NCBI GenBank assembly: GCA_024707405.1
Contig: JANPZU010000001.1
Location: forward strand, 434,001 to 498,000
DNA from: Luteimonas sp.
GTDB taxonomy: Bacteria; Pseudomonadota; Gammaproteobacteria; Xanthomonadales; Xanthomonadaceae
Length of the DNA stretch: 64,000 nt
Direction: 5' to 3'
Made by a program: the position numbers and the translations under genes. The notes beneath the pieces were generated by a model, which was given only the letters and a program-made list of their open reading frames with translations, was not told where the DNA came from and ran no database searches. Below are positions 1 to 64,000 of the stretch, piece by piece; the first letter of the stretch is position 1; the number at the start of each line of letters is the position of its first letter.

Positions 1-53
1 GCACGACGTGCTTGCGGCACTGGGATGCCAGCCGCTGCCGCGATAGGCCAGGC

Positions 54-506
54 TCAACCGGCTGGCGTGGATCCGCACATGCCGTCATGCGCACGCGGGC
101 CGTCACGGCGCACCCGCAACGCTTCCTCGTAGCGCTCGAACAGGGTCACCGCCAGCCGCCGCGCCGACTCGTCGGCCAATTGCCGCATGCGTGGATTGTC
201 CAGTTCCGAGGTGGTCTGCGTGAACAACGCCAGCCAGCGCTCGAACGCCGACACGCCCAGTTCCGGCAAGGCGTTGTGGCGCTGCACCGGCGCACCGCTG
301 AAACGACGCGTGCCACGCAGCATCGCCGACCAGAAATCGACCAGATTGGCCAGGTGCACGGGCCAGTCATCCACGTGCCGTTCGAAAATCGGGCCCAGCA
401 GTTCGTCCCGCCGCGCACGCGCATAGAACGCATGCACGAGCCGCGTCACCTCTTCTTCGCTGCACAGGCTTGGGCCGGGCATGGGGGCGTCGTGGCAGGT
501 GCTCAT
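54..506 (-). CDS. Group III truncated hemoglobin (globin family protein)
   Basis: A 150-residue protein resembling the group III truncated hemoglobins (2-on-2 globins, relatives of Campylobacter Ctb), cytoplasmic haem proteins that bind oxygen or NO. The visible signature is the helix-B region around residues 24-32 (HAFYARARR, Tyr at B10), the conserved ERHVDDWPVHLANLVDFW stretch at about 42-60, and the likely proximal haem ligand His77 in the QRHNALPEL segment. The assigned start is the first ATG; an ATG eight codons in is also possible, and neither has a strong Shine-Dalgarno sequence. It is divergent from azurin, with an FNR-type palindrome between them, which fits induction at low oxygen. 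The first 53 bases of the window show no gene that can be supported. Confidence 0.85.
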   Translation of the reverse strand: MSTCHDAPMPGPSLCSEEEVTRLVHAFYARARRDELLGPIFERHVDDWPVHLANLVDFWSAMLRGTRRFSGAPVQRHNALPELGVSAFERWLALFTQTTSELDNPRMRQLADESARRLAVTLFERYEEALRVRRDGPRAHDGMCGSTPAG

Positions 507-571
507 GTCGTGGGGTCATCTGGGGTGTGAATGGATGGCCGCCATCGTGCCATCGGGTTTCCGCGATGCGG

Positions 572-585
572 ATGATCCAGATCAA
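572..585. promoter_or_regulatory. FNR/ANR-type binding box between globin and azurin
   Basis: The sequence ATGATCCAGATCAA matches the FNR/ANR consensus TTGAT-N4-ATCAA at 9 of 10 positions. Its centre (578.5) lies 41.5 bases upstream of a possible azurin transcription start near 620, with a -10-like GATCAT at 608-613, which is class II activator geometry. Measured the other way, a globin start near 537 would have CACGAT preceded by TGG as an extended -10-like element. The box is seen; its function is inferred. Pseudomonas azurin is known to be ANR-controlled. Confidence 0.6.
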
Positions 586-657
586 GGTGCGTGGCCGCGC
601 ATGTCGCGATCATGTCGCCAGACCAGACGACATCCGATCCGGAGTGGAGGCAACACC

Positions 658-1113
658 ATGAAAACGCGCGCACTGATCCTCGGCCTCGCCCTGCTGGGCG
701 CCACCGGGATGGCCCAAGCCAGCCAGAACTGCTCGATCAAGCTCAAGGGCGGCGACAACATGCAATTCGACCAGAAGACCGCCACGGTCTCGGCCGGCTG
801 CCGCACCATCACCATCGAACTGGAACACACCGGCAAGCTGCCAGCCGCCGCGATGGGCCACAACGTGGTGCTGACCACCACGGCCGATGCCGACGCCGTG
901 GCCCGCGACAGCATCCGTGCCGGCGCCGCTGGCGGCTACCTCCCGGCCGGCGACGCCCGCGTGCTGGCCCACACCCGGATGATCGGCGGCGGCGAGAAGG
1001 CCACGGCAACCCTCCCCGGCAGCGCCCTGCGGGCCGGTGGCGCCTACACCTTCTTCTGCTCGTTCCCGGGCCACTCGGCGCTGATGCGGGGAACGGTCAC
1101 CGTCGTTCCCTGA
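658..1113 (+). CDS. azu: Azurin (blue type 1 copper protein)
   Basis: A 151-residue periplasmic electron carrier. A signal peptide (residues 1-21, ending AQA) precedes the cupredoxin domain. The copper site is complete: Gly67-His68 in MGHNVVL, then Cys134, His139 and Met143 in CSFPGHSALM. Cys25 and Cys48 are 23 residues apart, matching the azurin Cys3-Cys26 disulfide. The ATG start has a good ribosome site (GGAGTGGAGG) nine or so bases upstream. Azurins pass electrons between c-type cytochromes and nitrite reductase or peroxidase, often under low oxygen. The upstream FNR-type box and the divergent truncated globin support a microaerobic or nitrosative-stress role. A strong hairpin follows the gene. 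Confidence 0.96.
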   Translation: MKTRALILGLALLGATGMAQASQNCSIKLKGGDNMQFDQKTATVSAGCRTITIELEHTGKLPAAAMGHNVVLTTTADADAVARDSIRAGAAGGYLPAGDARVLAHTRMIGGGEKATATLPGSALRAGGAYTFFCSFPGHSALMRGTVTVVP

Positions 1114-1138
1114 ACCACGCGACATCGCGGCACTCGCA

Positions 1139-1161
1139 CGGCGGCAGGCTTCCTGCCGCCG
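1139..1161 (+). terminator. Rho-independent terminator after azurin
   Basis: A perfect 10-bp stem (CGGCGGCAGG at 1139-1148 with CCTGCCGCCG at 1152-1161) closes a 3-base loop. It is followed by the moderately T-rich TTCGTCGTTT. It lies 26 bases after the azurin stop and insulates it from the tRNA gene. Confidence 0.75.
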
Positions 1162-1178
1162 TTCGTCGTTTCTGCGGG

Positions 1179-1207
1179 TTGGGAATGCCGTCCCGTCATG
1201 CGAAAAT
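1179..1207 (+). promoter_or_regulatory. Candidate sigma-70 promoter of tRNA-Arg
   Basis: TTGGGA (1179-1184) and GAAAAT (1202-1207) are separated by 17 bases, each matching four of six consensus positions. Initiation would fall near 1213, just before the mature tRNA 5-prime end at 1219. It is supported by position and spacing only. Confidence 0.4.
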
Positions 1208-1218
1208 CATCACACTTG

Positions 1219-1295
1219 GCCCCCGTAGCTCAGCTGGATAGAGCGTCCCCCTCCTAAGGGGAAGGTCGTGCGTTCGAATCGCGCCGGGGGCACCA
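1219..1295 (+). tRNA. tRNA-Arg (anticodon CCT)
   Basis: A complete 77-base cloverleaf. The acceptor stem pairs GCCCCCG (1219-1225) with CGGGGGC (1285-1291), followed by discriminator A and an encoded CCA. The D-arm reads GCTC-loop-GAGC. The anticodon stem TCCCC/GGGGA encloses the loop CTCCTAA with anticodon CCT at 1253-1255, and the T-loop TTCGAAT is present. It decodes the AGG arginine codon, rare in such high-GC genomes. No integrase or repeated tRNA 3-prime end lies nearby, so it does not appear to be an occupied integration site. Confidence 0.97.
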
Positions 1296-1358
1296 CCCAT
1301 GCACGGCCATCGCCGCCCGCAAATGCCGGCGTCGCGATGCAAAGGAGTCCGCACCGCC

Positions 1359-2909
1359 ATGACCCACCCCGTCCTCACCTCCCTCGGCCTGACCGGCAAC
1401 GAATCCGGCACTTCGATCTCCGGCACATACGTCGGCAACGGCGAATGGTCGAAGACCAGCGATGCCGGCGTGATCGAGCCGATCAATCCGACCACCGGTG
1501 AAGTCCTCGGCCGCGTGCAGGCCTCGTCGCAGGCCGATTACGACCTGATCGTCGAGCGCGCGCAGGCCGCGTTCAAGGTCTGGCGCACCACCCCGGCACC
1601 GCGCCGCGGCGAGGCCATCCGCCTGTGCGCCGACGCGCTGCGCACGCACAAGGACGCGCTGGGCTCGCTGGTGGCGCTGGAGATGGGCAAGTCCAAGCCC
1701 GAAGGCGACGGCGAAGTGCAGGAGATGATCGACATCGGCGAATTCGCCGTCGGCCTCTCGCGCCAGCTCTACGGCCTGACCATGCACAGCGAACGCCCCG
1801 GCCACCGCATGTACGAGCAGTGGCACCCGATCGGACTGGTCGGGATCATCAGCGCCTTCAACTTCCCGGTGGCGGTGTGGGCGTGGAATTCGTTCGTCGC
1901 GGCCGTCTGCGGCGACATCAGCATCTGGAAGCCGTCGCCCAAGACCCCGCTGTCGGCGATCGCCTCGATGAAGATCTGCAACGAGGCGCTGCGCAAGGCC
2001 GGCTTCCCGGACATCTTCTTCCTGTTCAACGATGCCGGCAGCGATCTTGCCCAGCAGTTCGTCGATGACAAGCGCATCGGCCTGGTCAGCTTCACCGGTT
2101 CGACCAAGGTCGGTCGCCAGGTCGGCGAACGCGTCGCCAAGCGCATGGGCCGTTCGCTGCTGGAACTGGGCGGCAACAACGCGATCATCGTCGACGAGAC
2201 CGCAGACCTGAAGCTGGCGATCCCGGCCATCGTGTTCGGTGCCGTCGGCACCGCGGGCCAGCGCTGCACCACCACGCGCCGCCTGATCGTGCACGAATCG
2301 GTGTATGACGACGTACTCGGCAAGCTGGTGACCGCCTACAAGCAAGTCGAGAAGAAGATCGGGGATCCGACCGACCCGGCCAACCTGATGGGCCCGCTCA
2401 ACAGCAGCGATGCGGTCGACGCCTACCTCGATTCGGTCGCGAAAGCCAAGGCCGCGGGTGGCACGGTCGAAACCGGCGGCGCGGCACTCACCGACCGCAA
2501 GGGCTTCTTCGTGCTGCCGACCATCGTCACCGGCCTGACCAACGACGCCGAGATCGTCCAGCACGAGACCTTCGCGCCGATCCTGTACGTGATGAAGTAC
2601 CGAGACCTCGACGACGCCATCGACATGCAGAATGCGGTGCCGCAAGGCCTGTCGTCGGCGATCTTCACCACCAACCTCAAGCGCGCCGAAGCGTTCCTCG
2701 CCGCGTCCGGCTCCGACTGCGGCATCGCCAACGTCAACATCGGCACGTCCGGTGCGGAAATCGGCGGCGCGTTCGGCGGCGAGAAGGAAACCGGCGGTGG
2801 CCGCGAATCGGGCTCGGATGCGTGGAAGGCCTACATGCGCCGGCAAACGAATACCATCAACTACTCCGACGCGCTGCCGCTGGCACAGGGCATCAAGTTC
2901 GATCTCTGA
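1359..2909 (+). CDS. amaB: ALDH7-family aldehyde dehydrogenase (piperideine-6-carboxylate / aminoadipate semialdehyde type)
   Basis: A 516-residue NAD-dependent aldehyde dehydrogenase resembling the ALDH7 (antiquitin) / AmaB group. These oxidise alpha-aminoadipate semialdehyde (piperideine-6-carboxylate) to aminoadipate in lysine or pipecolate catabolism. Family motifs are intact: [11 protein letters not shown] for cofactor binding, the FTGST Rossmann turn, ELGGNN with the general base, and the catalytic Cys303 in [12 protein letters not shown]. The chosen ATG has AAGGAG 11 bases upstream; a start 60 bases earlier has no such site. It lies 64 bases after the tRNA and reads into the small gene behind it. 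The substrate is inferred from family likeness, since no other lysine-degradation genes are nearby. Confidence 0.85.
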
Positions 2910-2927
2910 CAGGAAGGCCCGGTCGCC

Positions 2928-3209
2928 ATGAACGCCCCCGTCCGCACCACCAGCCCGCTCGCCATCGTCAGCATGGTGTTCGGCATCCTGGGCTGGACGC
3001 TGGTGCCGTGGATCGGCAGCATCGTGGCGGTGATCACTGGTCACTTGGCACGCGGCGAGATCCGCCGCGCACCGGAATCGCTGGAAGGCGATGGCATGGC
3101 CATCGCCGGCCTCGTGCTCGGTTACGCCATGCTCGCGTTGAGCCTGGTCGGGCTGGTGCTGGTACTGGTGTTCTTCGGCGGCCTGGTCTGGCTGGGCTTG
3201 AACACCTGA
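2928..3209 (+). CDS. DUF4190 small membrane protein
   Basis: A 93-residue protein with two hydrophobic segments, about residues 9-37 and 56-90. They flank a polar linker ([19 protein letters not shown]). The arrangement, with small residues at the ends of the helices and the central GHLA..I motif, is that of DUF4190 inner-membrane proteins of unknown function. It sits 18 bases behind the aldehyde dehydrogenase and one base before pyrD, so it is probably cotranscribed with both. No enzymatic motif is visible and no role can be assigned. Confidence 0.75.
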
Positions 3210-3210
3210 C

Positions 3211-4266
3211 ATGTACGGACTGGCGCGCCCCTTCCTGTTCGGCCTCGATGCGGAGCGCGCGCACGCGATCGGGCTGAAGTCTCTGGAGGCGGCCTATCGC
3301 AGCGGCCTGTCGCCGCTGGTGGCGGGCAAGGTGCGTCCGTTCCCGACCCGTGCATTCGGACTCACCTTCCCGAACCCCGTCGGCCTCGCCGCCGGGCTGG
3401 ACAAGAACGGCGCGCACATCGACGCGCTGTTCGCGCTCGGCTTCGGCTTCGTCGAGATCGGCACGGTCACGCCGGAACCGCAGGAAGGCAACCCGAAGCC
3501 GCGCATGTTCCGCCTGCCGCAACACCGCGCCATCATCAACCGGCTCGGCTTCAACAACGACGGCGTCGACACGCTGGTGCGCAACGTCGAACGCGCGAAC
3601 CGGAAGGGCGGGCTGCTCGGCATCAACATCGGCAAGAACAAGACCACGCCGAACGAATCGGCCGAGGCCGACTACCTGTTCTGCCTGGAGCGTGTGTACG
3701 CGCTGGCCGACTACATCACCATCAACATCTCCTCGCCCAACACCGCGGGCCTTCGCGAACTGCAGGAAGAACAATTCCTGCGCAAGCTGGTCTCCACGCT
3801 GCGCGAGGCACAGGAGCGACTGGGTGCCAAGCACGGCAAGCGCGTGCCGATGCTGGTCAAGGTCGCCCCCGACCTGTCCGACGACGACGTGGACGCCGCC
3901 GCGCGCGTGCTCTCCGACCTGCAGGTCGACGGCGTGATCGCCACCAACACCACGGTGTCGCGGATCAGCGTGCAGGGCCATCCCAAGGCACGCGAAACCG
4001 GCGGCCTGTCGGGCGAGCCGCTGATGAACAAGTCCACCGCCGTGCTGCGGATGCTGCGCACGCGGATGCCAGAATCGATCCCGCTCATCGGCGTGGGCGG
4101 CATCCTGTCGGGTGCCGATGCCGCGAAGAAGATGGCGGCCGGTGCTTCGCTCGTGCAGGTCTACACCGGGTTGATCTATCGCGGCCCGCAGCTGATCGGC
4201 GAATGCGTCGAAGCGATGCGCCGGCGCAAGGAAGCCCCGAGCCGCGGCAGCCTGCCGATCACGTGA
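3211..4266 (+). CDS. pyrD: Dihydroorotate dehydrogenase (quinone), class 2
   Basis: A 351-residue peripheral inner-membrane flavoenzyme of pyrimidine synthesis, oxidising dihydroorotate to orotate with quinone as acceptor. The class 2 features are present: an amphipathic N-terminal extension (residues 1-40), [13 protein letters not shown] in the FMN site, RLGFNNDG, and the catalytic serine loop [13 protein letters not shown]. The C-terminal phosphate-binding part carries IGVGGI and [13 protein letters not shown]. Length matches the E. coli-type enzyme. The gene starts one base after the preceding stop, and murB follows within eight bases. Confidence 0.97.
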
Positions 4267-4273
4267 CCCGGGA

Positions 4274-5314
4274 ATGAGCCACGCCTACACGTTGTCCGCG
4301 GATGCGGATCTGCGCCGTCGCAACACCTTCGGCGTCGCTGCACGCGCCCCGATGCTGGCCGAAGTCCACGCGGTCGACGCCCTGCCCGCCCTGTATGCCG
4401 ACCCGCGCTTCGATGCGCGTGGCGCGATGGTACTCGGCGGCGGCAGCAACCTGTTGCTGGCCGGCGATCCCGACGTCGCCCTGGTGTCGCTCGCCGCGAA
4501 CGGCATGCGCATCGTGGAAGACGACGGCGACAACGCGATCGTGCGCGCCGAGGGGGGCGGTGTCTGGCACGACTTCGTGCTGTGGACGCTCGCGCAAGGG
4601 CTCGGCGGACTGGAGAACCTCGCGCTGATCCCCGGTACCGTCGGCGCCGCGCCGATCCAGAACATCGGCGCGTATGGCGTGGAAGTGCAGGAACGCATCG
4701 TCGCAGTCGATGTCTTCGACACCGTCGCCCGGGATACGCATCGCTTCGATGCGGCCGACTGCGGTTTCGCCTATCGCGACAGCCGCTTCAAGCACGAACC
4801 CGACCGCTTCATCGTCACCGCGGTGGAGTTCACGCTCTCGCGCAGTGCCGCGCCCCGGCTGGACTACGCCGGCATCCGCGACGAGCTCGCGACGATGGGC
4901 ATCGACACGCCCTCCGCGGCGCAGGTCGCGGAAGCGGTGATCCGCATCCGCCGCCACAAACTCCCCGACCCTGCCGTGGTCGGCAATGCCGGCAGCTTCT
5001 TCAAGAACCCCATCGTGCCGGTCGCGCAGGCCGAGGCGTTGCTGTCTGGATTCCCGGCATTGCCCGTGTTCCGGGGCGATTCCGACCTCACACGCAAACT
5101 CTCCGCAGCCTGGCTGATCGATGCCTGTGGCTGGAAAGGCCATCTCGACGGCGATGCCGGCGTCTCCGCGCAGCACGCACTGGTGCTGGTGAACCACGGC
5201 GACACCAGCGGCGCACGACTGCTCGATCTTGCCCGGCGCATCTCCGCCTCGGTGCATGCGCGCTTCGGCGTTGCGCTCGAACCGGAGCCGCGCATCGTCG
5301 GCGCACGCTGGTGA
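4274..5314 (+). CDS. murB: UDP-N-acetylenolpyruvoylglucosamine reductase
   Basis: A 346-residue FAD enzyme that reduces UDP-GlcNAc-enolpyruvate to UDP-MurNAc, the second committed step of peptidoglycan precursor synthesis. The N-terminal RRRNTFGVAARA and VLGGGSNLLL belong to the FAD-binding fold. GTVGAAPIQNIGAYGVE contains the conserved tyrosine loop, VGNAGSFFKNP the catalytic serine, and LEPEPRIVG the C-terminal glutamate. The length fits the type I (E. coli-like) form. It lies seven bases after pyrD and overlaps the following transporter by GTGA. Confidence 0.97.
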   Translation: MSHAYTLSADADLRRRNTFGVAARAPMLAEVHAVDALPALYADPRFDARGAMVLGGGSNLLLAGDPDVALVSLAANGMRIVEDDGDNAIVRAEGGGVWHDFVLWTLAQGLGGLENLALIPGTVGAAPIQNIGAYGVEVQERIVAVDVFDTVARDTHRFDAADCGFAYRDSRFKHEPDRFIVTAVEFTLSRSAAPRLDYAGIRDELATMGIDTPSAAQVAEAVIRIRRHKLPDPAVVGNAGSFFKNPIVPVAQAEALLSGFPALPVFRGDSDLTRKLSAAWLIDACGWKGHLDGDAGVSAQHALVLVNHGDTSGARLLDLARRISASVHARFGVALEPEPRIVGARW

Positions 5315-6240
5315 ATACCGCCACCGTCCGTCGCTGGCTGCCGACGTCCGCGCCGGGTCGCGCGGCACTGCTGATGCTGGGCAGCACGATGGCATTCGCG
5401 TTGATGACCATCACGATCCGCTACGCATCGCAGACCATCCCCACCACCGAAGTCGCGTTCTTCCGCAATTTCTTCGGCCTGCTGGTGCTGCTGCCGATCA
5501 TCCTGCGCCGCAGCCGTGCGTTGCCACGCACACGCCATGTCGGCCGCTACTTCGTGCGCACCGCCGTCGGGCTGGGCTCGATGCTGTGCGCATTCTGGGC
5601 CATCGGCAACCTGCCGCTGTCGCAAGCGGTGTCGCTGGCCTACGCCACGCCGCTGTTCGTGACCATCGCCGCTGCACTCTGGCTCGGCGAGACCGTCCGC
5701 ATCCGCCGCTGGATGGCCGTCGTCGCCGGCTTCATCGGCATCCTGGTGATCCTGCGCCCGGGCGCCGAATTCACGCCGGGCATGCTGGTGGCGCTGATGG
5801 GCGCGTTGCTGGCGGGCCTGGTCGCGATCCAGATGAAACAGCTCTCGCGACTGGACGCACCGGACACCATCGTGTTCTACACCTACGTGTTCTGGGTGCC
5901 GATGTCGCTGTTGCCGGCGTTGTGGCAGTGGACATGGCCCGGCGCAACGGCGTGGATCTGGCTGGTCGCGACCGGCGTCCTCGGCACCCTCGGGCAACTG
6001 CTGTGGACGCGCGCCCTGCAACTGGGCGAAGTCTCGGCGCTGCAGCCGATCAGTTTCATGCAATTGCCGATCGTGGTGCTGTTCGCGTGGTGGCTGTTTT
6101 CCGAAACCGTGGATCTGTGGACGATGGTGGGCGCAGGCATCGTGCTGGGCGCGAACGGCTACATCGCACACCGCGAATCGGTGCTGCGGCGACGCGCGGC
6201 GACACAGGCGCCACTGGAAGCGGCCAAGCCCGGCGAGTGA
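5311..6240 (+). CDS. DMT-superfamily (EamA) transporter
   Basis: A 309-residue integral membrane protein with about ten hydrophobic helices arranged as two EamA repeats, typical of drug/metabolite exporters. The start is a GTG whose last two bases are shared with the murB stop (GTGA overlap), indicating translational coupling. No ATG occurs before the first helix (LLMLGSTMAFALMTI). The family exports amino acids, nucleotides or metabolites; the substrate here cannot be read from sequence. The last gene of the pyrD-murB run, it faces the kinase gene convergently. Confidence 0.85.
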   Translation: MNTATVRRWLPTSAPGRAALLMLGSTMAFALMTITIRYASQTIPTTEVAFFRNFFGLLVLLPIILRRSRALPRTRHVGRYFVRTAVGLGSMLCAFWAIGNLPLSQAVSLAYATPLFVTIAAALWLGETVRIRRWMAVVAGFIGILVILRPGAEFTPGMLVALMGALLAGLVAIQMKQLSRLDAPDTIVFYTYVFWVPMSLLPALWQWTWPGATAWIWLVATGVLGTLGQLLWTRALQLGEVSALQPISFMQLPIVVLFAWWLFSETVDLWTMVGAGIVLGANGYIAHRESVLRRRAATQAPLEAAKPGE

Positions 6241-6274
6241 CCGAACGCCGGGCAAGCGTGCGGATCGTGCCGGA

Positions 6275-8986
6275 TCAGGAGCCGCCCGGATCCTCCCTGG
6301 CGCGGATGGCATCGGCCAAGTCGGCCAGCGGTTCGTCCAGCGTATCCGGATCGGCGGCCAGCAACGGCGCGAGGTAGCGCCCATGCCACAGCGCGGCTTC
6401 ATCGTCGCGACCGGCGTTCCGGTAGGCGCCGACCAGTTCCCAGACCGACCGCAGCGTGTCGCGATGCCGCTCGCCGAGCACCCGCTGGCGCAGTTGCACC
6501 GCTTCCCGGTGCGCGGCAAGCCCTTCCGCGATGCGTCCGTCCTTCATCAGCGCATCCGCGCGTATCGACAGCACCGCCTGCCGCAGCGGATGCCGCTCGC
6601 CCAGCGCCGCCACTGCCGGCTGCACGTCGTGCAGCAGCTTCAGTGCTTCGTCGTGGCGCCCCGCCCAGCGCAACGTGCTGGCATGGTTGACGACGATGGA
6701 CAGCGTATCCGGATGCCCTTCTCCCAGTCTCCGGCTGCGCACTTCGATCACCTGCCGCTCCAGCGGCAACGCGCCGGGGTAATCCTCCAGCCGCGCATGC
6801 GTAGTGGCGAGGTTGAGCCGGGTGCGCACGGTATCGGGATGCTCGCGTCCGAGTACGCGTTCACGCCCTTCCAGCACCGAACGCAGCAACGGCAGCGCTT
6901 CTTCCGCCCGGCCGGAGTCGGCGTACATCGAGCCCAGCGTGGCCCGCGCGGCCAGGCTGCGCGGGTGTTCGTGGCCATAACGGGCCACCGTGATCCGCGC
7001 CAGTTGTTCCTGCACGTCCACGGCCTCGGACTTGCGCCCCGAGATCATGCGCAGCACCGCGAGGTTGCGCTGCGCGTCCAGGGTGGCGTCGTGCTGCGGG
7101 CCAAGCAGGCCCAGACGCGTCTCCACCACTTTTTCCAGATTGGCCGCGGCCTCGTCGAAATCGCCCGCCTGCCGCTGCGACGCCGCCAGCGCGCTGCGCG
7201 CGGCAGCCACCGCCAGGTCGTTTTCGCCGTACTGTCCCAGCAATCCGTCCAGCAGGGTCTGGCGCATGGCGCGGGCGGCACGGAGATCGCCGCGCGCGGA
7301 CACGATCTCGGCCTGCGCAAGCGCCAGGCCGATCCGGGTCGCGTCGTTCTCCGGCAACCTTTCGACCTGCGGCAGGCTGCGTTGGAGCACGGCCTCGGCG
7401 GCGTCGTATTCAGCCGAGGCCACCAGCGCGCCGACCTGCGCCCGGCGTGCGCGCAGGGTCTCCGGCGCGTCTTCGCCGAGCGTCGCGCCGCGGTAGTCGG
7501 CCACCTTGGCGAACGCCTGCGCAGCCTTCGCCTCCAGCCCCAGCACCGACTGCACCCGCGCCACCGACTCGCGCAGTTCCGCGGCCAGTTGCGGATCGTC
7601 GGCGAAATCCCGCTCCAATGCTGCCTCCGCGCCCGACAGCAGCCCGTAGTCGACCAGCCCGCGGGCGATGTCGGTCGTGTCGGCGCGGGCCAGCAGGGCG
7701 CTGAAGTCATCGCGCCGATCCGGCACGGCGGCGGCGACCTGGCGCTCCAGTTCCTCGCCCATGCGCGAACCCAACACCTGCGTATCCAGCGATTCGAGCA
7801 TCGACTGCTGGAAATCCACGACCTTCTTCAGTTCTTCGCTGCGCTGCTCGGCCACCCGGCGCTGCTCGCGCGCCTGCATCAACCCGTGCAGCGACAGCGC
7901 CAGCCCACCCACCAGCGCGACGACCGCGATCGTTGCCGCCGCGAGGCCCGCGCGGTGGCGACGCGCGAATTTCCGCCAGGCATAGGCGCGCGACGGCGGC
8001 ACCGCCAGCACCGTCCTGCCATCGAGGAAGCGCCGCAGGTCGTCGGCCAGCGCGGCGGCCGACGGATAGCGGTCGCCGCGATCGTGCCGCATCGCCTTCG
8101 CCACTACCCAGTCCAGCTCACTGCGCAGCACGCGCTGCATTCCGGGCAGGCTCTGGCCCTGACCATGCGCCACGCGGTCGGCCTCGCCCGGCGGCAACGT
8201 CGCCAGTTGCTCGGAAGGCAGGCGCAGGGTGCGGCTGTCGTCGGTGACGGTTTCGCCCGCGGCATTCGGGCGGCGCCCGGTCAACAGTTCACACAGCACC
8301 ACGCCCAGCGAGTACACATCGCTGCGGGTGTCCACCAGCGACTGGTCTCCCGCCGCCTGTTCCGGACTCATGTAATCGGGCGTCCCCGCGACCTCGCGCG
8401 CCTCCGACAGCGACGATGCGGTGGCGATGCCGAAGTCGATGATCTTCGGGCGCGCGCGGCCATCCACTTCGTCCACCAGCAGGTTGCCCGGCTTGAGGTC
8501 GCGATGGATCACGCCCTTCTGGTGCGCGTGCTGCACGCCTTCGCAGACCTCCACGAACAGCGCGATACGGCGCGCCAGCGGCAACGCGCGCTCGACGCAG
8601 TACTGCGTGACCGGGCTGCCGTCGATGAACTCCATCGCGAAGAACGGATGGCCATCCGGCGTGGTGTCGGCATCGTAGATCTGCGCGATGGCGGGATGGC
8701 GCATCTGCGCCAGTACCTGGCGCTCGACCTCGAAATATGCTTTGTGACGCGCGTCGAGTTTCTGCGCGCGCAACAACTTCAACGCCACGGTACGGCGCAC
8801 GGGCTCCAGTTGTTCCGCCCGGTAGACCTCGCCCATGCCGCCACGGCCCAGCAACGCCTCGACGCGGTAGCGACCGAGCCGCGTGCCGGGCGGCAAACTG
8901 TCTGCGCCGCCCGCAACGATGCCTGGCACGCGCGTCGCCAGCAGCTGCGTGCGATCCGGATCGTGTTCGTCGTTCCCCGTCGTCAT
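6275..8986 (-). CDS. Membrane Ser/Thr protein kinase with C-terminal TPR-like region
   Basis: A 903-residue Hanks-type kinase. The kinase domain spans about residues 38-325, with glycine loop LLGRGGMGEVY, Lys70 (VALK), catalytic HRDLKPGN at 161-168, DFG at 184-186 and a GTPDYMSPE activation segment, so it looks active. One membrane helix follows (about 347-369). The remainder (about 370-900) is a helical repeat region resembling tetratricopeptide repeats, with several LG..HPDT..R type units, presumably outside the membrane. The ATG start has an AGGGGAC site six bases upstream; an ATG 33 bases earlier lacks one. The N-terminal tail has a DRTQLLAT segment, a possible autophosphorylation and FHA-docking site. 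It is divergent from an FHA-GGDEF gene about 100 bases away. Confidence 0.9.
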   Translation of the reverse strand: MTTGNDEHDPDRTQLLATRVPGIVAGGADSLPPGTRLGRYRVEALLGRGGMGEVYRAEQLEPVRRTVALKLLRAQKLDARHKAYFEVERQVLAQMRHPAIAQIYDADTTPDGHPFFAMEFIDGSPVTQYCVERALPLARRIALFVEVCEGVQHAHQKGVIHRDLKPGNLLVDEVDGRARPKIIDFGIATASSLSEAREVAGTPDYMSPEQAAGDQSLVDTRSDVYSLGVVLCELLTGRRPNAAGETVTDDSRTLRLPSEQLATLPPGEADRVAHGQGQSLPGMQRVLRSELDWVVAKAMRHDRGDRYPSAAALADDLRRFLDGRTVLAVPPSRAYAWRKFARRHRAGLAAATIAVVALVGGLALSLHGLMQAREQRRVAEQRSEELKKVVDFQQSMLESLDTQVLGSRMGEELERQVAAAVPDRRDDFSALLARADTTDIARGLVDYGLLSGAEAALERDFADDPQLAAELRESVARVQSVLGLEAKAAQAFAKVADYRGATLGEDAPETLRARRAQVGALVASAEYDAAEAVLQRSLPQVERLPENDATRIGLALAQAEIVSARGDLRAARAMRQTLLDGLLGQYGENDLAVAAARSALAASQRQAGDFDEAAANLEKVVETRLGLLGPQHDATLDAQRNLAVLRMISGRKSEAVDVQEQLARITVARYGHEHPRSLAARATLGSMYADSGRAEEALPLLRSVLEGRERVLGREHPDTVRTRLNLATTHARLEDYPGALPLERQVIEVRSRRLGEGHPDTLSIVVNHASTLRWAGRHDEALKLLHDVQPAVAALGERHPLRQAVLSIRADALMKDGRIAEGLAAHREAVQLRQRVLGERHRDTLRSVWELVGAYRNAGRDDEAALWHGRYLAPLLAADPDTLDEPLADLADAIRAREDPGGS

Positions 8987-9086
8987 GGTCGTCCCCTGCG
9001 TCGGCCACGAGCCTGCCATGGTAGCGGAATCGCCTCGGTCGCCACCGGCTGCCGTTACACTCGACGTTCGCCCCGCGCCTGCCACC

Positions 9087-9983
9087 ATGTCCAACCCCCA
9101 CGATCCTGCCGAAACCACGCAACGCACCGTGCTGAGCGGCGGGCCGCTCCGGCCCAGCCCGCGTTCCGCGTGCGTGGTGGTGATCCACGGCGAAGGGCTT
9201 GGCCGCCGCGCCGACGTGGAGGACGAACCGGTACTGGTGGGACGCTCGCAGGAAGCCGACCTGGCGATCCCGCACAAGAGTGTGTCGCGCGAACACTGCC
9301 GGATCTGGCGCGACGGCGACGACTACCGCATCCGCGACCTCGGCGCGACCAACCGCACCCGCGTGAACGACGACGCCATCGATGAATCCGTGCTCGCCGA
9401 CGGCGACCATATCGTGGTCGGCGAGACCATCCTCAAGTTCATCAGCCAGACCAGCGTCGAAGCGCGCTACCACGAGGAGATCTACCAGCTCGCCACGCAC
9501 GACGTGCTCAGCGACCTGTACAACCGCCGGCACTTCGTGGAAATGGCGGAAAAGGAGATCGCTCGCGCACTCAGGCACGGGCGTCCGCTCGCGCTGTGCA
9601 TCGTCGATGTCGACCTGTTCAAGCCGGTCAACGATCGTTACGGCCACATCTCCGGCGACGACGTGCTGCGCCAGATCGCTTCCATCGTGAAACAGCACGT
9701 GCGCAGCGACGACATCGCCGCGCGCATCGGTGGCGAGGAATTCGCGGTACTGTTGCCGGAAAGCGACGCCACCGCCACCCTCGCCTTCGCCGAGCGCCTG
9801 CGTGCAGCAGTCGCCGGCACCACGTTCGCGCCAGGCGGTGAGCCCCAACGAATCACCATCAGCATCGGCGCTGCCGCACTCGTGCATCCCGGCGGATCGC
9901 GCCAGTCGTTGATGGCCGCCGCCGACGCCGCGCTCTACCGTGCCAAGGACGAAGGTCGCAACCGGGTCTGCATGGCCCCCTGA
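9087..9983 (+). CDS. FHA-domain diguanylate cyclase (FHA-GGDEF)
   Basis: A 298-residue cytoplasmic protein. An FHA phosphothreonine-binding domain (about 32-120) shows VGRSQEADL, KSVSREHC and LGATNRTRVND. A GGDEF domain (about 138-298) carries the catalytic GGEEF at 215-219 and an RSDD at 206-209, five residues upstream as in a product-inhibition I-site, so active and feedback-inhibited c-di-GMP synthesis is likely. The tail before the FHA domain contains E9-T10-T11, resembling the phosphorylated ETT motif of GarA/OdhI, and T14 in QRTVLSG. Its neighbour is a Ser/Thr kinase, so phospho-control of the cyclase is inferred. The start is the ATG just before this tail; no strong ribosome site is seen. 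Confidence 0.92.
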   Translation: MSNPHDPAETTQRTVLSGGPLRPSPRSACVVVIHGEGLGRRADVEDEPVLVGRSQEADLAIPHKSVSREHCRIWRDGDDYRIRDLGATNRTRVNDDAIDESVLADGDHIVVGETILKFISQTSVEARYHEEIYQLATHDVLSDLYNRRHFVEMAEKEIARALRHGRPLALCIVDVDLFKPVNDRYGHISGDDVLRQIASIVKQHVRSDDIAARIGGEEFAVLLPESDATATLAFAERLRAAVAGTTFAPGGEPQRITISIGAAALVHPGGSRQSLMAAADAALYRAKDEGRNRVCMAP

Positions 9984-9996
9984 CAGGGGTCGCCGT

Positions 9997-10692
9997 TCAC
10001 TCGCGCCGCCATGGCCCGAAGAACGCCATGTACACGCCCACGACCCAGACGCAGGCGACCGCCCATCCGGCCAGGATGTCGGACGGGTAATGCACGCCCA
10101 GATAGATGCGCGACAGGCCGACCATCGGCACGAACACCAGCATCGCACCCACGACCCACCAACGCAGCTTCGTGGGCCACGCCAGCAGCACCAGCACCAT
10201 GGCGAGCGTCATCGAGCCCATCGCATGGCCACTCGGGAAACTGAAGGTGGATTCGGGCGCGATCGATTCCCACAGCGTCGGCCGCTCGCGCGCGAACAGT
10301 TGCTTGGTGGCGAGATTGAGCAAGGCGGAGCCGCCCAGCGCGATCGCCGCGAACACGCTCTGGCGGAACCTGCGCATGATGGCCAGCGCGACGACCAGCA
10401 ACACGTCGAACGGCACCACGCCCCACTCGTAGCCGATCTTCGAGAAGAACAGGAACACGCGGTCGAAGCCCTCGCGCGCCGCCTGTTGCGCGAACATCAG
10501 GATCGGTTCGTCGAACGGCAACGGCTCGCCTTCGCGCACCTCGTCGGCCAGTTCCAGGAACAGCCACATCGGCAGCAGCAGCGCGGCGAACAGCAACGAG
10601 AACCGCAGCCAATGCCGAGAGAAAGCGCTGCGCAGTTCCCGCGCCTCGCCGCGGACGATGCTTCCGGCGTCAGGCTTCGACCGGTCGTCCAT
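9997..10692 (-). CDS. PAP2-family phosphatase
   Basis: About 231 residues with some five to six membrane helices and the three acid-phosphatase motifs: KQLFARERP (KX6RP), FSFPSGH (PSGH) and [12 protein letters not shown] (SRX5HX3D). Such inner-membrane enzymes dephosphorylate lipid phosphates, often undecaprenyl diphosphate or phosphatidylglycerol phosphate at the outer face. The start is taken at the ATG encoding MDDRSK, which overlaps the 3-prime end of ispG by 23 bases; a start 42 bases earlier would overlap more. It is probably cotranscribed with ispG and converges with the FHA-GGDEF gene. Confidence 0.88.
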
Positions 10693-11959
10693 AGCGCCTG
10701 TCGACGTAGTCGTCGACCAGTGCGACGAATTCATGGGCGATGTGCTCGCCGCGCAGCGTCACCGCCTTCTCGCCGTCGATGAACACCGGCGCCGATGGCG
10801 CCTCGCCGGTGCCCGGCAACGAGATCCCGATATTGGCGTGGCGCGATTCGCCCGGCCCGTTGACCACGCAGCCCATCACCGCGAGCGTCATGTTCTCCGC
10901 GCCCGGACGCGTCACCTTCCACTCCGGCATCTTCGCGCGGACGTGTTCCTGCACCACCTTCGCCAGTTCCTGGAAGAACTCGCTGGTGGTACGACCGCAG
11001 CCGGGGCACGCGGTGACCATCGGCGTGAACGCGCGCAGGCCCATGGTCTGCAGCAGTTCCTGCGCAACGACCACTTCCTGCGTGCGCGATGCGCCGGGCT
11101 CCGGCGTGAGCGAAATGCGGATGGTGTCGCCGATGCCTTCCTGCAACAACACCGACAGTGCGGCACTGGACGCGACGATGCCCTTGCTGCCGATGCCAGC
11201 CTCGGTCAGGCCGAGGTGCAGCGCGAAATCGCTGCGCTGTGCAAGGTCGCGATACACCGCGATCAGCTCCTGCACGCCACTGACCTTGGCCGAGAGGATG
11301 ATGCGCTCGCGCGCCAGGCCCAGTTCGACCGCACGCTCGGCCGAATCGATCGCCGAACGGATCAGCGCCTCGCGTAGCACGCGCCCGGCATCCCACGGCT
11401 CGGCACGCTTGGCGTTCTCGTCCATCAACGTCGCAGCGAGCGACTGGTCGAGCGAGCCCCAGTTGGCGCCGATGCGCACCGGCTTGCCGTACTTGATCGC
11501 GAATTCGATCAACTGCGCGAACTGGGTGTCGCGCTTCTTGCCGAAGCCGACGTTGCCGGGATTGATGCGGTACTTCGCCAGCGCTTCGGCGCAAGCGGGC
11601 TCGCCCGCGAGCAACTGGTGCCCGTTGTAGTGGAAGTCGCCGATGATCGGCACTTCGACGCCCTGCATCGCCAGTCGCTCGACGATGCGCGGCACCGCGG
11701 CGGCGGATTCGGGATTGTTGACCGTGATGCGCACCAGTTCCGAACCGGCACGCCACAACTCGCCGATCTGCTTCGCAGTGGACGCGACATCGGCGGTGTC
11801 GGTGTTGGTCATCGACTGCACCACCACCGGCGCGTCGCCGCCCACCTTCACGCCACCGATGCCGACCTGGCGCGTCGCCCGTCTCGCGGCAGGGCCGTAT
11901 GGCGGCGCCGAATCGACATGGCAGGGAAGCACGGACTGTGGCTGGGCGGACATGCGCAC
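10670..11959 (-). CDS. ispG: 4-hydroxy-3-methylbut-2-enyl diphosphate synthase
   Basis: A 429-residue [4Fe-4S] enzyme of the MEP isoprenoid pathway, converting MEcPP to HMBPP. The N-terminal TIM barrel ([15 protein letters not shown], then GGNNPGN-like metabolite loops) leads to a C-terminal cluster domain with the cysteines of [11 protein letters not shown] and CVVNGPGES. Two starts compete: a GTG at 11959, six bases after GGACAGG, and an ATG at 11953; the GTG is better spaced. ispD and ispF of the same pathway lie near 27 kb. It is divergent from xseA across a 41-base gap and overlapped at its end by the PAP2 gene. Confidence 0.96.
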
Positions 11960-12000
11960 ATTTTACCTGTCCCTTCGCCAGCAGCGTTTATCCTGCCCGG

Positions 12001-13350
12001 ATGAACGATGCCGTCACCGGCGAGATCCTCTCGCCCAGCCAGCTGAACACCCTCGCCCGCAGCCTGCTGGAGGACGCGTTCCCGCTGGTGTTCGTGGAGG
12101 GCGAACTCGGCAACGTGTCCCGGCCCGCATCGGGACACCTGTATTTCACGCTCAAGGACGCCCGGGCCCAGGTGCGCTGCGCCCTGTTCAAGCCCAAGAG
12201 CCAATGGCTGCCATTCCAGCCCCGCGAGGGCATGAAGGTGCTGGCACGCGGCCGGCTGACGCTGTACGAAGCGCGCGGCGACTACCAGTTGATCCTCGAC
12301 ACGCTGGAGGAAGCCGGCGAAGGCGCGCTACGGCGTGCGTACGAGCAACTCAAGGCAAAACTCGAGGCCGAAGGTCTGTTTGAAGCCTCACGCAAACGCC
12401 CCTTGCCCACGTACGTGCGACGACTGGGCGTAATTACCTCGCCTTCGGGCGCTGCGGTACGCGACGTACTCAGCGTACTGGCGCGGAGGTTCCCGCTGGT
12501 CGAGGTCGAGATCCTGCCGGTGCCCGTGCAGGGCGAAGGCGCGGCCGTGCGGATCGCCGACACCCTGCGCCGTGCCGCAGCCAGCGGCCGCCACGACGTA
12601 CTGCTGCTGGCCCGGGGTGGCGGTTCACTGGAAGACCTGTGGGCCTTCAACGACGAAGCACTGGCACGCACGATTGCCGCCAGTCCGGTGCCTGTCGTCT
12701 CTGCCATCGGCCACGAGACCGACTTCAGCCTGTCGGATTTCGTGGCCGACCTGCGCGCGCCCACGCCCTCGGCTGCCGCCGAACTGCTGGTACCGGATCG
12801 CAGCGACCTTTCCCTGCGACTGGAAGGCCTGCAGCGCCGCCTGTCCGCATTGCAGGCGAACCGTCTGCGCCAGGCTGCGCAGCGTGCGGATCGCGCTTCG
12901 CTGCGGTTGCATTCCATGCGTCCGCAGGCGCGCCTGGCGGCCCACGCCCAGCGCAGGGACGAAGCACTGCGCCGGCTCCAGGCCGCCTGGCGGCTGCGGC
13001 TGCAACGCCACGCCTCGACCCTGCGCCATGCCGATGCAGTCCTCAATGCCATGCGTCCGCAACGTCGGCTGCAATTGCTTCGCGAGCGACTGTCGCCCTT
13101 GCATGCACGCGCGCAAGCCGCACTGGCGCGCAGGCTGCAGCGCGAGGCCATGCACCTGCGCGGCCTCGCGCGCTCGCTGGATGCGGTGAGCCCGCTGGCC
13201 ACCATCGCCCGTGGCTACGCGATCCTGCAGGATGAACGCGGCCGCGTGGTGCGCAGTATCGAAGACGCCAATGCCGGGGAAAGACTCGATGCGCGTCTGC
13301 AGGACGGCACGCTGGTAGTGCGCATCGAGGGAACGCAGCGATCCGGATGA
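12001..13350 (+). CDS. xseA: Exodeoxyribonuclease VII large subunit
   Basis: A 449-residue catalytic subunit of exonuclease VII, which degrades single-stranded DNA from both ends together with XseB. An N-terminal OB-fold (residues about 10-105: [19 protein letters not shown]) is followed by the catalytic core, with [32 protein letters not shown] and [12 protein letters not shown] long helical coiled segment (about 270-390) and a small C-terminal domain ([13 protein letters not shown]) complete it. xseB is not in the window. No Shine-Dalgarno site is obvious at the ATG. Confidence 0.96.
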
Positions 13351-13469
13351 GGCTGCGCACAGGCCATCGCCTGCCGATAACCTGTGATCGCGCACACTTG
13401 TGCACGCCATCGCGTTGACAGCCACCATATCGTCGCGAGGTACCCCTTCCCACCGGAGGACACCGCCGC

Positions 13470-15116
13470 ATGACCAAGGCATCGGATCTGTTCGTCGCCG
13501 CACTCGAGGCTGAAGGCGTGCAGTACGTGTTCGGCATTCCCGGCGAGGAAAACCTCGATCTGCTCGAATCCCTGCGCAAATCGTCGATCGAACTCGTCCT
13601 GACCCGCCACGAGCAGGGTGCCGGCTTCATGGCCGCCACGCTCGGCCGGCTCACCGGCAAGGCCGGCGTGTGCCTGTCCACGCTTGGCCCCGGCGCGACC
13701 AACCTCGTCACGGCCGCGGCCTATGCGCAACTTGGCGCGATGCCGATGCTGATGATCACCGGGCAAAAGCCGATCAAGACCAGCAAACAGGGGCATTTCC
13801 AGATCGTCGACGTGGTCGACATGATGCATCCGCTCACCAAGTACACGCGGCAGATCGTGTCGGCCGACAGCATCCCGGCGCGCGTGCGCGAATCGTTCCG
13901 CCGCGCCGAGGAAGAGCGCCCCGGCGCGACCCACCTCGAACTGCCGCAGGACATCGCCGGCGACGATACCGAGGCGATGCTGATCCCGGCGTCCTACTCG
14001 CGCCGCCCCATCGCCGAGGACAAGGCGATTGCCGCAGCCGCCGAGGCCATCCGCGAAGCGCGCCATCCGCTGGTGATGATCGGCGCCGGCGCCAACCGGA
14101 AGACCGTCGCCAGCAGCCTGCGCCATTACTTCGGCAAACTCGGCATCCCGTTCTTCACCACGCAGATGGGCAAGGGCGTGATGGACGAGGAAGACCCGCT
14201 GTGGCTGGGCAACGCCACGCTGTCGGATCATGACTTCGTGCACCGCGCCATCGATGCCGCCGACTGCATCATCAACATCGGCCACGACGTGATAGAGAAG
14301 CCGCCCTTCTTCATGCGCAAGGGCCGGCGCACGGTGATCCACGTCAACTACAACAGTGCCGAAGTCGATGCAGTGTATTTCCCGCAGATCGAGGTGGTGG
14401 GCGACATCGCCAACGCGGTCTGGCAACTGGCCGAAGCGCTGGAGCCGCAGCCACACTGGGACTTCGATTTCTTCCTGCGTACGCGTGATGCTCTGCTGCA
14501 GCAGGTCGCCCATTGCAGCCGTGACGACCGCTTCCCGATGACGGTGCCACGCCTGGTATCCGAGCTGCAGGCGATCCTGTCTCCGCGCGACCGCCTTTGC
14601 CTGGACAACGGGCTCTACAAACTGTGGTTCGCACGCAACTACCGCTGCCGTTTCCCCAACACCATGCTGCTGGACAATGCACTGGCGACGATGGGTGCCG
14701 GCCTGCCCTCTGCCATCGCCGCGCGCATCCACGATGCCAAGCACAAGGTGGTGGCGGTCTGCGGCGACGGCGGCTTCATGATGAATTCGCAGGAACTCGA
14801 AACCGCGGTGCGACTCAGGCAGGATCTGGTGGTGCTGGTGCTGCGCGACGATGCCTTCGGCATGATCAAGTGGAAGCAGCAGCACGAGAACTACCCGGAC
14901 TTCGGCATGGACACGGGCAACCCGGATTTCGTGAAGTACGCCGAGAGCTATGGCGCACACGGGCACCGTGTCGAATCGCTGGATGCGTTGGCGACGCTGC
15001 TGCGCAATGTCCTCGACAGGCCTGGCGTGCATGTGGTCGAAATCCCCATCGATTACACCGACGACGACCGCCTGCTCAACGAAGACATCCCCAGGCTCGC
15101 CGCAGCGGTCAAGTGA
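13470..15116 (+). CDS. Acetolactate synthase large subunit-like ThDP enzyme
   Basis: A 548-residue thiamine-diphosphate enzyme most like single-subunit acetolactate synthases (AlsS/IlvB family). Glu48 (RHEQGAGFMAA) is the cofactor-activating glutamate, STLGPGATNL precedes the central FAD/nucleotide-fold domain, and GDGGFMMN at 432-439 is the ThDP-Mg site. No regulatory-subunit gene accompanies it, so a catabolic or specialised role is likelier than branched-chain synthesis. GGAGGA lies nine bases before the ATG. The 119-base upstream gap holds a perfect TTGACA (13415-13420) without a clear -10, plus the palindrome GCACA-CT-TGTGC (13392-13403). An aldehyde dehydrogenase gene follows 23 bases later. 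Confidence 0.85.
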   Translation: MTKASDLFVAALEAEGVQYVFGIPGEENLDLLESLRKSSIELVLTRHEQGAGFMAATLGRLTGKAGVCLSTLGPGATNLVTAAAYAQLGAMPMLMITGQKPIKTSKQGHFQIVDVVDMMHPLTKYTRQIVSADSIPARVRESFRRAEEERPGATHLELPQDIAGDDTEAMLIPASYSRRPIAEDKAIAAAAEAIREARHPLVMIGAGANRKTVASSLRHYFGKLGIPFFTTQMGKGVMDEEDPLWLGNATLSDHDFVHRAIDAADCIINIGHDVIEKPPFFMRKGRRTVIHVNYNSAEVDAVYFPQIEVVGDIANAVWQLAEALEPQPHWDFDFFLRTRDALLQQVAHCSRDDRFPMTVPRLVSELQAILSPRDRLCLDNGLYKLWFARNYRCRFPNTMLLDNALATMGAGLPSAIAARIHDAKHKVVAVCGDGGFMMNSQELETAVRLRQDLVVLVLRDDAFGMIKWKQQHENYPDFGMDTGNPDFVKYAESYGAHGHRVESLDALATLLRNVLDRPGVHVVEIPIDYTDDDRLLNEDIPRLAAAVK

Positions 15117-15139
15117 TCGCTGCATCGACGGAGACCCCC

Positions 15140-16633
15140 ATGGCCAATCGCAAGCACAGCAAGACCTCCATGAACCGCAAGCAGGGAAAGTCTGCGAAAT
15201 CCGGCGGACTGCCTGCCAGCTACCCGTGGTACCTCGCCAACAAGCCGGTCGCGGCCAAGGCGAACCTCGACGTCCTCGACAAGTTCACCGGCAAGGTGGC
15301 GACCCGCGTGCCACTCATCGGCGCCGCCGAGGTGCGCAAGGCCATCGTCGCCGCGTACAAGGCCCGCGACGCGATGGCGGCGTTCCCGCCGGATGCGCGC
15401 CGCGACGTGCTGGAGCACTGCGTACGCCGCTTCCGCGAGCGCCATGAAGAGCTCGCTATCGCGCTGTGCATCGAGGCCGGCAAGCCGATCAAGGATGCGC
15501 GCGGCGAAGTCGACCGGCTGATCGACACCTTCCGCATCGCCGCCGAGGAAGCGACGCGGCCGCCCGGCGAGGTGATGAACCTCACCGTGTCGCCGCGCAC
15601 CCGTGGCTACCGCGGCATGGTCAAACGCGTACCGGTCGGCGTGTGCAGCTTCATCACCCCGTTCAACTTCCCGCTCAACCTGGTCGCGCACAAGGTGGCG
15701 CCGGCCATCGCCGCCGGCTGTCCGTTCGTGCTCAAGCCCGCGCTGAAAACGCCGGTCGGCGCCCTGATCATCGGCGAAATCCTTGCCGAGACCGATCTGC
15801 CCAAGGGCGCGTTCTCGGTGCTCAACTGCTCCAACGAGGACGCCTCGATCCTGGTCGAGGACGAACGCATCGCGCTGCTCAGCTTCACCGGCAGCCTGCT
15901 CGGCTGGGATCTGAAATCGCGCGCCGGCCGCAAGAAGGTCACCCTGGAACTGGGCGGCAACGCCGCCTGCATCGTCGATGCCGACCCCGGCGCGGATCTC
16001 GACCATGTCGCCGAACGCATCGTTTTCGGTGCGTACTACCAGTCCGGCCAGAGCTGCATCAGCGTGCAACGCATCCTCGTCCACGCTTCGCTCTATCCGG
16101 CACTGCGCAAGACACTGAAGCAGAAGGTCGGCGAGTTGCGCATGGGCGATCCCCGCGACGAAAAGACCTTCATCGGGCCGGTGATCGACGAGGATTCCGC
16201 CAAACGCATCGAGTCCTGGGTGGCGGCAGCCGAACGCAAGGGAGCCAAGCGGCTGGCCGGCGGCAAGCGCAAGGGCAACCTGGTGCCCGCCACCCTGCTG
16301 GAGAAGGTGCCGCGCGACAGCGACCTTTACCGCAAGGAAGTCTTCGGGCCGGTGGCGATGCTGGAGCCGTTCTACGACTTCGACCAGGCCATCGAGCGCG
16401 TGAACGACAGCGACTTCGGACTGCAGGCCGGCGTGTTCACCGGCAACCTTGCCCATGCCATGCAGGCCTGGGATCGACTCGACGTCGGCGGCGTGGTCGT
16501 GGGCGACGTCCCCAGCTTCCGCGTGGACAACATGCCCTACGGCGGCGTGAAGCATTCGGGCCTGGGTCGCGAAGGCGTGCGTTCGGCCATCGAGGACATG
16601 ACCGAACCGCGCTTGCTGGTGATCAAGGGCTGA
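15140..16633 (+). CDS. NAD(P)-dependent aldehyde dehydrogenase family protein
   Basis: A 497-residue aldehyde dehydrogenase. The Lys/Ser-rich N-terminal tail (about residues 1-22) is unusual. The core has ITPFNFPLN, the LSFTGS cofactor turn, the ELGGNA base motif and the catalytic cysteine in QSGQSCISVQR, then KEVFGPVA. It most resembles the branch containing phosphorylating-aldehyde, lactaldehyde and phosphonoacetaldehyde dehydrogenases, with Pro-Ala in place of the common KPA-E context. It follows the acetolactate-synthase-like gene by 23 bases, suggesting one handles an aldehyde made or used by the other. The substrate is unknown. Confidence 0.85.
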   Translation: MANRKHSKTSMNRKQGKSAKSGGLPASYPWYLANKPVAAKANLDVLDKFTGKVATRVPLIGAAEVRKAIVAAYKARDAMAAFPPDARRDVLEHCVRRFRERHEELAIALCIEAGKPIKDARGEVDRLIDTFRIAAEEATRPPGEVMNLTVSPRTRGYRGMVKRVPVGVCSFITPFNFPLNLVAHKVAPAIAAGCPFVLKPALKTPVGALIIGEILAETDLPKGAFSVLNCSNEDASILVEDERIALLSFTGSLLGWDLKSRAGRKKVTLELGGNAACIVDADPGADLDHVAERIVFGAYYQSGQSCISVQRILVHASLYPALRKTLKQKVGELRMGDPRDEKTFIGPVIDEDSAKRIESWVAAAERKGAKRLAGGKRKGNLVPATLLEKVPRDSDLYRKEVFGPVAMLEPFYDFDQAIERVNDSDFGLQAGVFTGNLAHAMQAWDRLDVGGVVVGDVPSFRVDNMPYGGVKHSGLGREGVRSAIEDMTEPRLLVIKG

Positions 16634-17533
16634 TCAGGCGTCGTCCGGCCAACGGATCTCCGGACTGCCCGATGCCTTGCGCGGCATCGGCACTGCATCG
16701 ACGGCGGCCCACACCTTGATCGCATCCAGCGTCGCGGCAACATCGTGCACGCGCAACAATTTCGCGCCACGCTGCGCGGCGATCAGGTGTGCGGCGACCG
16801 AACCGTAGGCGCGCCCGGCAGGCGCATCGTGCCCCGTCAGCTCGCCGATCGTGCGCTTGCGCGACAGTCCCGCCAGAACCGGCACCCCCAGCTCCGTGAA
16901 ACGCTCGAACTGCGCCAGCAATGCAAGGTTGTGCGCAGTGGTCTTGCCGAAGCCGAACCCTGGGTCGGCCACGATGTTCTTCCTCGCGATGCCCGACATC
17001 TCGGCGGCGAAGATGCGCTCGGTGAGGAAACGATGCACGTCGCCGACCACGTCGTCGTAGTGCGGGGCGTCCTGCATCGAACGCGGCTCGCCGAGCATGT
17101 GCATGATCACCACCGGCACGCCGAGTTCCGCCGCCGTGTCCAGCGCGCCTTCCCGGCGCAAACCGAAGACATCGTTGACCATCCCCGCGCCTGCCTGCAC
17201 CGCGGCACGCATCACCTCCGGCTTCGAGGTGTCGATGCTGACTGGCAGCCCGGTTTCGGCAACAAGACGCTCGATCACCGGGATCGTGCGTCGCAGTTCT
17301 TCCTCGACCGGCACCTCGCCTGCACCGGGCCGCGTAGATTCTCCACCCACGTCGAGGATGTCGGCATCCTCCCCGGCCAGCTTCAATCCATGCGTGACCG
17401 CTGCTTCCAGGTCGAAGTGTTCGCCGCCATCGGAAAACGAATCGGGCGTGACGTTGACGATGCCCATGATCCGCGGACGATCGAACCTGACAATGCGGCC
17501 GGCGCAATCGAGCTGTGGCGTGGTATCGAACAT
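16634..17533 (-). CDS. folP: Dihydropteroate synthase
   Basis: A 299-residue cytosolic TIM-barrel enzyme joining p-aminobenzoate to dihydropterin diphosphate in folate synthesis, the sulfonamide target. Motifs in order are IMGIVNVTPDSFSDGG (diphosphate loop), DVGGESTRPGA, IDTSKPEV, VNDVFG, DPGFGFGK and GLSRKR. The start is the ATG encoding MFDTTPQ; the reading frame stays open upstream but the extra sequence lacks a folate-enzyme counterpart. The gene follows ftsH on the same strand behind a strong hairpin, as in E. coli ftsH-folP. Confidence 0.95.
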   Translation of the reverse strand: MFDTTPQLDCAGRIVRFDRPRIMGIVNVTPDSFSDGGEHFDLEAAVTHGLKLAGEDADILDVGGESTRPGAGEVPVEEELRRTIPVIERLVAETGLPVSIDTSKPEVMRAAVQAGAGMVNDVFGLRREGALDTAAELGVPVVIMHMLGEPRSMQDAPHYDDVVGDVHRFLTERIFAAEMSGIARKNIVADPGFGFGKTTAHNLALLAQFERFTELGVPVLAGLSRKRTIGELTGHDAPAGRAYGSVAAHLIAAQRGAKLLRVHDVAATLDAIKVWAAVDAVPMPRKASGSPEIRWPDDA

Positions 17534-17607
17534 CGGCGATGGCCCGTGCGAGGGGATGACACTCTGGCGCGTCGTGCCGCACATGGCAACCGAGATCCGG
17601 AAAGCAG

Positions 17608-17631
17608 GAAGCCGGCGCAAGCGCCGGCTTC
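17608..17631 (-). terminator. Hairpin terminator between ftsH and folP
   Basis: GAAGCCGGCGC (17608-17618) and GCGCCGGCTTC (17621-17631) form a perfect inverted repeat with a two-base centre, likely folding as a nine-pair stem and six-base loop. On the minus strand it is followed by a weak CCTGCTTT tail. It starts 26 bases after the ftsH stop, so it probably attenuates readthrough into folP. Confidence 0.65.
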
Positions 17632-17657
17632 TTCGGACTCCATCCGGGCAACCGGCG

Positions 17658-19544
<1,887 letters not shown>

Positions 19545-19604
19545 CGCTTCTCTCTAGGATCCCAAACGCTTCAACCACTAAGACTTGATTGCCACCAAGC
19601 CATG

Positions 19605-20267
19605 CTACTTCATCGTCGCCAGCTTGCCCTGCGCCAGCGCATAGACTTCAGGCGAACGCTTGCGCGAGGCCTCGGGCTTGCGGATCGCGACCTTCGCATA
19701 GCGCCTGCGCAGCTCGCGCACGTACTCGTCGAAACCCACGCCCTGGAACAGCTTGATCAGGAACGCGCCGCCGGGCTTGAGGTGCCGGTCGGCGAAATCC
19801 ATCGCCAGTTCCGACAGGTACATCGCCCGGGGTTGGTCGACCGCATCCACACCACTTTTGTTGGGGGCCATGTCCGACAACACAAGGTCGACGGGCTGCC
19901 CAGCCAACATCGTCTCAAGGGACGATAAGACCGCATCTTCCCTGAAATCGCCATGAAGGAACTCGACGCCGGCCAGCGGCGGCATCTCGAGGATGTCCAA
20001 GGCGATCACCCTGCCTGGAGCCGCCCTGCCCGGACGGGCCGGATCCAGCCGATCCAGTTCCTGCCGCAGCCATTGCGACCAGCCTCCCGGCGCCGCACCC
20101 AGGTCGACCACCACCATCCCCGGCTTGAGCAGCTTGTCGCGCTCGACCAGTTCTTCCAGCTTGTACGCCGCCCGCGAACGCATGCCCTCGGCCTGCGCCT
20201 TCTTCACGTAGGGGTCGGAAAAATGCTCCTTGAGCCAGCGGTGGCTGCTCTTGCTGCGGGTGGCCAT
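19605..20267 (-). CDS. rlmE: 23S rRNA (uridine-2552 2-prime-O) methyltransferase
   Basis: A 220-residue SAM-dependent methyltransferase (FtsJ/RrmJ) that modifies U2552 in the ribosomal A-loop during 50S assembly. The SAM motif is [15 protein letters not shown]. The K-D-K-E catalytic tetrad is represented by Lys in [10 protein letters not shown], Asp in LVLSDMAPN, Lys in FLIKLFQG and Glu in [13 protein letters not shown] 20267 is chosen because a GGAGGGG site lies upstream at workable distance; an ATG nine bases earlier would be too close to it. It is divergent from yhbY, as in E. coli. Confidence 0.97.
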
Positions 20268-20404
20268 GTGATCCATTCCCCTCCCGCAGGCGCGGGAGGC
20301 CGGTGTGGGGACGCAAGATGCACGTCGCCGGATTGTTGCCTGTCGGGAGGCGCTGCGAGGCGGCATGATACCCTGCCCGCTCCAACAGCCATCGCACATC
20401 CTGC

Positions 20405-20710
20405 ATGACCATCGCCTTGACCGCCGCCCAGACACGCTTCCTGCGGGGGCAGGCGCACGACCTCAAGGCAATGCTCCAGGTGGGCGGCAAGGGCGTGACG
20501 GACGCCCTGCTGGCGGAAATCGATGGTGCGCTCGAACATCACGAGCTGATCAAGGTGAAGGTGGCCGCCGCCGACCGCGACGAACGCGACGCATTAATCG
20601 GCCAGATCGCCGAACGCGCCGACGCGGCGCTGGTGCAACGCATCGGCCATGTCGCCGTGCTCTACCGGCCCTCGAAGGACAAGCGCCACATCGTCCTGCC
20701 ACGGGCCTGA
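20405..20710 (+). CDS. yhbY: Ribosome assembly RNA-binding protein YhbY (CRM domain)
   Basis: A 101-residue, single CRM-domain RNA-binding protein associated with pre-50S particles. The domain spans nearly the whole protein: [19 protein letters not shown], the glycine loop [10 protein letters not shown], then HELIKVKV and the final [12 protein letters not shown]. It is divergent from rlmE, whose product acts on the same subunit, the arrangement conserved in E. coli. Confidence 0.94.
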
Positions 20711-20723
20711 CACCACCGGCACG

Positions 20724-21098
20724 ATGCAACTCGTCCACGAACGCCCGGACTTCGACTTCTTCCTGCGCGGCGCCGACGGCCGCCACGCACTGGTCAACGA
20801 ACGCTCGCTGCATGCCAGCTTCGTCATCGCACCGGACAGGCTGGTCGAAGGCTGGCAGGCGAGCGATGCCGGGAGCCTGCGGCCCGTGGATTTCGAGCCC
20901 GTGTTCGCGTTGCAGCCCGAACTGATCGTGCTCGGTTGCGGCGACACGCAGGTCTTTCCTCCGCCCGAGACCATGGCCGCCTGCCTGTCGCGCGGGATCG
21001 GCCTGGAAACGATGGTCAACGCCGCCGCCGCACGCACCTTCAATGTCCTCGCCAGCGAGGGGCGTCGCGTGGTGGCGGCATTCGTCATCCACGGATGA
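20724..21098 (+). CDS. Mth938-like (DUF498/NDUFAF3-type) domain protein
   Basis: A 124-residue protein covering a single Mth938-like alpha/beta domain. The family includes mitochondrial complex I assembly factor NDUFAF3, but bacterial members have no settled function. Visible hallmarks are the LIVLGCGDTQVFPPPE strand-turn-strand segment, RGIGLETMVNAAAARTFNVLASEGR, and the terminal VVAAFVIHG. The ATG is 13 bases after yhbY, and the stop overlaps the next gene by ATGA, so the three genes look like one transcript. Confidence 0.85.
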   Translation: MQLVHERPDFDFFLRGADGRHALVNERSLHASFVIAPDRLVEGWQASDAGSLRPVDFEPVFALQPELIVLGCGDTQVFPPPETMAACLSRGIGLETMVNAAAARTFNVLASEGRRVVAAFVIHG

Positions 21099-21685
21099 AA
21101 ACGATCCGGCCGGCATTGCTGGCCGGGTTGCTCACGCTGCTCGCGACCGCCTGCCACGAGGCCCACGAATCTCCGGAAACCCGTTTCGGCGCATGGGTCG
21201 AGCGCGGACATCGCGAAGAGGTGGCCGCTTACCACGCCTTCCTGAAAGAGAATGGCGTCGCTGACGCCCTGCCCTTGCACCAGTTGCTGGCAAGCGGACG
21301 CCGCTGGAAGTCGTGTGGGCACGACGAGTTTGCGATCCCGCCTCGCGATCAGTGGCCGGCCATGGTGCCGACCCTGCGACTGGTCGATGCGTTGAAATCG
21401 GAGGGATACCTGCAAGGCGCGGTGGCGGTATCGGCCTATCGAGATGCCGTGTTCAACGCCTGCGAAGGCGGCAGCACGCGCAGCCGCCACATGGTCAACA
21501 CCGCATTGGATTTCGATTCACTCGCAACCGGCGAGCAGGACGGGCTGTGCGCCTGGTGGAAGATCCACGGCAAACGGCATGGCTTCGGCCTGGGCTTCTA
21601 CGGCCAGGATCGGATCCATGTCGATACCGCCGGGCATCGCACATGGGGACACGATTACACCGGCAAGAGTTCGCCCTGCCGGTAA
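21095..21685 (+). CDS. M15-like (D-Ala-D-Ala carboxypeptidase type) lipoprotein
   Basis: A 196-residue predicted lipoprotein. The signal LLAGLLTLLATAC places the lipidated cysteine at residue 20. The C-terminal half has the spacing of peptidase M15A zinc sites: SAYRDAVFNACEGG, then SRHMVNTALDF (His and Asp ligands) and RIHVDTAGHRTWGHDY. Such proteins trim peptidoglycan stem peptides. The ATG overlaps the previous stop. The match is by motif only, and the enzyme class is less certain than the export signal. It converges with the nlpD gene. Confidence 0.7.
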   Translation: MKTIRPALLAGLLTLLATACHEAHESPETRFGAWVERGHREEVAAYHAFLKENGVADALPLHQLLASGRRWKSCGHDEFAIPPRDQWPAMVPTLRLVDALKSEGYLQGAVAVSAYRDAVFNACEGGSTRSRHMVNTALDFDSLATGEQDGLCAWWKIHGKRHGFGLGFYGQDRIHVDTAGHRTWGHDYTGKSSPCR

Positions 21686-21694
21686 GCGGACGGA

Positions 21695-22528
21695 TCAGCG
21701 CGCCGGCAGGTAACGGAGCGGATCGACCGGCTTGCCGTTGTAGCGAATCTCGAAATGGAGCATGTCGCGCGCCGAACCCGTGCGGCCCATTTCCGCGATC
21801 TGTTGCCCCGCGCTCACCCGTGCACCTTCGTTGACCATCCGCGTGCGGTTGTGGCCGTAGGCGGTCAACCATTGCTCGTCGTGCTTGATGATGACCAGTT
21901 CGCCATAGCCGACGAGACCCGAGCCGGAATAGACCACCACGCCATCGGCCGCGGCACGGACAGGCTGACCCGCATTGCCCGCGATGCCGATGCCCTGCTT
22001 GGTCGGGTCGCCGGAGACGAACCGCGCGACGATCTGGCCATCGGTGGGCCATCGCCACGAGAACGGCGAAGCCGCAGGGGTTTGTGCCGCCGGCTGGGGC
22101 GGTGCCTGGGTGGGCTGGACGGCGGGCGGACGTTGCGTCGTGCCTGCTGTGGACGGGCGCTGCACAGGCGTCCTGGGCGGTTGCGTCGCCGGGCCACGCG
22201 CGGCCGCCGTGCCCGATCCCGGGAACAGGCGCAGGCGTTGCCCGGGATAGATGGTGTAAGGCGGCGCGATGTTGTTCCACAGTGCCAAGTCCATCGGGCT
22301 GATGCCGTTGTTGACGGCGATCCGGTACAGCGTGTCGCCACGCTTCACGACCACCGCTTCGCCCGGCCTGGGGACGGACGTGCGCGTCGGCCCCTGCGTG
22401 CCGGGTTCACGCACCACGCGACTCTTGCCGCAGGCAGCCACGAGCACGCTGAGCGACAACGCCAATGCAATCCAGGCCAAGCGCCTGCCGGAGCGGGCCA
22501 TCTTCGCCTGGGTCGTCGGGATCGTCAT
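21695..22528 (-). CDS. nlpD: NlpD-like lipoprotein: LysM plus degenerate LytM (M23) domain
   Basis: A 277-residue lipoprotein. Lipobox VLVAAC near residue 33 is followed by a LysM domain (VVKRGDTLYRIAVNNGISP, about 63-108), a Thr/Gln/Pro linker and a C-terminal LytM domain (about 155-277). The LytM zinc ligands are lost: the usual HxGxD is KQGIGIAG, though the LHFEIRYNGKPVDPLRYLP end is kept. This matches NlpD, a non-enzymatic activator of septal amidases. The ATG has AGGAG nine bases upstream. It ends the surE-pcm-exoD-nlpD run; rpoS, often next, is not present, as a convergent gene follows. Confidence 0.9.
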   Translation of the reverse strand: MTIPTTQAKMARSGRRLAWIALALSLSVLVAACGKSRVVREPGTQGPTRTSVPRPGEAVVVKRGDTLYRIAVNNGISPMDLALWNNIAPPYTIYPGQRLRLFPGSGTAAARGPATQPPRTPVQRPSTAGTTQRPPAVQPTQAPPQPAAQTPAASPFSWRWPTDGQIVARFVSGDPTKQGIGIAGNAGQPVRAAADGVVVYSGSGLVGYGELVIIKHDEQWLTAYGHNRTRMVNEGARVSAGQQIAEMGRTGSARDMLHFEIRYNGKPVDPLRYLPAR

Positions 22529-22553
22529 CGTCGCGTTCTCCTGGTGCATCCGT

Positions 22554-23207
22554 TCAGCCCGTGAATCGCTTGAAGACCTCAATGGCTGCATAACCGCCAC
22601 CGGCAATCAGCACGGTGAAGTAAATGGTCGTGCCGATGGCGGCGAGGTGCCCGAACAGCACGGCACCCCCATCGCGTTGCACGAAACCGACCGCATACAG
22701 CAGCAATGCCAAGGCTGGCAAAGTGTTGCTGAACGGAACGAATCCGAATGGCGCCATCAGCAACAACGCCGCGAACACGAACGCGAGGTTGTTGAAGAGA
22801 TCCATCGCGCGGCCATCGACAAACCAGGCAAGCCTGCGCGGGCGACTGATCTTCTCAAGCCTGCGCACCCACTTCATGCCGCCGTCGAGACCGGGGCGCA
22901 ACTTGTCCGCGGGCAACGAGCGGTTGCGCAGCTTCGTCGGCAACCACAGCGGCCGGCCCAACACGCGGCTGATGCCCACCAGCAGGATCGCCGCCCCGAA
23001 CACCGTGCTCACCCCCGGGATCGACACCGGGATCAGGAACACGAGGGTCAACAACATCGACAGCAGCAGCAGGCCTTCGTCGCCGAAGACGTCGAGCAAT
23101 TCACCCAGCGTCACCCGATCCGGCGGAAGGCGCTCGATCACGCCGGCCAGCTGTTCGCCAAGGGAGAGTTCGTCCTGACCGTGCCCGCCGGGCGGGTTGC
23201 CTTCCAT
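22554..23207 (-). CDS. ExoD-family (exopolysaccharide synthesis) membrane protein
   Basis: A 217-residue protein resembling the ExoD family. The N-terminal soluble part has LGEQLAGVIERLPPDRVTLGELLDVFG. A helical membrane domain with three to four segments follows, including LLLLSMLLTLVFLIPVSIPG and the repeated AFVFAALLLMAPFGFVPFSNTLP. The conserved PxSIPG and PFG/PFSN turns are characteristic. ExoD was linked to exopolysaccharide and alkali tolerance in Sinorhizobium, but its biochemical role is unknown. ATG 23207 is preferred, six bases after GAGG; it overlaps none of pcm, which ends nine bases upstream. Confidence 0.85.
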   Translation of the reverse strand: MEGNPPGGHGQDELSLGEQLAGVIERLPPDRVTLGELLDVFGDEGLLLLSMLLTLVFLIPVSIPGVSTVFGAAILLVGISRVLGRPLWLPTKLRNRSLPADKLRPGLDGGMKWVRRLEKISRPRRLAWFVDGRAMDLFNNLAFVFAALLLMAPFGFVPFSNTLPALALLLYAVGFVQRDGGAVLFGHLAAIGTTIYFTVLIAGGGYAAIEVFKRFTG

Positions 23208-23215
23208 CCGCATCC

Positions 23216-23899
23216 TCAATCCACCAGTCCCGAAAGCAGCGGCACGAACACCACCGGCGCGAGATCGTCCTGCCGCAGGCTGCCATCGGCGTCCTTGCGC
23301 AACACCAGCAAGCGTTGCGCATTGCTGGCACCGACCGGCGCGACCAGCGTGCCGCCGGGGGCAAGCTGTGTTGACAGCGCATCGACCAGCGCCGGCGCGC
23401 CCGCCGTCACCAGGATGCCGTCGTAGGGGCCGTTCTCCGGCCAACCGATGCGGCCATCGTCATGCTTGCTGCGCACGTTGAGGCCGAGTGAACGGAATCG
23501 CTTGCGCGCCGTGCGCAGCAGGTCGCCGATGCGCTCGACGGTGAACACCTCGATACCCAGCGCCGCCAGGATCGTGGCCTGGTAACCGGAACCGGTGCCG
23601 ACCTCCAGCACTTTCGCAGGCGACTTGCCATCCGCGAACAGCGCCTCGGTCATCTTCGCCACCACCCATGGCTGAGAGATCGTCTGGCCATGCCCGATCG
23701 GCAGCGCGGTGTCCTCGTAGGCGCGCGTGGCCAGCGCTTCGTCGACGAACAAGTGCCTTGGCACGGTGCGGATCGCGTTGAGCACGCGCTCGTCGCGGAT
23801 GTCGTTCTCGCGCAGGCGCTCGATCAGGCGGTCGCGTACGCGCTGCGAAGTCATGCCGACCCCGATGGCCTCGGGCTGCAGCCGCATCCGCGCCGTCAC
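23216..23899 (-). CDS. pcm: Protein-L-isoaspartate O-methyltransferase
   Basis: A 227-residue SAM-dependent methyltransferase that repairs isoaspartyl residues in aged proteins. [14 protein letters not shown] opens the conserved fold, [17 protein letters not shown] forms the substrate loop, [13 protein letters not shown] binds SAM, and ILVTAGAP is the post-motif. The GTG start overlaps the surE stop (GTGA) and has GGGAG eight bases upstream; the later ATG (23887) does not. The surE-pcm coupling is widespread in proteobacteria. Confidence 0.96.
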
Positions 23900-24678
23900 G
23901 CCCGCGGCTCCCGCAGTTCCTCGGCCAGGCTGCCGACCCAACTGGCCACCTGCTCCAGCGCCTGGTAGCGGGTCAGGTCGACATGGATCGGGGTGATCGA
24001 AATGTTGCCGAAACGCACCGCATGAAAGTCGGTGCCCGGCCCGGCATCCATCTCCGGCCCCGCCGCGCCGATCCACCACCAGGTGCGACCGCGCGGATCT
24101 TCCTGCTTCGTGCATGCCTCGGCGCGATGGCGGTTGCCCAGGCGCGTGACCTCGAAACCGGCGATCTCGTCCCAGGCACGATCGGGCACGTTGACATTGA
24201 GGATGGTGTCCGCCGGCAGCGGGTCGGCCTTCAACCGCTCCACGATCTCCACCGCGGCACGCGCGGCGGTTTCGTAATGACGCCCGTCATGATTGGCCGT
24301 CGCCAGCGACATCGCGATCGCGGGCAGGCCGAGGAAGCGCCCTTCCATCGCAGCGGCGACGGTGCCCGAATAGATCACGTCGTCGCCGAGATTGGCGGTG
24401 TTGTTGATGCCCGAGACCACGATGTCGGGCTCGATGTCGAACATGCCGGTGATCGCGACGTGCACGCAGTCGGTCGGCGTGCCGTACACGCGCCAGACCG
24501 TGTCTTCCAGTTGCTGCACCCGCAGCGGCATGTCCAGGGTGAGCGAATTGCTGGCGCCGGAGCGGTCGCGGTCGGGGGCGACGATCAGCACTTCGTGGCC
24601 TGCGTCGCGCAGCCCTTGGGCGAGGATCCGGATGCCGGGGGCGTCGACGCCGTCGTCGTTGCTGACCAATACGCGCAT
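23896..24678 (-). CDS. surE: 5-prime/3-prime nucleotidase SurE
   Basis: A 260-residue nucleotidase that removes phosphate from nucleoside monophosphates, important in stationary phase. The metal-binding NDDG lies at residues 7-10 ([12 protein letters not shown]), followed by [22 protein letters not shown] and the [27 protein letters not shown] core. It overlaps pcm by four bases. Elsewhere truD sits directly upstream; here a small lipoprotein gene and a plus-strand Smr gene are placed in between, so surE must have its own promoter. Confidence 0.97.
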
Positions 24679-24809
24679 GGATGCCTGCGACCGCCCCAGT
24701 TTCCGAAAAATGCGGCCACATGATACCGGATGCCGTGCGGCGATCCCCGCTCCCGGCGAAGATCGCCACGGGAACGCCACGATCATCGCATCCGCGCTAG
24801 GCTTTCGAC

Positions 24810-25346
24810 ATGCAAGGCAAGGACGAATCCGAAGACGATGCCACCCTGTTCCGTGCGGCCATCGGCCAAGTGCGCGAACTGCCGTCCACGCCTGCGCCGC
24901 CTGCCCGGATCAAACCGGAGCCGGTGCCACGGATGGCGGCCCGCGACGACGCCGATGTCCTCGGCGAATTCCAGCGCCTGCTCAATGGGCGCTCGCCGCT
25001 GGAAGCCGGCGACGGCCTGTCCTATCGTCGCGACGAAATCACGCCACGCACCTTGCGCAGGCTGGCACGCGGTCAATATGCGGTGCAGGACGAGATCGAC
25101 CTGCACCATGCAAACGCGGCGCAGGCCGAGGCGATGCTGCGCACATTCCTCGTCGAGGCCCGCCGATCCGGCGCAGGATGCGTGCGCATCGCGCACGGCA
25201 AAGGCCTCAACTCGGAAGGCACGCCGGTACTGAAGAACCTGGTCGACCGGATCCTGCGGCAACGTGCCGATGTCCTCGCCTTCCACTCCGCACCGACCGC
25301 GCAAGGCGGTACCGGCGCGGTACTCGTGTTGTTGAGGGCGGGCTAG
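24810..25346 (+). CDS. Smr-domain protein (SmrA/YdaL type)
   Basis: A 178-residue protein with a disordered, Pro-rich N-terminal half and a C-terminal Smr domain (about residues 90-178). The Smr motifs are [17 protein letters not shown] (DLHG-like, here DLHH) and [20 protein letters not shown] (HGxG). Free-standing Smr domains are DNA or RNA nucleases related to the MutS2 C-terminus. The loss of the usual Gly after DLH is common in SmrA proteins. It is divergent from surE and converges with a tiny lipoprotein gene. Confidence 0.88.
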
Positions 25347-25356
25347 TTCAACCAGC

Positions 25357-25581
25357 TCAGTTGTCGGAACTCGTCGGCATCCGTTTGATTGGCGGATTGA
25401 GCCAATGCACGCTTACGCCTCGAGATCTCGCCATGCGCTCAACCTGCTGCACATAGGTCGTATCGTGGACGATAGCGCCCTCGGGATACTGCCTGACCTT
25501 GGCGGTCTCATGCGTAGTGGTACATGCCACGAGACCGGACACCAACAGCATCGCCAGACACAAGCGAATCCCTCTGTTCAT
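25357..25581 (-). CDS. Small lipoprotein of unknown function
   Basis: A 74-residue predicted lipoprotein. The signal helix LCLAMLLVSGLVAC places the lipidated cysteine at residue 20, followed by TTTHETAK. The mature part is about 54 residues, ends SVHWLNPPIKRMPTSSDN and has no recognised domain. A good ribosome site (GGGAG, seven bases before ATG) and the complete lipobox make it a real gene despite its size. It sits between truD and the Smr gene and breaks the usual truD-surE adjacency. Confidence 0.75.
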   Translation of the reverse strand: MNRGIRLCLAMLLVSGLVACTTTHETAKVRQYPEGAIVHDTTYVQQVERMARSRGVSVHWLNPPIKRMPTSSDN

Positions 25582-25690
25582 GTTGCTGCTCCCGTTGACG
25601 CATCCCGCTGGAATGCAGGGTGCCTGAAGCCCCTTATACCCTTGCTCGTGCAACGCGCCAGTGCAACCCGTCTCATTCCGACGAACGGCA

Positions 25691-26753
25691 CTACACCCCA
25701 CGCCAGGAATCGCGGATGTCACCTAGCTCTGCCAGCACGGTCGTCGCGTAGGCGCCCGGGGGCAACGAGAACCGGATCCGGAGCACATCGACGGCCAGCC
25801 ATTCGGCCACGACGTCTTCCGGACGTAGTCGCGTCGCCCGGCGCTCCTGCCACAGGCGCGCCGATTCAAGCCCCCGACGTAACGCGAGCGAGTCCTCGCC
25901 AGCCAGCACGCCTTCCTCCAGTTCGCGACATGCACCCGAGGTGCGCAGGTCGCCCTCGCCCCACAACGGTGCGCTCGGATGGATGTCGAACCGCGACAGC
26001 CGATCAGCCAGCACATCGTTCCACGGTTCGGGCCCGAAGGCACTGCGGCTGCCATCGAGCATCCAGGCTTCGCCTTCCATCGCCTTGTTCCAGTTGCCTT
26101 CGGCAACGCGACGCGCGAGTACCCGGTTGAACAGTTCGGAACGCGCGGCCGACAGCAACAACGAACGCTCTTCGCGGCGCACACGCTTGCCGGCGAACAT
26201 CGCTAGGGCCTGCCCGACGTTGCCACCCGACCGTCCGAAGCGTTGCTCGCCGAAGTAATTCGGTACGCCTTCGGTCGCAATGCGTTCGATCCGCGCGTCG
26301 ATCGCGGTTCGCTCGCCGGACACATCGCGCAATGTCAGCTCGAAACGATTGCCGGCAAGTGCACCACGCGCCAGATTTCCTTGCGTGCCTCGCCACGTCC
26401 AGCACACGCAGCGATTCATCACGCGTGGCGTCAGCGTACTCGAGCGTGGAGGGATCGGGGGTCTCTCGCCCGGGCATTTGCACCGAGAACCGCTGCCTGG
26501 CGACGGCATGCCGATCCTTCAGGCCGGCATATCCGACGGCATGCTCCTGCACGCCCGCCCATTGCGCGATGCGCTTGGCGACGAAAGCGGTATTGAGGTT
26601 CCGCTTTTCGAGCGTGAGCAGCACATGCTCGCCACTGCCGCTGGCCTCGAATGCGTCGATTTCCTCGACCACGAAATCCTCGGGCAAGCTGCGCAACGTG
26701 CCCGCAAGCACCGCGTCGCCATGTGCAGGCGGCAGCCGGATCGGATCGCTCAC
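25691..26753 (-). pseudogene. truD: tRNA pseudouridine(13) synthase TruD, broken by a frameshift
   Basis: Both halves of TruD, which makes pseudouridine 13 in tRNA-Glu, are present but in different frames. The first half (26753 down to about 26376) contains LPEDFVVEEID and the catalytic [10 protein letters not shown], ending [11 protein letters not shown]. The second resumes as [17 protein letters not shown] and runs to 25691 with the TruD insertion domain. Removing one base, most simply the T at 26375 (minus sense), restores HARK-LARGAL and a protein of about 353 residues, the normal length. The GTG start overlaps the ispF stop (GTGA); an ATG 18 bases earlier is an alternative. It is either a recent mutation or a sequencing error, as both halves look well conserved. 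Confidence 0.88.
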
Positions 26754-27229
26754 ACCCGCACGAGCAGGCATGCCGCCTGCGCGGCGATGCCTTCCTCGCG
26801 ACCGGTGAAGCCCAGCTTCTCGCTGGTCGTGGCTTTGACACTGACATCCTCGACAGCGATGCCGAGGTCATCTGCGATGCAGGCCCGCATCGCACCGGCA
26901 TGCGGGCCGATCTTCGGCCGTTCGCAGACCACGGTCACGTCGGCATTGCCTACGCGCCAGCCGCGTGCGGCCAGCAGCTGGTTGCAGTGGCGCAGCAGCA
27001 CACGGCTGTCGGCACCTTTCCAGCGGTCGTCGGAGGGCGGGAAATGCACGCCGATGTCGCCCAGCGCCAGCGCGCCAAGCATTGCGTCGCACAGCGCATG
27101 CAAGGCCACGTCGCCATCGCTGTGGGCAAGCACGCCGCGATCATGGGCAATGCGCACGCCCCCGACCATGACATGGTCACCCTCACCGAAGGCATGCACG
27201 TCGCAACCCTGTCCGATGCGCACGCTCAC
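26750..27229 (-). CDS. ispF: 2-C-methyl-D-erythritol 2,4-cyclodiphosphate synthase
   Basis: A 159-residue MEP-pathway enzyme that cyclises CDP-ME-2-phosphate to MEcPP. The zinc site lies in GQGCDVHAF (Asp and His) with a further His in [29 protein letters not shown] and [16 protein letters not shown] complete the active site. The GTG start overlaps the stop of the preceding gene by GTGA; a second GTG lies six bases on. It acts two steps after IspD, whose gene lies just upstream but separated by an exported protein of unknown function. Confidence 0.96.
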
Positions 27230-27675
27230 GGCAGGAACAACTGCACGATGCGGTTCATGTCGACGTAGCGCACGATCCCCGCCGCTTCCGCACCGACGCG
27301 CGAGTCGTTGAACAGGCTCTGCCCCGCCACCTGTCCCAGCAATCCGAACGCTTGCCCGAAGACCGCGTCGGCCTCGCCCGCCTGTGCCGCCTGGCGCGCA
27401 GCATCCACGCAATCGACCGCCAGCAGCCGTTCGATCAATGCGCCCATCTCGCGGTTGGCCTGCTCGCGCTGCGCATCCACGGCTCCAGCCATGTCCTGCA
27501 GATCCGGATGCAGCGCGATGGCGGCGTAGATCCATCTCACCAGCGTGCGGTGGTCTGCCTCGGTCGCCGACTCCAGGACGCAAGCCTGCAGGGCATCGGG
27601 CGCCTCCTGTGCGGAAGCAACCGTCGGCAGCGACAACGCGTAGGCGAGCAGCGTCGCCGGGATCCATCGAGTCAT
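27226..27675 (-). CDS. Exported protein of unknown function between ispD and ispF
   Basis: A 149-residue protein with a cleavable signal peptide (residues 1-22, LPTVASAQE at the site). The mature part is helix-rich, with two cysteines (LQACVLES and AVDCVDAAR) that could pair. It ends [14 protein letters not shown]. No domain is recognised. Its ATG overlaps the ispD stop and its stop overlaps the ispF start, so all three are translationally coupled. That is unexpected for a periplasmic product inside a cytosolic isoprenoid pathway operon. Confidence 0.8.
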
Positions 27676-28376
27676 CGGCGTTGTCCTTCCTGCAGGCGTA
27701 GCGAAACAAGGTATTGGAATCGCACCAGGTCACCCGGCGTGGTGATCTTGAAATTGTCGTCGTCGCCCTCGACCAGCAACGGTCGCATGCCCTGCCGCTC
27801 CATCGCCATGGCTTCGTCGGTGACGGCCACTCCGGCATCGCGCGCGGACTCCAATGCCCGCGTCAGTTGCAAGCGGCGGAAAAGCTGCGGCGTCAGCGCA
27901 CGCCACAGGCGCTCGCGGGGTTCGGTGCCATCGATGCCGCCGTCGTCGCCCGCACGCTTGAGCGTGTCGCGCACCGGCGCGGCGAGGATGGCGCCCACCG
28001 GATCGTTGCGGCCGCGTTCGAGCAAGGCCGTCAGGTCGTCGTGGTGCAAGTTGGGACGTGCCGCGTCGTGCACCAGCACGAAATCATCGACACGCACCTC
28101 AGCGGGCAAGGCTTCGAGTGCGGCGAGCACGGAATCGGCGCGCGATTCGCCACCCACGCAGGCCAGCACCGGTTTGCCGTCCATCTCGTGCCAACCCGGC
28201 CAGTGCGCATCGTCCGCGGACAAGGCCACCACCACGCCACGCACGCCCGGGTGCGACAGCAATGCATGCAAGGTGTGCGCAAGGATCGGCAAGCCGTCGA
28301 CTACGAGGTACTGCTTGGGCACGTCGCCGCCGAACCGGGTTCCCTTCCCGGCCGCCGGCACGATGGCCCAGCTCAT
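27672..28376 (-). CDS. ispD: 2-C-methyl-D-erythritol 4-phosphate cytidylyltransferase
   Basis: A 234-residue MEP-pathway enzyme forming CDP-ME from MEP and CTP. The nucleotide-binding N-terminus [19 protein letters not shown] holds the conserved GxGxR and Lys, VHDAARPNL is the metal loop, and PVRDTLKRA and [11 protein letters not shown] follow. It overlaps ftsB by ATGA, the widespread ftsB-ispD coupling, and the unknown exported gene by ATGA. Confidence 0.96.
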
Positions 28377-28702
28377 TGCGCCGGCTCCTCGGCAGGTTCC
28401 TGTCGCGGCACGACCGTTCGTTCGTTGTCGACGACGCGATAGAAAGTCTCGCCGGGCTTGATCATGCCCAGCTCGTTGCGCGCACGCTCCTCGATCGCGG
28501 CTTCACCAGACTTGAGGTCGGCCACTTCCGCCGCCAACGCCGCATTGCGCTGTTCCAACCCTTCGTTCTGACGGCGCTGCTGTTCGACGCGTTCTTCCAG
28601 CACCGCGACCTGGTGGCTGCCGCCGGCACCGAACCACAGCCGGTACTGCATCCAGACCAGCAATGCGGCCAGCACCAGCAGCACCAGTTTGAGCCAACGC
28701 AT
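28373..28702 (-). CDS. ftsB: Cell division protein FtsB
   Basis: A 109-residue bitopic inner-membrane divisome protein that joins FtsQ and FtsL. A short cytoplasmic start precedes the membrane helix (about residues 4-24), then a coiled coil (about 33-70: [20 protein letters not shown]). The conserved [15 protein letters not shown] motif follows at about 80-94. It lies 15 bases after eno and overlaps ispD, the standard eno-ftsB-ispD order. Confidence 0.95.
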
Positions 28703-28717
28703 CCCTGCGCTTCTCCG

Positions 28718-32568
<3,851 letters not shown>

Positions 32569-32660
32569 CTACAGGCTAGTCCCGGCAGGCGCCCGTGCCC
32601 GCCGGAAACACCGCGCCCCGGACGAACCGGAACGCGGCCTGAGCTCAAGTCGGCGGTCGA

Positions 32661-32948
32661 TCAGCCCTGCGGCGGCTCGGGCTCGCCATCGTCGTGCGCA
32701 TCGCCTTCCTCCTCTGCCGTGGCGGCCTCCGTCTCCACGGCTTCGGCCTCCACGGACTCGGCAGTTGCTTCCGCCGAAGCGGCTGCCGCCTCGGCCTCGC
32801 GGGCGGCCTGCTCGGCGACTTCGGCGGACTGTTCGGCTTCCTGCGCAGCCTGCTCGGCGGCATGCGCCTGGGCATCCTGCGCATGGGCGGCAGGCACGGC
32901 GAACAACAGGACGAGGATGGCAGCGGACAAGAGGTTGCGGGTCTTCAT
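32661..32948 (-). CDS. Exported Ala/Glu-rich coiled-coil protein
   Basis: A 95-residue protein with a clear signal peptide (residues 1-23, AAHAQ). The mature region is almost only Ala, Glu and Gln in short repeats such as AAQEAEQSAEVAEQAAREAE, giving a long heptad-like helix. It ends in an acidic Asp/Pro tail (DDGEPEPPQG). No family is recognised. It could be a periplasmic structural or lipoprotein-like spacer, though there is no lipobox. It lies 122 bases upstream of pyrG on the same strand with its own leader region. Confidence 0.7.
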   Translation of the reverse strand: MKTRNLLSAAILVLLFAVPAAHAQDAQAHAAEQAAQEAEQSAEVAEQAAREAEAAAASAEATAESVEAEAVETEAATAEEEGDAHDDGEPEPPQG

Positions 32949-33149
32949 CTGGGTGGCTCTCCACGAATGGACGGAAATGGAACAAGGGGGATCTCAAGGT
33001 ATCTGTGTCGCCGGCCATGTCCGGCAGCGACGCGTCGGAATCTAATCGCTTGGCTTGCCGAGAGGGTTCCCGCGACCTTCACCCCTCGCGCACACCGCCT
33101 TAACCCGCGATGTGGCCGGCATCCACGCGAGCAAGCCCGTTGCGCCCGA

Positions 33150-33563
33150 TCATTCCGCGCGGTAACGCGCCGTGAATGTGTCGCAGACCACGGTCATCGC
33201 CTTGCGCCAGCGCGTCATCAGCGCTTCGTCGGCCTCGGGGTCGGTCTGTGCGATGACCATTACCATGCTGTCGATCCAGTACGGATACAGCGCCGGATCC
33301 ACCGGGGCACGCCCCCGGAGGCTATGGACATCGGCCATCTCCTCGGTGGCCCGCTTCGACAGCGGGCTACCGGCGGCATGGAAGATCGCCACGCTGATGC
33401 CCCGGCGCAGCGCCAGCCGCTGGCGCCCCATGTCCGTGTCCTTGAACAGTGGCGCGATCGCCGGATGGCTGGCGACGAAGGCATCGTAGAAGCGCTCGAT
33501 GAAGCGCTTGTCGCGCAGGCAGCGGCCGTAGCTCTGCTGCAGGTCTTCGTACTGGTCGGCCAT
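33150..33563 (-). CDS. Globin-domain protein
   Basis: A 137-residue single-domain globin. The fold is read from LQQSYGRCLRDKRFIERFYDAF, then ASHPAIAPLFKDTDMGRQRLALRRGI for helices B-E. The probable proximal histidine is in EMADVHSLRG, followed by PALYPYWIDSMV in helix G. It differs from the group III globin at the start of the window, so the region encodes two haem globins. Distal residues cannot be assigned securely. The ATG is chosen at MADQYEDL. It is divergent from parE; an imperfect FNR-like sequence lies 57 bases upstream. Confidence 0.8.
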   Translation of the reverse strand: MADQYEDLQQSYGRCLRDKRFIERFYDAFVASHPAIAPLFKDTDMGRQRLALRRGISVAIFHAAGSPLSKRATEEMADVHSLRGRAPVDPALYPYWIDSMVMVIAQTDPEADEALMTRWRKAMTVVCDTFTARYRAE

Positions 33564-33738
33564 GCCCGATCCCCGTCTGTATATGGCCATGAGTCTGTCC
33601 GCCGCACCGGGAGCGGGCATTGATCCGGCGCAAGTCGCGCCAGCCATGTCACAGGATGCGCGACGCCGTCCGCCGAACCTTGACCACCGCGCCGCCGCCG
33701 CGCATCCTGCGCCCCTTTCCGACGCAAGCCCCACACGG

Positions 33739-35629
33739 ATGAATTCCCGCTACAACGCCGCCGACATCGAAGTCCTCTCCGGCCTTGACCCGGTCAAGCG
33801 CCGGCCCGGCATGTACACCGACACCACGCGCCCCAACCACCTGGCGCAGGAAGTCATCGACAACGCGGTGGACGAGGCGCTGGCCGGACACGCGAAGGAC
33901 ATCGGCGTCACGATCTTCAAGGACGGCAGCTGCGAAGTCTCCGACGACGGCCGCGGCATGCCGGTGGACATCCACCCGGAGGAGAAGATCCCCGGCGTCG
34001 AACTGATCCTCACGCGCCTCCACGCAGGCGGCAAGTTCAGCAACAAGAACTACACCTTCAGCGGCGGCCTGCATGGCGTGGGCGTGAGCGTGGTGAACGC
34101 GCTGTCCACGCTGGTCGAGGTGCACATCAAGCGCGACGGCAGCGAACACCGCATCACCTTCCGCAACGGCGACCGCGCCACGCCGCTGGAAGCAGTGGGC
34201 ACGGTGGGCAAGAAGAACACCGGCACGCGCGTGCGCTTCTGGGCCGACCCGAAATACTTCGACAGCCCGAAGTTCAGCGTGCGCGCCCTGCGCCACCTGC
34301 TGCGCGCCAAGGCGGTGCTCTGCCCCGGCCTCACCGTCACCCTGTTCGACGAAGCGACGGGCGAACGCGACCAGTGGCTGTTCGAGGACGGCCTGCGCGA
34401 TTACCTGAAGGGCGAACTGACCGGCCGCGAGCTGTTGCCACCCGATTTGTTCGTCGGTGCATTGAAGAAGGACACCGAAACCGTCGACTGGGCCATCGCT
34501 TGGGTACCGGAAGGCGAACTGGTGCAGGAAAGCTACGTCAACCTGATCCCCACCGCGCAGCACGGCACCCACGTCAACGGCCTGCGCACGGGCTTCACCG
34601 ATGCGTTGCGCGAGTTCTGCGACTTCCGCAACCTCTTGCCGCGCGGCGTGAAGCTGGCGCCGGAGGACGTGTGGGATCGCGCGTCGTTCGTGCTGTCGGT
34701 GAAGATGACAGATCCGCAATTCAGCGGCCAGACCAAGGAACGCCTGTCGTCGCGGCAGGCCGCGGGCTTCGTGGAAGGCGCGGCGCACGATGCCTTCAGC
34801 CTGTGGCTCAACACGCACACCGAACTGGGCGAGAAGATCGCGCAGCTCGCGATCGAACGCGCCAGCGCGCGCCTGAAGACCGAGAAGCAGATCGTCCGCA
34901 AGAAGGTCACCCAGGGGCCCGCCCTGCCCGGCAAGTTGGCCGACTGCATCTCGCAGGATCTCTCGCGCACCGAACTCTTCCTGGTGGAAGGCGACTCCGC
35001 GGGCGGCAGCGCCAAGCAGGCGCGCGACAAGGACTTCCAGGCGATCCTGCCGTTGCGCGGCAAGATCCTCAACACTTGGGAAGTCGCTTCCGGAACCGTG
35101 CTGGGCTCGGAGGAAGTGCACAACCTCGCCATCGCCATCGGCTGCGATCCCGGCAAGGACGACATTTCGGGACTGCGCTACGGCAAGGTGGTGATCCTGG
35201 CCGACGCCGACTCCGACGGCCTGCATATCGCCACCCTGCTCAGCGCGCTGTTCCTGCGCCACTTCCCCGCGCTGGTGCGCGCCGGAAACATTTTCGTCGC
35301 GATGCCGCCGCTGTTCCGTGTCGACGTGGGCAAGCAGGTGTTCTACGCACTGGACGAAGAGGAAAAGCGGCTTCTGCTGGAAAAGATCGAACGCGAAAAA
35401 GATCCGCGGCGCGATCAACGTCACCCGCTTCAAGGGATTGGGTGAGATGAATCCATCGCAGTTGCGCGAGTCCACCATCCATCCCGACACCCGCCGGCTT
35501 GTGCAGCTGACCATCGACGACGACGACGAAACACGCGGGTTGATGGACATGCTGCTGGCGAAGAAGCGGGCTTCCGACCGGAAGGCGTGGCTCGAACAAA
35601 AAGGCGATCTGGCCACACTTGAGGTATAG
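33739..35629 (+). pseudogene. parE: DNA topoisomerase IV subunit B, frameshifted near the 3-prime end
   Basis: The ATPase subunit of topoisomerase IV, which unlinks sister chromosomes with ParC. The GHKL ATPase (about 1-210) has EVIDNAVDEAL, DDGRGMPVD and GGLHGVGVSVVNALS. The transducer domain follows, then TOPRIM with EGDSAGGSAKQARDK and DADSDGLHI. As sequenced, the frame breaks in a run of five A at 35396-35400: the 0 frame stops at 35445, while the correct continuation (IRGAINVTRFKGLGEMNP to GDLATLEV) lies in the next frame and ends at 35629. Removing one A gives a normal protein of about 629 residues. Because parE is essential, a homopolymer sequencing error is the likelier cause. Confidence 0.92.
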
Positions 35630-35781
35630 CGTTGGCGATTTACTCACGCCAGCCGTGGCGACGGCATCATTCCCATGCTGCGGTACGCTCACGGCAGCGC
35701 GGCTGGAGAGCAAGGGCGATCTTGCCACCCTGGAAGTCTGAAGCATGGCGATTCACTGATGTCAGCCGTGGCGACGGCATC
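35603..35781 (+). repeat. Tandem imperfect duplication of the parE tail and downstream flank
   Basis: Two copies of about 66-67 bases, 35603-35668 and 35715-35781, align almost end to end with one gap. Both encode GDLATLEV followed by a stop (TAG in copy one, TGA in copy two), then a similar flank ending in the shared 19 bases AGCCGTGGCGACGGCATC plus one. Copy two also retains upstream codons reading ARLESK. The copies differ mostly at wobble positions, so this is an old or imported duplication of a gene end. Copy two leads into the start of the DUF1697 gene. Confidence 0.85.
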
Positions 35782-36349
35782 CCTGCCATTGCGCCGGCAC
35801 CAGACTGGTGGCGCGACGACGCGCATCGCCTTGTTCCGCGGCATCAACGTCGGCAAGGCCAAGCGCATCGCCATGGCCGACCTTCGCCTGCTGTTCGAAG
35901 CGCTCGGGTACGGCAATGTGCGCACACTGCTCAACAGCGGCAACGTGGTCTTCGAGAGCCGTCGCAAAGATCCGCAGGCCGATGCAGGCCACATCGCATC
36001 CGCTGTCGCCGAACACACAGGCATATCCGCGAACACGCTGGTGCTGGATGCGACGGCGCTCGACCGGATCGCCGAGGCGAACCCTTATACCAGCGAGGCA
36101 GGCGACCCGTCGCGCCTGCTGGTCGGCTTCTTCATCGCTGCCGGCGACCTTGCGCCCTTCGAGGCGATGCGCGAGGCATTTCCCGGGGAACGCTTCGCAC
36201 TCGGGCCCGAGGCCTGCTACCTGTGGTGCCCCGAGGGCATCCTCGAAAGCCGCATCGGCAGCCTGCTCGCCGGTGCGAAGTTCCGCGACCGTGTTACCAC
36301 CCGCAACTGGGCCACCGTCCTCAAGTTGCAGGCGATGGCCCGCGCCTGA
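35759..36349 (+). CDS. DUF1697 family protein
   Basis: A 196-residue cytosolic protein of a widespread family of unknown function. The hallmark opening RIALFRGINVGKAKRIAMADL and the following LEALGYGNVRTLLNSGNVVF are clear, as is the C-terminal VTTRNWATVLKL. Family members normally begin a few residues before the RGINVG motif; here an extra 20 or so residues (from MSAVATAS) are contributed by the duplicated parE flank, which supplies the only usable ATG. The original start codon may therefore have been lost in the duplication. Confidence 0.85.
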   Translation: MSAVATASLPLRRHQTGGATTRIALFRGINVGKAKRIAMADLRLLFEALGYGNVRTLLNSGNVVFESRRKDPQADAGHIASAVAEHTGISANTLVLDATALDRIAEANPYTSEAGDPSRLLVGFFIAAGDLAPFEAMREAFPGERFALGPEACYLWCPEGILESRIGSLLAGAKFRDRVTTRNWATVLKLQAMARA

Positions 36350-36352
36350 TCG

Positions 36353-37129
36353 CTACGGCAGCACCGACGACAGCAACCGCCTGATCACATCCTGCGTATT
36401 GACCGCCTTCGTCTGGTCATACTCGAAAGTCTCTTCATCCATGTAGATGCGCTGGCTGATTTCCAGTTGCACGGCGTCGATGCCGTTGTCCGGATTGCCG
36501 TAATGGCGGGTAATGTGGCCGCCCTTGAAGCGGCCGTTGTGCACCCAGCCGTAGTCGCCTTGCGCCGAGAGCACGGCTTCAAGTCGCGATTGCAGTGCCG
36601 GCGAACAACTTACGCCGTTGGCAGTGCCGAGGTTGAGGTCGGGCAACAGACCATCGAACAGGAACGGCAGGTCGCCCTTGATCGAATGTCCTTCCCAGAG
36701 CACCACGCGACCATGCATGGCATGGATGCGATCAATCTCTTCGCGCAAGGCCGTGTGGTACGGGCGCCAGTACGTGTCCACGCGTGAACGTACTTCCTCC
36801 TCCGAGGGTTCCCGCCCCGGCAGGTAGACCGGATCACCGCTGAAACGCACCACCGGGCACAGGCCGGTGGTGTTCTGGCCGGGATACAGCGAGACATCGT
36901 CCTCGGAGCGATTGAGGTCGACCACGTAGCGCGAGAAGCGCGGCACGATCATCGATGCGCCCAAGTCTTTCGCGAATGCGTACAGCTGCGAGAGGTGCCA
37001 ATCGGTATCGGGCACGCGCCGTGCATCCGGCGTCAGCCGGGTCAGGATGTCATCGGGAACCAGCGTGCCGTCATGCGGCAGGCTGACCAACAACGGCGTA
37101 GTGCCGCGATGCAGGGTGAAAGTGTCCAT
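36353..37129 (-). CDS. hutG: N-formylglutamate deformylase
   Basis: A 258-residue hydrolase of the FGase family that releases formate from N-formylglutamate, the last step of one histidine degradation route. The metal-site motifs LVSLPHDG, NRSEDDVSLYPGQN and VVLWEGHSI, followed by LNLGTANGVSCSP, are all visible. The other hut genes are not in the window. It converges with the DUF1697 gene four bases away and is preceded by a repeat-rich intergenic region. ATG 37129 is preferred over a GTG two codons earlier. Confidence 0.88.
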   Translation of the reverse strand: MDTFTLHRGTTPLLVSLPHDGTLVPDDILTRLTPDARRVPDTDWHLSQLYAFAKDLGASMIVPRFSRYVVDLNRSEDDVSLYPGQNTTGLCPVVRFSGDPVYLPGREPSEEEVRSRVDTYWRPYHTALREEIDRIHAMHGRVVLWEGHSIKGDLPFLFDGLLPDLNLGTANGVSCSPALQSRLEAVLSAQGDYGWVHNGRFKGGHITRHYGNPDNGIDAVQLEISQRIYMDEETFEYDQTKAVNTQDVIRRLLSSVLP

Positions 37130-37148
37130 GGGCACATTGTAGAGCCTG

Positions 37149-37267
37149 CCCCGGACTTGATCCGGGGACGGCAGGCATCAAAGTCTGTCATCCCGAGCAC
37201 AGCGAGGGATCTTGCGATGCCTGAATACATTTGGAAGCGGGATCCCTCGCTGCGCTCGGGATGACAG
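37149..37267. repeat. Hairpin and long inverted repeat (REP-like) upstream of hutG
   Basis: Two elements lie in the 186-base gap between hutG and gor. The first is a hairpin with CCCCGGA (37149-37155), loop CTTGA and TCCGGGG (37161-37167). The second is a near-perfect 27-base inverted repeat: arm one at 37185-37211 begins CTGTCATCCCGAGC, arm two at 37241-37267 ends GCTCGGGATGACAG, with a 29-base centre. Sequences of this kind are typically dispersed palindromic repeats spread by REP-associated transposases. Confidence 0.8.
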
Positions 37268-37315
37268 ATCTACGACACGTCCTCTGTATGTGTCGACTGT
37301 CAGGTTCCCAGAAGT

Positions 37316-38674
37316 TCACCGCATGAGGACGAGTTCTTCCGCACTCGTCGGGTGGATCGCCACCGTGTCGTGCAGGTCGTCGAGGGTGATGCCCTTCTTC
37401 AGCGCCACCGCAAACCCCTGCAGGATTTCGTCCGCCGCTTCGCCCAGCAGATGGATCCCCACGACCCGCCGCTCGTCACCCACGCAGACCAGCTTGAACA
37501 GGCTGCGCACCGGCACGTCGCCGAGGGCGTTCAACATCGGGCGGAAGTCGGTGCGATAGACGTGCACGTCGTCGCCGTGTTGTTCGCGTGCCTCGGCCTC
37601 GGTCAGGCCCACACCGCCCAGCGGCGGATGCGCGAACACCACCGCCGGGATGTCGCGGTAATCGAGCTTCGATTCGGCCTTGCCGCCGAACACGCGATCC
37701 ATCGCACGCCGTGCGGCGGCAATCGCCACCGGCGTCAACGTCGATTTCCCGGTCACGTCACCGACCGCGACGATGTGATCCACGCAAGTGCGCTGGTAGT
37801 CATCCACGGCGATGTTGCCTTCGGCATCCAGTGCTACGCCGACGTCTTCCAGACCGATGCCGGACGTATTCGCCGTGCGGCCGACTGCACTGATCACCAC
37901 GTCGTAGCCATCGCTGGCCACGCCCGCCTCGTCGCGCAGCCGCAACCGCGCGCCATCCTGTTCGATCGCCGCCAACCGGTAATCGAACGAAATGTGGATG
38001 CCTTGCTGGCGATAGTTTTCCGCCAGTTGTGCGGCCAGTTCGTCATCTGCCTGGCTGAGCAGGCGTGCGCCGCGCGCGAACAGATCCACTCGGCTGCCGA
38101 GGATTTGCAGCACGCCGGCCAGTTCCACCGCGATGTAGCCGCCACCGATCAGCGCGACACGCCCGGGCGCCTCGCACAGGGTGAAGAAGTCGTCCGACAC
38201 CCAGGACAATTCCGCACCGGGCACGTCCGGGCGACGCGGGCTGGAACCGGTCGCGACCATGACGTGCTTCGTTCGCAGGCATGTGCCCTCGGCGCATTCC
38301 ACCGTGTTCGTATCGAGCAGCCTGCCGAACGATGGCAACAGCACGATTCCAGACTCGTCCAGCCGCTTGCGGTAGCTGCCGTGGATGCCGTGGATGTAGC
38401 GCTGCCGGTCGGCGATGAATTCGCGCCAGTCGAAACGTGGCGATGCCGGCACGTCGAAGCCGAGCTGCGCCGCCAACGAGATACGGCCCGCGAGATCGGC
38501 CGCCAGCCACATCGCCTTCTTCGGCACGCAGCCGACGTTGACGCAGGTGCCACCGAGTTCATTGGGTTCGAGCAACGCCACGCGTGCACCGTGCTGCGCG
38601 GCACGGAACGCGCCCGCGAGGCCTCCGCTGCCACCACCGAGCACGACCAGGTCGAATTCCAGTTGCGTGCTCAT
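37316..38674 (-). CDS. gor: Glutathione-disulfide reductase
   Basis: A 452-residue FAD/NAD(P) disulfide oxidoreductase that regenerates reduced glutathione. The FAD Rossmann motif is VLGGGSGGLAGAFRA, and the redox-active pair lies in GGTCVNVGCVPKK. VALIGGGYIAVELAG is the second nucleotide fold, VDHIVAVGDVTGK the FAD-contacting loop and HPTSAEELV the C-terminal catalytic His-Glu. Length and motifs fit Gor rather than lipoamide or mercuric reductase. The ATG overlaps the stop of the upstream DadA-like gene (ATGA). Confidence 0.94.
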   Translation of the reverse strand: MSTQLEFDLVVLGGGSGGLAGAFRAAQHGARVALLEPNELGGTCVNVGCVPKKAMWLAADLAGRISLAAQLGFDVPASPRFDWREFIADRQRYIHGIHGSYRKRLDESGIVLLPSFGRLLDTNTVECAEGTCLRTKHVMVATGSSPRRPDVPGAELSWVSDDFFTLCEAPGRVALIGGGYIAVELAGVLQILGSRVDLFARGARLLSQADDELAAQLAENYRQQGIHISFDYRLAAIEQDGARLRLRDEAGVASDGYDVVISAVGRTANTSGIGLEDVGVALDAEGNIAVDDYQRTCVDHIVAVGDVTGKSTLTPVAIAAARRAMDRVFGGKAESKLDYRDIPAVVFAHPPLGGVGLTEAEAREQHGDDVHVYRTDFRPMLNALGDVPVRSLFKLVCVGDERRVVGIHLLGEAADEILQGFAVALKKGITLDDLHDTVAIHPTSAEELVLMR

Positions 38675-39927
38675 GCGAACCTCGTCGGCGAATACGGAAC
38701 GGGATCTATATGCGGCGATTCGCCCGTCATCAGTTCGGCGACCAGCCGCCCGGTCGCCGGACTCATGCTGACGCCGAGCATGCCGTGGCCCGTCGCCATC
38801 CACACATGCGCGTGACGCGGCGCGCGACCGATGATGGGCGTGTCATCCCACGACAGCGGGCGCCAGCCGTACCACTCCTCGCGTTTCACCGGGCCGACCG
38901 GCTCGTGCAGGTATTCGGCTGCGCCACGCTCCAGCGCATCGAGCCGGCGGCGGTTGAGCGTGGTGTCGTGCCCGGAGAATTCCATCGTGCTGCCCAGCCG
39001 GAAACCGTCCTCCCACACCGTCACGCAGACCTTGCGCTCATGCAGCGTCATTGGCCGGCGCGGTACCAGGCCGGGCCGCGAATAGGTGATCGAATACCCC
39101 TTGCCCGGCTGGATGGCGTTGCGCAGCCAACGCATGCGCAAGGATTTCGCCAGCAGCGGCGACCAGGCGCCGGTGGCGACCAGCACGTCGCGACCGATCC
39201 GTTCCCCCTTCGAGGTCGAGACTGCAACGCCATCGCGACGCTCGTCGATGCCCAGCACTTCGCACTGTTCCTCGATGATGCCGCCGCGTTCACGCACCAC
39301 ACGCGCCAATTCAGCCACATAGCGATCGGGCCGCAGGCGGGCATCGTCCGGGTAGCGCACCGCACCGGCCACGCCTGCGCGCAGCGCCGGTTCCTGTTTC
39401 AGGTAATCGCCGCCATCGATGATTTCGGACACGACGCCGAACTCCGCGAGCGCCGGCAACTGGCGGACATAGGCCTCCATCTCGGTCGGATCGCGGAACA
39501 CGCAATCGCAACCGCCTTCGTCGAACTCGCAGTCCAGTCCGTAATCCGCCATCCACTGCGGGAAGGCGATGCGCGATGCGTTGAGGATTGCCGCGCGCGA
39601 AGCGGCAGTCGCCTTCCAGTCGTGCGGATTGCAGCGCGCCGCGAAACGCAGCATCCATTGCCACGTCGCAAGATCGAGGGTCGGTTTGACGTAGAACGGC
39701 GCGTCGGGCGTCAGCATCCAGCGCAATGCCTTGGCGACCATGCCCGGCGCGAACAGCGGCCCGGCATGGCTGGGCGTCAGCGTGCCGCAGTTGCCGTGCG
39801 AACTGCCGCCGCCGATGCGGCCGGCATCGAGCACGCGTACGCCACGCCCGCGTTCGAGCAATTGCAGGGCACTGGCCAGCCCGGCAACGCCGGCCCCGAC
39901 GACGATGACATCACTGCTTCGTTCCAT
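38671..39927 (-). CDS. D-amino acid dehydrogenase-like FAD oxidoreductase (DadA family)
   Basis: A 418-residue membrane-associated flavoprotein of the DadA/DAO family that oxidises D-amino acids to 2-oxo acids and passes electrons to quinones. The FAD motif is VIVVGAGVAGLASALQL. GGSSHGNCGTLTPSHAGPL, LRPDRYVAEL, VLVATGAWSPLLA and the C-terminal WMATGHGMLGVSMSPATGRL follow the family. D-hydroxyproline dehydrogenases have the same architecture, so the exact substrate is open. It is coupled to gor by an ATGA overlap. Confidence 0.85.
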   Translation of the reverse strand: MERSSDVIVVGAGVAGLASALQLLERGRGVRVLDAGRIGGGSSHGNCGTLTPSHAGPLFAPGMVAKALRWMLTPDAPFYVKPTLDLATWQWMLRFAARCNPHDWKATAASRAAILNASRIAFPQWMADYGLDCEFDEGGCDCVFRDPTEMEAYVRQLPALAEFGVVSEIIDGGDYLKQEPALRAGVAGAVRYPDDARLRPDRYVAELARVVRERGGIIEEQCEVLGIDERRDGVAVSTSKGERIGRDVLVATGAWSPLLAKSLRMRWLRNAIQPGKGYSITYSRPGLVPRRPMTLHERKVCVTVWEDGFRLGSTMEFSGHDTTLNRRRLDALERGAAEYLHEPVGPVKREEWYGWRPLSWDDTPIIGRAPRHAHVWMATGHGMLGVSMSPATGRLVAELMTGESPHIDPVPYSPTRFA

Positions 39928-39978
39928 CCAACCAGTGTAGTGGCTGGCCGGGGAAAACCGATGCGACGAATCGTCCGG

Positions 39979-41229
39979 TCAGGCCACCCGCATGCGCGGT
40001 CGGTGGCCATAGGTCGCCCAGCGCCACAGCCACTCGGCAGGGCCGAAGCGGAAGCGCGACAGCCACCAGTGGCTCAACGCCACCTGCAACGCGAAGAACG
40101 CGAACACCAGCAGCGGCTGCCAGGCACGCGACAACTGTTCGAAGTAGCCCAGGCCATAGCCGTAGAAGATCCACGTCATCACCAGCGACTGCATCAGGTA
40201 ATTCGTCAGGGCCATGCGCCCGGCCGGCGCCAGCCAGCCGAACAATCCGGCGAACGACGAGCCCTGCAACGCCCGGACGACCCATGCCACGTAGCCCAGC
40301 ATCATCATCCCGCCGCCGAGCATCTGCATCGCGTGCGCTGACATGGCGCGTGCATCCATGCGACCGAAGTCCATCGTCGGCTCCAGCCGCCACGAGGCCA
40401 GCGTCAATGCCAGCCCGATCGGGAACACGATCCAGCGCAAACGGGCGAAGACCTTCGCATGCTCCTGCGGACGCGCAATCGCGCCACTGCGTGCGAACCA
40501 CGCGCCGATCAGGAACAGGCCGAGGATGAACAGGCCGAACATCGGCAACATCCCCAGCATCACCCAGAAATCTTGCAGGCGCTGTGCCGTGGCTTCGGCG
40601 AAGGTGCCGCTGCCGTAGGCCACGCGCTCGGCCTCGATCAACGCGGCCATCTCGGCCGCCTGCTCGTCCATCGCCGCCCTGAATTCCGCGGCGCTTCCGG
40701 GTTGCATCTGCATCGCCGACCCAGCCAGCCCACCAGCCACCATCAGCACGCAAGGGAACAGCGCCAGTGCGATGCCCCACTTGGGCAGGCGCGAGACCGG
40801 CGTGCGCCGGAAGAACAGCAGCATCAACAGGCCCAGCAATGCATAGGTCACCAGGATGTCGCCTGACCAGACCAGCAACGCATGCGCCAGGCCGATGGCC
40901 AGCAGGGCCAGCACGCGCCGCAGGTAGGTGCCGGAGAACGGCCTGCCGGCATCGGCGGTGCGCATCAGGATGACCGCGAAGCCCATCCCGAACAGCAGCG
41001 AGAACAACGGGAAGAACTTGCCCTGCACGAACAGGTAGATCAGCGTGTCGGCGGTGCGGTCGGCGCCGGTCAACGCGGGATCGACGCCGCTCAGGGCCGC
41101 AAACAGCGGCCCCACCATCCCCTCGATGTTCATCAACAGGATGCCGAGCAGCGCGAACCCGCGCAGCACGTCCATCGACTGAATGCGGTCGTCCGCACCC
41201 ACGGGCTTCAATGCTGCGTGATCGTTCAT
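39979..41229 (-). CDS. DUF418 multi-pass membrane protein
   Basis: A 416-residue inner-membrane protein with about nine to ten helices. The N-terminal RIQSMDVLRGFALLGILLMNI is the hallmark of the DUF418/YeiB family, related to membrane acyltransferases, and the C-terminal domain holds APAGRMALTNYLMQS and FGPAEWLWRWATYG. Function is unknown. The ATG has GGGGAGG eight bases upstream. It is followed at some distance on the same strand by the DadA-like gene and preceded by slyD. Confidence 0.87.
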   Translation of the reverse strand: MNDHAALKPVGADDRIQSMDVLRGFALLGILLMNIEGMVGPLFAALSGVDPALTGADRTADTLIYLFVQGKFFPLFSLLFGMGFAVILMRTADAGRPFSGTYLRRVLALLAIGLAHALLVWSGDILVTYALLGLLMLLFFRRTPVSRLPKWGIALALFPCVLMVAGGLAGSAMQMQPGSAAEFRAAMDEQAAEMAALIEAERVAYGSGTFAEATAQRLQDFWVMLGMLPMFGLFILGLFLIGAWFARSGAIARPQEHAKVFARLRWIVFPIGLALTLASWRLEPTMDFGRMDARAMSAHAMQMLGGGMMMLGYVAWVVRALQGSSFAGLFGWLAPAGRMALTNYLMQSLVMTWIFYGYGLGYFEQLSRAWQPLLVFAFFALQVALSHWWLSRFRFGPAEWLWRWATYGHRPRMRVA

Positions 41230-41275
41230 GCGCCGGGCCTCCCCGCCCGCGGTGAAGCCCGGTTGTCGACCTGCG

Positions 41276-41755
41276 TCAGTGTTGGTGGCCGCCGTCCCCG
41301 TGCACGTGGCCGTGTTCGATCTCTTCCGGCTGCGCTTCGCGGACATCGACGATCTCGATGTCGAAGTGCAGATCCTTGCCGGCCATCGGATGGTTGAGGT
41401 CGACGTCGACCACGCTCATGCCGACCTTCTCGATGGTCACCGCGCGCGGGCCGAAGTTGGTGTTCAGCACCACCTGCATGCCCGGGGCCAGCCTCTGCTC
41501 GCCAAAATGCTTCTTGGGCACGCGCTGGCTCAGTCCTTCACGGCGCTCGCCGTAGGCGTCCGCGGCAGCCACGTCCACGCCGAAGTTGTCGCCCGCCTCG
41601 TGTCCTTCCAGCGCCTTCTCCAGGCCCGGGATGATGTTGCCGTGGCCAACCAGGATCACCAACGGATCACGATCCTTCGACGACTCGACGGGCTCCTGCC
41701 CGGCTTCGGCGACGGTGTAGTGGAAACGGACGACGCGATCTTTCTCGATTTTCAT
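41276..41755 (-). CDS. slyD: FKBP-type peptidyl-prolyl isomerase SlyD
   Basis: A 159-residue cytosolic isomerase, chaperone and metal carrier. The split FKBP domain (VVRFHYTVAEAG to about 70, then the C-terminal part) encloses the insert-in-flap chaperone domain (about 75-120: AYGERREGLSQRVPKKHF, GMQVVLNTNFGPRAVTIEKV). DLNHPMAGKDLHFDIEIVDV completes the FKBP fold. The tail HGHVHGDGGHQH is a short His-rich nickel-binding end. The upstream gene is a divergent NlpC/P60 lipoprotein. Confidence 0.95.
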   Translation of the reverse strand: MKIEKDRVVRFHYTVAEAGQEPVESSKDRDPLVILVGHGNIIPGLEKALEGHEAGDNFGVDVAAADAYGERREGLSQRVPKKHFGEQRLAPGMQVVLNTNFGPRAVTIEKVGMSVVDVDLNHPMAGKDLHFDIEIVDVREAQPEEIEHGHVHGDGGHQH

Positions 41756-41814
41756 GAAGGAATCCGGATGGCTGCGGCCGTGGCCGCTTGAGTGTATGCA
41801 CCGGCAAGGGCACG

Positions 41815-42411
41815 ATGCCGGCAATGGAACGCAGGCAAGTTGGCCCACGCAAGGCCGTGCATTATCGAGCCCCCGGCGCCGGCACGCCAATCGCCCGCGT
41901 CGCTGTCCTCACCCTCGCCTCGACTTGCCTCCTGCTGGCCGGCTGCGGGCGCAAGGACACCCGTCCCGCCCCACCACAGCCCTCGGCACCGCCCGCACAA
42001 CGGGAATGGCGCGTGGTCGAACCCGCCGACCCCGCCGCCGCCAATGCCGTGCTGATGCGCGCCATCAGCCTGGTCGGCACGCCCTACCGCTACGGCGGCA
42101 ACACCCCCGAAGGCGGCTTCGACTGCAGCGGGCTGGTCAATTACGTGTTCCGCGACATGCTCGATCTGCGCCTGCCGCGTACCTCGCGCGAACTGGCCGC
42201 CTACCAGGGGCCAAGGATCGAACCCCACCGCCTGGCCGCCGCCGACCTGGTGTTCTTCGGCAGTGGCGGCACCGTCACCCATGTCGGGATCTACGTCGGC
42301 GAGGGGCGGTTCGTCCACGCCCCGAGTACCGGCGGCACGGTGCGCCTGGATCACCTGGACGGCAGCTACTGGCGGCGCCATTACAGCGGGGCGCGCCGTG
42401 TCCTGCAGTGA
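41815..42411 (+). CDS. NlpC/P60 family lipoprotein (peptidoglycan endopeptidase)
   Basis: A 198-residue predicted lipoprotein; signal helix VLTLASTCLLLAGC puts the lipid at Cys44. After a Pro-rich linker the C40 cysteine-peptidase domain has all three catalytic parts: the nucleophile in EGGFDCSGLVNYVF, the first His in VTHVGIYVGEG and the second in RFVHAPSTGG. Such enzymes cut peptidoglycan stem peptides. Of three in-frame ATGs, the one at 41815 has AAGGGCA placed correctly. A closely related gene follows 109 bases later, so the pair looks like a tandem duplication. Confidence 0.88.
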   Translation: MPAMERRQVGPRKAVHYRAPGAGTPIARVAVLTLASTCLLLAGCGRKDTRPAPPQPSAPPAQREWRVVEPADPAAANAVLMRAISLVGTPYRYGGNTPEGGFDCSGLVNYVFRDMLDLRLPRTSRELAAYQGPRIEPHRLAAADLVFFGSGGTVTHVGIYVGEGRFVHAPSTGGTVRLDHLDGSYWRRHYSGARRVLQ

Positions 42412-42520
42412 AATGTGAACAAAATCACGGGTTTGGATGCGTCCGAAAAACCAGTTCTTAACACTTCGGATCATGTTGTCGTGCACCATCGCCCGCTGAT
42501 TCGCAAGACGTGAAGCCCGC

Positions 42521-43204
42521 GTGACGACGACCGACAACCGGCCAGGCCGCCTCAACGCCCTCCGCAAGCCCATGCTCGGCACCCTCGCCGGCACCTGTTT
42601 CGCGCTTGCATCGCTCCCCGTCATCGCCGGCCCCAACCTGGCTGCCGACACCGCAGACCAGCTGCCCGCCTCCGGTTCGGTCGTGCAGGCCATCTCAGCC
42701 GACACCGTCCGCATCCCCGACCGCAACCTGCTGTTCGCCAGCGACGTCAACCAGATCATCGCCACCGACCTGGACGCGCTGCTCGCCGCACGCGCCGACG
42801 TGGAACTCAAGGTCGAACCCGAAAGCCGCGTGCAGCGCGTGCTCAAGGGTGCACTGTCCCTGCTCGGCACCCCCTATCGCTGGGGCGGCACCACGCCGGA
42901 CGGCGGCTTCGACTGCAGCGGCCTGGTCAACTACGTCTTCCGCACCGCACTGGGCATCGAACTGCCGCGCGTGTCGCGCGACATGGCCCGCGACGGCGAG
43001 CGGGTCGAACGCGCCTCTCTCGTCGCCGGCGACCTGGTGTTCTTCAGCCGCCGCGGCAAGCGCATCGACCACGTCGGCATCTACCTGGGCGAAGGCCGCT
43101 TCGTGCACGCGCCGCGCACCGGCAAGGACGTGATGGTGTCGGAGATGGATCGTGGCTACTGGTCGCAGCGCTTCATGCAGGCGCGCCGCGTATCCGGCAC
43201 CTGA
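42521..43204 (+). CDS. NlpC/P60 family exported endopeptidase (tandem paralogue)
   Basis: A 227-residue exported protein with a signal peptide (about residues 18-36, MLGTLAGTCFALASLPVIAG) and no lipobox. A linker domain of about 70 residues (NLLFASDVNQIIATDLDALLAARADVE) precedes a C40 domain nearly identical in layout to the upstream gene: GGTTPDGGFDCSGLVNYVF, then KRIDHVGIYLGEGRFVHAP. The start is a GTG at 42521; an ATG at 42572 is an alternative. A strong terminator follows. Having one lipid-anchored and one soluble copy suggests division of labour in wall turnover. Confidence 0.87.
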   Translation: MTTTDNRPGRLNALRKPMLGTLAGTCFALASLPVIAGPNLAADTADQLPASGSVVQAISADTVRIPDRNLLFASDVNQIIATDLDALLAARADVELKVEPESRVQRVLKGALSLLGTPYRWGGTTPDGGFDCSGLVNYVFRTALGIELPRVSRDMARDGERVERASLVAGDLVFFSRRGKRIDHVGIYLGEGRFVHAPRTGKDVMVSEMDRGYWSQRFMQARRVSGT

Positions 43205-43235
43205 GCCACGGCCGCACGCCACGCATCGAATCCCG

Positions 43236-43259
43236 AAGGCCGCCTCGCGCGGCCTTTTT
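43236..43259 (+). terminator. Rho-independent terminator after the NlpC/P60 pair
   Basis: AAGGCCGC (43236-43243) pairs with GCGGCCTT (43249-43256) across a five-base loop, followed by a run of five T (43255-43259). It is 32 bases after the stop and is the clearest intrinsic terminator in the window. Confidence 0.9.
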
Positions 43260-43341
43260 CATGCCTCGGCATGTCGCACTGCAAGTTGCAGACCGATCGC
43301 CATCGGGCGATGCTGCGGCGTCGCACCACCGGGGAACTGCC

Positions 43342-43749
43342 ATGCTTCGCACGATCCTTGCCGTCCTTGCAGGGCTGATGGTCGCGGTTTTGACGATGCT
43401 CGCATCCGAGTACATCAGCATGTCGCTGTTTCCGCCGCCGCCGGGAACATCGCTCGACACCGAAGCCGACCTGGCCCGCCTGATCGCAAGCGCACCGACC
43501 GGCAAACTGCTCTGGGTACTGTTCGGCTGGGCACTCGCCGCCTTCGTCGGCGGCTGGGTCGCATCCCGCATCTCACGGCGCCATCGCGTGGCTGCGGCGA
43601 TTTCGGTCGGCGTGTTCATCGTGGCCGGCGTGGCGCTGAACGTCTCGATGCTGCCGCATCCGCTGTGGATGACGGTCGCCGGCATCGCGCTGCCGATCCC
43701 GGCGGCCTGGTTGGCGACACGCATCGGCCCATCGCAGCCACCCGCCTGA
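43342..43749 (+). CDS. Small integral membrane protein of unknown function
   Basis: A 135-residue protein with four predicted membrane helices (about residues 5-27, 55-75, 85-105 and 110-130). GKLLWVLFGWALAAFVGGWVASRISRRHR joins the second helix to a basic loop. GGGGA lies seven bases before the ATG; an earlier ATG at 43261 lies inside the terminator tail and is unlikely. It reads toward the symporter gene 34 bases on and may share its transcript. No family name can be supported. Confidence 0.7.
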   Translation: MLRTILAVLAGLMVAVLTMLASEYISMSLFPPPPGTSLDTEADLARLIASAPTGKLLWVLFGWALAAFVGGWVASRISRRHRVAAAISVGVFIVAGVALNVSMLPHPLWMTVAGIALPIPAAWLATRIGPSQPPA

Positions 43750-43783
43750 CCTTTCCCTCCAAACCATCCAAGAGGCCTTCCAC

Positions 43784-44662
43784 ATGCAGGCAACCCTGCT
43801 GACCAACCTGCTGTTGCCGCTCGCACTGGGCGTGATCATGTTCGGCCTCGGCCTGAGCCTGACGACCGACGATTTCAAGCGCGTCGCGCGCTATCCTCGG
43901 GCAGTGCTGGTCGGGTTGTTCCTGCAGACGGGTGTGCTGCCGTGGGCCGCGTTGGCGCTGGCGCTGCTGTTCAAGCTGCCGCCCGAGCTGGCCGTGGGCC
44001 TGATGCTGCTGGCGGCATCGCCCGGCGGCGCCACCGCCAACATCTACAGCCACCTCGCGCACGGCGACGTCGCGCTCAACATCACACTGACCGCGATCAA
44101 CAGCGTGCTGTGCCTGGTGACGCTGCCGATCATCCTCAACCTCTCGCTCGAATACTTCCTCGGCGCCGGGCAGTACGTGCCGCCGCCGGTGCAGAAGATC
44201 GTCGAGGTCGCGATGATCATCGTGCTGCCAGTGGCCATCGGCATGGCCGTGCGCGCATTCGCCCCGGTCTTCGCATCGCGCATGGAAAAACCGGTGCGGT
44301 TGCTGTCGGTGATCGTGCTGGCCTTGCTGATCGTCGCCGCGGTCGCGCAGGCGTGGAGCACCCTGCTCAAGTGGTTCGCGGTGGTCGGGCTGGCCTGCCT
44401 GCTGTTCAACCTGATCAGCATGGCCGTGGGCTACGCCGCGCCAAGGGCACTCCGGCTGCCGAAGAAGCAGGCCGTCGCCATCTCCATGGAAATCGGCATC
44501 CACAACGGCACGCTGGCGATCTTCATCGCGCTCAACGTGCTGCAGAACGCCGACATGTCGATCCCGGCGGCGATCTACAGCCTGGCGATGTTTTTCACTG
44601 CCGCCGTCTTCGCCTGGTGGGCGAACCGGCGCGCAAGGGATGCGTCGCCGACCCAGGCCTGA
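43784..44662 (+). CDS. Bile acid:sodium symporter family (BASS/PanS-type) transporter
   Basis: A 292-residue membrane protein with nine to ten helices in two inverted repeats, as in bacterial ASBT homologues. Family marks are the early LGVIMFGLGLSL, MLLAASPGGATANIYSHLAHGD (the crossover helix), and the matching EIGIHNGTLAIFIALNVL with the sodium-site residues. Bacterial members move organic acids such as pantoate rather than bile acids; the actual substrate is unknown. The gene ends 71 bases before a convergent M16 peptidase gene, with a hairpin between. Confidence 0.88.
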   Translation: MQATLLTNLLLPLALGVIMFGLGLSLTTDDFKRVARYPRAVLVGLFLQTGVLPWAALALALLFKLPPELAVGLMLLAASPGGATANIYSHLAHGDVALNITLTAINSVLCLVTLPIILNLSLEYFLGAGQYVPPPVQKIVEVAMIIVLPVAIGMAVRAFAPVFASRMEKPVRLLSVIVLALLIVAAVAQAWSTLLKWFAVVGLACLLFNLISMAVGYAAPRALRLPKKQAVAISMEIGIHNGTLAIFIALNVLQNADMSIPAAIYSLAMFFTAAVFAWWANRRARDASPTQA

Positions 44663-44694
44663 TCGCCGCGCGACATCGTCGCATCGCAAACACC

Positions 44695-44722
44695 GTCCTT
44701 CCCCCGCAGGCAGGGGAAGGAC
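44695..44722. terminator. Hairpin between convergent transcripts
   Basis: GTCCTTCCCC (44695-44704) pairs with GGGGAAGGAC (44713-44722), a perfect ten-base stem with an eight-base loop. It lies in the 71-base gap between the symporter and the M16 peptidase gene. There is no long T run, so it is probably a bidirectional but weak terminator. Confidence 0.55.
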
Positions 44723-44733
44723 GATCATCGACT

Positions 44734-46149
44734 TCACTCCCCGCGCGTGAATCGGCCGTAGGGCTGCAATTGATCGGCGATCGCTTCGGCGTCGCCGACG
44801 ACGATGATCGACTGATCCTTGGGATCGAAATACTTCTTCGCCATCGCCTGCACCTGCGCTCCGCTCACCTCGCGGATGCGCGGCACGTAGTTGGCGAGGA
44901 AGTCCGACGGCAACCCGACCAGCCAGTTAGAGGCCAGCGTGCCGGCGACCGATCCCTGCAACTGGTTGCCGATCAGGTAACCACCCGCGACATAGCGCTT
45001 GGTGTCTTCCAGTTCCTGCGCCGGCACCGGCTCCTTGGCCAGCCGCGTGAATTCGTGGAAGAACTCGGCCAGCGACGCACCGGTCACTTCGTTGCGGACA
45101 TCGGCACCGGCCTGGATGCGCCCACCGACGCGCGAGGGCGCGAAGCCCGCGCTGGCACCGTAGGTGTAGCCTTTGTCCTCGCGCAGGTTCTGGTTGACGC
45201 GGCTGCTGAAGCCGCCGCCGAGCACGGTGCCGGTGAGGATCGCCGGAACGTAGTCCGGATCGGTCGCGGCGATGGCCGGGCGGCCGATGCGCAACGTCGA
45301 CTGCACGCTGCCGTCGCGCTGCAACAGCACGTGGCTCGGCGCCGCAGTGCGACGTGCCGACGGTGTATCCGGCGCTTCCTCGCCGACCGGATCCCAATCG
45401 CCGAACGCAGCCTCGGCCAGCGCGAATGCTTCTGCGGGCTCGATCCGCCCGGTCACCACCAGCAGCGCGCGATCAGGATGGAAACGCAGGGCATGCGCCT
45501 CTCGCAACGCGGCCTGCGTGACGCCCTCGATCGACGCCTCGGTCTGCTGCACGCGTGCATAAGGGTGGTCGCCGTAAGTGGCGGCCAGCAAGGCGCGGTT
45601 CGCGCGGAACGATGGCTGCGCTTCGGCCGCCTTCAATCCCTGCAACGCATTGGCTTGCGCCAGCCGCACTTCGTTCTCCGGGAACGACGGCGTGCGCACC
45701 GTTTCGGCCAGCAATTCGAGCATCCCGCCGGCATGCTGGGTGAGCGCGTTGGCGGACACGGTGATGCCATCGTTAGCGGTCGACGCGCCGATGCCGCCAC
45801 CGAAACCCTGCGCAGCCTCCGCGATGCCGCGCGAGTCGCGCTTCGCGGTGCCTTCGGTCAACAGTCCAGCCAGCAACGATGCGAACCCCGGCGCAGCCGC
45901 GGCATCGGCGGCGAAACCGGCATTGCGCACGGCCAGCACGTAATCCACGCGCGGCACGCCGTCGCGCGGCACCACCCACACTTCAAGGCCGTTGGCGAGC
46001 GTCTTCTTCTCGATCTGGGGCACCGGCAGCGGCTTGTCCGGCGCGTACGGCGGCAGATCCTTCGGCAGCGGCGCGTCGGGGCCGGCGAAGGCGGCGCCGG
46101 ACAGTGCCAGCGAGACGGCCAGTGCGATCAATGTCGTCGATGTCTTCAT
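44734..46149 (-). CDS. M16 peptidase family protein, non-catalytic partner
   Basis: A 471-residue exported protein (signal peptide 1-22, SGAAFAGP) with the two-domain M16 fold. The HxxEH zinc motif is absent: the corresponding region reads APGFASLLAGLLTEGTA. The later substrate-binding elements remain, such as VLGGGFSSRVNQNLREDKGYTYGA with its Arg-Tyr pair. M16 enzymes commonly work as heterodimers of one active and one inactive subunit, and the gene is ten bases behind an active M16 gene. It presumably degrades peptides in the periplasm. Confidence 0.9.
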   Translation of the reverse strand: MKTSTTLIALAVSLALSGAAFAGPDAPLPKDLPPYAPDKPLPVPQIEKKTLANGLEVWVVPRDGVPRVDYVLAVRNAGFAADAAAAPGFASLLAGLLTEGTAKRDSRGIAEAAQGFGGGIGASTANDGITVSANALTQHAGGMLELLAETVRTPSFPENEVRLAQANALQGLKAAEAQPSFRANRALLAATYGDHPYARVQQTEASIEGVTQAALREAHALRFHPDRALLVVTGRIEPAEAFALAEAAFGDWDPVGEEAPDTPSARRTAAPSHVLLQRDGSVQSTLRIGRPAIAATDPDYVPAILTGTVLGGGFSSRVNQNLREDKGYTYGASAGFAPSRVGGRIQAGADVRNEVTGASLAEFFHEFTRLAKEPVPAQELEDTKRYVAGGYLIGNQLQGSVAGTLASNWLVGLPSDFLANYVPRIREVSGAQVQAMAKKYFDPKDQSIIVVGDAEAIADQLQPYGRFTRGE

Positions 46150-46159
46150 GCTCGTCTCC

Positions 46160-47539
46160 TCACTCCTTGGACGGCGCGGCGTTGCGCGCCTGCAGCATCG
46201 CTTCGGGCACGCGATCGATGACGGTGCGGTTGGCGGCGGTCAGGTAGGTACGTGCGGCGCGCTGCACATCCGCCGAGGTCACGCCCTCGATCCAGCCCGG
46301 GATGCGGTTGGCGACGTTCGCATCGCCCCACAGCAACTGCAGCTTGGCCAGCGTGTCGGCACGCGACAGGAACGACTCCATGCCGTTGTACCAGCTCGCC
46401 AGCATGCGGGTCTTGACCCGCGCGAGCGTGGCGTCATCGACGCCGTCACGGACGATGGCCGCGATTTCCTCGTCCACCGCCTTGACCATCGCGTCGGCAT
46501 CGGTGGTGGGCTTGTACAGCGCGAACACGGTGAACAGCGTCGGGCCGTTGTATTCCCACTCGCTGGTCAGGCCGTAGAGCGAATCGACGTTGAGCGCGAG
46601 CTCACGCCCCTTGACGACGCCCTGGTACAACCGCGACGCATCGCCATCGGCGAGCAATGCGCCCAACACCGCCATCGGCGCCTGGTCGCGGCTGCCGCGG
46701 TCGGGCATCTTCCACGACATCGCGATCGCCGGCACCTGCGCCAGCTTGTCCGACTGCACCACGCGCTTTTCCTGCGTGTTCAGGCCTTCGCTGAAATCGG
46801 GCGCTGCGGGCGTTGGCCGCGCGGCGATGTCGCCGAAGTATTTCTGCGCCAGCGCGAAGCCCTCTTCCGCCGAGATGTCCCCGGCGATGCCCAGGATCGC
46901 GTTGTTGGGCCCGTAGTAATCGCGGTGGAACGCGCGAACGTCATCCAGCGTGGCGGCCTCGAGATCCTCGAAGCTGCCGTAGCCGTCGTGGTTGTTCTCC
47001 CACTTCTGGAAAGCGTTGAAACCCACGTCCAACCACATGAAGCCGCCGTAGGGCTGGTTCTGCACATTGACGCGGATTTCTTCCTTCACCACGTCCTGCT
47101 GGTTCTTCAGCGTGGCCTCGTTGAAGTCGAGCATGCGCATGCGGTCGGCTTCGAGCCACAGGATCGGCTCCAGCGCGGACGACGGCGCGATCTCGATGTA
47201 GTTGGTGAAGTCCGGTCGCGTCGAACCGTTGTTGCGGCCACCACCACCGGTAATGACGCGGTCGAAGGTGCCTTCCGGCGCATTCGCCGAACCTTCGAAC
47301 ATCAGGTGCTCGAACAGGTGCGCAAAACCGGTACGGTTGCGGGGTTCCAGCCGCATGCCGATGCCGTAGACCACGCTCACGCCGACCACCGGCGAGCTGC
47401 GATCCTCCGACACCACCACGGTCAGGCCGTTGTCGAGCTTCTTCACCGCGACCGGGATTTCCCAGCGGTCGTCGGCCGCGAACACGGACGTCGCCAGCAA
47501 CATCGCCGACAACGCCAATCCGAATTGGCGGAATTTCAT
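46160..47539 (-). CDS. M16 zinc metallopeptidase (catalytic subunit)
   Basis: A 459-residue exported peptidase. The signal peptide (1-21, SVFA-A) precedes the first M16 domain, with the inverted zinc motif HLFEH at 74-78 and the third ligand further on in the VVKEEIRVNVQ region. Gly-rich RVITGGGGRNNGSTRPDFTNY lies between. The second domain carries GALLADGDASRLYQGVVKGRELA. The gene is immediately upstream of the non-catalytic M16 partner, suggesting a heterodimeric periplasmic oligopeptidase. Confidence 0.92.
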   Translation of the reverse strand: MKFRQFGLALSAMLLATSVFAADDRWEIPVAVKKLDNGLTVVVSEDRSSPVVGVSVVYGIGMRLEPRNRTGFAHLFEHLMFEGSANAPEGTFDRVITGGGGRNNGSTRPDFTNYIEIAPSSALEPILWLEADRMRMLDFNEATLKNQQDVVKEEIRVNVQNQPYGGFMWLDVGFNAFQKWENNHDGYGSFEDLEAATLDDVRAFHRDYYGPNNAILGIAGDISAEEGFALAQKYFGDIAARPTPAAPDFSEGLNTQEKRVVQSDKLAQVPAIAMSWKMPDRGSRDQAPMAVLGALLADGDASRLYQGVVKGRELALNVDSLYGLTSEWEYNGPTLFTVFALYKPTTDADAMVKAVDEEIAAIVRDGVDDATLARVKTRMLASWYNGMESFLSRADTLAKLQLLWGDANVANRIPGWIEGVTSADVQRAARTYLTAANRTVIDRVPEAMLQARNAAPSKE

Positions 47540-47796
47540 TGAACCCTCGGTGTCCTTTCAGGTGCGACGACATTACGCCGATCCACACGCCGCGTTGCCG
47601 GCCAGAAGTCATGGAAGGCTGGTGATCATTCGGCACATTCCACTGGTTCGATCACAGCCAACCATCGCGCGCGACCGCCGTTGCCGATGCCACAGCCGGA
47701 CAGGCCGGCGCCGTTCATGGAAGCTGGCACCCGCCGACCACGCCAACACGGATCGCCGAGGACGCCTGGCGGATCGAGACGGCGTGCCGGCCGCGC

Positions 47797-49128
47797 CTAC
47801 TTCGACACTTCCGGATCGTCGATGCCGACGTTGCTCGATGCGGCCTCGTACACCTCGCGGTCGAGCAGCCCGGTTTCCTTCGCCACCAGCACCGGCACCA
47901 GCACCTGCCCGGTGACGTTGGTCATCGTGCGCATCATGTCGAGGATGCGGTCGATGGCGTAGAGGATGCCGATCGCCTCCAACGGCAAACCGGCGGCGCT
48001 GATCACCACCGTGGCCATGATCACCGCCGTACCGGGCACGCCTGCGGTGCCGAAGCTGCCCAGCACCGACGCCAGCGCGATCAGGAAATACTGGCCGGCC
48101 GACAGCTCGAGTCCCATGAACTGCGCGATGAAGACCGCACCCAGCGCCGGATAGATCGCGCCGCAGCCGTCCATCTTGATGCTGGCGCCCAACGGCACCG
48201 CGAACGCGGCGTAATCCTTGTTGACGCCAAGGTTGTGGGTGGCCGAACTCAGCGACAGCGGCAGCGCGGCGAAGCTGCTGGACGCAACGAAGCCGATCTG
48301 CATCGCCGGTGCCGCGCCGCGGAAGAACTTGAGCGGATTCAGCCCGTGCGCCAGCAGCAGCCCGCTGTAGACCACCACGATATGGAAGGCGCAAGCCGCG
48401 TACAGCGCGATCACGAACTTGCCCAACGGCAGCAGTTGCTCGAAACCGTAGCTGCCCACCAGCGCGGCGATCAGGCCGAAGGTACCGATCGGCGTCATTT
48501 CCAGCACGAAGCGCGTGACCTGGATCATCAGCTCGCGCGCCTGGTCGAACAGCGAGCGCAGGCCCAGGGTCTTCTCGCCCAGCTTGACCAGGGCGAAACC
48601 GAGCAGGCCGGCGAAGAAGATCACCTGCAGGATGGTGAAGTTGCTGGGCACGATGACGTTCTGGCCATCGCCGGTGCGGCCCGCACCCAATGCGGCCAAC
48701 GCCCGGAACGGATTTTCCGGCACGATGTTGACCAGCACGTCCAGCGGCCCGGGCACGTCGCGCTGGCGATAATTCTCCGACACCACCAGGTTGGCCGTGT
48801 CCACGCCGACGCCGGGCTTGAACAGCACGCCGAACGCAAGCCCCACCGCCACCGCCAGGATCGCGGTGATGGCGAACCAGACGAAGGTGCGTCCGGCAAG
48901 CGCGGCGATGGAGCGCTGGCCCGCCAATGATCCCACTGCGCTGACCACCGCGAAGAACACCAGCGGGATCGCGATCATCTTGATCAGGTTGACGTACACG
49001 GTGCCCAGCGGCCCGAACCAGGTCTGCGCCTGCGGCCCCATCAGCCAGCCGGCCAGCGCGCCCAGCACGAATGCACCGGCAACGCGCTGCCAGAAGGGGA
49101 TCTTCAACCACGCCGAAACCAACTGCAT
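47797..49128 (-). CDS. Dicarboxylate/amino acid:cation symporter (DAACS family)
   Basis: A 443-residue inner-membrane symporter, with eight helices and two hairpins as in GltPh/DctA. HP1 shows FVASSSFAALPLSLSSA, TM7 shows ASIKMDGCGAIYP (the NMDG-like sodium site with Lys for Asn) and HP2 shows GSFGTAGVPGTAVIMATVV. The late helix AIDRILDMMRTMTNVTG holds the conserved Asp and Asn. Substrate could be glutamate, aspartate or C4-dicarboxylates. GAGG lies seven bases before the ATG. The 257-base gap downstream of the M16 promoter side holds no supported gene. Confidence 0.9.
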   Translation of the reverse strand: MQLVSAWLKIPFWQRVAGAFVLGALAGWLMGPQAQTWFGPLGTVYVNLIKMIAIPLVFFAVVSAVGSLAGQRSIAALAGRTFVWFAITAILAVAVGLAFGVLFKPGVGVDTANLVVSENYRQRDVPGPLDVLVNIVPENPFRALAALGAGRTGDGQNVIVPSNFTILQVIFFAGLLGFALVKLGEKTLGLRSLFDQARELMIQVTRFVLEMTPIGTFGLIAALVGSYGFEQLLPLGKFVIALYAACAFHIVVVYSGLLLAHGLNPLKFFRGAAPAMQIGFVASSSFAALPLSLSSATHNLGVNKDYAAFAVPLGASIKMDGCGAIYPALGAVFIAQFMGLELSAGQYFLIALASVLGSFGTAGVPGTAVIMATVVISAAGLPLEAIGILYAIDRILDMMRTMTNVTGQVLVPVLVAKETGLLDREVYEAASSNVGIDDPEVSK

Positions 49129-49264
49129 GTCATGTCCTCGCACGCAAGACCAGCACGATAGCCGAGCCCGACGGTACTGGCGACCATGTCGCTGGAACGC
49201 CGGCCTGTCATCGGCGGGACACCGGGACGCGTCATAATCCGCGCTTTCCGCACGGAAGCCGTTG

Positions 49265-50977
49265 ATGTCCCGTCTGTCCCTCGCACTCGCCCTTTCCGCC
49301 GCCCTGCTCGCCGGCTGTGCCTCGCCACCGGCCCGCGATGGCGGCCACGCCACGCGCCCTTCGCTGCACGTCGACGTCCCGGCCGTGGCCCATCCGTCGG
49401 GCGAGACGGCGCAGTGGTGGTATCGCAGCGGTGCAGCAAGTGCGGCAGCGAACGGCGCGATGTCGGGACGGGCGAAGAACGTCATCGTGTTCCTCGGCGA
49501 CGGCATGAGCCTGACCACGGTGGCCGCTGCGCGCATCCTCGAAGGCCAGCGGCTGGATCGCCCGGGCGAGGAACACCTGCTGTCGTGGGAGCGCTTCCCG
49601 CAGACCGCCTTCAGCAAGACCTACAACACCGATTCGCAGACACCCGATTCGGCCGGCACCATGACTGCCGTCGCCACCGGCGTGAAGTCGCACATGGGTG
49701 CGATCGGCGTCTCCGCGGGCAATCGCTACGACTGCGCCGACAGCCTGCAACGGCATGCGTTGTCGTGGTTGCGCCTCGCCGACGATGCGGGCCTGGCCAC
49801 CGGCATCGTCACCACCGCGCGCCTGACCCACGCCACGCCGGCCGCGGTGTACGCGCATTCGCCCGACCGCAACTGGGAAAACGACACGGATCTGCCCGAA
49901 TCCGCGCACGTCGAAGGCTGCCGCGACATCGCCCAGCAACTGCTCGACTTCGCGCCCGGACGCGGGCCGAGCGTCGTGCTGGGAGGCGGCCGCGGCGAAT
50001 TCCTGCCGGTCTCGGTGCGAGATCCGGAACGCGACGACAAGGTCGGCCAGCGACTCGACGGCCGCGACCTCACCGCCGAATGGCTGCAGCGCAATCCCGG
50101 CGGCGCCTATGTCTGGAACACCGCGCAGTTCCGCGCCGCGAAGGATGCGCGTGCCGTGCTGGGCCTGTTCGAATACGACCACATGCAATACGAGCATGAC
50201 CGCAACCGTGGCGAGGACGGCGAGCCCGACCTGGAAGAGATGACGCACTTCGCAATCGCGAAACTGGCCGCACGGAATCCAGACGGCTTCGTGCTGCTGG
50301 TGGAAGGCGCGCGCATCGACCACGCCAACCACGAAGGCAATGCTTTCCGTGCGCTGGACGAAACCGTGTCGATGTCACGCGCGGTGCGTGCCGCCGCCGA
50401 GATGACCTCCGCCGACGACACCCTGATCGTGGTCACCGCCGACCATTCGCACACGCTGAATTTCGTCGGCTATCCCAAGCGTGGCAACCCGATCCTGGGC
50501 AAGGTGCGTGGCCGGGTCAGCGAAGACGACGATCCCAACGACTACGCACGCGATGCGCTCGGCCTGCCATACACCACGCTGGTCTACGCCAACGGCCCCG
50601 GCTACACCGGTGCCAGCGCGCGCCAGCCCGAAGGCCCCAAGCGCCACCTGCACCACCCCGGCAAGTTCGAGCCGGCGACCGGGCGGCCCGACCTGACCCA
50701 CGTCGACACCACCGATCCCGATTTCATGCAGGAAGCACTGGTGCCGATGAAGTCCGAATCCCACGGCGGCGACGACGTCGGCATCTGGTCGCGCGGCCCC
50801 GGCAGCCATGCACTGCGCGGCACGCTCGAGCAGAACGTGATCTACCACGTCATCGTGCAGGCCACGCCGGCATTGCGCGCGCGGCTGTGCGAGGCAGGCA
50901 CCTGCAACGCCGACGGCGTGCCGGTCGACCTGCCGGATCCGGCACGGTTCAACAAGGCGCCCGCCACGCCCGACTGA
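49265..50977 (+). CDS. Alkaline phosphatase family lipoprotein
   Basis: A 570-residue predicted lipoprotein (lipobox LLAGC, Cys at residue 18) of the alkaline phosphatase superfamily. The metal and catalytic elements are present: VIVFLGDGMS (metal Asp), TPDSAGTMTAVATG with the nucleophilic serine, VEGARIDHANHEGN (Asp/His zinc ligands), VTADHSHT and SESHGGDDVGIW (distal His). It is longer than E. coli PhoA. Phosphate release at the outer membrane or periplasmic face is inferred. No Pho box was recognised upstream. The ATG is used instead of the preceding TTG. Confidence 0.92.
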   Translation: MSRLSLALALSAALLAGCASPPARDGGHATRPSLHVDVPAVAHPSGETAQWWYRSGAASAAANGAMSGRAKNVIVFLGDGMSLTTVAAARILEGQRLDRPGEEHLLSWERFPQTAFSKTYNTDSQTPDSAGTMTAVATGVKSHMGAIGVSAGNRYDCADSLQRHALSWLRLADDAGLATGIVTTARLTHATPAAVYAHSPDRNWENDTDLPESAHVEGCRDIAQQLLDFAPGRGPSVVLGGGRGEFLPVSVRDPERDDKVGQRLDGRDLTAEWLQRNPGGAYVWNTAQFRAAKDARAVLGLFEYDHMQYEHDRNRGEDGEPDLEEMTHFAIAKLAARNPDGFVLLVEGARIDHANHEGNAFRALDETVSMSRAVRAAAEMTSADDTLIVVTADHSHTLNFVGYPKRGNPILGKVRGRVSEDDDPNDYARDALGLPYTTLVYANGPGYTGASARQPEGPKRHLHHPGKFEPATGRPDLTHVDTTDPDFMQEALVPMKSESHGGDDVGIWSRGPGSHALRGTLEQNVIYHVIVQATPALRARLCEAGTCNADGVPVDLPDPARFNKAPATPD

Positions 50978-51043
50978 TCGCACATCCGCATCGGCGAATC
51001 GGCACGCGATGGCCGATCCACCGCGACGCGTTATGCTGCAGGC

Positions 51044-52249
51044 ATGAGGCAAGGCAAGCCCGATCTCTGCAAGCAGGTCGATCGCTACCCGACCGTCGCC
51101 CTCGTGCTGCAGGGCGGCGGCGCGCTCGGCGGCTACCAGTGCGGCGTATACGAGGGCCTGCACGATGCCGGCATCCGCCCGAACTGGTTCGCCGGCATCT
51201 CCATCGGCGCGATCAATGCCGCCATCCTCGCCGGCAACGCGCCTGAAGACCGGCTCGACAAGCTGCGCGGATTCTGGGAACTGATCGCCGAGCCCGGCGG
51301 CAACTTCTCCCTGCCCGCGCTGGCGACGCGCAGCGCGGTCGCCGCCTTCCCCGACGAAACCGAACTGCTGGCCTGGGCACGCGGCATGAGCGCGTTCGGT
51401 GCGCTGCTGCAGGGCCAGCGCGGCTTCTTCGAACCGCGCCTGCTGTCGCCGTTCCTGTTTTCGGATGGAAGTCCGCAAGCGACCAGTTTCTACGACACCA
51501 CGCCGCTGCTCGACACGCTGGAACGCTTCGTCGATTTCGACCGCATCAATCGCGACCGCAGCGTGCGCCTGACCGTCGGCGCCACCGGCATCACCCGTGG
51601 CAACTTCCGCTATTTCGACAGCGCCCTGGAAAAGATCCGGCCGCAACACATCATCGCGTCAGGCGCGCTGCCACCCGCGTTCCCCGCGGTGGAAATCGAA
51701 GGCGAGTGGTACTGGGACGGCGGCATCGTCTCCAACACCCCGCTCGAATACATCCTCGACTGCCGCCCGCACGAGGACACGCTAGTGCTGCAGGTCGACC
51801 TGTGGAGCGCGCACGGGGAAGCGCCACGGACGATGATGGACGTGCTGGAACGGATGAAGGACATCCGCTTCTCCAGCCGCACGCGCCACGGCACGCAGAT
51901 GGTGGAGGTCGCGCAGAAGTTGCGCACTTCGCTGAAGGAACTGATTGCCCACCTGCCCGACCGCACCCTGCCCCCGCACCTGCAGGATGCACTGGCGCCC
52001 TACCTCGACGACCGGGTGTTCAACATCATCCACCTGATCTACCAGAGCAAGACTCACGAACAGCAGCACAAGGACTACGCCTTCGGACGCATCCCGCTGC
52101 GCGAACACTGGGACAGCGGCCTGGCCGACATGTCGTCGACGCTGGAACGCCCGGAGTTCTTCGCACTGCCCGATCGCGACATCGGCGTCGCCACGCACGA
52201 CGTGCACCGGCTGGCGCGGCGCAGGCGCAAGTCGCGCGTGAAAGGCTAG
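51044..52249 (+). CDS. Patatin-like phospholipase with DUF3734 C-terminus
   Basis: A 401-residue cytosolic or membrane-associated lipid acyl hydrolase. The patatin domain (about 15-230) has the oxyanion loop LQGGGALGGYQCG, the nucleophile Ser53 in GISIGAIN and the catalytic Asp in WYWDGGIVSNTPL. The C-terminal DUF3734 part follows (RFSSRTRHGTQMVEVAQKLR through YQSKTHEQQHKDYAFG). It is a stand-alone gene between alkaline phosphatase and a palindromic repeat. Confidence 0.9.
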   Translation: MRQGKPDLCKQVDRYPTVALVLQGGGALGGYQCGVYEGLHDAGIRPNWFAGISIGAINAAILAGNAPEDRLDKLRGFWELIAEPGGNFSLPALATRSAVAAFPDETELLAWARGMSAFGALLQGQRGFFEPRLLSPFLFSDGSPQATSFYDTTPLLDTLERFVDFDRINRDRSVRLTVGATGITRGNFRYFDSALEKIRPQHIIASGALPPAFPAVEIEGEWYWDGGIVSNTPLEYILDCRPHEDTLVLQVDLWSAHGEAPRTMMDVLERMKDIRFSSRTRHGTQMVEVAQKLRTSLKELIAHLPDRTLPPHLQDALAPYLDDRVFNIIHLIYQSKTHEQQHKDYAFGRIPLREHWDSGLADMSSTLERPEFFALPDRDIGVATHDVHRLARRRRKSRVKG

Positions 52250-52277
52250 AAAGCCTCCGCGACATCCTGTCCCTGCC

Positions 52278-52355
52278 CGTCATTCCCGCGAAAGCGGGAA
52301 TCCAGCTTGTTTGATCACTGGAATACAGTGGATTCCCGCTTTCGCGGGAATGACG
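52278..52355. repeat. Perfect 27-base inverted repeat (REP-like element)
   Basis: Arm one (52278-52304, beginning CGTCATTCCCGCGAAAGCGG) and arm two (52329-52355) are exact reverse complements over 27 bases, with a 24-base centre. Each arm also contains its own small hairpin (TTCCCGC-GAAA-GCGGGAA). It fills the gap between the convergent patatin and HemJ genes. The same CGTCATTCCCG core is a common dispersed repeat in this family and may also act as a terminator. Confidence 0.85.
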
Positions 52356-52375
52356 AAACCTGATTCAGCGGTTCC

Positions 52376-52828
52376 CTAGAACGGCTTCGCGATCACCAGC
52401 CAGATCACGCCCAGCAACAGCAGCACCGGGATCTCGTTGAAGACGCGGAGCACCTTGCCCGAATGCAGCGTGCGTCCCTTGTCCACGCCCTTGAGCCAAC
52501 GGCCGGCGACGATGTACATCGCGAACATCGCCGCGACCAGCGTCAGTTTGGCGTGCATCCAACCGGTGCCGCTGCCGACCATCGTCGGGAAGTCGGGAAT
52601 GAAGCGATAGCCGAGCCACAGCACCAGCCCCAGCACGAACGCCAGCCCGAACATCACGTGCCCGAAGCGGTACAGGCGCCGCCCCATCAGCACCAGCCGC
52701 GCCCGCACGGTCGCATCGTCGCCCGCTTCCACCAGGTTGATGAGGATGCGCGGCAGGTAGAAGGCGGCCGCCACCCAGGCCATCACGAACAGCAGGTGGA
52801 AGGACTTGACCCACAGGTAGGCTTGCAT
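52376..52828 (-). CDS. hemJ: HemJ-type protoporphyrinogen IX oxidase (CopD-like)
   Basis: A 150-residue inner-membrane protein with four helices. It has the conserved early motif WVKSFHLLFVMAWVAAAFYLPR, whose His binds haem in HemJ. LYRFGHVMFGLAFVLGLVL, GWMHAKLTLVA and the terminal FNEIPVLLLLGVIWLVIAKPF are all HemJ marks. HemJ oxidises protoporphyrinogen IX in haem synthesis in bacteria lacking HemG and HemY. No other haem-synthesis gene lies nearby. Confidence 0.88.
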   Translation of the reverse strand: MQAYLWVKSFHLLFVMAWVAAAFYLPRILINLVEAGDDATVRARLVLMGRRLYRFGHVMFGLAFVLGLVLWLGYRFIPDFPTMVGSGTGWMHAKLTLVAAMFAMYIVAGRWLKGVDKGRTLHSGKVLRVFNEIPVLLLLGVIWLVIAKPF

Positions 52829-52900
52829 CGGCTGGCTCCCTCGCGCAGGTATCGGCGCGTGCAGCGGTTATTGTAGCGACCCGCGACAACGGCACAGCAC

Positions 52901-53491
52901 ATGCACAAGCGCTACGACCAGGCCTACTTCGACAAGTGGTACCGCCGCGAAGGCATCGGCGGCGCGAAACGGCTGGCGCGCAAGGTCGCGCTTGCGGTGG
53001 CGACAGCCGAGTACCACCTCGAACGCCCGATCCGCAGCGTGCTCGACATCGGTTGCGGCGAAGGCGCATGGCGTGCACCGTTGATGAAGTTGCGGCCGAA
53101 GCTGCAATACCTCGGCTTCGACAGCAGCGAATACGCCATCGCCAGACACGGCAAGCGCCGCAACCTGCACTTCGCAAGGTTCGGCGACTTCGCGCACCTG
53201 CGTCCATGCGCACCCGTCGACCTGCTGGTCTGCAGTGACGTGTTGCACTACCTGCCCGTGCGCGAAATCGACCGCGGACTGCCGGGACTGGCCGATCTGT
53301 GCGGCGGCATCGCCTTCCTCGAATGCTTCGCCCGCGAGGACGAGGCCGAAGGCGACGACGACGGCTTCTTCAACCGGCCCGCGGCGTTCTACCGCAAGCG
53401 CTTTGCCATGGCTGGTTTCCGGCAGGTCGGCTCGCATTGCTGGCTGTCGCCGGGGCTCGCCGACGACGCCGCGGCGCTGGAAACCGCCTGA
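52901..53491 (+). CDS. Class I SAM-dependent methyltransferase
   Basis: A 196-residue methyltransferase. The SAM-binding motif SVLDIGCGEGAWRAP lies at about 45-59, and LQYLGFDSSEYAI (acidic loop) and VDLLVCSDVLHYL (motif post-II) follow in order. The N-terminal KRYDQAYFDKWYR is shared by a small uncharacterised group. The substrate cannot be inferred. It is divergent from hemJ over 72 bases and precedes the PHA depolymerase by 80 bases. Confidence 0.87.
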   Translation: MHKRYDQAYFDKWYRREGIGGAKRLARKVALAVATAEYHLERPIRSVLDIGCGEGAWRAPLMKLRPKLQYLGFDSSEYAIARHGKRRNLHFARFGDFAHLRPCAPVDLLVCSDVLHYLPVREIDRGLPGLADLCGGIAFLECFAREDEAEGDDDGFFNRPAAFYRKRFAMAGFRQVGSHCWLSPGLADDAAALETA

Positions 53492-53571
53492 CGACGCCAC
53501 CTGCAGCGGCTTAACCCCGCCATCGGGCGGATGGGATATGCTGCGGCGCAGCAACACCAAGGACACACCGG

Positions 53572-54885
53572 ATGCTCCTGTACCAGTTCCATGAACTCGG
53601 ACGCGCGTGGATGGCGCCGCTCACCTATTGGGCTGAAGCCAACGCCAAGGCGTTCTCGGCCTCCGGTAGCTGGTTGTCGTCGATGCCGGGCGCCGAACGC
53701 ATCGCCGCGGTCAACGAACTGCTCTATCGCATCGGCAAGGATTACGAGAAGCCCGCGTTCGACATCCACTCCATCGAATGGCAGGGCGAGGTGTACCCGG
53801 TCGTCGAGAAGAAGATCCAGTCGACGCCGTTCTGCAACCTGCTGCGCTTCAAGCGCTACACCGACGATGCCGGCACCATCGGCGAGATGCGCGGGCAGCC
53901 TTCGGTGCTGATCGTCGCGCCGCTCTCGGGCCACCACGCCACCCTGCTGCGCGACACCGTGCGCACGATGCTGCGCGACCACAAGGTCTACATCACCGAC
54001 TGGGTCGACGCGCGCATGGTGTCGAAGGATGCCGGGCCGTTCACGCTCGACGACTACATCCACACCATCGAAGGCTTCATCCGCCACATCGGCGCCGAAG
54101 ACCTGCACGTGATGAGCGTGTGCCAGCCGACCGTGCCGGTATTGGCCGCCGTATCGCTGATGGCCGCGCGCGGCGAACCGACGCCACGTTCGCTGGTGAT
54201 GATGGGCGGGCCCATCGACACCCGCGAATCGCCGACTTCGGTCAACAACCTCGCGACCGAAAAACCGCTGTGGTGGTTCGAGTCGAACCTGATCCATCCG
54301 GTGCCGCAGAACTTCCCCGGCGCCGGCCGCCGCGTCTACCCCGGCTTCCTGCAGCACACCGGATTCATGGCGATGAACCCGGAACGGCACTTCATGTCGC
54401 ACTGGGACTTCTACCAGGATCTGGTGAAGGGCGACCTCGACGACGCCGAGTCCCACCGCCGCTTCTACGACGAATACAACGCGGTGCTGGACATGCCCGC
54501 CGAGTACTACCTGGACACCGTGCGCGTCGTGTTCCAGCAGCACCTGCTGCCGCGCGGGCTGTGGGACGTCGCGGGCGAGCGCGTGAAGCCCGAAGCGATC
54601 CGCCAGACCGCCCTGCTCACAATCGAGGGCGAACTCGACGACATCTCCGGCAAAGGCCAGACCCGCGCCGCGCACAAGCTGTGCACCGGCATCGCCGCGA
54701 AGGATCGCAGCCACCTCACCGTGAAGGGTGCAGGCCACTACGGCATCTTCAGCGGCCGCCGCTGGCGCGACCAGGTCTACCCGCAGGTGCGCGATTTCAT
54801 CGCCGCGAACGTGGCCAAACCGAAAACCTCGCCTGCCGCGAAAAAGGCCGCACGCAAGGCCGCTACGCGCCGCGCCAAGCGCTGA
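53572..54885 (+). CDS. phaZ: Intracellular polyhydroxyalkanoate depolymerase
   Basis: A 437-residue PHB_depo_C family alpha/beta hydrolase that mobilises stored polyhydroxyalkanoate. The nucleophile elbow is MSVCQPTVPVLAA, with cysteine as nucleophile as in intracellular PhaZ. LIVAPLSGHHATLLRDTV forms the oxyanion side, MGGPIDTRESPT and GAGHYGIFSGRRW the remaining active-site loops (the last with the catalytic His). The tail is Lys/Ala-rich (AAKKAARKAATRRAKR), perhaps binding DNA or granules. No PHA synthase gene is in the window. Confidence 0.9.
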   Translation: MLLYQFHELGRAWMAPLTYWAEANAKAFSASGSWLSSMPGAERIAAVNELLYRIGKDYEKPAFDIHSIEWQGEVYPVVEKKIQSTPFCNLLRFKRYTDDAGTIGEMRGQPSVLIVAPLSGHHATLLRDTVRTMLRDHKVYITDWVDARMVSKDAGPFTLDDYIHTIEGFIRHIGAEDLHVMSVCQPTVPVLAAVSLMAARGEPTPRSLVMMGGPIDTRESPTSVNNLATEKPLWWFESNLIHPVPQNFPGAGRRVYPGFLQHTGFMAMNPERHFMSHWDFYQDLVKGDLDDAESHRRFYDEYNAVLDMPAEYYLDTVRVVFQQHLLPRGLWDVAGERVKPEAIRQTALLTIEGELDDISGKGQTRAAHKLCTGIAAKDRSHLTVKGAGHYGIFSGRRWRDQVYPQVRDFIAANVAKPKTSPAAKKAARKAATRRAKR

Positions 54886-54953
54886 GCCGCCGTGCCCACC
54901 CCGCTGCCATGCAGGCAGCTGGGAGAGAGGCCATCGAACGCGATGCGCCCTGC

Positions 54954-55862
54954 TCAGGCGTACTGCGCCGTCTTGACCAGCAGGTGCTTGGCCATGACGC
55001 CATGCAACCTGCCGATGCCGCGCGCGACATGCAGCGTCGCGAACAGCAGCGCAACGCCCACCACGCTCAGCAACGGCAGCAACCACGGCGCTTCCGCCGG
55101 GACGTCGATGCCGAACATCCACATGTTCAAGTGCACGCCCGGCAGCAACGCGAGTGGACTGAACAGCAACGACAGCGACATTGCCAGCAACGTCACCGCG
55201 ATAGTGAAGTAGAAGATCCCGAGCGGCAGCATCAGCAGGAAATAGAGGAGCGTGCTCCACGTGCGCGGGTCGGTGAACATGTCGCCGATGCGTTGCAACA
55301 GGCTCCGGCCACGCGCGGTATACAACGGTCGACGCGGCATGCGTTCGCCCAGCATCACCTCGACCAGCCGCCCCTCGACCAGCGACAGGATGCGCACCGA
55401 GCCGAAAAACAGGATCAGCAGCGGGATGCCGACGACGGTCACCGACAATCCCAGCGACACCGAGAAACCCGCCACCACCCACACGAAGTAGAAGATGCCG
55501 GTCGCCAGCGCCAGCACCATGTAGAACAGCGACGCATACGCGCGCGGATCGGCGGCCACGCCGAAGAAACGCCCGATCATCGACGCACGCGGCGGCGGCG
55601 GCGGTGCACGCAGCGCGGTCTGCACCTTTTCCTCGGTGTCGCGGTAGATGTCGGCCACTTCTTCCGGCGCGCCGTAGCTCGACGCCACCGCGGCGATGAC
55701 CTCGGCCTCGGACTTGCCGGGGTTCTCGGCCAGCTCGGAGCGCAGGTATTCCTCGGCGTCGTACAACGCGTCCTGGATCAGCGCGGGATCGGCCCCGGCC
55801 AGCGAACGGCGCAGGTGCTCGAGGTATTCGGGAATGTTGTTCGGCAGGCGTTGGCTATTCAT
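54954..55862 (-). CDS. HAAS/DUF1700-like signalling membrane protein
   Basis: A 302-residue protein. An N-terminal helical domain (about 1-75: YLEHLRRSLAGADPALIQDALYDAEEYL, then VAASYGAPEEVADIY) matches the HAAS/DUF1700 type found beside PadR regulators. It is joined by a Pro-rich linker (APPPPPRA) to a membrane region of four to six helices, arranged as two similar halves (LFYMVLALATGIFYF and LLYFLLMLPLGIFYF). The ATG overlaps the padR stop (ATGA), so the two work as a pair, the regulator probably controlling this gene. Confidence 0.82.
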   Translation of the reverse strand: MNSQRLPNNIPEYLEHLRRSLAGADPALIQDALYDAEEYLRSELAENPGKSEAEVIAAVASSYGAPEEVADIYRDTEEKVQTALRAPPPPPRASMIGRFFGVAADPRAYASLFYMVLALATGIFYFVWVVAGFSVSLGLSVTVVGIPLLILFFGSVRILSLVEGRLVEVMLGERMPRRPLYTARGRSLLQRIGDMFTDPRTWSTLLYFLLMLPLGIFYFTIAVTLLAMSLSLLFSPLALLPGVHLNMWMFGIDVPAEAPWLLPLLSVVGVALLFATLHVARGIGRLHGVMAKHLLVKTAQYA

Positions 55863-56236
55863 TCTCGGCTCCCCTCCAGGACGGAATCGACGGAATCGCG
55901 GGTGGCACGCCAGGCGGCGGCCCAGTCGCGCAGGGCGATGCGACCCTGCGTGGTGATGCGGTAGTAGCGCCGCGGCGGCCCGGCATCGGACGGTTCGACG
56001 AAGCTGTCCAGCAATCCGGCTGCCTGCAGGTTGCGCAGCACCGGGTACAGCGCGCTCTGCTTGCCGCTCAGCACCCCGTCGCCGGAGCGCTCGAGCGTCT
56101 TGGCGATCAGGTAGCCATACATCGGCTCCCCGGATGTCGCCAGCACCGCCAGCAGTGCAAGCGACACCGTGCCCGCGCTCAGTTCCTTCTGGAACTTGCG
56201 CAGATGCGGATCGTCACTGTCGTCGGACTCGCCCAT
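55859..56236 (-). CDS. PadR family transcriptional regulator
   Basis: A 125-residue winged-helix regulator. The DNA-binding domain reads [28 protein letters not shown], then [21 protein letters not shown], and the wing is [15 protein letters not shown]. The start ATG has AGGAGG five bases upstream; the earlier frame begins with a TTG and is unlikely. It is coupled to the HAAS membrane gene and divergent from a cyclophilin gene, with a possible operator between. Confidence 0.92.
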
Positions 56237-56262
56237 CGGGCCTCCTGCTTGCTGCAACCAAT

Positions 56263-56285
56263 ACTATTATTCAGTTCGCTATAGT
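56263..56285. promoter_or_regulatory. Candidate operator: ACTAT-N13-ATAGT
   Basis: An inverted pair ACTAT (56263-56267) and ATAGT (56281-56285) sits in an unusually AT-rich patch (ATACTATTATTCAG) between divergent padR and the cyclophilin gene. Autoregulation by PadR-type proteins often uses such dyads. It does not match the ATGT-N8-ACAT PadR consensus, so this is only a candidate. Confidence 0.25.
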
Positions 56286-56354
56286 GGATGTGCCAGTAGT
56301 CATCCAGCCGCGCCAGTCGGCCACAATCGGGGAATCGCCAACCGGAAGTCCCCC

Positions 56355-57287
56355 ATGTCTCGATTCCGCCCGACCCAACTCGTCGCCCTGCTCGCAGCCA
56401 CCCTCGCCCTGCCGCTGGCCGCTGCCGAGGCCGATGCGCCGCCACGCCCCCTGACCACGCAGGAGATCCTGGACGCCTCGCAACCGGGCGACTGGCGCAC
56501 GCCGGATCCGGCCAACACGCTGTACATGGATCTCGAGGCAGGTCGCGTGGTGATCGAACTGGCGCCTGCATTCGCGCCGGAACACGTCGCCAACATCCGC
56601 ACGCTGGCGAAGGAAGGCTTCTGGAACGGCACCAGCCTCTACCGCTCGCACGACAATTTCGTGGTGCAGTTCGGCGATGCCGATGCCGACGATCCGGCAC
56701 AGGCCAAATCCACCGGCAGAGCAAAGGCCAGACTCCCCGCCGAGTTCGAACGCAGTGCACGCGGGCTGCCGTTCCACGCAATCCCCGATCCCGACGGCTG
56801 GGCCGCGCAAGTCGGTTTCAGCGAAGGATTCCCGGCTGCGCGCGAAGGCGCCAACGGACAGGCGTGGCTGGCACATTGCTACGGCACGCTCGGTGCTGGC
56901 CGCAACATGGAGGCAGACAGCAGCATCGGTGCGGAACTCTACGTGGTGACCGGGCAATCGCCACGCCAACTCGACCGCAACATCACCACGGTCGGCCGCG
57001 TGCTCAAGGGCATGGAACTGTTGAGCGTGCTGCCGCGCGGCACCGGCCCGCTCGGCTTCTACGAAACGCCGGAAGAGCGCACGCCGATCAAGGCGATCCT
57101 CCTCGCCTCGGAACTGCCCGAATCCGAACGCGAAGCCATCGAAGTGCTGCGCACCGACACGCCCACGTTCGACGCCATGGTCGAATCGCGCCGCAACCGC
57201 CGCGACGATTTCTACAAGCGTCCTGCCGGTCACATCGATCTGTGCAACATCGCCATCCCCGTGCGTACACCGGGCGACGGCGACTGA
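56355..57287 (+). CDS. Exported cyclophilin-type peptidyl-prolyl isomerase
   Basis: A 310-residue periplasmic protein with a signal peptide (1-24, LPLAAA-E). The cyclophilin domain (about 55-255) is recognisable by [24 protein letters not shown], the active-site Arg in [40 protein letters not shown] and [12 protein letters not shown]. It is larger and more divergent than PpiA, with inserts and a 50-residue C-terminal extension. GGAAG precedes the ATG. Confidence 0.87.
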
Positions 57288-57369
57288 ACGCCACGCCGGA
57301 ATCCTCACGCCACGTTTCCATTCCGGTTCCTACGCTGCTCTCGCCCCCCACGAGCCGCATGAGGACACG

Positions 57370-57666
57370 ATGGCCCTGCTCCGCCTCCGCATCGCCGGCA
57401 GCGATGACAACGCACGCGCGATCATCAACCTGTTGCAGAGCCTCGACGGCATCGAGCATGTCGAGGAGATCGACGACCTGATGCCGCACATGGACGATGC
57501 CGACTCCAGTTCCGCCGGCCTGCACGACACCCGCGCGGCGCATACCCATGGCATCGAGATCGAAGTGCCCAATCCCTCGACCGCACGCAAGGTGCGCGAT
57601 GCCGTGGAAGCGCTCGCCTTCGACCTCGACGCGCTGGTCGAGATCGAAGAAGAGGAAGACGACTGA
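57370..57666 (+). CDS. Small acidic protein of unknown function (predicted ferredoxin-like fold)
   Basis: A 98-residue soluble acidic protein. Two similar strand-helix-strand units are seen: LLRLRIAGSDDNARAIINLL with a following HVEEIDD strand, and GIEIEVPNPSTARKVRDAVE with a following LVEIEEEEDD. They are separated by a His/Asp-rich loop (MPHMDDADSSSAGLHDTRAAHTH). This suggests an ACT- or ferredoxin-like fold with a possible metal-binding loop, but no family was recognised. It lies 82 bases after the cyclophilin gene. Confidence 0.65.
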   Translation: MALLRLRIAGSDDNARAIINLLQSLDGIEHVEEIDDLMPHMDDADSSSAGLHDTRAAHTHGIEIEVPNPSTARKVRDAVEALAFDLDALVEIEEEEDD

Positions 57667-57681
57667 GCCGCAGGGTCGCGG

Positions 57682-58638
57682 TCAGGAGGCCGCCGGCAAG
57701 GACTCGATGAACTCGATCATCCGCTGGCGCTGCGCTTCGTCCGGCAAGCGACCACGTCCGGCGCCGAGGTTGTCGGCCATGTTGCGCGCACGGCTGGTCG
57801 CTGGCGTCACGCAGGTCACCGCCGGATGCGCAGCGACGAACTTGATCATGAACTGCCCCCAGGAATGGGCGTCGAATTCCGCCGCCCATTCCGGCAACGG
57901 GCGGTCGCCGATGCGATTCCACAGCCGCGTGCGCCCGAACGGCACGTAGACCAGCACGCCGATCTTGCGCTCCAGCGCCAGCGGCAGGATGGTCTCTTCC
58001 ACATCGCGGTTGTCGACCGCGTAATCGACGCCGATGAAATCCAGCGCGTTCTCCTGCATCGCCTCGATCAGTTTCGGATACGCCGGCTTGCTGGTCGAGG
58101 TGACGCCGACGTAACGGATGCGGCCCTCGGCCTTGTATTCGTTGAGGATCGCAAGCTGGGTCGGGATGTCGGCCAGGTTGTGCACCTGCACCAGATCCAG
58201 CTTGTCCTTGCCGATCAGCTTGAACGAGTTCTCGATCTGTTCGCGCGCCTTGGCCGGGTCGGCCTTGTCCTCGCCACGCGGCACCACGTTGACCTTCGTC
58301 GCCCAGAACACCTTGTCGGTGATGCCAAGCTCGCGCGCGATGCTTCCGGCGACTTCCTCCGACGCGCCATACCCGGGCGCGGTGTCGAATACCGTGCCGC
58401 CGCCATCAACCAGCGCCTGCAGCACCTCGCGCAGTGCGGAAACGTCTTCGCTGCGCGCGACCTGCGAAAACGTCGCCGAACTGCCCAGCCCGACCAGCGG
58501 GATCCGTTCGCCGCTGGAAGGAATGGCACGGGTCAGCAGCGGCCCTGCCGCGCCTTCGGCGAACAACCTGCCATGCGGCAATGCGGCCGCGAGCGCCGCG
58601 GCGATGGAAAACTTGAGGCAATCACGACGCGTGGCCAT
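57682..58638 (-). CDS. Tat-exported aldo/keto reductase
   Basis: A 318-residue protein. The N-terminus TRRDCLKFSIAAALAAAL is a twin-arginine signal, so the enzyme is folded with its cofactor before export. The aldo/keto reductase core has the catalytic Asp and Tyr in FDTAPGYGAS, Lys in FWATKVNV and His in LVQVHNLAD. AAGG-type ribosome site AAGGAG lies seven bases before the ATG. Periplasmic aldo/keto reductases are rare; the substrate and source of reduced cofactor outside the cytoplasm are open questions. Confidence 0.87.
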   Translation of the reverse strand: MATRRDCLKFSIAAALAAALPHGRLFAEGAAGPLLTRAIPSSGERIPLVGLGSSATFSQVARSEDVSALREVLQALVDGGGTVFDTAPGYGASEEVAGSIARELGITDKVFWATKVNVVPRGEDKADPAKAREQIENSFKLIGKDKLDLVQVHNLADIPTQLAILNEYKAEGRIRYVGVTSTSKPAYPKLIEAMQENALDFIGVDYAVDNRDVEETILPLALERKIGVLVYVPFGRTRLWNRIGDRPLPEWAAEFDAHSWGQFMIKFVAAHPAVTCVTPATSRARNMADNLGAGRGRLPDEAQRQRMIEFIESLPAAS

Positions 58639-58788
58639 GGGCGATCTCCTTGGATGAATGGGCATCGAGCCGAAGGCGATGTCACCGGAGTCTGACCCAG
58701 CCTCCGTGTCGCATCAACCTCACGCGCCCCGTGTCGCCAATCGCTGCACATGGCGCGTCGCAACATCCATCGCCGCCCTGCGCGTCGA

Positions 58789-59601
58789 TCAGCGCAGAGC
58801 CTTGCGCCTGCGCCAACGCCGCACCAACCACACCACGACACCCAGCACCACCAGCACCGGCAACAGGAACGCAAGCGAACGGATCGTCCACGCCACGCCC
58901 GATGCGAGCAGACCGCTCGACTCGCGCAAGGCCTGCACGATGTCGTTGCGACTGGCCTGCGCCGACGTCGGCTGGAAGTTCAATGTCAGCAATTGCGTGT
59001 CGATGCGCCGGCGATGCTGCGCACCTTGTTGCTCGGCCGCTTCGAGTTGCGCCTCGGTGTCGGCCAGTTGCCGCGACAGCGCGATCATGTCGGCCACCGA
59101 CAGGTCGCGACGCGACTGGAATTCCTGCAGGCGTTCCCGTTCATTGCGCAGCCGCGCCTGTGCGAGGTCGTTGTCGCGCACCGCCACGGCCAGGTCTTCC
59201 GCACGCGTGGAACGATGGCCCACGTCCGCACCCTCGCTGGCGAGCGCGATCATCGGCTCCACGCCCGCCGGCACGATGCGCATGCCCAGGCTGGCGCTGG
59301 GATGGTCGCCGCCCTGCTGCTGGACGTTGAGCACCACGCAATCGCCGAAGCGGCTTTCGTTGCAGGCCGCCTGCGCGGCCTTGAGCTTCGGCTCGATGTC
59401 GGCCGCCGCCACGCGCACGCCCGCTGTGTGTTCATAGGCCAGGAACGAGCGCAGGCCGGATCCATCCTTGGGAGGCGCCGCAGCCGCGAAGCCGTCACCG
59501 GCATTGGCGAAGCCGACCGACTCGCCCTGTTGCCGGCTGCTGCAACTCGCCACGACCAGCACCAGGGCCAACGCCATCGAGCAGGATTTCAATCGCATCA
59601 T
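58789..59601 (-). CDS. DUF4349 lipoprotein with coiled coil and C-terminal membrane helix
   Basis: A 270-residue protein. The signal VLVVASC gives a lipobox cysteine near residue 20. The mature part has an alpha/beta domain (SFLAYEHTAGVRVAA to PMIALASEGADVGHRST), a coiled coil (about 135-200: DNDLAQARLRNERERLQEF, SRQLADTEAQLEAAEQQ), then a C-terminal membrane helix (about 238-260) and a basic tail. This layout is DUF4349, of unknown function. Three in-frame ATGs compete; 59601 is best spaced from GAGG. Confidence 0.8.
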   Translation of the reverse strand: MMRLKSCSMALALVLVVASCSSRQQGESVGFANAGDGFAAAAPPKDGSGLRSFLAYEHTAGVRVAAADIEPKLKAAQAACNESRFGDCVVLNVQQQGGDHPSASLGMRIVPAGVEPMIALASEGADVGHRSTRAEDLAVAVRDNDLAQARLRNERERLQEFQSRRDLSVADMIALSRQLADTEAQLEAAEQQGAQHRRRIDTQLLTLNFQPTSAQASRNDIVQALRESSGLLASGVAWTIRSLAFLLPVLVVLGVVVWLVRRWRRRKALR

Positions 59602-59612
59602 GTCCATGATCC

Positions 59613-59966
59613 TCAGAAACTCGCGCCATCGACCGGTACGACCCTCAGCGACGACAGGTCGAGGGCTGGCAGGCACCGCAGGTTGACCGCGGCGGTCTTC
59701 GCACCGCTGCGCGGATCGACGCCTTCGCTGAAGGGCGAGATGCCGCACAGCAGGCAGAAGCGGTGTTCGATGGCGTGCTTGTTGAACCGGTAGGTTCCCA
59801 GCGCCGACTCCGGGGTCTTGAGCACCAATGCCTCGCGTGGAAAGAACCCCAGCAGGCCGCCGCGCTTGCGGCACATCGAACAATTGCAGTCGTAGCCTTC
59901 GGCGATGTCGGCATCGAGCTCGAATGCGATGGCGCCGCAATGGCAGCCGCCCTGGTAGACCGTCAT
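59613..59966 (-). CDS. GFA family zinc protein (glutathione-dependent formaldehyde-activating enzyme-like)
   Basis: A 117-residue protein with the GFA/CENP-V fold. Cysteine pairs that bind structural and catalytic zinc are visible: GGCHCGAIAFELD, CNCSMCRKRGGLLGF, and HRFCLLCGISPF. The family is named for Gfa, which joins formaldehyde to glutathione, but most members have unknown substrates. It begins 88 bases from the divergent DUF885 gene. Confidence 0.87.
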   Translation of the reverse strand: MTVYQGGCHCGAIAFELDADIAEGYDCNCSMCRKRGGLLGFFPREALVLKTPESALGTYRFNKHAIEHRFCLLCGISPFSEGVDPRSGAKTAAVNLRCLPALDLSSLRVVPVDGASF

Positions 59967-60053
59967 CGTCCCGCCCTCTTCCCGGATGGCGCCAGCATAG
60001 CGTGGTGGATGCCGCGCTATCCTGTACGCAAGACCACCCGGATCCAGACATCC

Positions 60054-61862
60054 ATGCGCACGACCCTGCTCGCCGCCGCCCTGATCGCCACGCTCGCCGC
60101 CTGCTCCGGCAACACCACGCCCACCGGATCGTCGCCGGCCGGCGACACCGCCACGGCCATGCAATCGCAGGCCGACGCCATGTTCGCAGCGCTGTCCAAG
60201 CGCTACCTGGACGAAGCGCTGGCCTTCTCCCCGGTGGCCGCCACGCAGATCGGCGACCATCGCTTCGACGCCGAGATCGACGACCTCAGTGCCGAAGGCA
60301 GGGACAAGGCCGATGCCTTCGCCAAGGCGATCCTCACCGAACTCGATGCCATCGACCTCGCCACGCTGTCGCGGGAAAACCAGGTCGATGCGCGGATCCT
60401 GCGCAACCAGCTTGAATACGGGCTCTGGCAATCGCAGGTGTTCCAGTCCTGGGCTTGGGATCCGCAGATCTACAGCAGCCTCGCCGGCGGCGCGATCTAC
60501 GGATTGATGGCGCGCGAATTCGCACCGCTGCCCGAACGCATGCAATCCGCGGTCGCACGCATGGAGAAGATCCCCGCTTTGCTGGCGCAGGCACGCGGGA
60601 ACCTCGACCCGGCGCGCGTACCCGCAACGCATGCCAATACCGTGTCAAGCCAGAACAAGGGCGTACTGAGCCTGATCGACACCTTCATCACGCCCAACGC
60701 CGACCAGCTGCAGGGCGAGGATCGCAAGCGCCTCGACGCTGCGGTCGCGACGCTGCGTGCAGCCGTCGATGAGCACCAGCAGTGGCTCGACACCACCCTG
60801 GTGCCGAATGCGAAGGGCGAATTCCGCATCGGTGCCGAACGCTACGACCAGCAACTCAAGTTCGCGCTCAACTCGTCGCTGTCGCGGCAGGAGATCCGCC
60901 AGCGCGCGGAGGCCGAACTCGAGCGCATCCGCGACGAGATGTACGCAGTGTCGAAGACCGTGCTCGCCGGCAAGGACGGTGCGCCTGAAACGCCCGACGC
61001 GCCGAGCGAAGACCAGAAGCAGGCCGCCATCGAAGCCGCGATGGAATACGCCTACGCCGAGCGTCCCGGCCGAAACGAGGTGGTCGACTTCGCCAAGCAC
61101 ACGCTGGACGTCGCCACCGACTTCGTGCGCGGCAAGGATCTGGTGACCGTGCCGGACGATCCGGTCAAGATCATCCTGATGCCGGAATTCCAGCGCGGCT
61201 TCGCGGTGGCCTACTGCGATTCACCCGGCCCGCTCGACAAGGGACTGGACACGTACTACGCGATCTCGCCGATCCCCGATGGCTGGGACGACGGGCAGGT
61301 CGAATCGTTCCTGCGCGAATACAACAATTACATGATCCACGTGTTGACCATCCACGAAGCCATGCCTGGGCATTACCTCGAAGGCGCGCACTCAGTCAGC
61401 CACCCCTCCACGCTTCGTGCGGTGTTCCGCTCCGGCCCGTTCGCCGAAGGCTGGGCGGTCTATACCGAACGCACGCTGGCCGATGCCGGATACATGGACG
61501 GCAACCCGCTGTTCCGGTTGATGCAACTGAAGTTCTACGCACGTGCCGTCGCCAACGCCATCCTCGACCAGGGCCTCCACGTCGACAACTGGACGAAGGA
61601 ACAGGCGATGGATCTGATGGTGCGCCAGACCTTCCAGCAGCAGAGCGAAGCCGATGGCAAGTGGATCCGCGCGCAACTCTCGTCCACGCAGCTGGCCACC
61701 TACTTCGTCGGCGCGCAGGAGCATTTCGACACGCGCAAAGCGGCGATAGCCAAGCTGGGCGCACGGTTCGACGCCAAGACCTACCACGACGGTATCCTCG
61801 CGCAGGGCGCACCGCCGGTGCGCTTCGCACGACAACTGCTGCTGGACGAACCGATCGAGTAA
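60054..61862 (+). CDS. DUF885 lipoprotein, predicted zinc metallopeptidase
   Basis: A 602-residue predicted lipoprotein (signal LLAAALIATLAAC, lipid Cys at about residue 17). The DUF885 fold is helical throughout. VDARILRNQLEYGLWQSQVFQSWAWDPQIYSSL marks the middle, and the metal motif HEAMPGHYLEG (HExxxGHxxE type) followed by AEGWAVYTERTLADAGY marks the active site. Members are thought to be carboxypeptidase-like. The ATG at 60054 begins the signal peptide; an earlier ATG at 60009 would add 15 basic residues. Confidence 0.88.
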   Translation: MRTTLLAAALIATLAACSGNTTPTGSSPAGDTATAMQSQADAMFAALSKRYLDEALAFSPVAATQIGDHRFDAEIDDLSAEGRDKADAFAKAILTELDAIDLATLSRENQVDARILRNQLEYGLWQSQVFQSWAWDPQIYSSLAGGAIYGLMAREFAPLPERMQSAVARMEKIPALLAQARGNLDPARVPATHANTVSSQNKGVLSLIDTFITPNADQLQGEDRKRLDAAVATLRAAVDEHQQWLDTTLVPNAKGEFRIGAERYDQQLKFALNSSLSRQEIRQRAEAELERIRDEMYAVSKTVLAGKDGAPETPDAPSEDQKQAAIEAAMEYAYAERPGRNEVVDFAKHTLDVATDFVRGKDLVTVPDDPVKIILMPEFQRGFAVAYCDSPGPLDKGLDTYYAISPIPDGWDDGQVESFLREYNNYMIHVLTIHEAMPGHYLEGAHSVSHPSTLRAVFRSGPFAEGWAVYTERTLADAGYMDGNPLFRLMQLKFYARAVANAILDQGLHVDNWTKEQAMDLMVRQTFQQQSEADGKWIRAQLSSTQLATYFVGAQEHFDTRKAAIAKLGARFDAKTYHDGILAQGAPPVRFARQLLLDEPIE

Positions 61863-62021
61863 ACGTTTGCCTGCACACCGGGCCATTTCGACCGTGTGAT
61901 GCCACGCCAAGATCGGAATGGCCCGGGCGGTCGCGGATTGACGACCCAACACCGCAAGCGCGTTGGCAGCATGCGCTGCCGACACATCGCATCGGCAGCG
62001 GGGTGATCGCGCGCCCGCGAT

Positions 62022-63701
62022 ATGATCCAGCGCATGCCCACACGCGCCTCCATCCGCCGCGCCGCTGCACGCATGCTCGACCCGCTGTGCAGCATGGGGC
62101 TTTGGCTCGGCACCCTGTTCTTCGCTGCATCGCTCACGCCCAGCCTGATCCCGCGAGACGCGCTGCTGCAGGGCGTGCTGTGCGGCATCGCCTTCGCCGT
62201 CGGCTACTGGCTGGGGGTCTTCAGCCGCTGGCTCTGGGTCTTCCTGGGATTGCCGCGATTGCGCGACCTGGCGGTCGGCCGCATCGCGACCGCCCTTGCC
62301 GCCGTGATCTGCGCGTTGATGGTGATCGTGTTCCTGGCGCAGGCCTCCGGTTGGCAGAACGACATCCGCGCACGCATGGGCATGGAGGCCGTGGCGAGCG
62401 CGCGCCCGATCTTCGTCGGATGCGTGGCGGGCGGCATCGCACTGGTGCTGTTGCTGCTCGGCCGGTTGTTCGGCGGCGTGGTGTACGTACTGTCGCAGCG
62501 CCTGGGCCGGCACCTGCCGCGGCGCGTGTCGCTGATCGTCAGCGTGGTGCTCGCAGGCGTGCTGTTCTGGTCGATCGGCAATGGCGTTCTGTTCGAAGCC
62601 GGCCTGCGCGCGCTCGACTCCTCCTACCGGCAGCTCGATGCGGTGGTCGACACCAACCTCGCGCCGCCGCAGGATCCGCGCAAGACCGGCAGTTCCGCCT
62701 CGCTGGTCGACTGGTCGGGGCTTGGTCGCATGGGCCGCGCCGCGGTCGCCTCCGGCCCCACGCAGGCCGACATCGAAGCATTGACCGGCCTGCCTGCGCA
62801 GGAACCGCTGCGGATCTACGTCGGCCTCAACTCCGCGGACGACATCGCGGCACGCGTCGAGCTTGCACTGGCGGAGATGATCCGCGTCGGTGCGTTCGAG
62901 CGTTCGACGCTGGTGATCAATACGCCCACCGGTACCGGCTGGCTCGATCCCGGCAGCCAGATGGCGCTGGAATACCTGCAGCACGGCGATGTCGCCACGG
63001 TGTCGATGCAGTACTCGTATCTCGCCAGTTGGCTGGCGTTGATGGTCGACCCGACCTACGGCGCGGATTCGGCGCATGCGCTGTTCGCCGCCGTGCACGG
63101 CCACTGGCGCACGCTGCCGCGCGATCAGCGCCCACGCCTGTACCTGCACGGCCTGAGTTTGGGCGCGATGAATTCGGATCTGTCGGTCGACCTGTTCGAC
63201 ATCCTCGGCGATCCCTTCGATGGCGCACTGTGGGCCGGCCCGCCATTTCCCAGCCGCACCTGGCGCCATGCGACCCAGGGGCGCGATCCGACGACGACGG
63301 CATGGCGACCGCGCTACGGTGACGGCTCGGTCGTGCGATTCATGACGCAGGACGGCGCGCCTGCCGGCAATGCGCCCTGGGGCAGCACGCGAATCGTCTA
63401 CCTGCAGTACCCGAGCGACCCGATCACCTTCTTCGAGGCCGGCTCCGCACTGCGTCGCCCGGCATGGATGACCGGCCCGCGCGCCAGCGACGTCTCGGAC
63501 TCGCTGCGCTGGTTTCCGCTGGTGACCTTCCTCCAGCTCGGCATGGACATGGCGGTCGCGACCTCCACGCCGACCGGCTACGGGCATGTGTTCGCGGCGG
63601 GGCATTACGTGGATGCCTGGATCGCGACCACGGCACCGGAAGGGTGGAATGCCGATTCGGTCGAAACGCTGAAGGCGAAGCTGGCGGCGGAGGGGTTGTA
63701 G
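62022..63701 (+). CDS. Membrane alpha/beta-hydrolase (Abhydrolase_9 type)
   Basis: A 559-residue protein. An N-terminal membrane region of four to five helices (about 24-200, beginning LWLGTLFFAASLTPSLIPRD, the family's signature) precedes a C-terminal hydrolase domain with the nucleophile elbow LHGLSLGAMNS. IYVGLNSADDIAARV and QYPSDPITFFE-type loops are also family marks. The substrate is unknown; relatives are often described as membrane-bound lipases. Start 62022 or 62034 (MPTRASIRR) are equally possible. An inverted repeat (CGGGCCATT, 61879-61887, with AATGGCCCG, 61917-61925) lies upstream. Confidence 0.82.
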   Translation: MIQRMPTRASIRRAAARMLDPLCSMGLWLGTLFFAASLTPSLIPRDALLQGVLCGIAFAVGYWLGVFSRWLWVFLGLPRLRDLAVGRIATALAAVICALMVIVFLAQASGWQNDIRARMGMEAVASARPIFVGCVAGGIALVLLLLGRLFGGVVYVLSQRLGRHLPRRVSLIVSVVLAGVLFWSIGNGVLFEAGLRALDSSYRQLDAVVDTNLAPPQDPRKTGSSASLVDWSGLGRMGRAAVASGPTQADIEALTGLPAQEPLRIYVGLNSADDIAARVELALAEMIRVGAFERSTLVINTPTGTGWLDPGSQMALEYLQHGDVATVSMQYSYLASWLALMVDPTYGADSAHALFAAVHGHWRTLPRDQRPRLYLHGLSLGAMNSDLSVDLFDILGDPFDGALWAGPPFPSRTWRHATQGRDPTTTAWRPRYGDGSVVRFMTQDGAPAGNAPWGSTRIVYLQYPSDPITFFEAGSALRRPAWMTGPRASDVSDSLRWFPLVTFLQLGMDMAVATSTPTGYGHVFAAGHYVDAWIATTAPEGWNADSVETLKAKLAAEGL

Positions 63702-63716
63702 CGCCGTGCGCGGCCG

Positions 63717-64000
63717 CTAGCCACGTGCCGCGGCGAACGCCTCCGACAGGCTCTGCACGCGCCCGCAATCGGTCGAATCGTATCCGGGCAATTGACCCAG
63801 TTGCCTGCGGAACCCTTCGCTGCGCAGCAGTTCGAGCAACTCGTCCAGGCGCCCGGATTCCAGCACGTCGTGGTGGCTGAGGAAGAAATAGTGCTCGGTC
63901 ACCAGCGGATGGAAGTCCAGGCCGTAGCGACGTGCCGGCGGCTCCAGTGCGAAGCCGACATCGGCCAGTCCGCTGGCGACGTAGGCCGACACCGCGGCAT
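63717..64000 (-). CDS. Periplasmic-binding-protein-like domain, partial (C-terminus only)
   Basis: About 95 residues of a gene that begins beyond the window; the frame stays open to the edge. ASGLADVGFALEPPARRYGLDFHPLVTEHYFFL and the terminal LGQLPGYDSTDCGRVQSL match the C-terminal half of the PBP-like domain (molybdate-type, PF12727) found in substrate-binding proteins or ModE-type regulators. Whether a DNA-binding domain precedes it cannot be seen. It converges with the hydrolase gene over 15 bases. Confidence 0.75.
   Translation of the reverse strand, partial: AAVSAYVASGLADVGFALEPPARRYGLDFHPLVTEHYFFLSHHDVLESGRLDELLELLRSEGFRRQLGQLPGYDSTDCGRVQSLSEAFAAARG

Follow-up and report, generated by a model that had tools for sequence, protein, structure and literature searches.

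Described phosphorylation-gated systems

DgcB (Bd0742) of the predator Bdellovibrio bacteriovorus is a diguanylate cyclase whose phosphorylated N-terminal tail binds the protein's own FHA domain and activates the enzyme, as described in the excerpted text of PMC6733907 (structures PDB 6hbz, 6hc0, and 6hc1). According to the same excerpt, the switching-on of FHA-gated cyclases is known from this one structure set, with no kinase identified for DgcB, and BE21_29150 of Sorangium cellulosum is a fusion of kinase, tail, FHA, and GGDEF (PMC6733907). GarA and OdhI of Actinobacteria, with the kinases PknB and PknG, also have an FHA domain and a phosphorylated N-terminal tail that binds in cis, as is proposed here, but contain no cyclase. 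In a study on PknB, GarA was reportedly recruited by docking. Threonine phosphorylation controls a diguanylate cyclase in the SiaABCD system of Pseudomonas aeruginosa as well (excerpt of PMC7647112; 7e6g), and the pair reported here resembles that system in the proposed link between Thr phosphorylation and cyclase control. SiaABCD differs from the window cyclase in that a separate activator, SiaC, binds SiaD. To our knowledge, the SiaABCD system has no FHA domain.

The window, i.e., the whole stretch of 64,000 nucleotides of Luteimonas sp. DNA that was analyzed, contains a kinase gene divergent from an FHA-GGDEF cyclase gene. The logic of this pair is the same as that of the S. cellulosum protein, except that the latter is one fused protein and the former two divergent genes (excerpt of PMC6733907). 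Among the matches listed in open-licence literature on FHA-GGDEF proteins, DgcB, and Ser/Thr-kinase-controlled cyclases, no report of the kinase/FHA-GGDEF pair itself was found. The best reading of the locus is that the two genes encode a kinase-substrate pair, in which the kinase phosphorylates a TTQRT tail of the cyclase and the FHA domain reads that tail. We assign a probability of about 0.55 to the core of this reading, namely, that the kinase marks the tail, the FHA domain reads it, and cyclase output changes.

The divergent kinase and cyclase

Both divergent open reading frames of the earlier note were confirmed, and so was its description of the kinase as having all catalytic motifs, one membrane helix (here a single hydrophobic stretch, probably a helix), and a TPR-like part:

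6275..8986, minus strand: membrane Ser/Thr kinase, 903 aa (open reading frame, Pkinase and TPR domains, catalytic motifs)
8249..8869, minus strand: Pkinase domain, residues 40-246 (Pfam match)
7871..7954, minus strand: residues ~345-372, hydrophobic and probably forming the one membrane helix (hydropathy scan)
6389..7357, minus strand: TPR region, residues ~544-866 (Pfam TPR_12 and TPR_10; extent from the NF040586 match)
8930..8962, minus strand: kinase N-tail motif DPDRTQLLATR, residues 9-19, candidate FHA docking site (T13 codon 8948-8950)
8987..9086: spacer of 100 bp between the divergent start codons

Motif scanning found all the elements of a Hanks-type Ser/Thr kinase, namely, the glycine loop (GRGGMGEV at 47), the VALK lysine (VALKLL at 67), HRD (HRDLKPGN at 161), and DFG (at 184), together with TPDYMSPE at 202. 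The kinase reading frame is apparently interrupted in at least two genomes (G050 and G049), which counts against the core reading. A scan of positions 8900-9200 found no sigma-70-like promoter or terminator.

The cyclase, on the opposite strand, joins an FHA domain to a GGEEF cyclase with an RxxD I-site, as the earlier note had proposed:

9087..9983, plus strand: FHA-GGDEF diguanylate cyclase, 298 aa (Pfam; best full-length solved relative DgcB, 6hbz)
9114..9146, plus strand: residues 10-20 (TTQRTVLSGGP) in the cyclase tail, a candidate target of the kinase and ligand of the FHA domain (codons of T11, 9117-9119, and of T14, 9126-9128)
9168..9449, plus strand: FHA domain, residues 28-121 by alignment with DgcB, Pfam core 49-112
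9492..9965, plus strand: GGDEF domain, Pfam residues 136-293 (Pfam match, motifs)
9702-9713, plus strand: RSDD I-site (RxxD), residues 206-209
9729-9743, plus strand: GGEEF, residues 215-219

DgcB is its closest full-length solved relative by sequence (E 1.9e-41, 31% identity) and the best fold match of the predicted model (E 8.7e-28); this likeness to a protein in which tail-FHA contact activates argues for the core reading. The two cyclases are alike in having a short N-terminal tail with conserved Thr, followed by an FHA domain and then by a GGDEF domain with RxxD and GGEEF. The AlphaFold model, built with 72 homologues, is good for the domains, with a pLDDT below 50 for tail residues 1-11. 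Within the FHA cleft, R53, S67, R68, T88, and N89 are invariant across all 72 homologues, a pattern that argues for the core, and H70 is kept in 70/72. The equivalent of S95, a phosphate contact in DgcB, is Ala in the window cyclase (Ala in 56/72 and Ser in 16/72 homologues), which argues against the core. The I-site residues R206 and D209 are kept in 61/72 and 59/72 homologues, respectively.

A conserved TTQRT element in the cyclase tail

Across 82 orthologues, the conserved element of the cyclase tail is TTQRT-x-x-S-x-GP, with T10 kept in 75, T11 in 77, Q12 in 73, R13 in 70, T14 in 80, S17 in 78, G19 in 79, and P20 in all 82, while residues 3-9 and 18 are variable. Synonymous codons are in use for the Thr residues, and variants beyond the family include TTRRT, TTQRRT, and TTQRL, which leave more than one Thr as a candidate site. 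Judged from the alignment, conservation of the element in a variable tail exceeds chance, and the retention of TTQRT argues for the core reading. T14 and T11 are thus conserved Thr residues of the DgcB kind, but the aliphatic +3 residue of DgcB and of usual FHA ligands is absent: the +3 position of T14 is Ser in 78/82 orthologues, and that of T11 is T14 itself. This difference argues against the core. The tails also differ in sequence, with LEKTSIVAS in DgcB (PMC6733907) and TTQRTVLSGGP in the window cyclase.

The earlier note had instead emphasized E9-T10-T11 as the same motif, at the same position, as the ETT of GarA/OdhI. The three residues are present in the window protein, and T10 and T11 are mostly kept among orthologues, but E9 is found in just 10/82 and lost in 72/82, which is in part the outcome that the earlier note had named as refuting its proposal. 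Cyclase residues from 6 on face residues from 35 on of the GarA chain (2kfu, "Rv1827 pThr 22"), and ETT therefore does not fall on GarA T22. Homology of this ETT with the GarA/OdhI site was rejected on both grounds. A GarA/OdhI-like switch, in which the phosphorylated ETT tail would block the FHA domain and turn FHA-dependent output off, is accordingly very unlikely in our estimation, even with ETT and a well-kept T10 and T11 in its favor and with GarA as the first match of the tail-FHA part alone (E 1e-12); it sits badly with the fate of E9, with the alignment, with T14, which is kept at least as well as T10 and T11, and with the activating effect of tail binding in the nearest full-length relative, DgcB (excerpt of PMC6733907).

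A candidate docking site in the kinase tail

The kinase tail carries T13 within DRTQLLAT, as the earlier note had remarked in an aside on a possible FHA docking site. In 66 aligned kinase tails, in which rows L119, L124, and L125 align poorly, T13 is Thr in 66/66, the +3 position is aliphatic (L/V/I) in 66/66, and the +1 position is E/Q in 62/66. This conservation argues for the core reading, and on the alignments the aside is better supported than the ETT claim. Similar stretches occur in two of the four other kinases of the same genome with a readable N-terminus (DARTALLD in L166 and EGATEPV in L169), and kinases of this class may therefore share the T13 motif in general. Covariation of the kinase tail with the cyclase tail, inspected by eye, gave no clean pattern.

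T13 also suggests a tether, in which the FHA domain would do no more than dock the cyclase on pT13 of the kinase, c-di-GMP would be made nearby, and the cyclase tail would be no switch. As an FHA ligand, T13, with an aliphatic residue at +3, is favored by the +3 rule over the cyclase tail, which lacks such a residue; the tether nevertheless leaves the conserved TTQRT-x-x-S-x-GP unexplained and is at odds with DgcB, in which tail-FHA contact activates (excerpt of PMC6733907), and we regard it as quite unlikely.

Linkage of the two genes

In 67/80 loci, no more than 320 bp separate the cyclase from a divergent kinase. In the genus, 16/52 genomes have both genes, one has a kinase match alone, and none has the cyclase alone; both genes persist, though separated, in four genus genomes. 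Both genes were found in 70/395 genomes of a family sample, in which a clear orthologue of the window kinase is missing from 20 of the 90 genomes with the cyclase. Gene content thus indicates that kinase and cyclase are mostly kept together, as the pairing envisaged in the earlier note would have it, and argues against a strict pair at the level of the family. The linkage and co-occurrence, together with the presence of two FHA proteins in the whole genome, so that FHA readers are few, speak for the core reading; the 20 genomes speak against it.

Those 20 genomes bear on a further alternative, in which FHA gating would work as it does in DgcB but another kinase, or several, would serve the cyclase, the neighboring kinase being linked but separate. 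Another kinase of the genome may indeed act on the cyclase, as 13 kinase matches lie above the cut-off. Another kinase is near the cyclase in four of the 20 genomes (G065, G346, G076, and G118), the one in G065 being divergent from the cyclase and having a PP2C beside it; moreover, the five FHA residues are invariant with kinase-less rows included. Against this stand the retention of the divergent kinase in most loci and the persistence of both genes where they are separated, and we consider this alternative unlikely.

T11 and T14 are both Thr in 70/72 rows with the kinase versus 11/14 without it (Fisher p 0.029), and the core tail motif is kept in 69/72 versus 10/14 (p 0.012), in counts whose motif classes were defined after the tails were inspected, which score L119 as kinase-less despite another kinase beside its cyclase, and which exclude L026, L115, L031, and L033, whose flank is short or truncated or whose tail is missing, as well as L032 (kinase not found in the flank, tail TTQRRT). 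The idea that the tail loosens once the kinase is lost was rejected; the Fisher signal was not seen in a kinship-corrected pair test of tail against kinase loss (median p 1, with just three usable pairs).

As a side observation that carries no weight for the core reading, in three other genomes (G010, G015, and G044) the kinase and cyclase flank a cluster of secretin, MshEN-domain ATPase, T2SSF, and pilin-like proteins, identified by Pfam on G010 and as the same proteins in G015 and G044 by tblastn. MshEN is a c-di-GMP receptor domain (excerpt of PMC5013675). Key Gln residues are replaced in the cluster MshEN, by Asn in motif I and by Leu, Leu, and Met in motif II, and with two key Gln replaced, c-di-GMP binding appears doubtful. 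The secretin/MshEN cluster has no match within the window; the genome to which the window belongs encodes three MshEN proteins, which share 36-37% identity with the cluster ATPase.

Proposed switch

The two proteins probably form an on-switch like that of Bdellovibrio; phosphorylation, its site, and the sign of the switch are what we infer. The stimulated kinase would autophosphorylate T13 of its own tail to create a pT-x-x-L site, on which the FHA domain of the cyclase would dock, a step of which we are less sure than of the core. The kinase would then phosphorylate TTQRT at T11 and/or T14, and the phospho-tail would fill an FHA cleft, either that of the same subunit or that of its partner; the dimer would then rearrange and make more c-di-GMP, as happens in DgcB. 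Feedback through the I-site would limit c-di-GMP output, and a reset may come from the only PP2C phosphatase that the genome was found to encode. More tentatively, and somewhat doubtfully, the two tails may form a relay on one FHA cleft: pT13 would recruit the cyclase, TTQRT would be marked, and the cyclase's own phospho-tail would then displace the kinase tail. The T13-like stretches in two of the four other kinases make this relay less likely.

The kinase-tail-FHA-cyclase circuit set out in the earlier note, in which the TPR-like part would sense an outside signal, draws support from adjacency, co-occurrence, conserved Thr in both tails, and likeness to DgcB, whereas the ETT motif fell away and the family genomes without the kinase weigh against it. 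The description of the circuit as new did not stand; phospho-tail gating of an FHA-GGDEF cyclase has already been published for DgcB (PMC6733907), and a mechanism of this type was therefore known before.

Significance

Across many genomes, a cyclase of the FHA-gated type is linked to a candidate kinase, and each partner has residues that can be tested. Which kinase, which Thr, and which sign can hence be asked directly at the bench, in environmental bacteria. If the two-tail relay is true, the cyclase would leave the kinase and become active in a single step, and the pair, in the gene order of the window, would be a kinase-to-c-di-GMP module that adds the kinase still missing from the DgcB type. 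The switch proposed here would connect Hanks-type kinases to c-di-GMP via a defined route.

Gene Pair, Distribution and Linkage

A Ser/Thr kinase gene and a gene for an FHA-GGDEF protein (hereafter, the cyclase) lie divergently in the window, with their start codons 100 bp apart.

6275-8986, minus strand: Ser/Thr kinase, 903 residues
9087-9983, plus strand: FHA-GGDEF protein, 298 residues

According to Pfam, the kinase contains Pkinase (residues 40-246) and TPR_12/TPR_10 domains, and the cyclase FHA (49-112) and GGDEF (136-293) domains; among the NCBIfam matches listed, which were 25 of the cyclase's 28 and all 17 of the kinase's, one alone, that of the general GGDEF domain, reached its cut-off. 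The kinase catalytic motifs, which an earlier note had called complete, are present (glycine loop, VALK, HRDLKPGN and DFG) together with a single hydrophobic stretch (about 345-372), as are the GGEEF (215-219) and RxxD (RSDD, 206-209) motifs of the cyclase.

Cyclase orthologues were collected from 35 related loci, 52 genus genomes and 395 family genomes; 108 distinct rows were kept from 114 loci plus the window, of which the 82 of at least 56% identity served for tail column counts and 26 more distant rows were excluded. The cyclase was matched at 1e-60 or better in 16 of the 52 genus genomes and at 1e-50 or better in 90 of the 395 family genomes (17/54 genera). At 1e-45 it was found in 108/398 genomes of the order (32/98 genera), and at 1e-42 in 11/369 of the class, four of these 11 matching the GGDEF part only, as judged by query ranges.

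Within the genus, both genes occurred in 16/52 genomes and the cyclase alone in none, while a kinase match alone (cut-off 1e-120) was seen in one genome, G018, at 40% identity. In the family sample, the kinase (1e-110 or better, two best candidates being scored in most genomes) was counted in 72 genomes and both genes in 70. Fisher tests of co-occurrence gave very small p values, which ignore kinship and the joint loss of neighbours; more telling is that four genus genomes retained both genes although apart, 18-20 kb from each other in G010, G015 and G044 and on separate contigs in G026. A secretin/MshEN-type ATPase/T2SSF/pilin-like cluster lies between kinase and cyclase in G010, G044 and G015 (loci L184, L185 and L186), and the key Gln residues of its MshEN motifs appear replaced.

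Conservation of the pair, to which the earlier note had looked, holds for most close relatives: among the 80 of 82 loci with at least 600 bp upstream of the cyclase, 67 carry a kinase gene that diverges from the cyclase and lies no more than 320 bp away, the kinase in L119 being of another type. It does not extend to 20 cyclase-bearing family genomes, each searched singly, in which no clear kinase orthologue was found (best matches 1e-57 to 1e-110); in the more distant cyclase set, a divergent kinase was present in 6/24 loci. Another kinase occurs near the cyclase in four of the 20 genomes, adjoining it in G065 and G346 and a few kb off in G076 and G118. In G065 (L187:3329-6485), this other Ser/Thr kinase gene diverges from that of the cyclase and has a PP2C phosphatase gene on its far side. 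Loci L104 and L112 have no kinase between the cyclase and three window-like upstream neighbours, which reach right to the cyclase and which we take to be pyrD-, murB- and permease-like, as in the window. The kinase match is split over two frames in G050 and contains a stop in G049. Presence or absence of the kinase switches 11 times across a tree of 91 cyclases. Both T11 and T14 of the cyclase are intact in 70/72 rows with the kinase versus 11/14 without it, a comparison for which the kinship-corrected test had no power. At L084 (G175), the region upstream of the cyclase holds a tandem pair of divergently oriented kinases from this family, and the DxxT tail is missing from the member closer to the cyclase.

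The Cyclase Tail

The N-terminal tail of the cyclase carries E9-T10-T11 (ETT), which the earlier note had likened to the GarA/OdhI phosphosite. T10 (75/82) and T11 (77/82) are well kept, but E9 is conserved in only 10/82 orthologues, so that ETT is not a conserved motif. When residues 1-123 were searched alone, GarA was the top match (E 1e-12), with cyclase residues from 6 on opposite GarA chain residues from 35 on; ETT therefore misses pThr 22, the site named in 2kfu, and was rejected as a counterpart of the GarA phosphosite. The conserved element is instead TTQRT-x-x-S-x-G-P, including Q12 (73/82), R13 (70/82), T14 (80/82), S17 (78/82), G19 (79/82) and P20 (82/82), with residues 3-9 and 18 variable and the tail Thr codons varying synonymously. 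Because tails read TTRRT, TTQRRT or TTQRL in other families of the order, and those of more distant copies are unlike TTQRT, these alignments single out neither T11 nor T14 as the sole site. Two loci, L145 and L146 (G026 and G010), hold two tandem FHA-GGDEF genes, which share about 47% and 68% identity with the cyclase of the window and differ in their tails (EDTQLRTI and QITERTRLS).

The Kinase Tail

We aligned the tails of 66 kinases from loci with a cyclase at least 56% identical, among which L119 (another kinase), L124 and L125 aligned poorly. T13 of DRTQLLAT, proposed earlier as a docking site for the FHA domain, is Thr in 66/66 and is followed at +3 by L, V or I in 66/66 and at +1 by E or Q in 62/66, in variable surroundings. 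The aliphatic +3 fits the FHA ligand rule stressed for DgcB, the Bdellovibrio FHA-GGDEF cyclase, in its report (PMC6733907). Against specificity of this candidate site, other kinases of the same genome can show a similar motif: of 11 loci fetched for them, four had a readable N-terminus, all opening with a longer region, in which two contain a T13-like stretch (L166, DARTALLD; L169, EGATEPV) and two have Ser in place of Thr (L167 and L168). Among the four genus genomes where the kinase is displaced, its tail differs but includes a Thr in each case. In L124 (G173), Ile replaces T14 of the cyclase, and the tail of the adjacent kinase is unusual as well; the two tails may have changed together.

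Nearest Known Systems

DgcB (6hbz) is the closest solved structure to the full-length cyclase both by sequence (E 1.9e-41) and by fold of the AlphaFold model (mean pLDDT 89; Foldseek E 8.7e-28, 31% identity). As described in PMC6733907, its tail T14 occupies the FHA cleft, a complex with a phosphopeptide is shown, and the enzyme is strongly active once the tail is locked onto the FHA domain; the authors state there that the kinase for DgcB was not identified, and mention a kinase-tail-FHA-GGDEF fusion in Sorangium. Because this tail-FHA activation is already published, the circuit that the earlier note called new is a mechanism known in kind, to which the present pair adds the linked kinase. 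A kinase + TPR + GGDEF fusion of Clostridium thermocellum is described in an older survey (PMC1262709). In the open-licence literature, the term "FHA-GGDEF" was found in two papers, and none of the papers listed deals with this kinase-cyclase pair.

Proposed Mechanism

Five FHA residues of the cyclase (R53, S67, R68, T88 and N89) are invariant in 72/72 homologues and H70 is kept in 70/72, while the position of DgcB S95 is Ala; the domain likely reads phosphothreonine. One FHA cleft faces two conserved Thr tails. We propose that the kinase tail would dock the cyclase, for which the recruitment of GarA by PknB, reportedly by docking, offers a precedent, and that the kinase would then phosphorylate TTQRT of the cyclase tail. 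By analogy with DgcB, the phosphorylated tail may subsequently fill the FHA cleft and activate the cyclase. Three points weaken the proposed switch: neither T11 nor T14 is followed by an aliphatic residue at +3, some cyclases lack the kinase, and other kinases carry T13-like stretches. Reversibility of the switch would be in keeping with the one PP2C gene of the genome and with the PP2C gene close to G065's other kinase.
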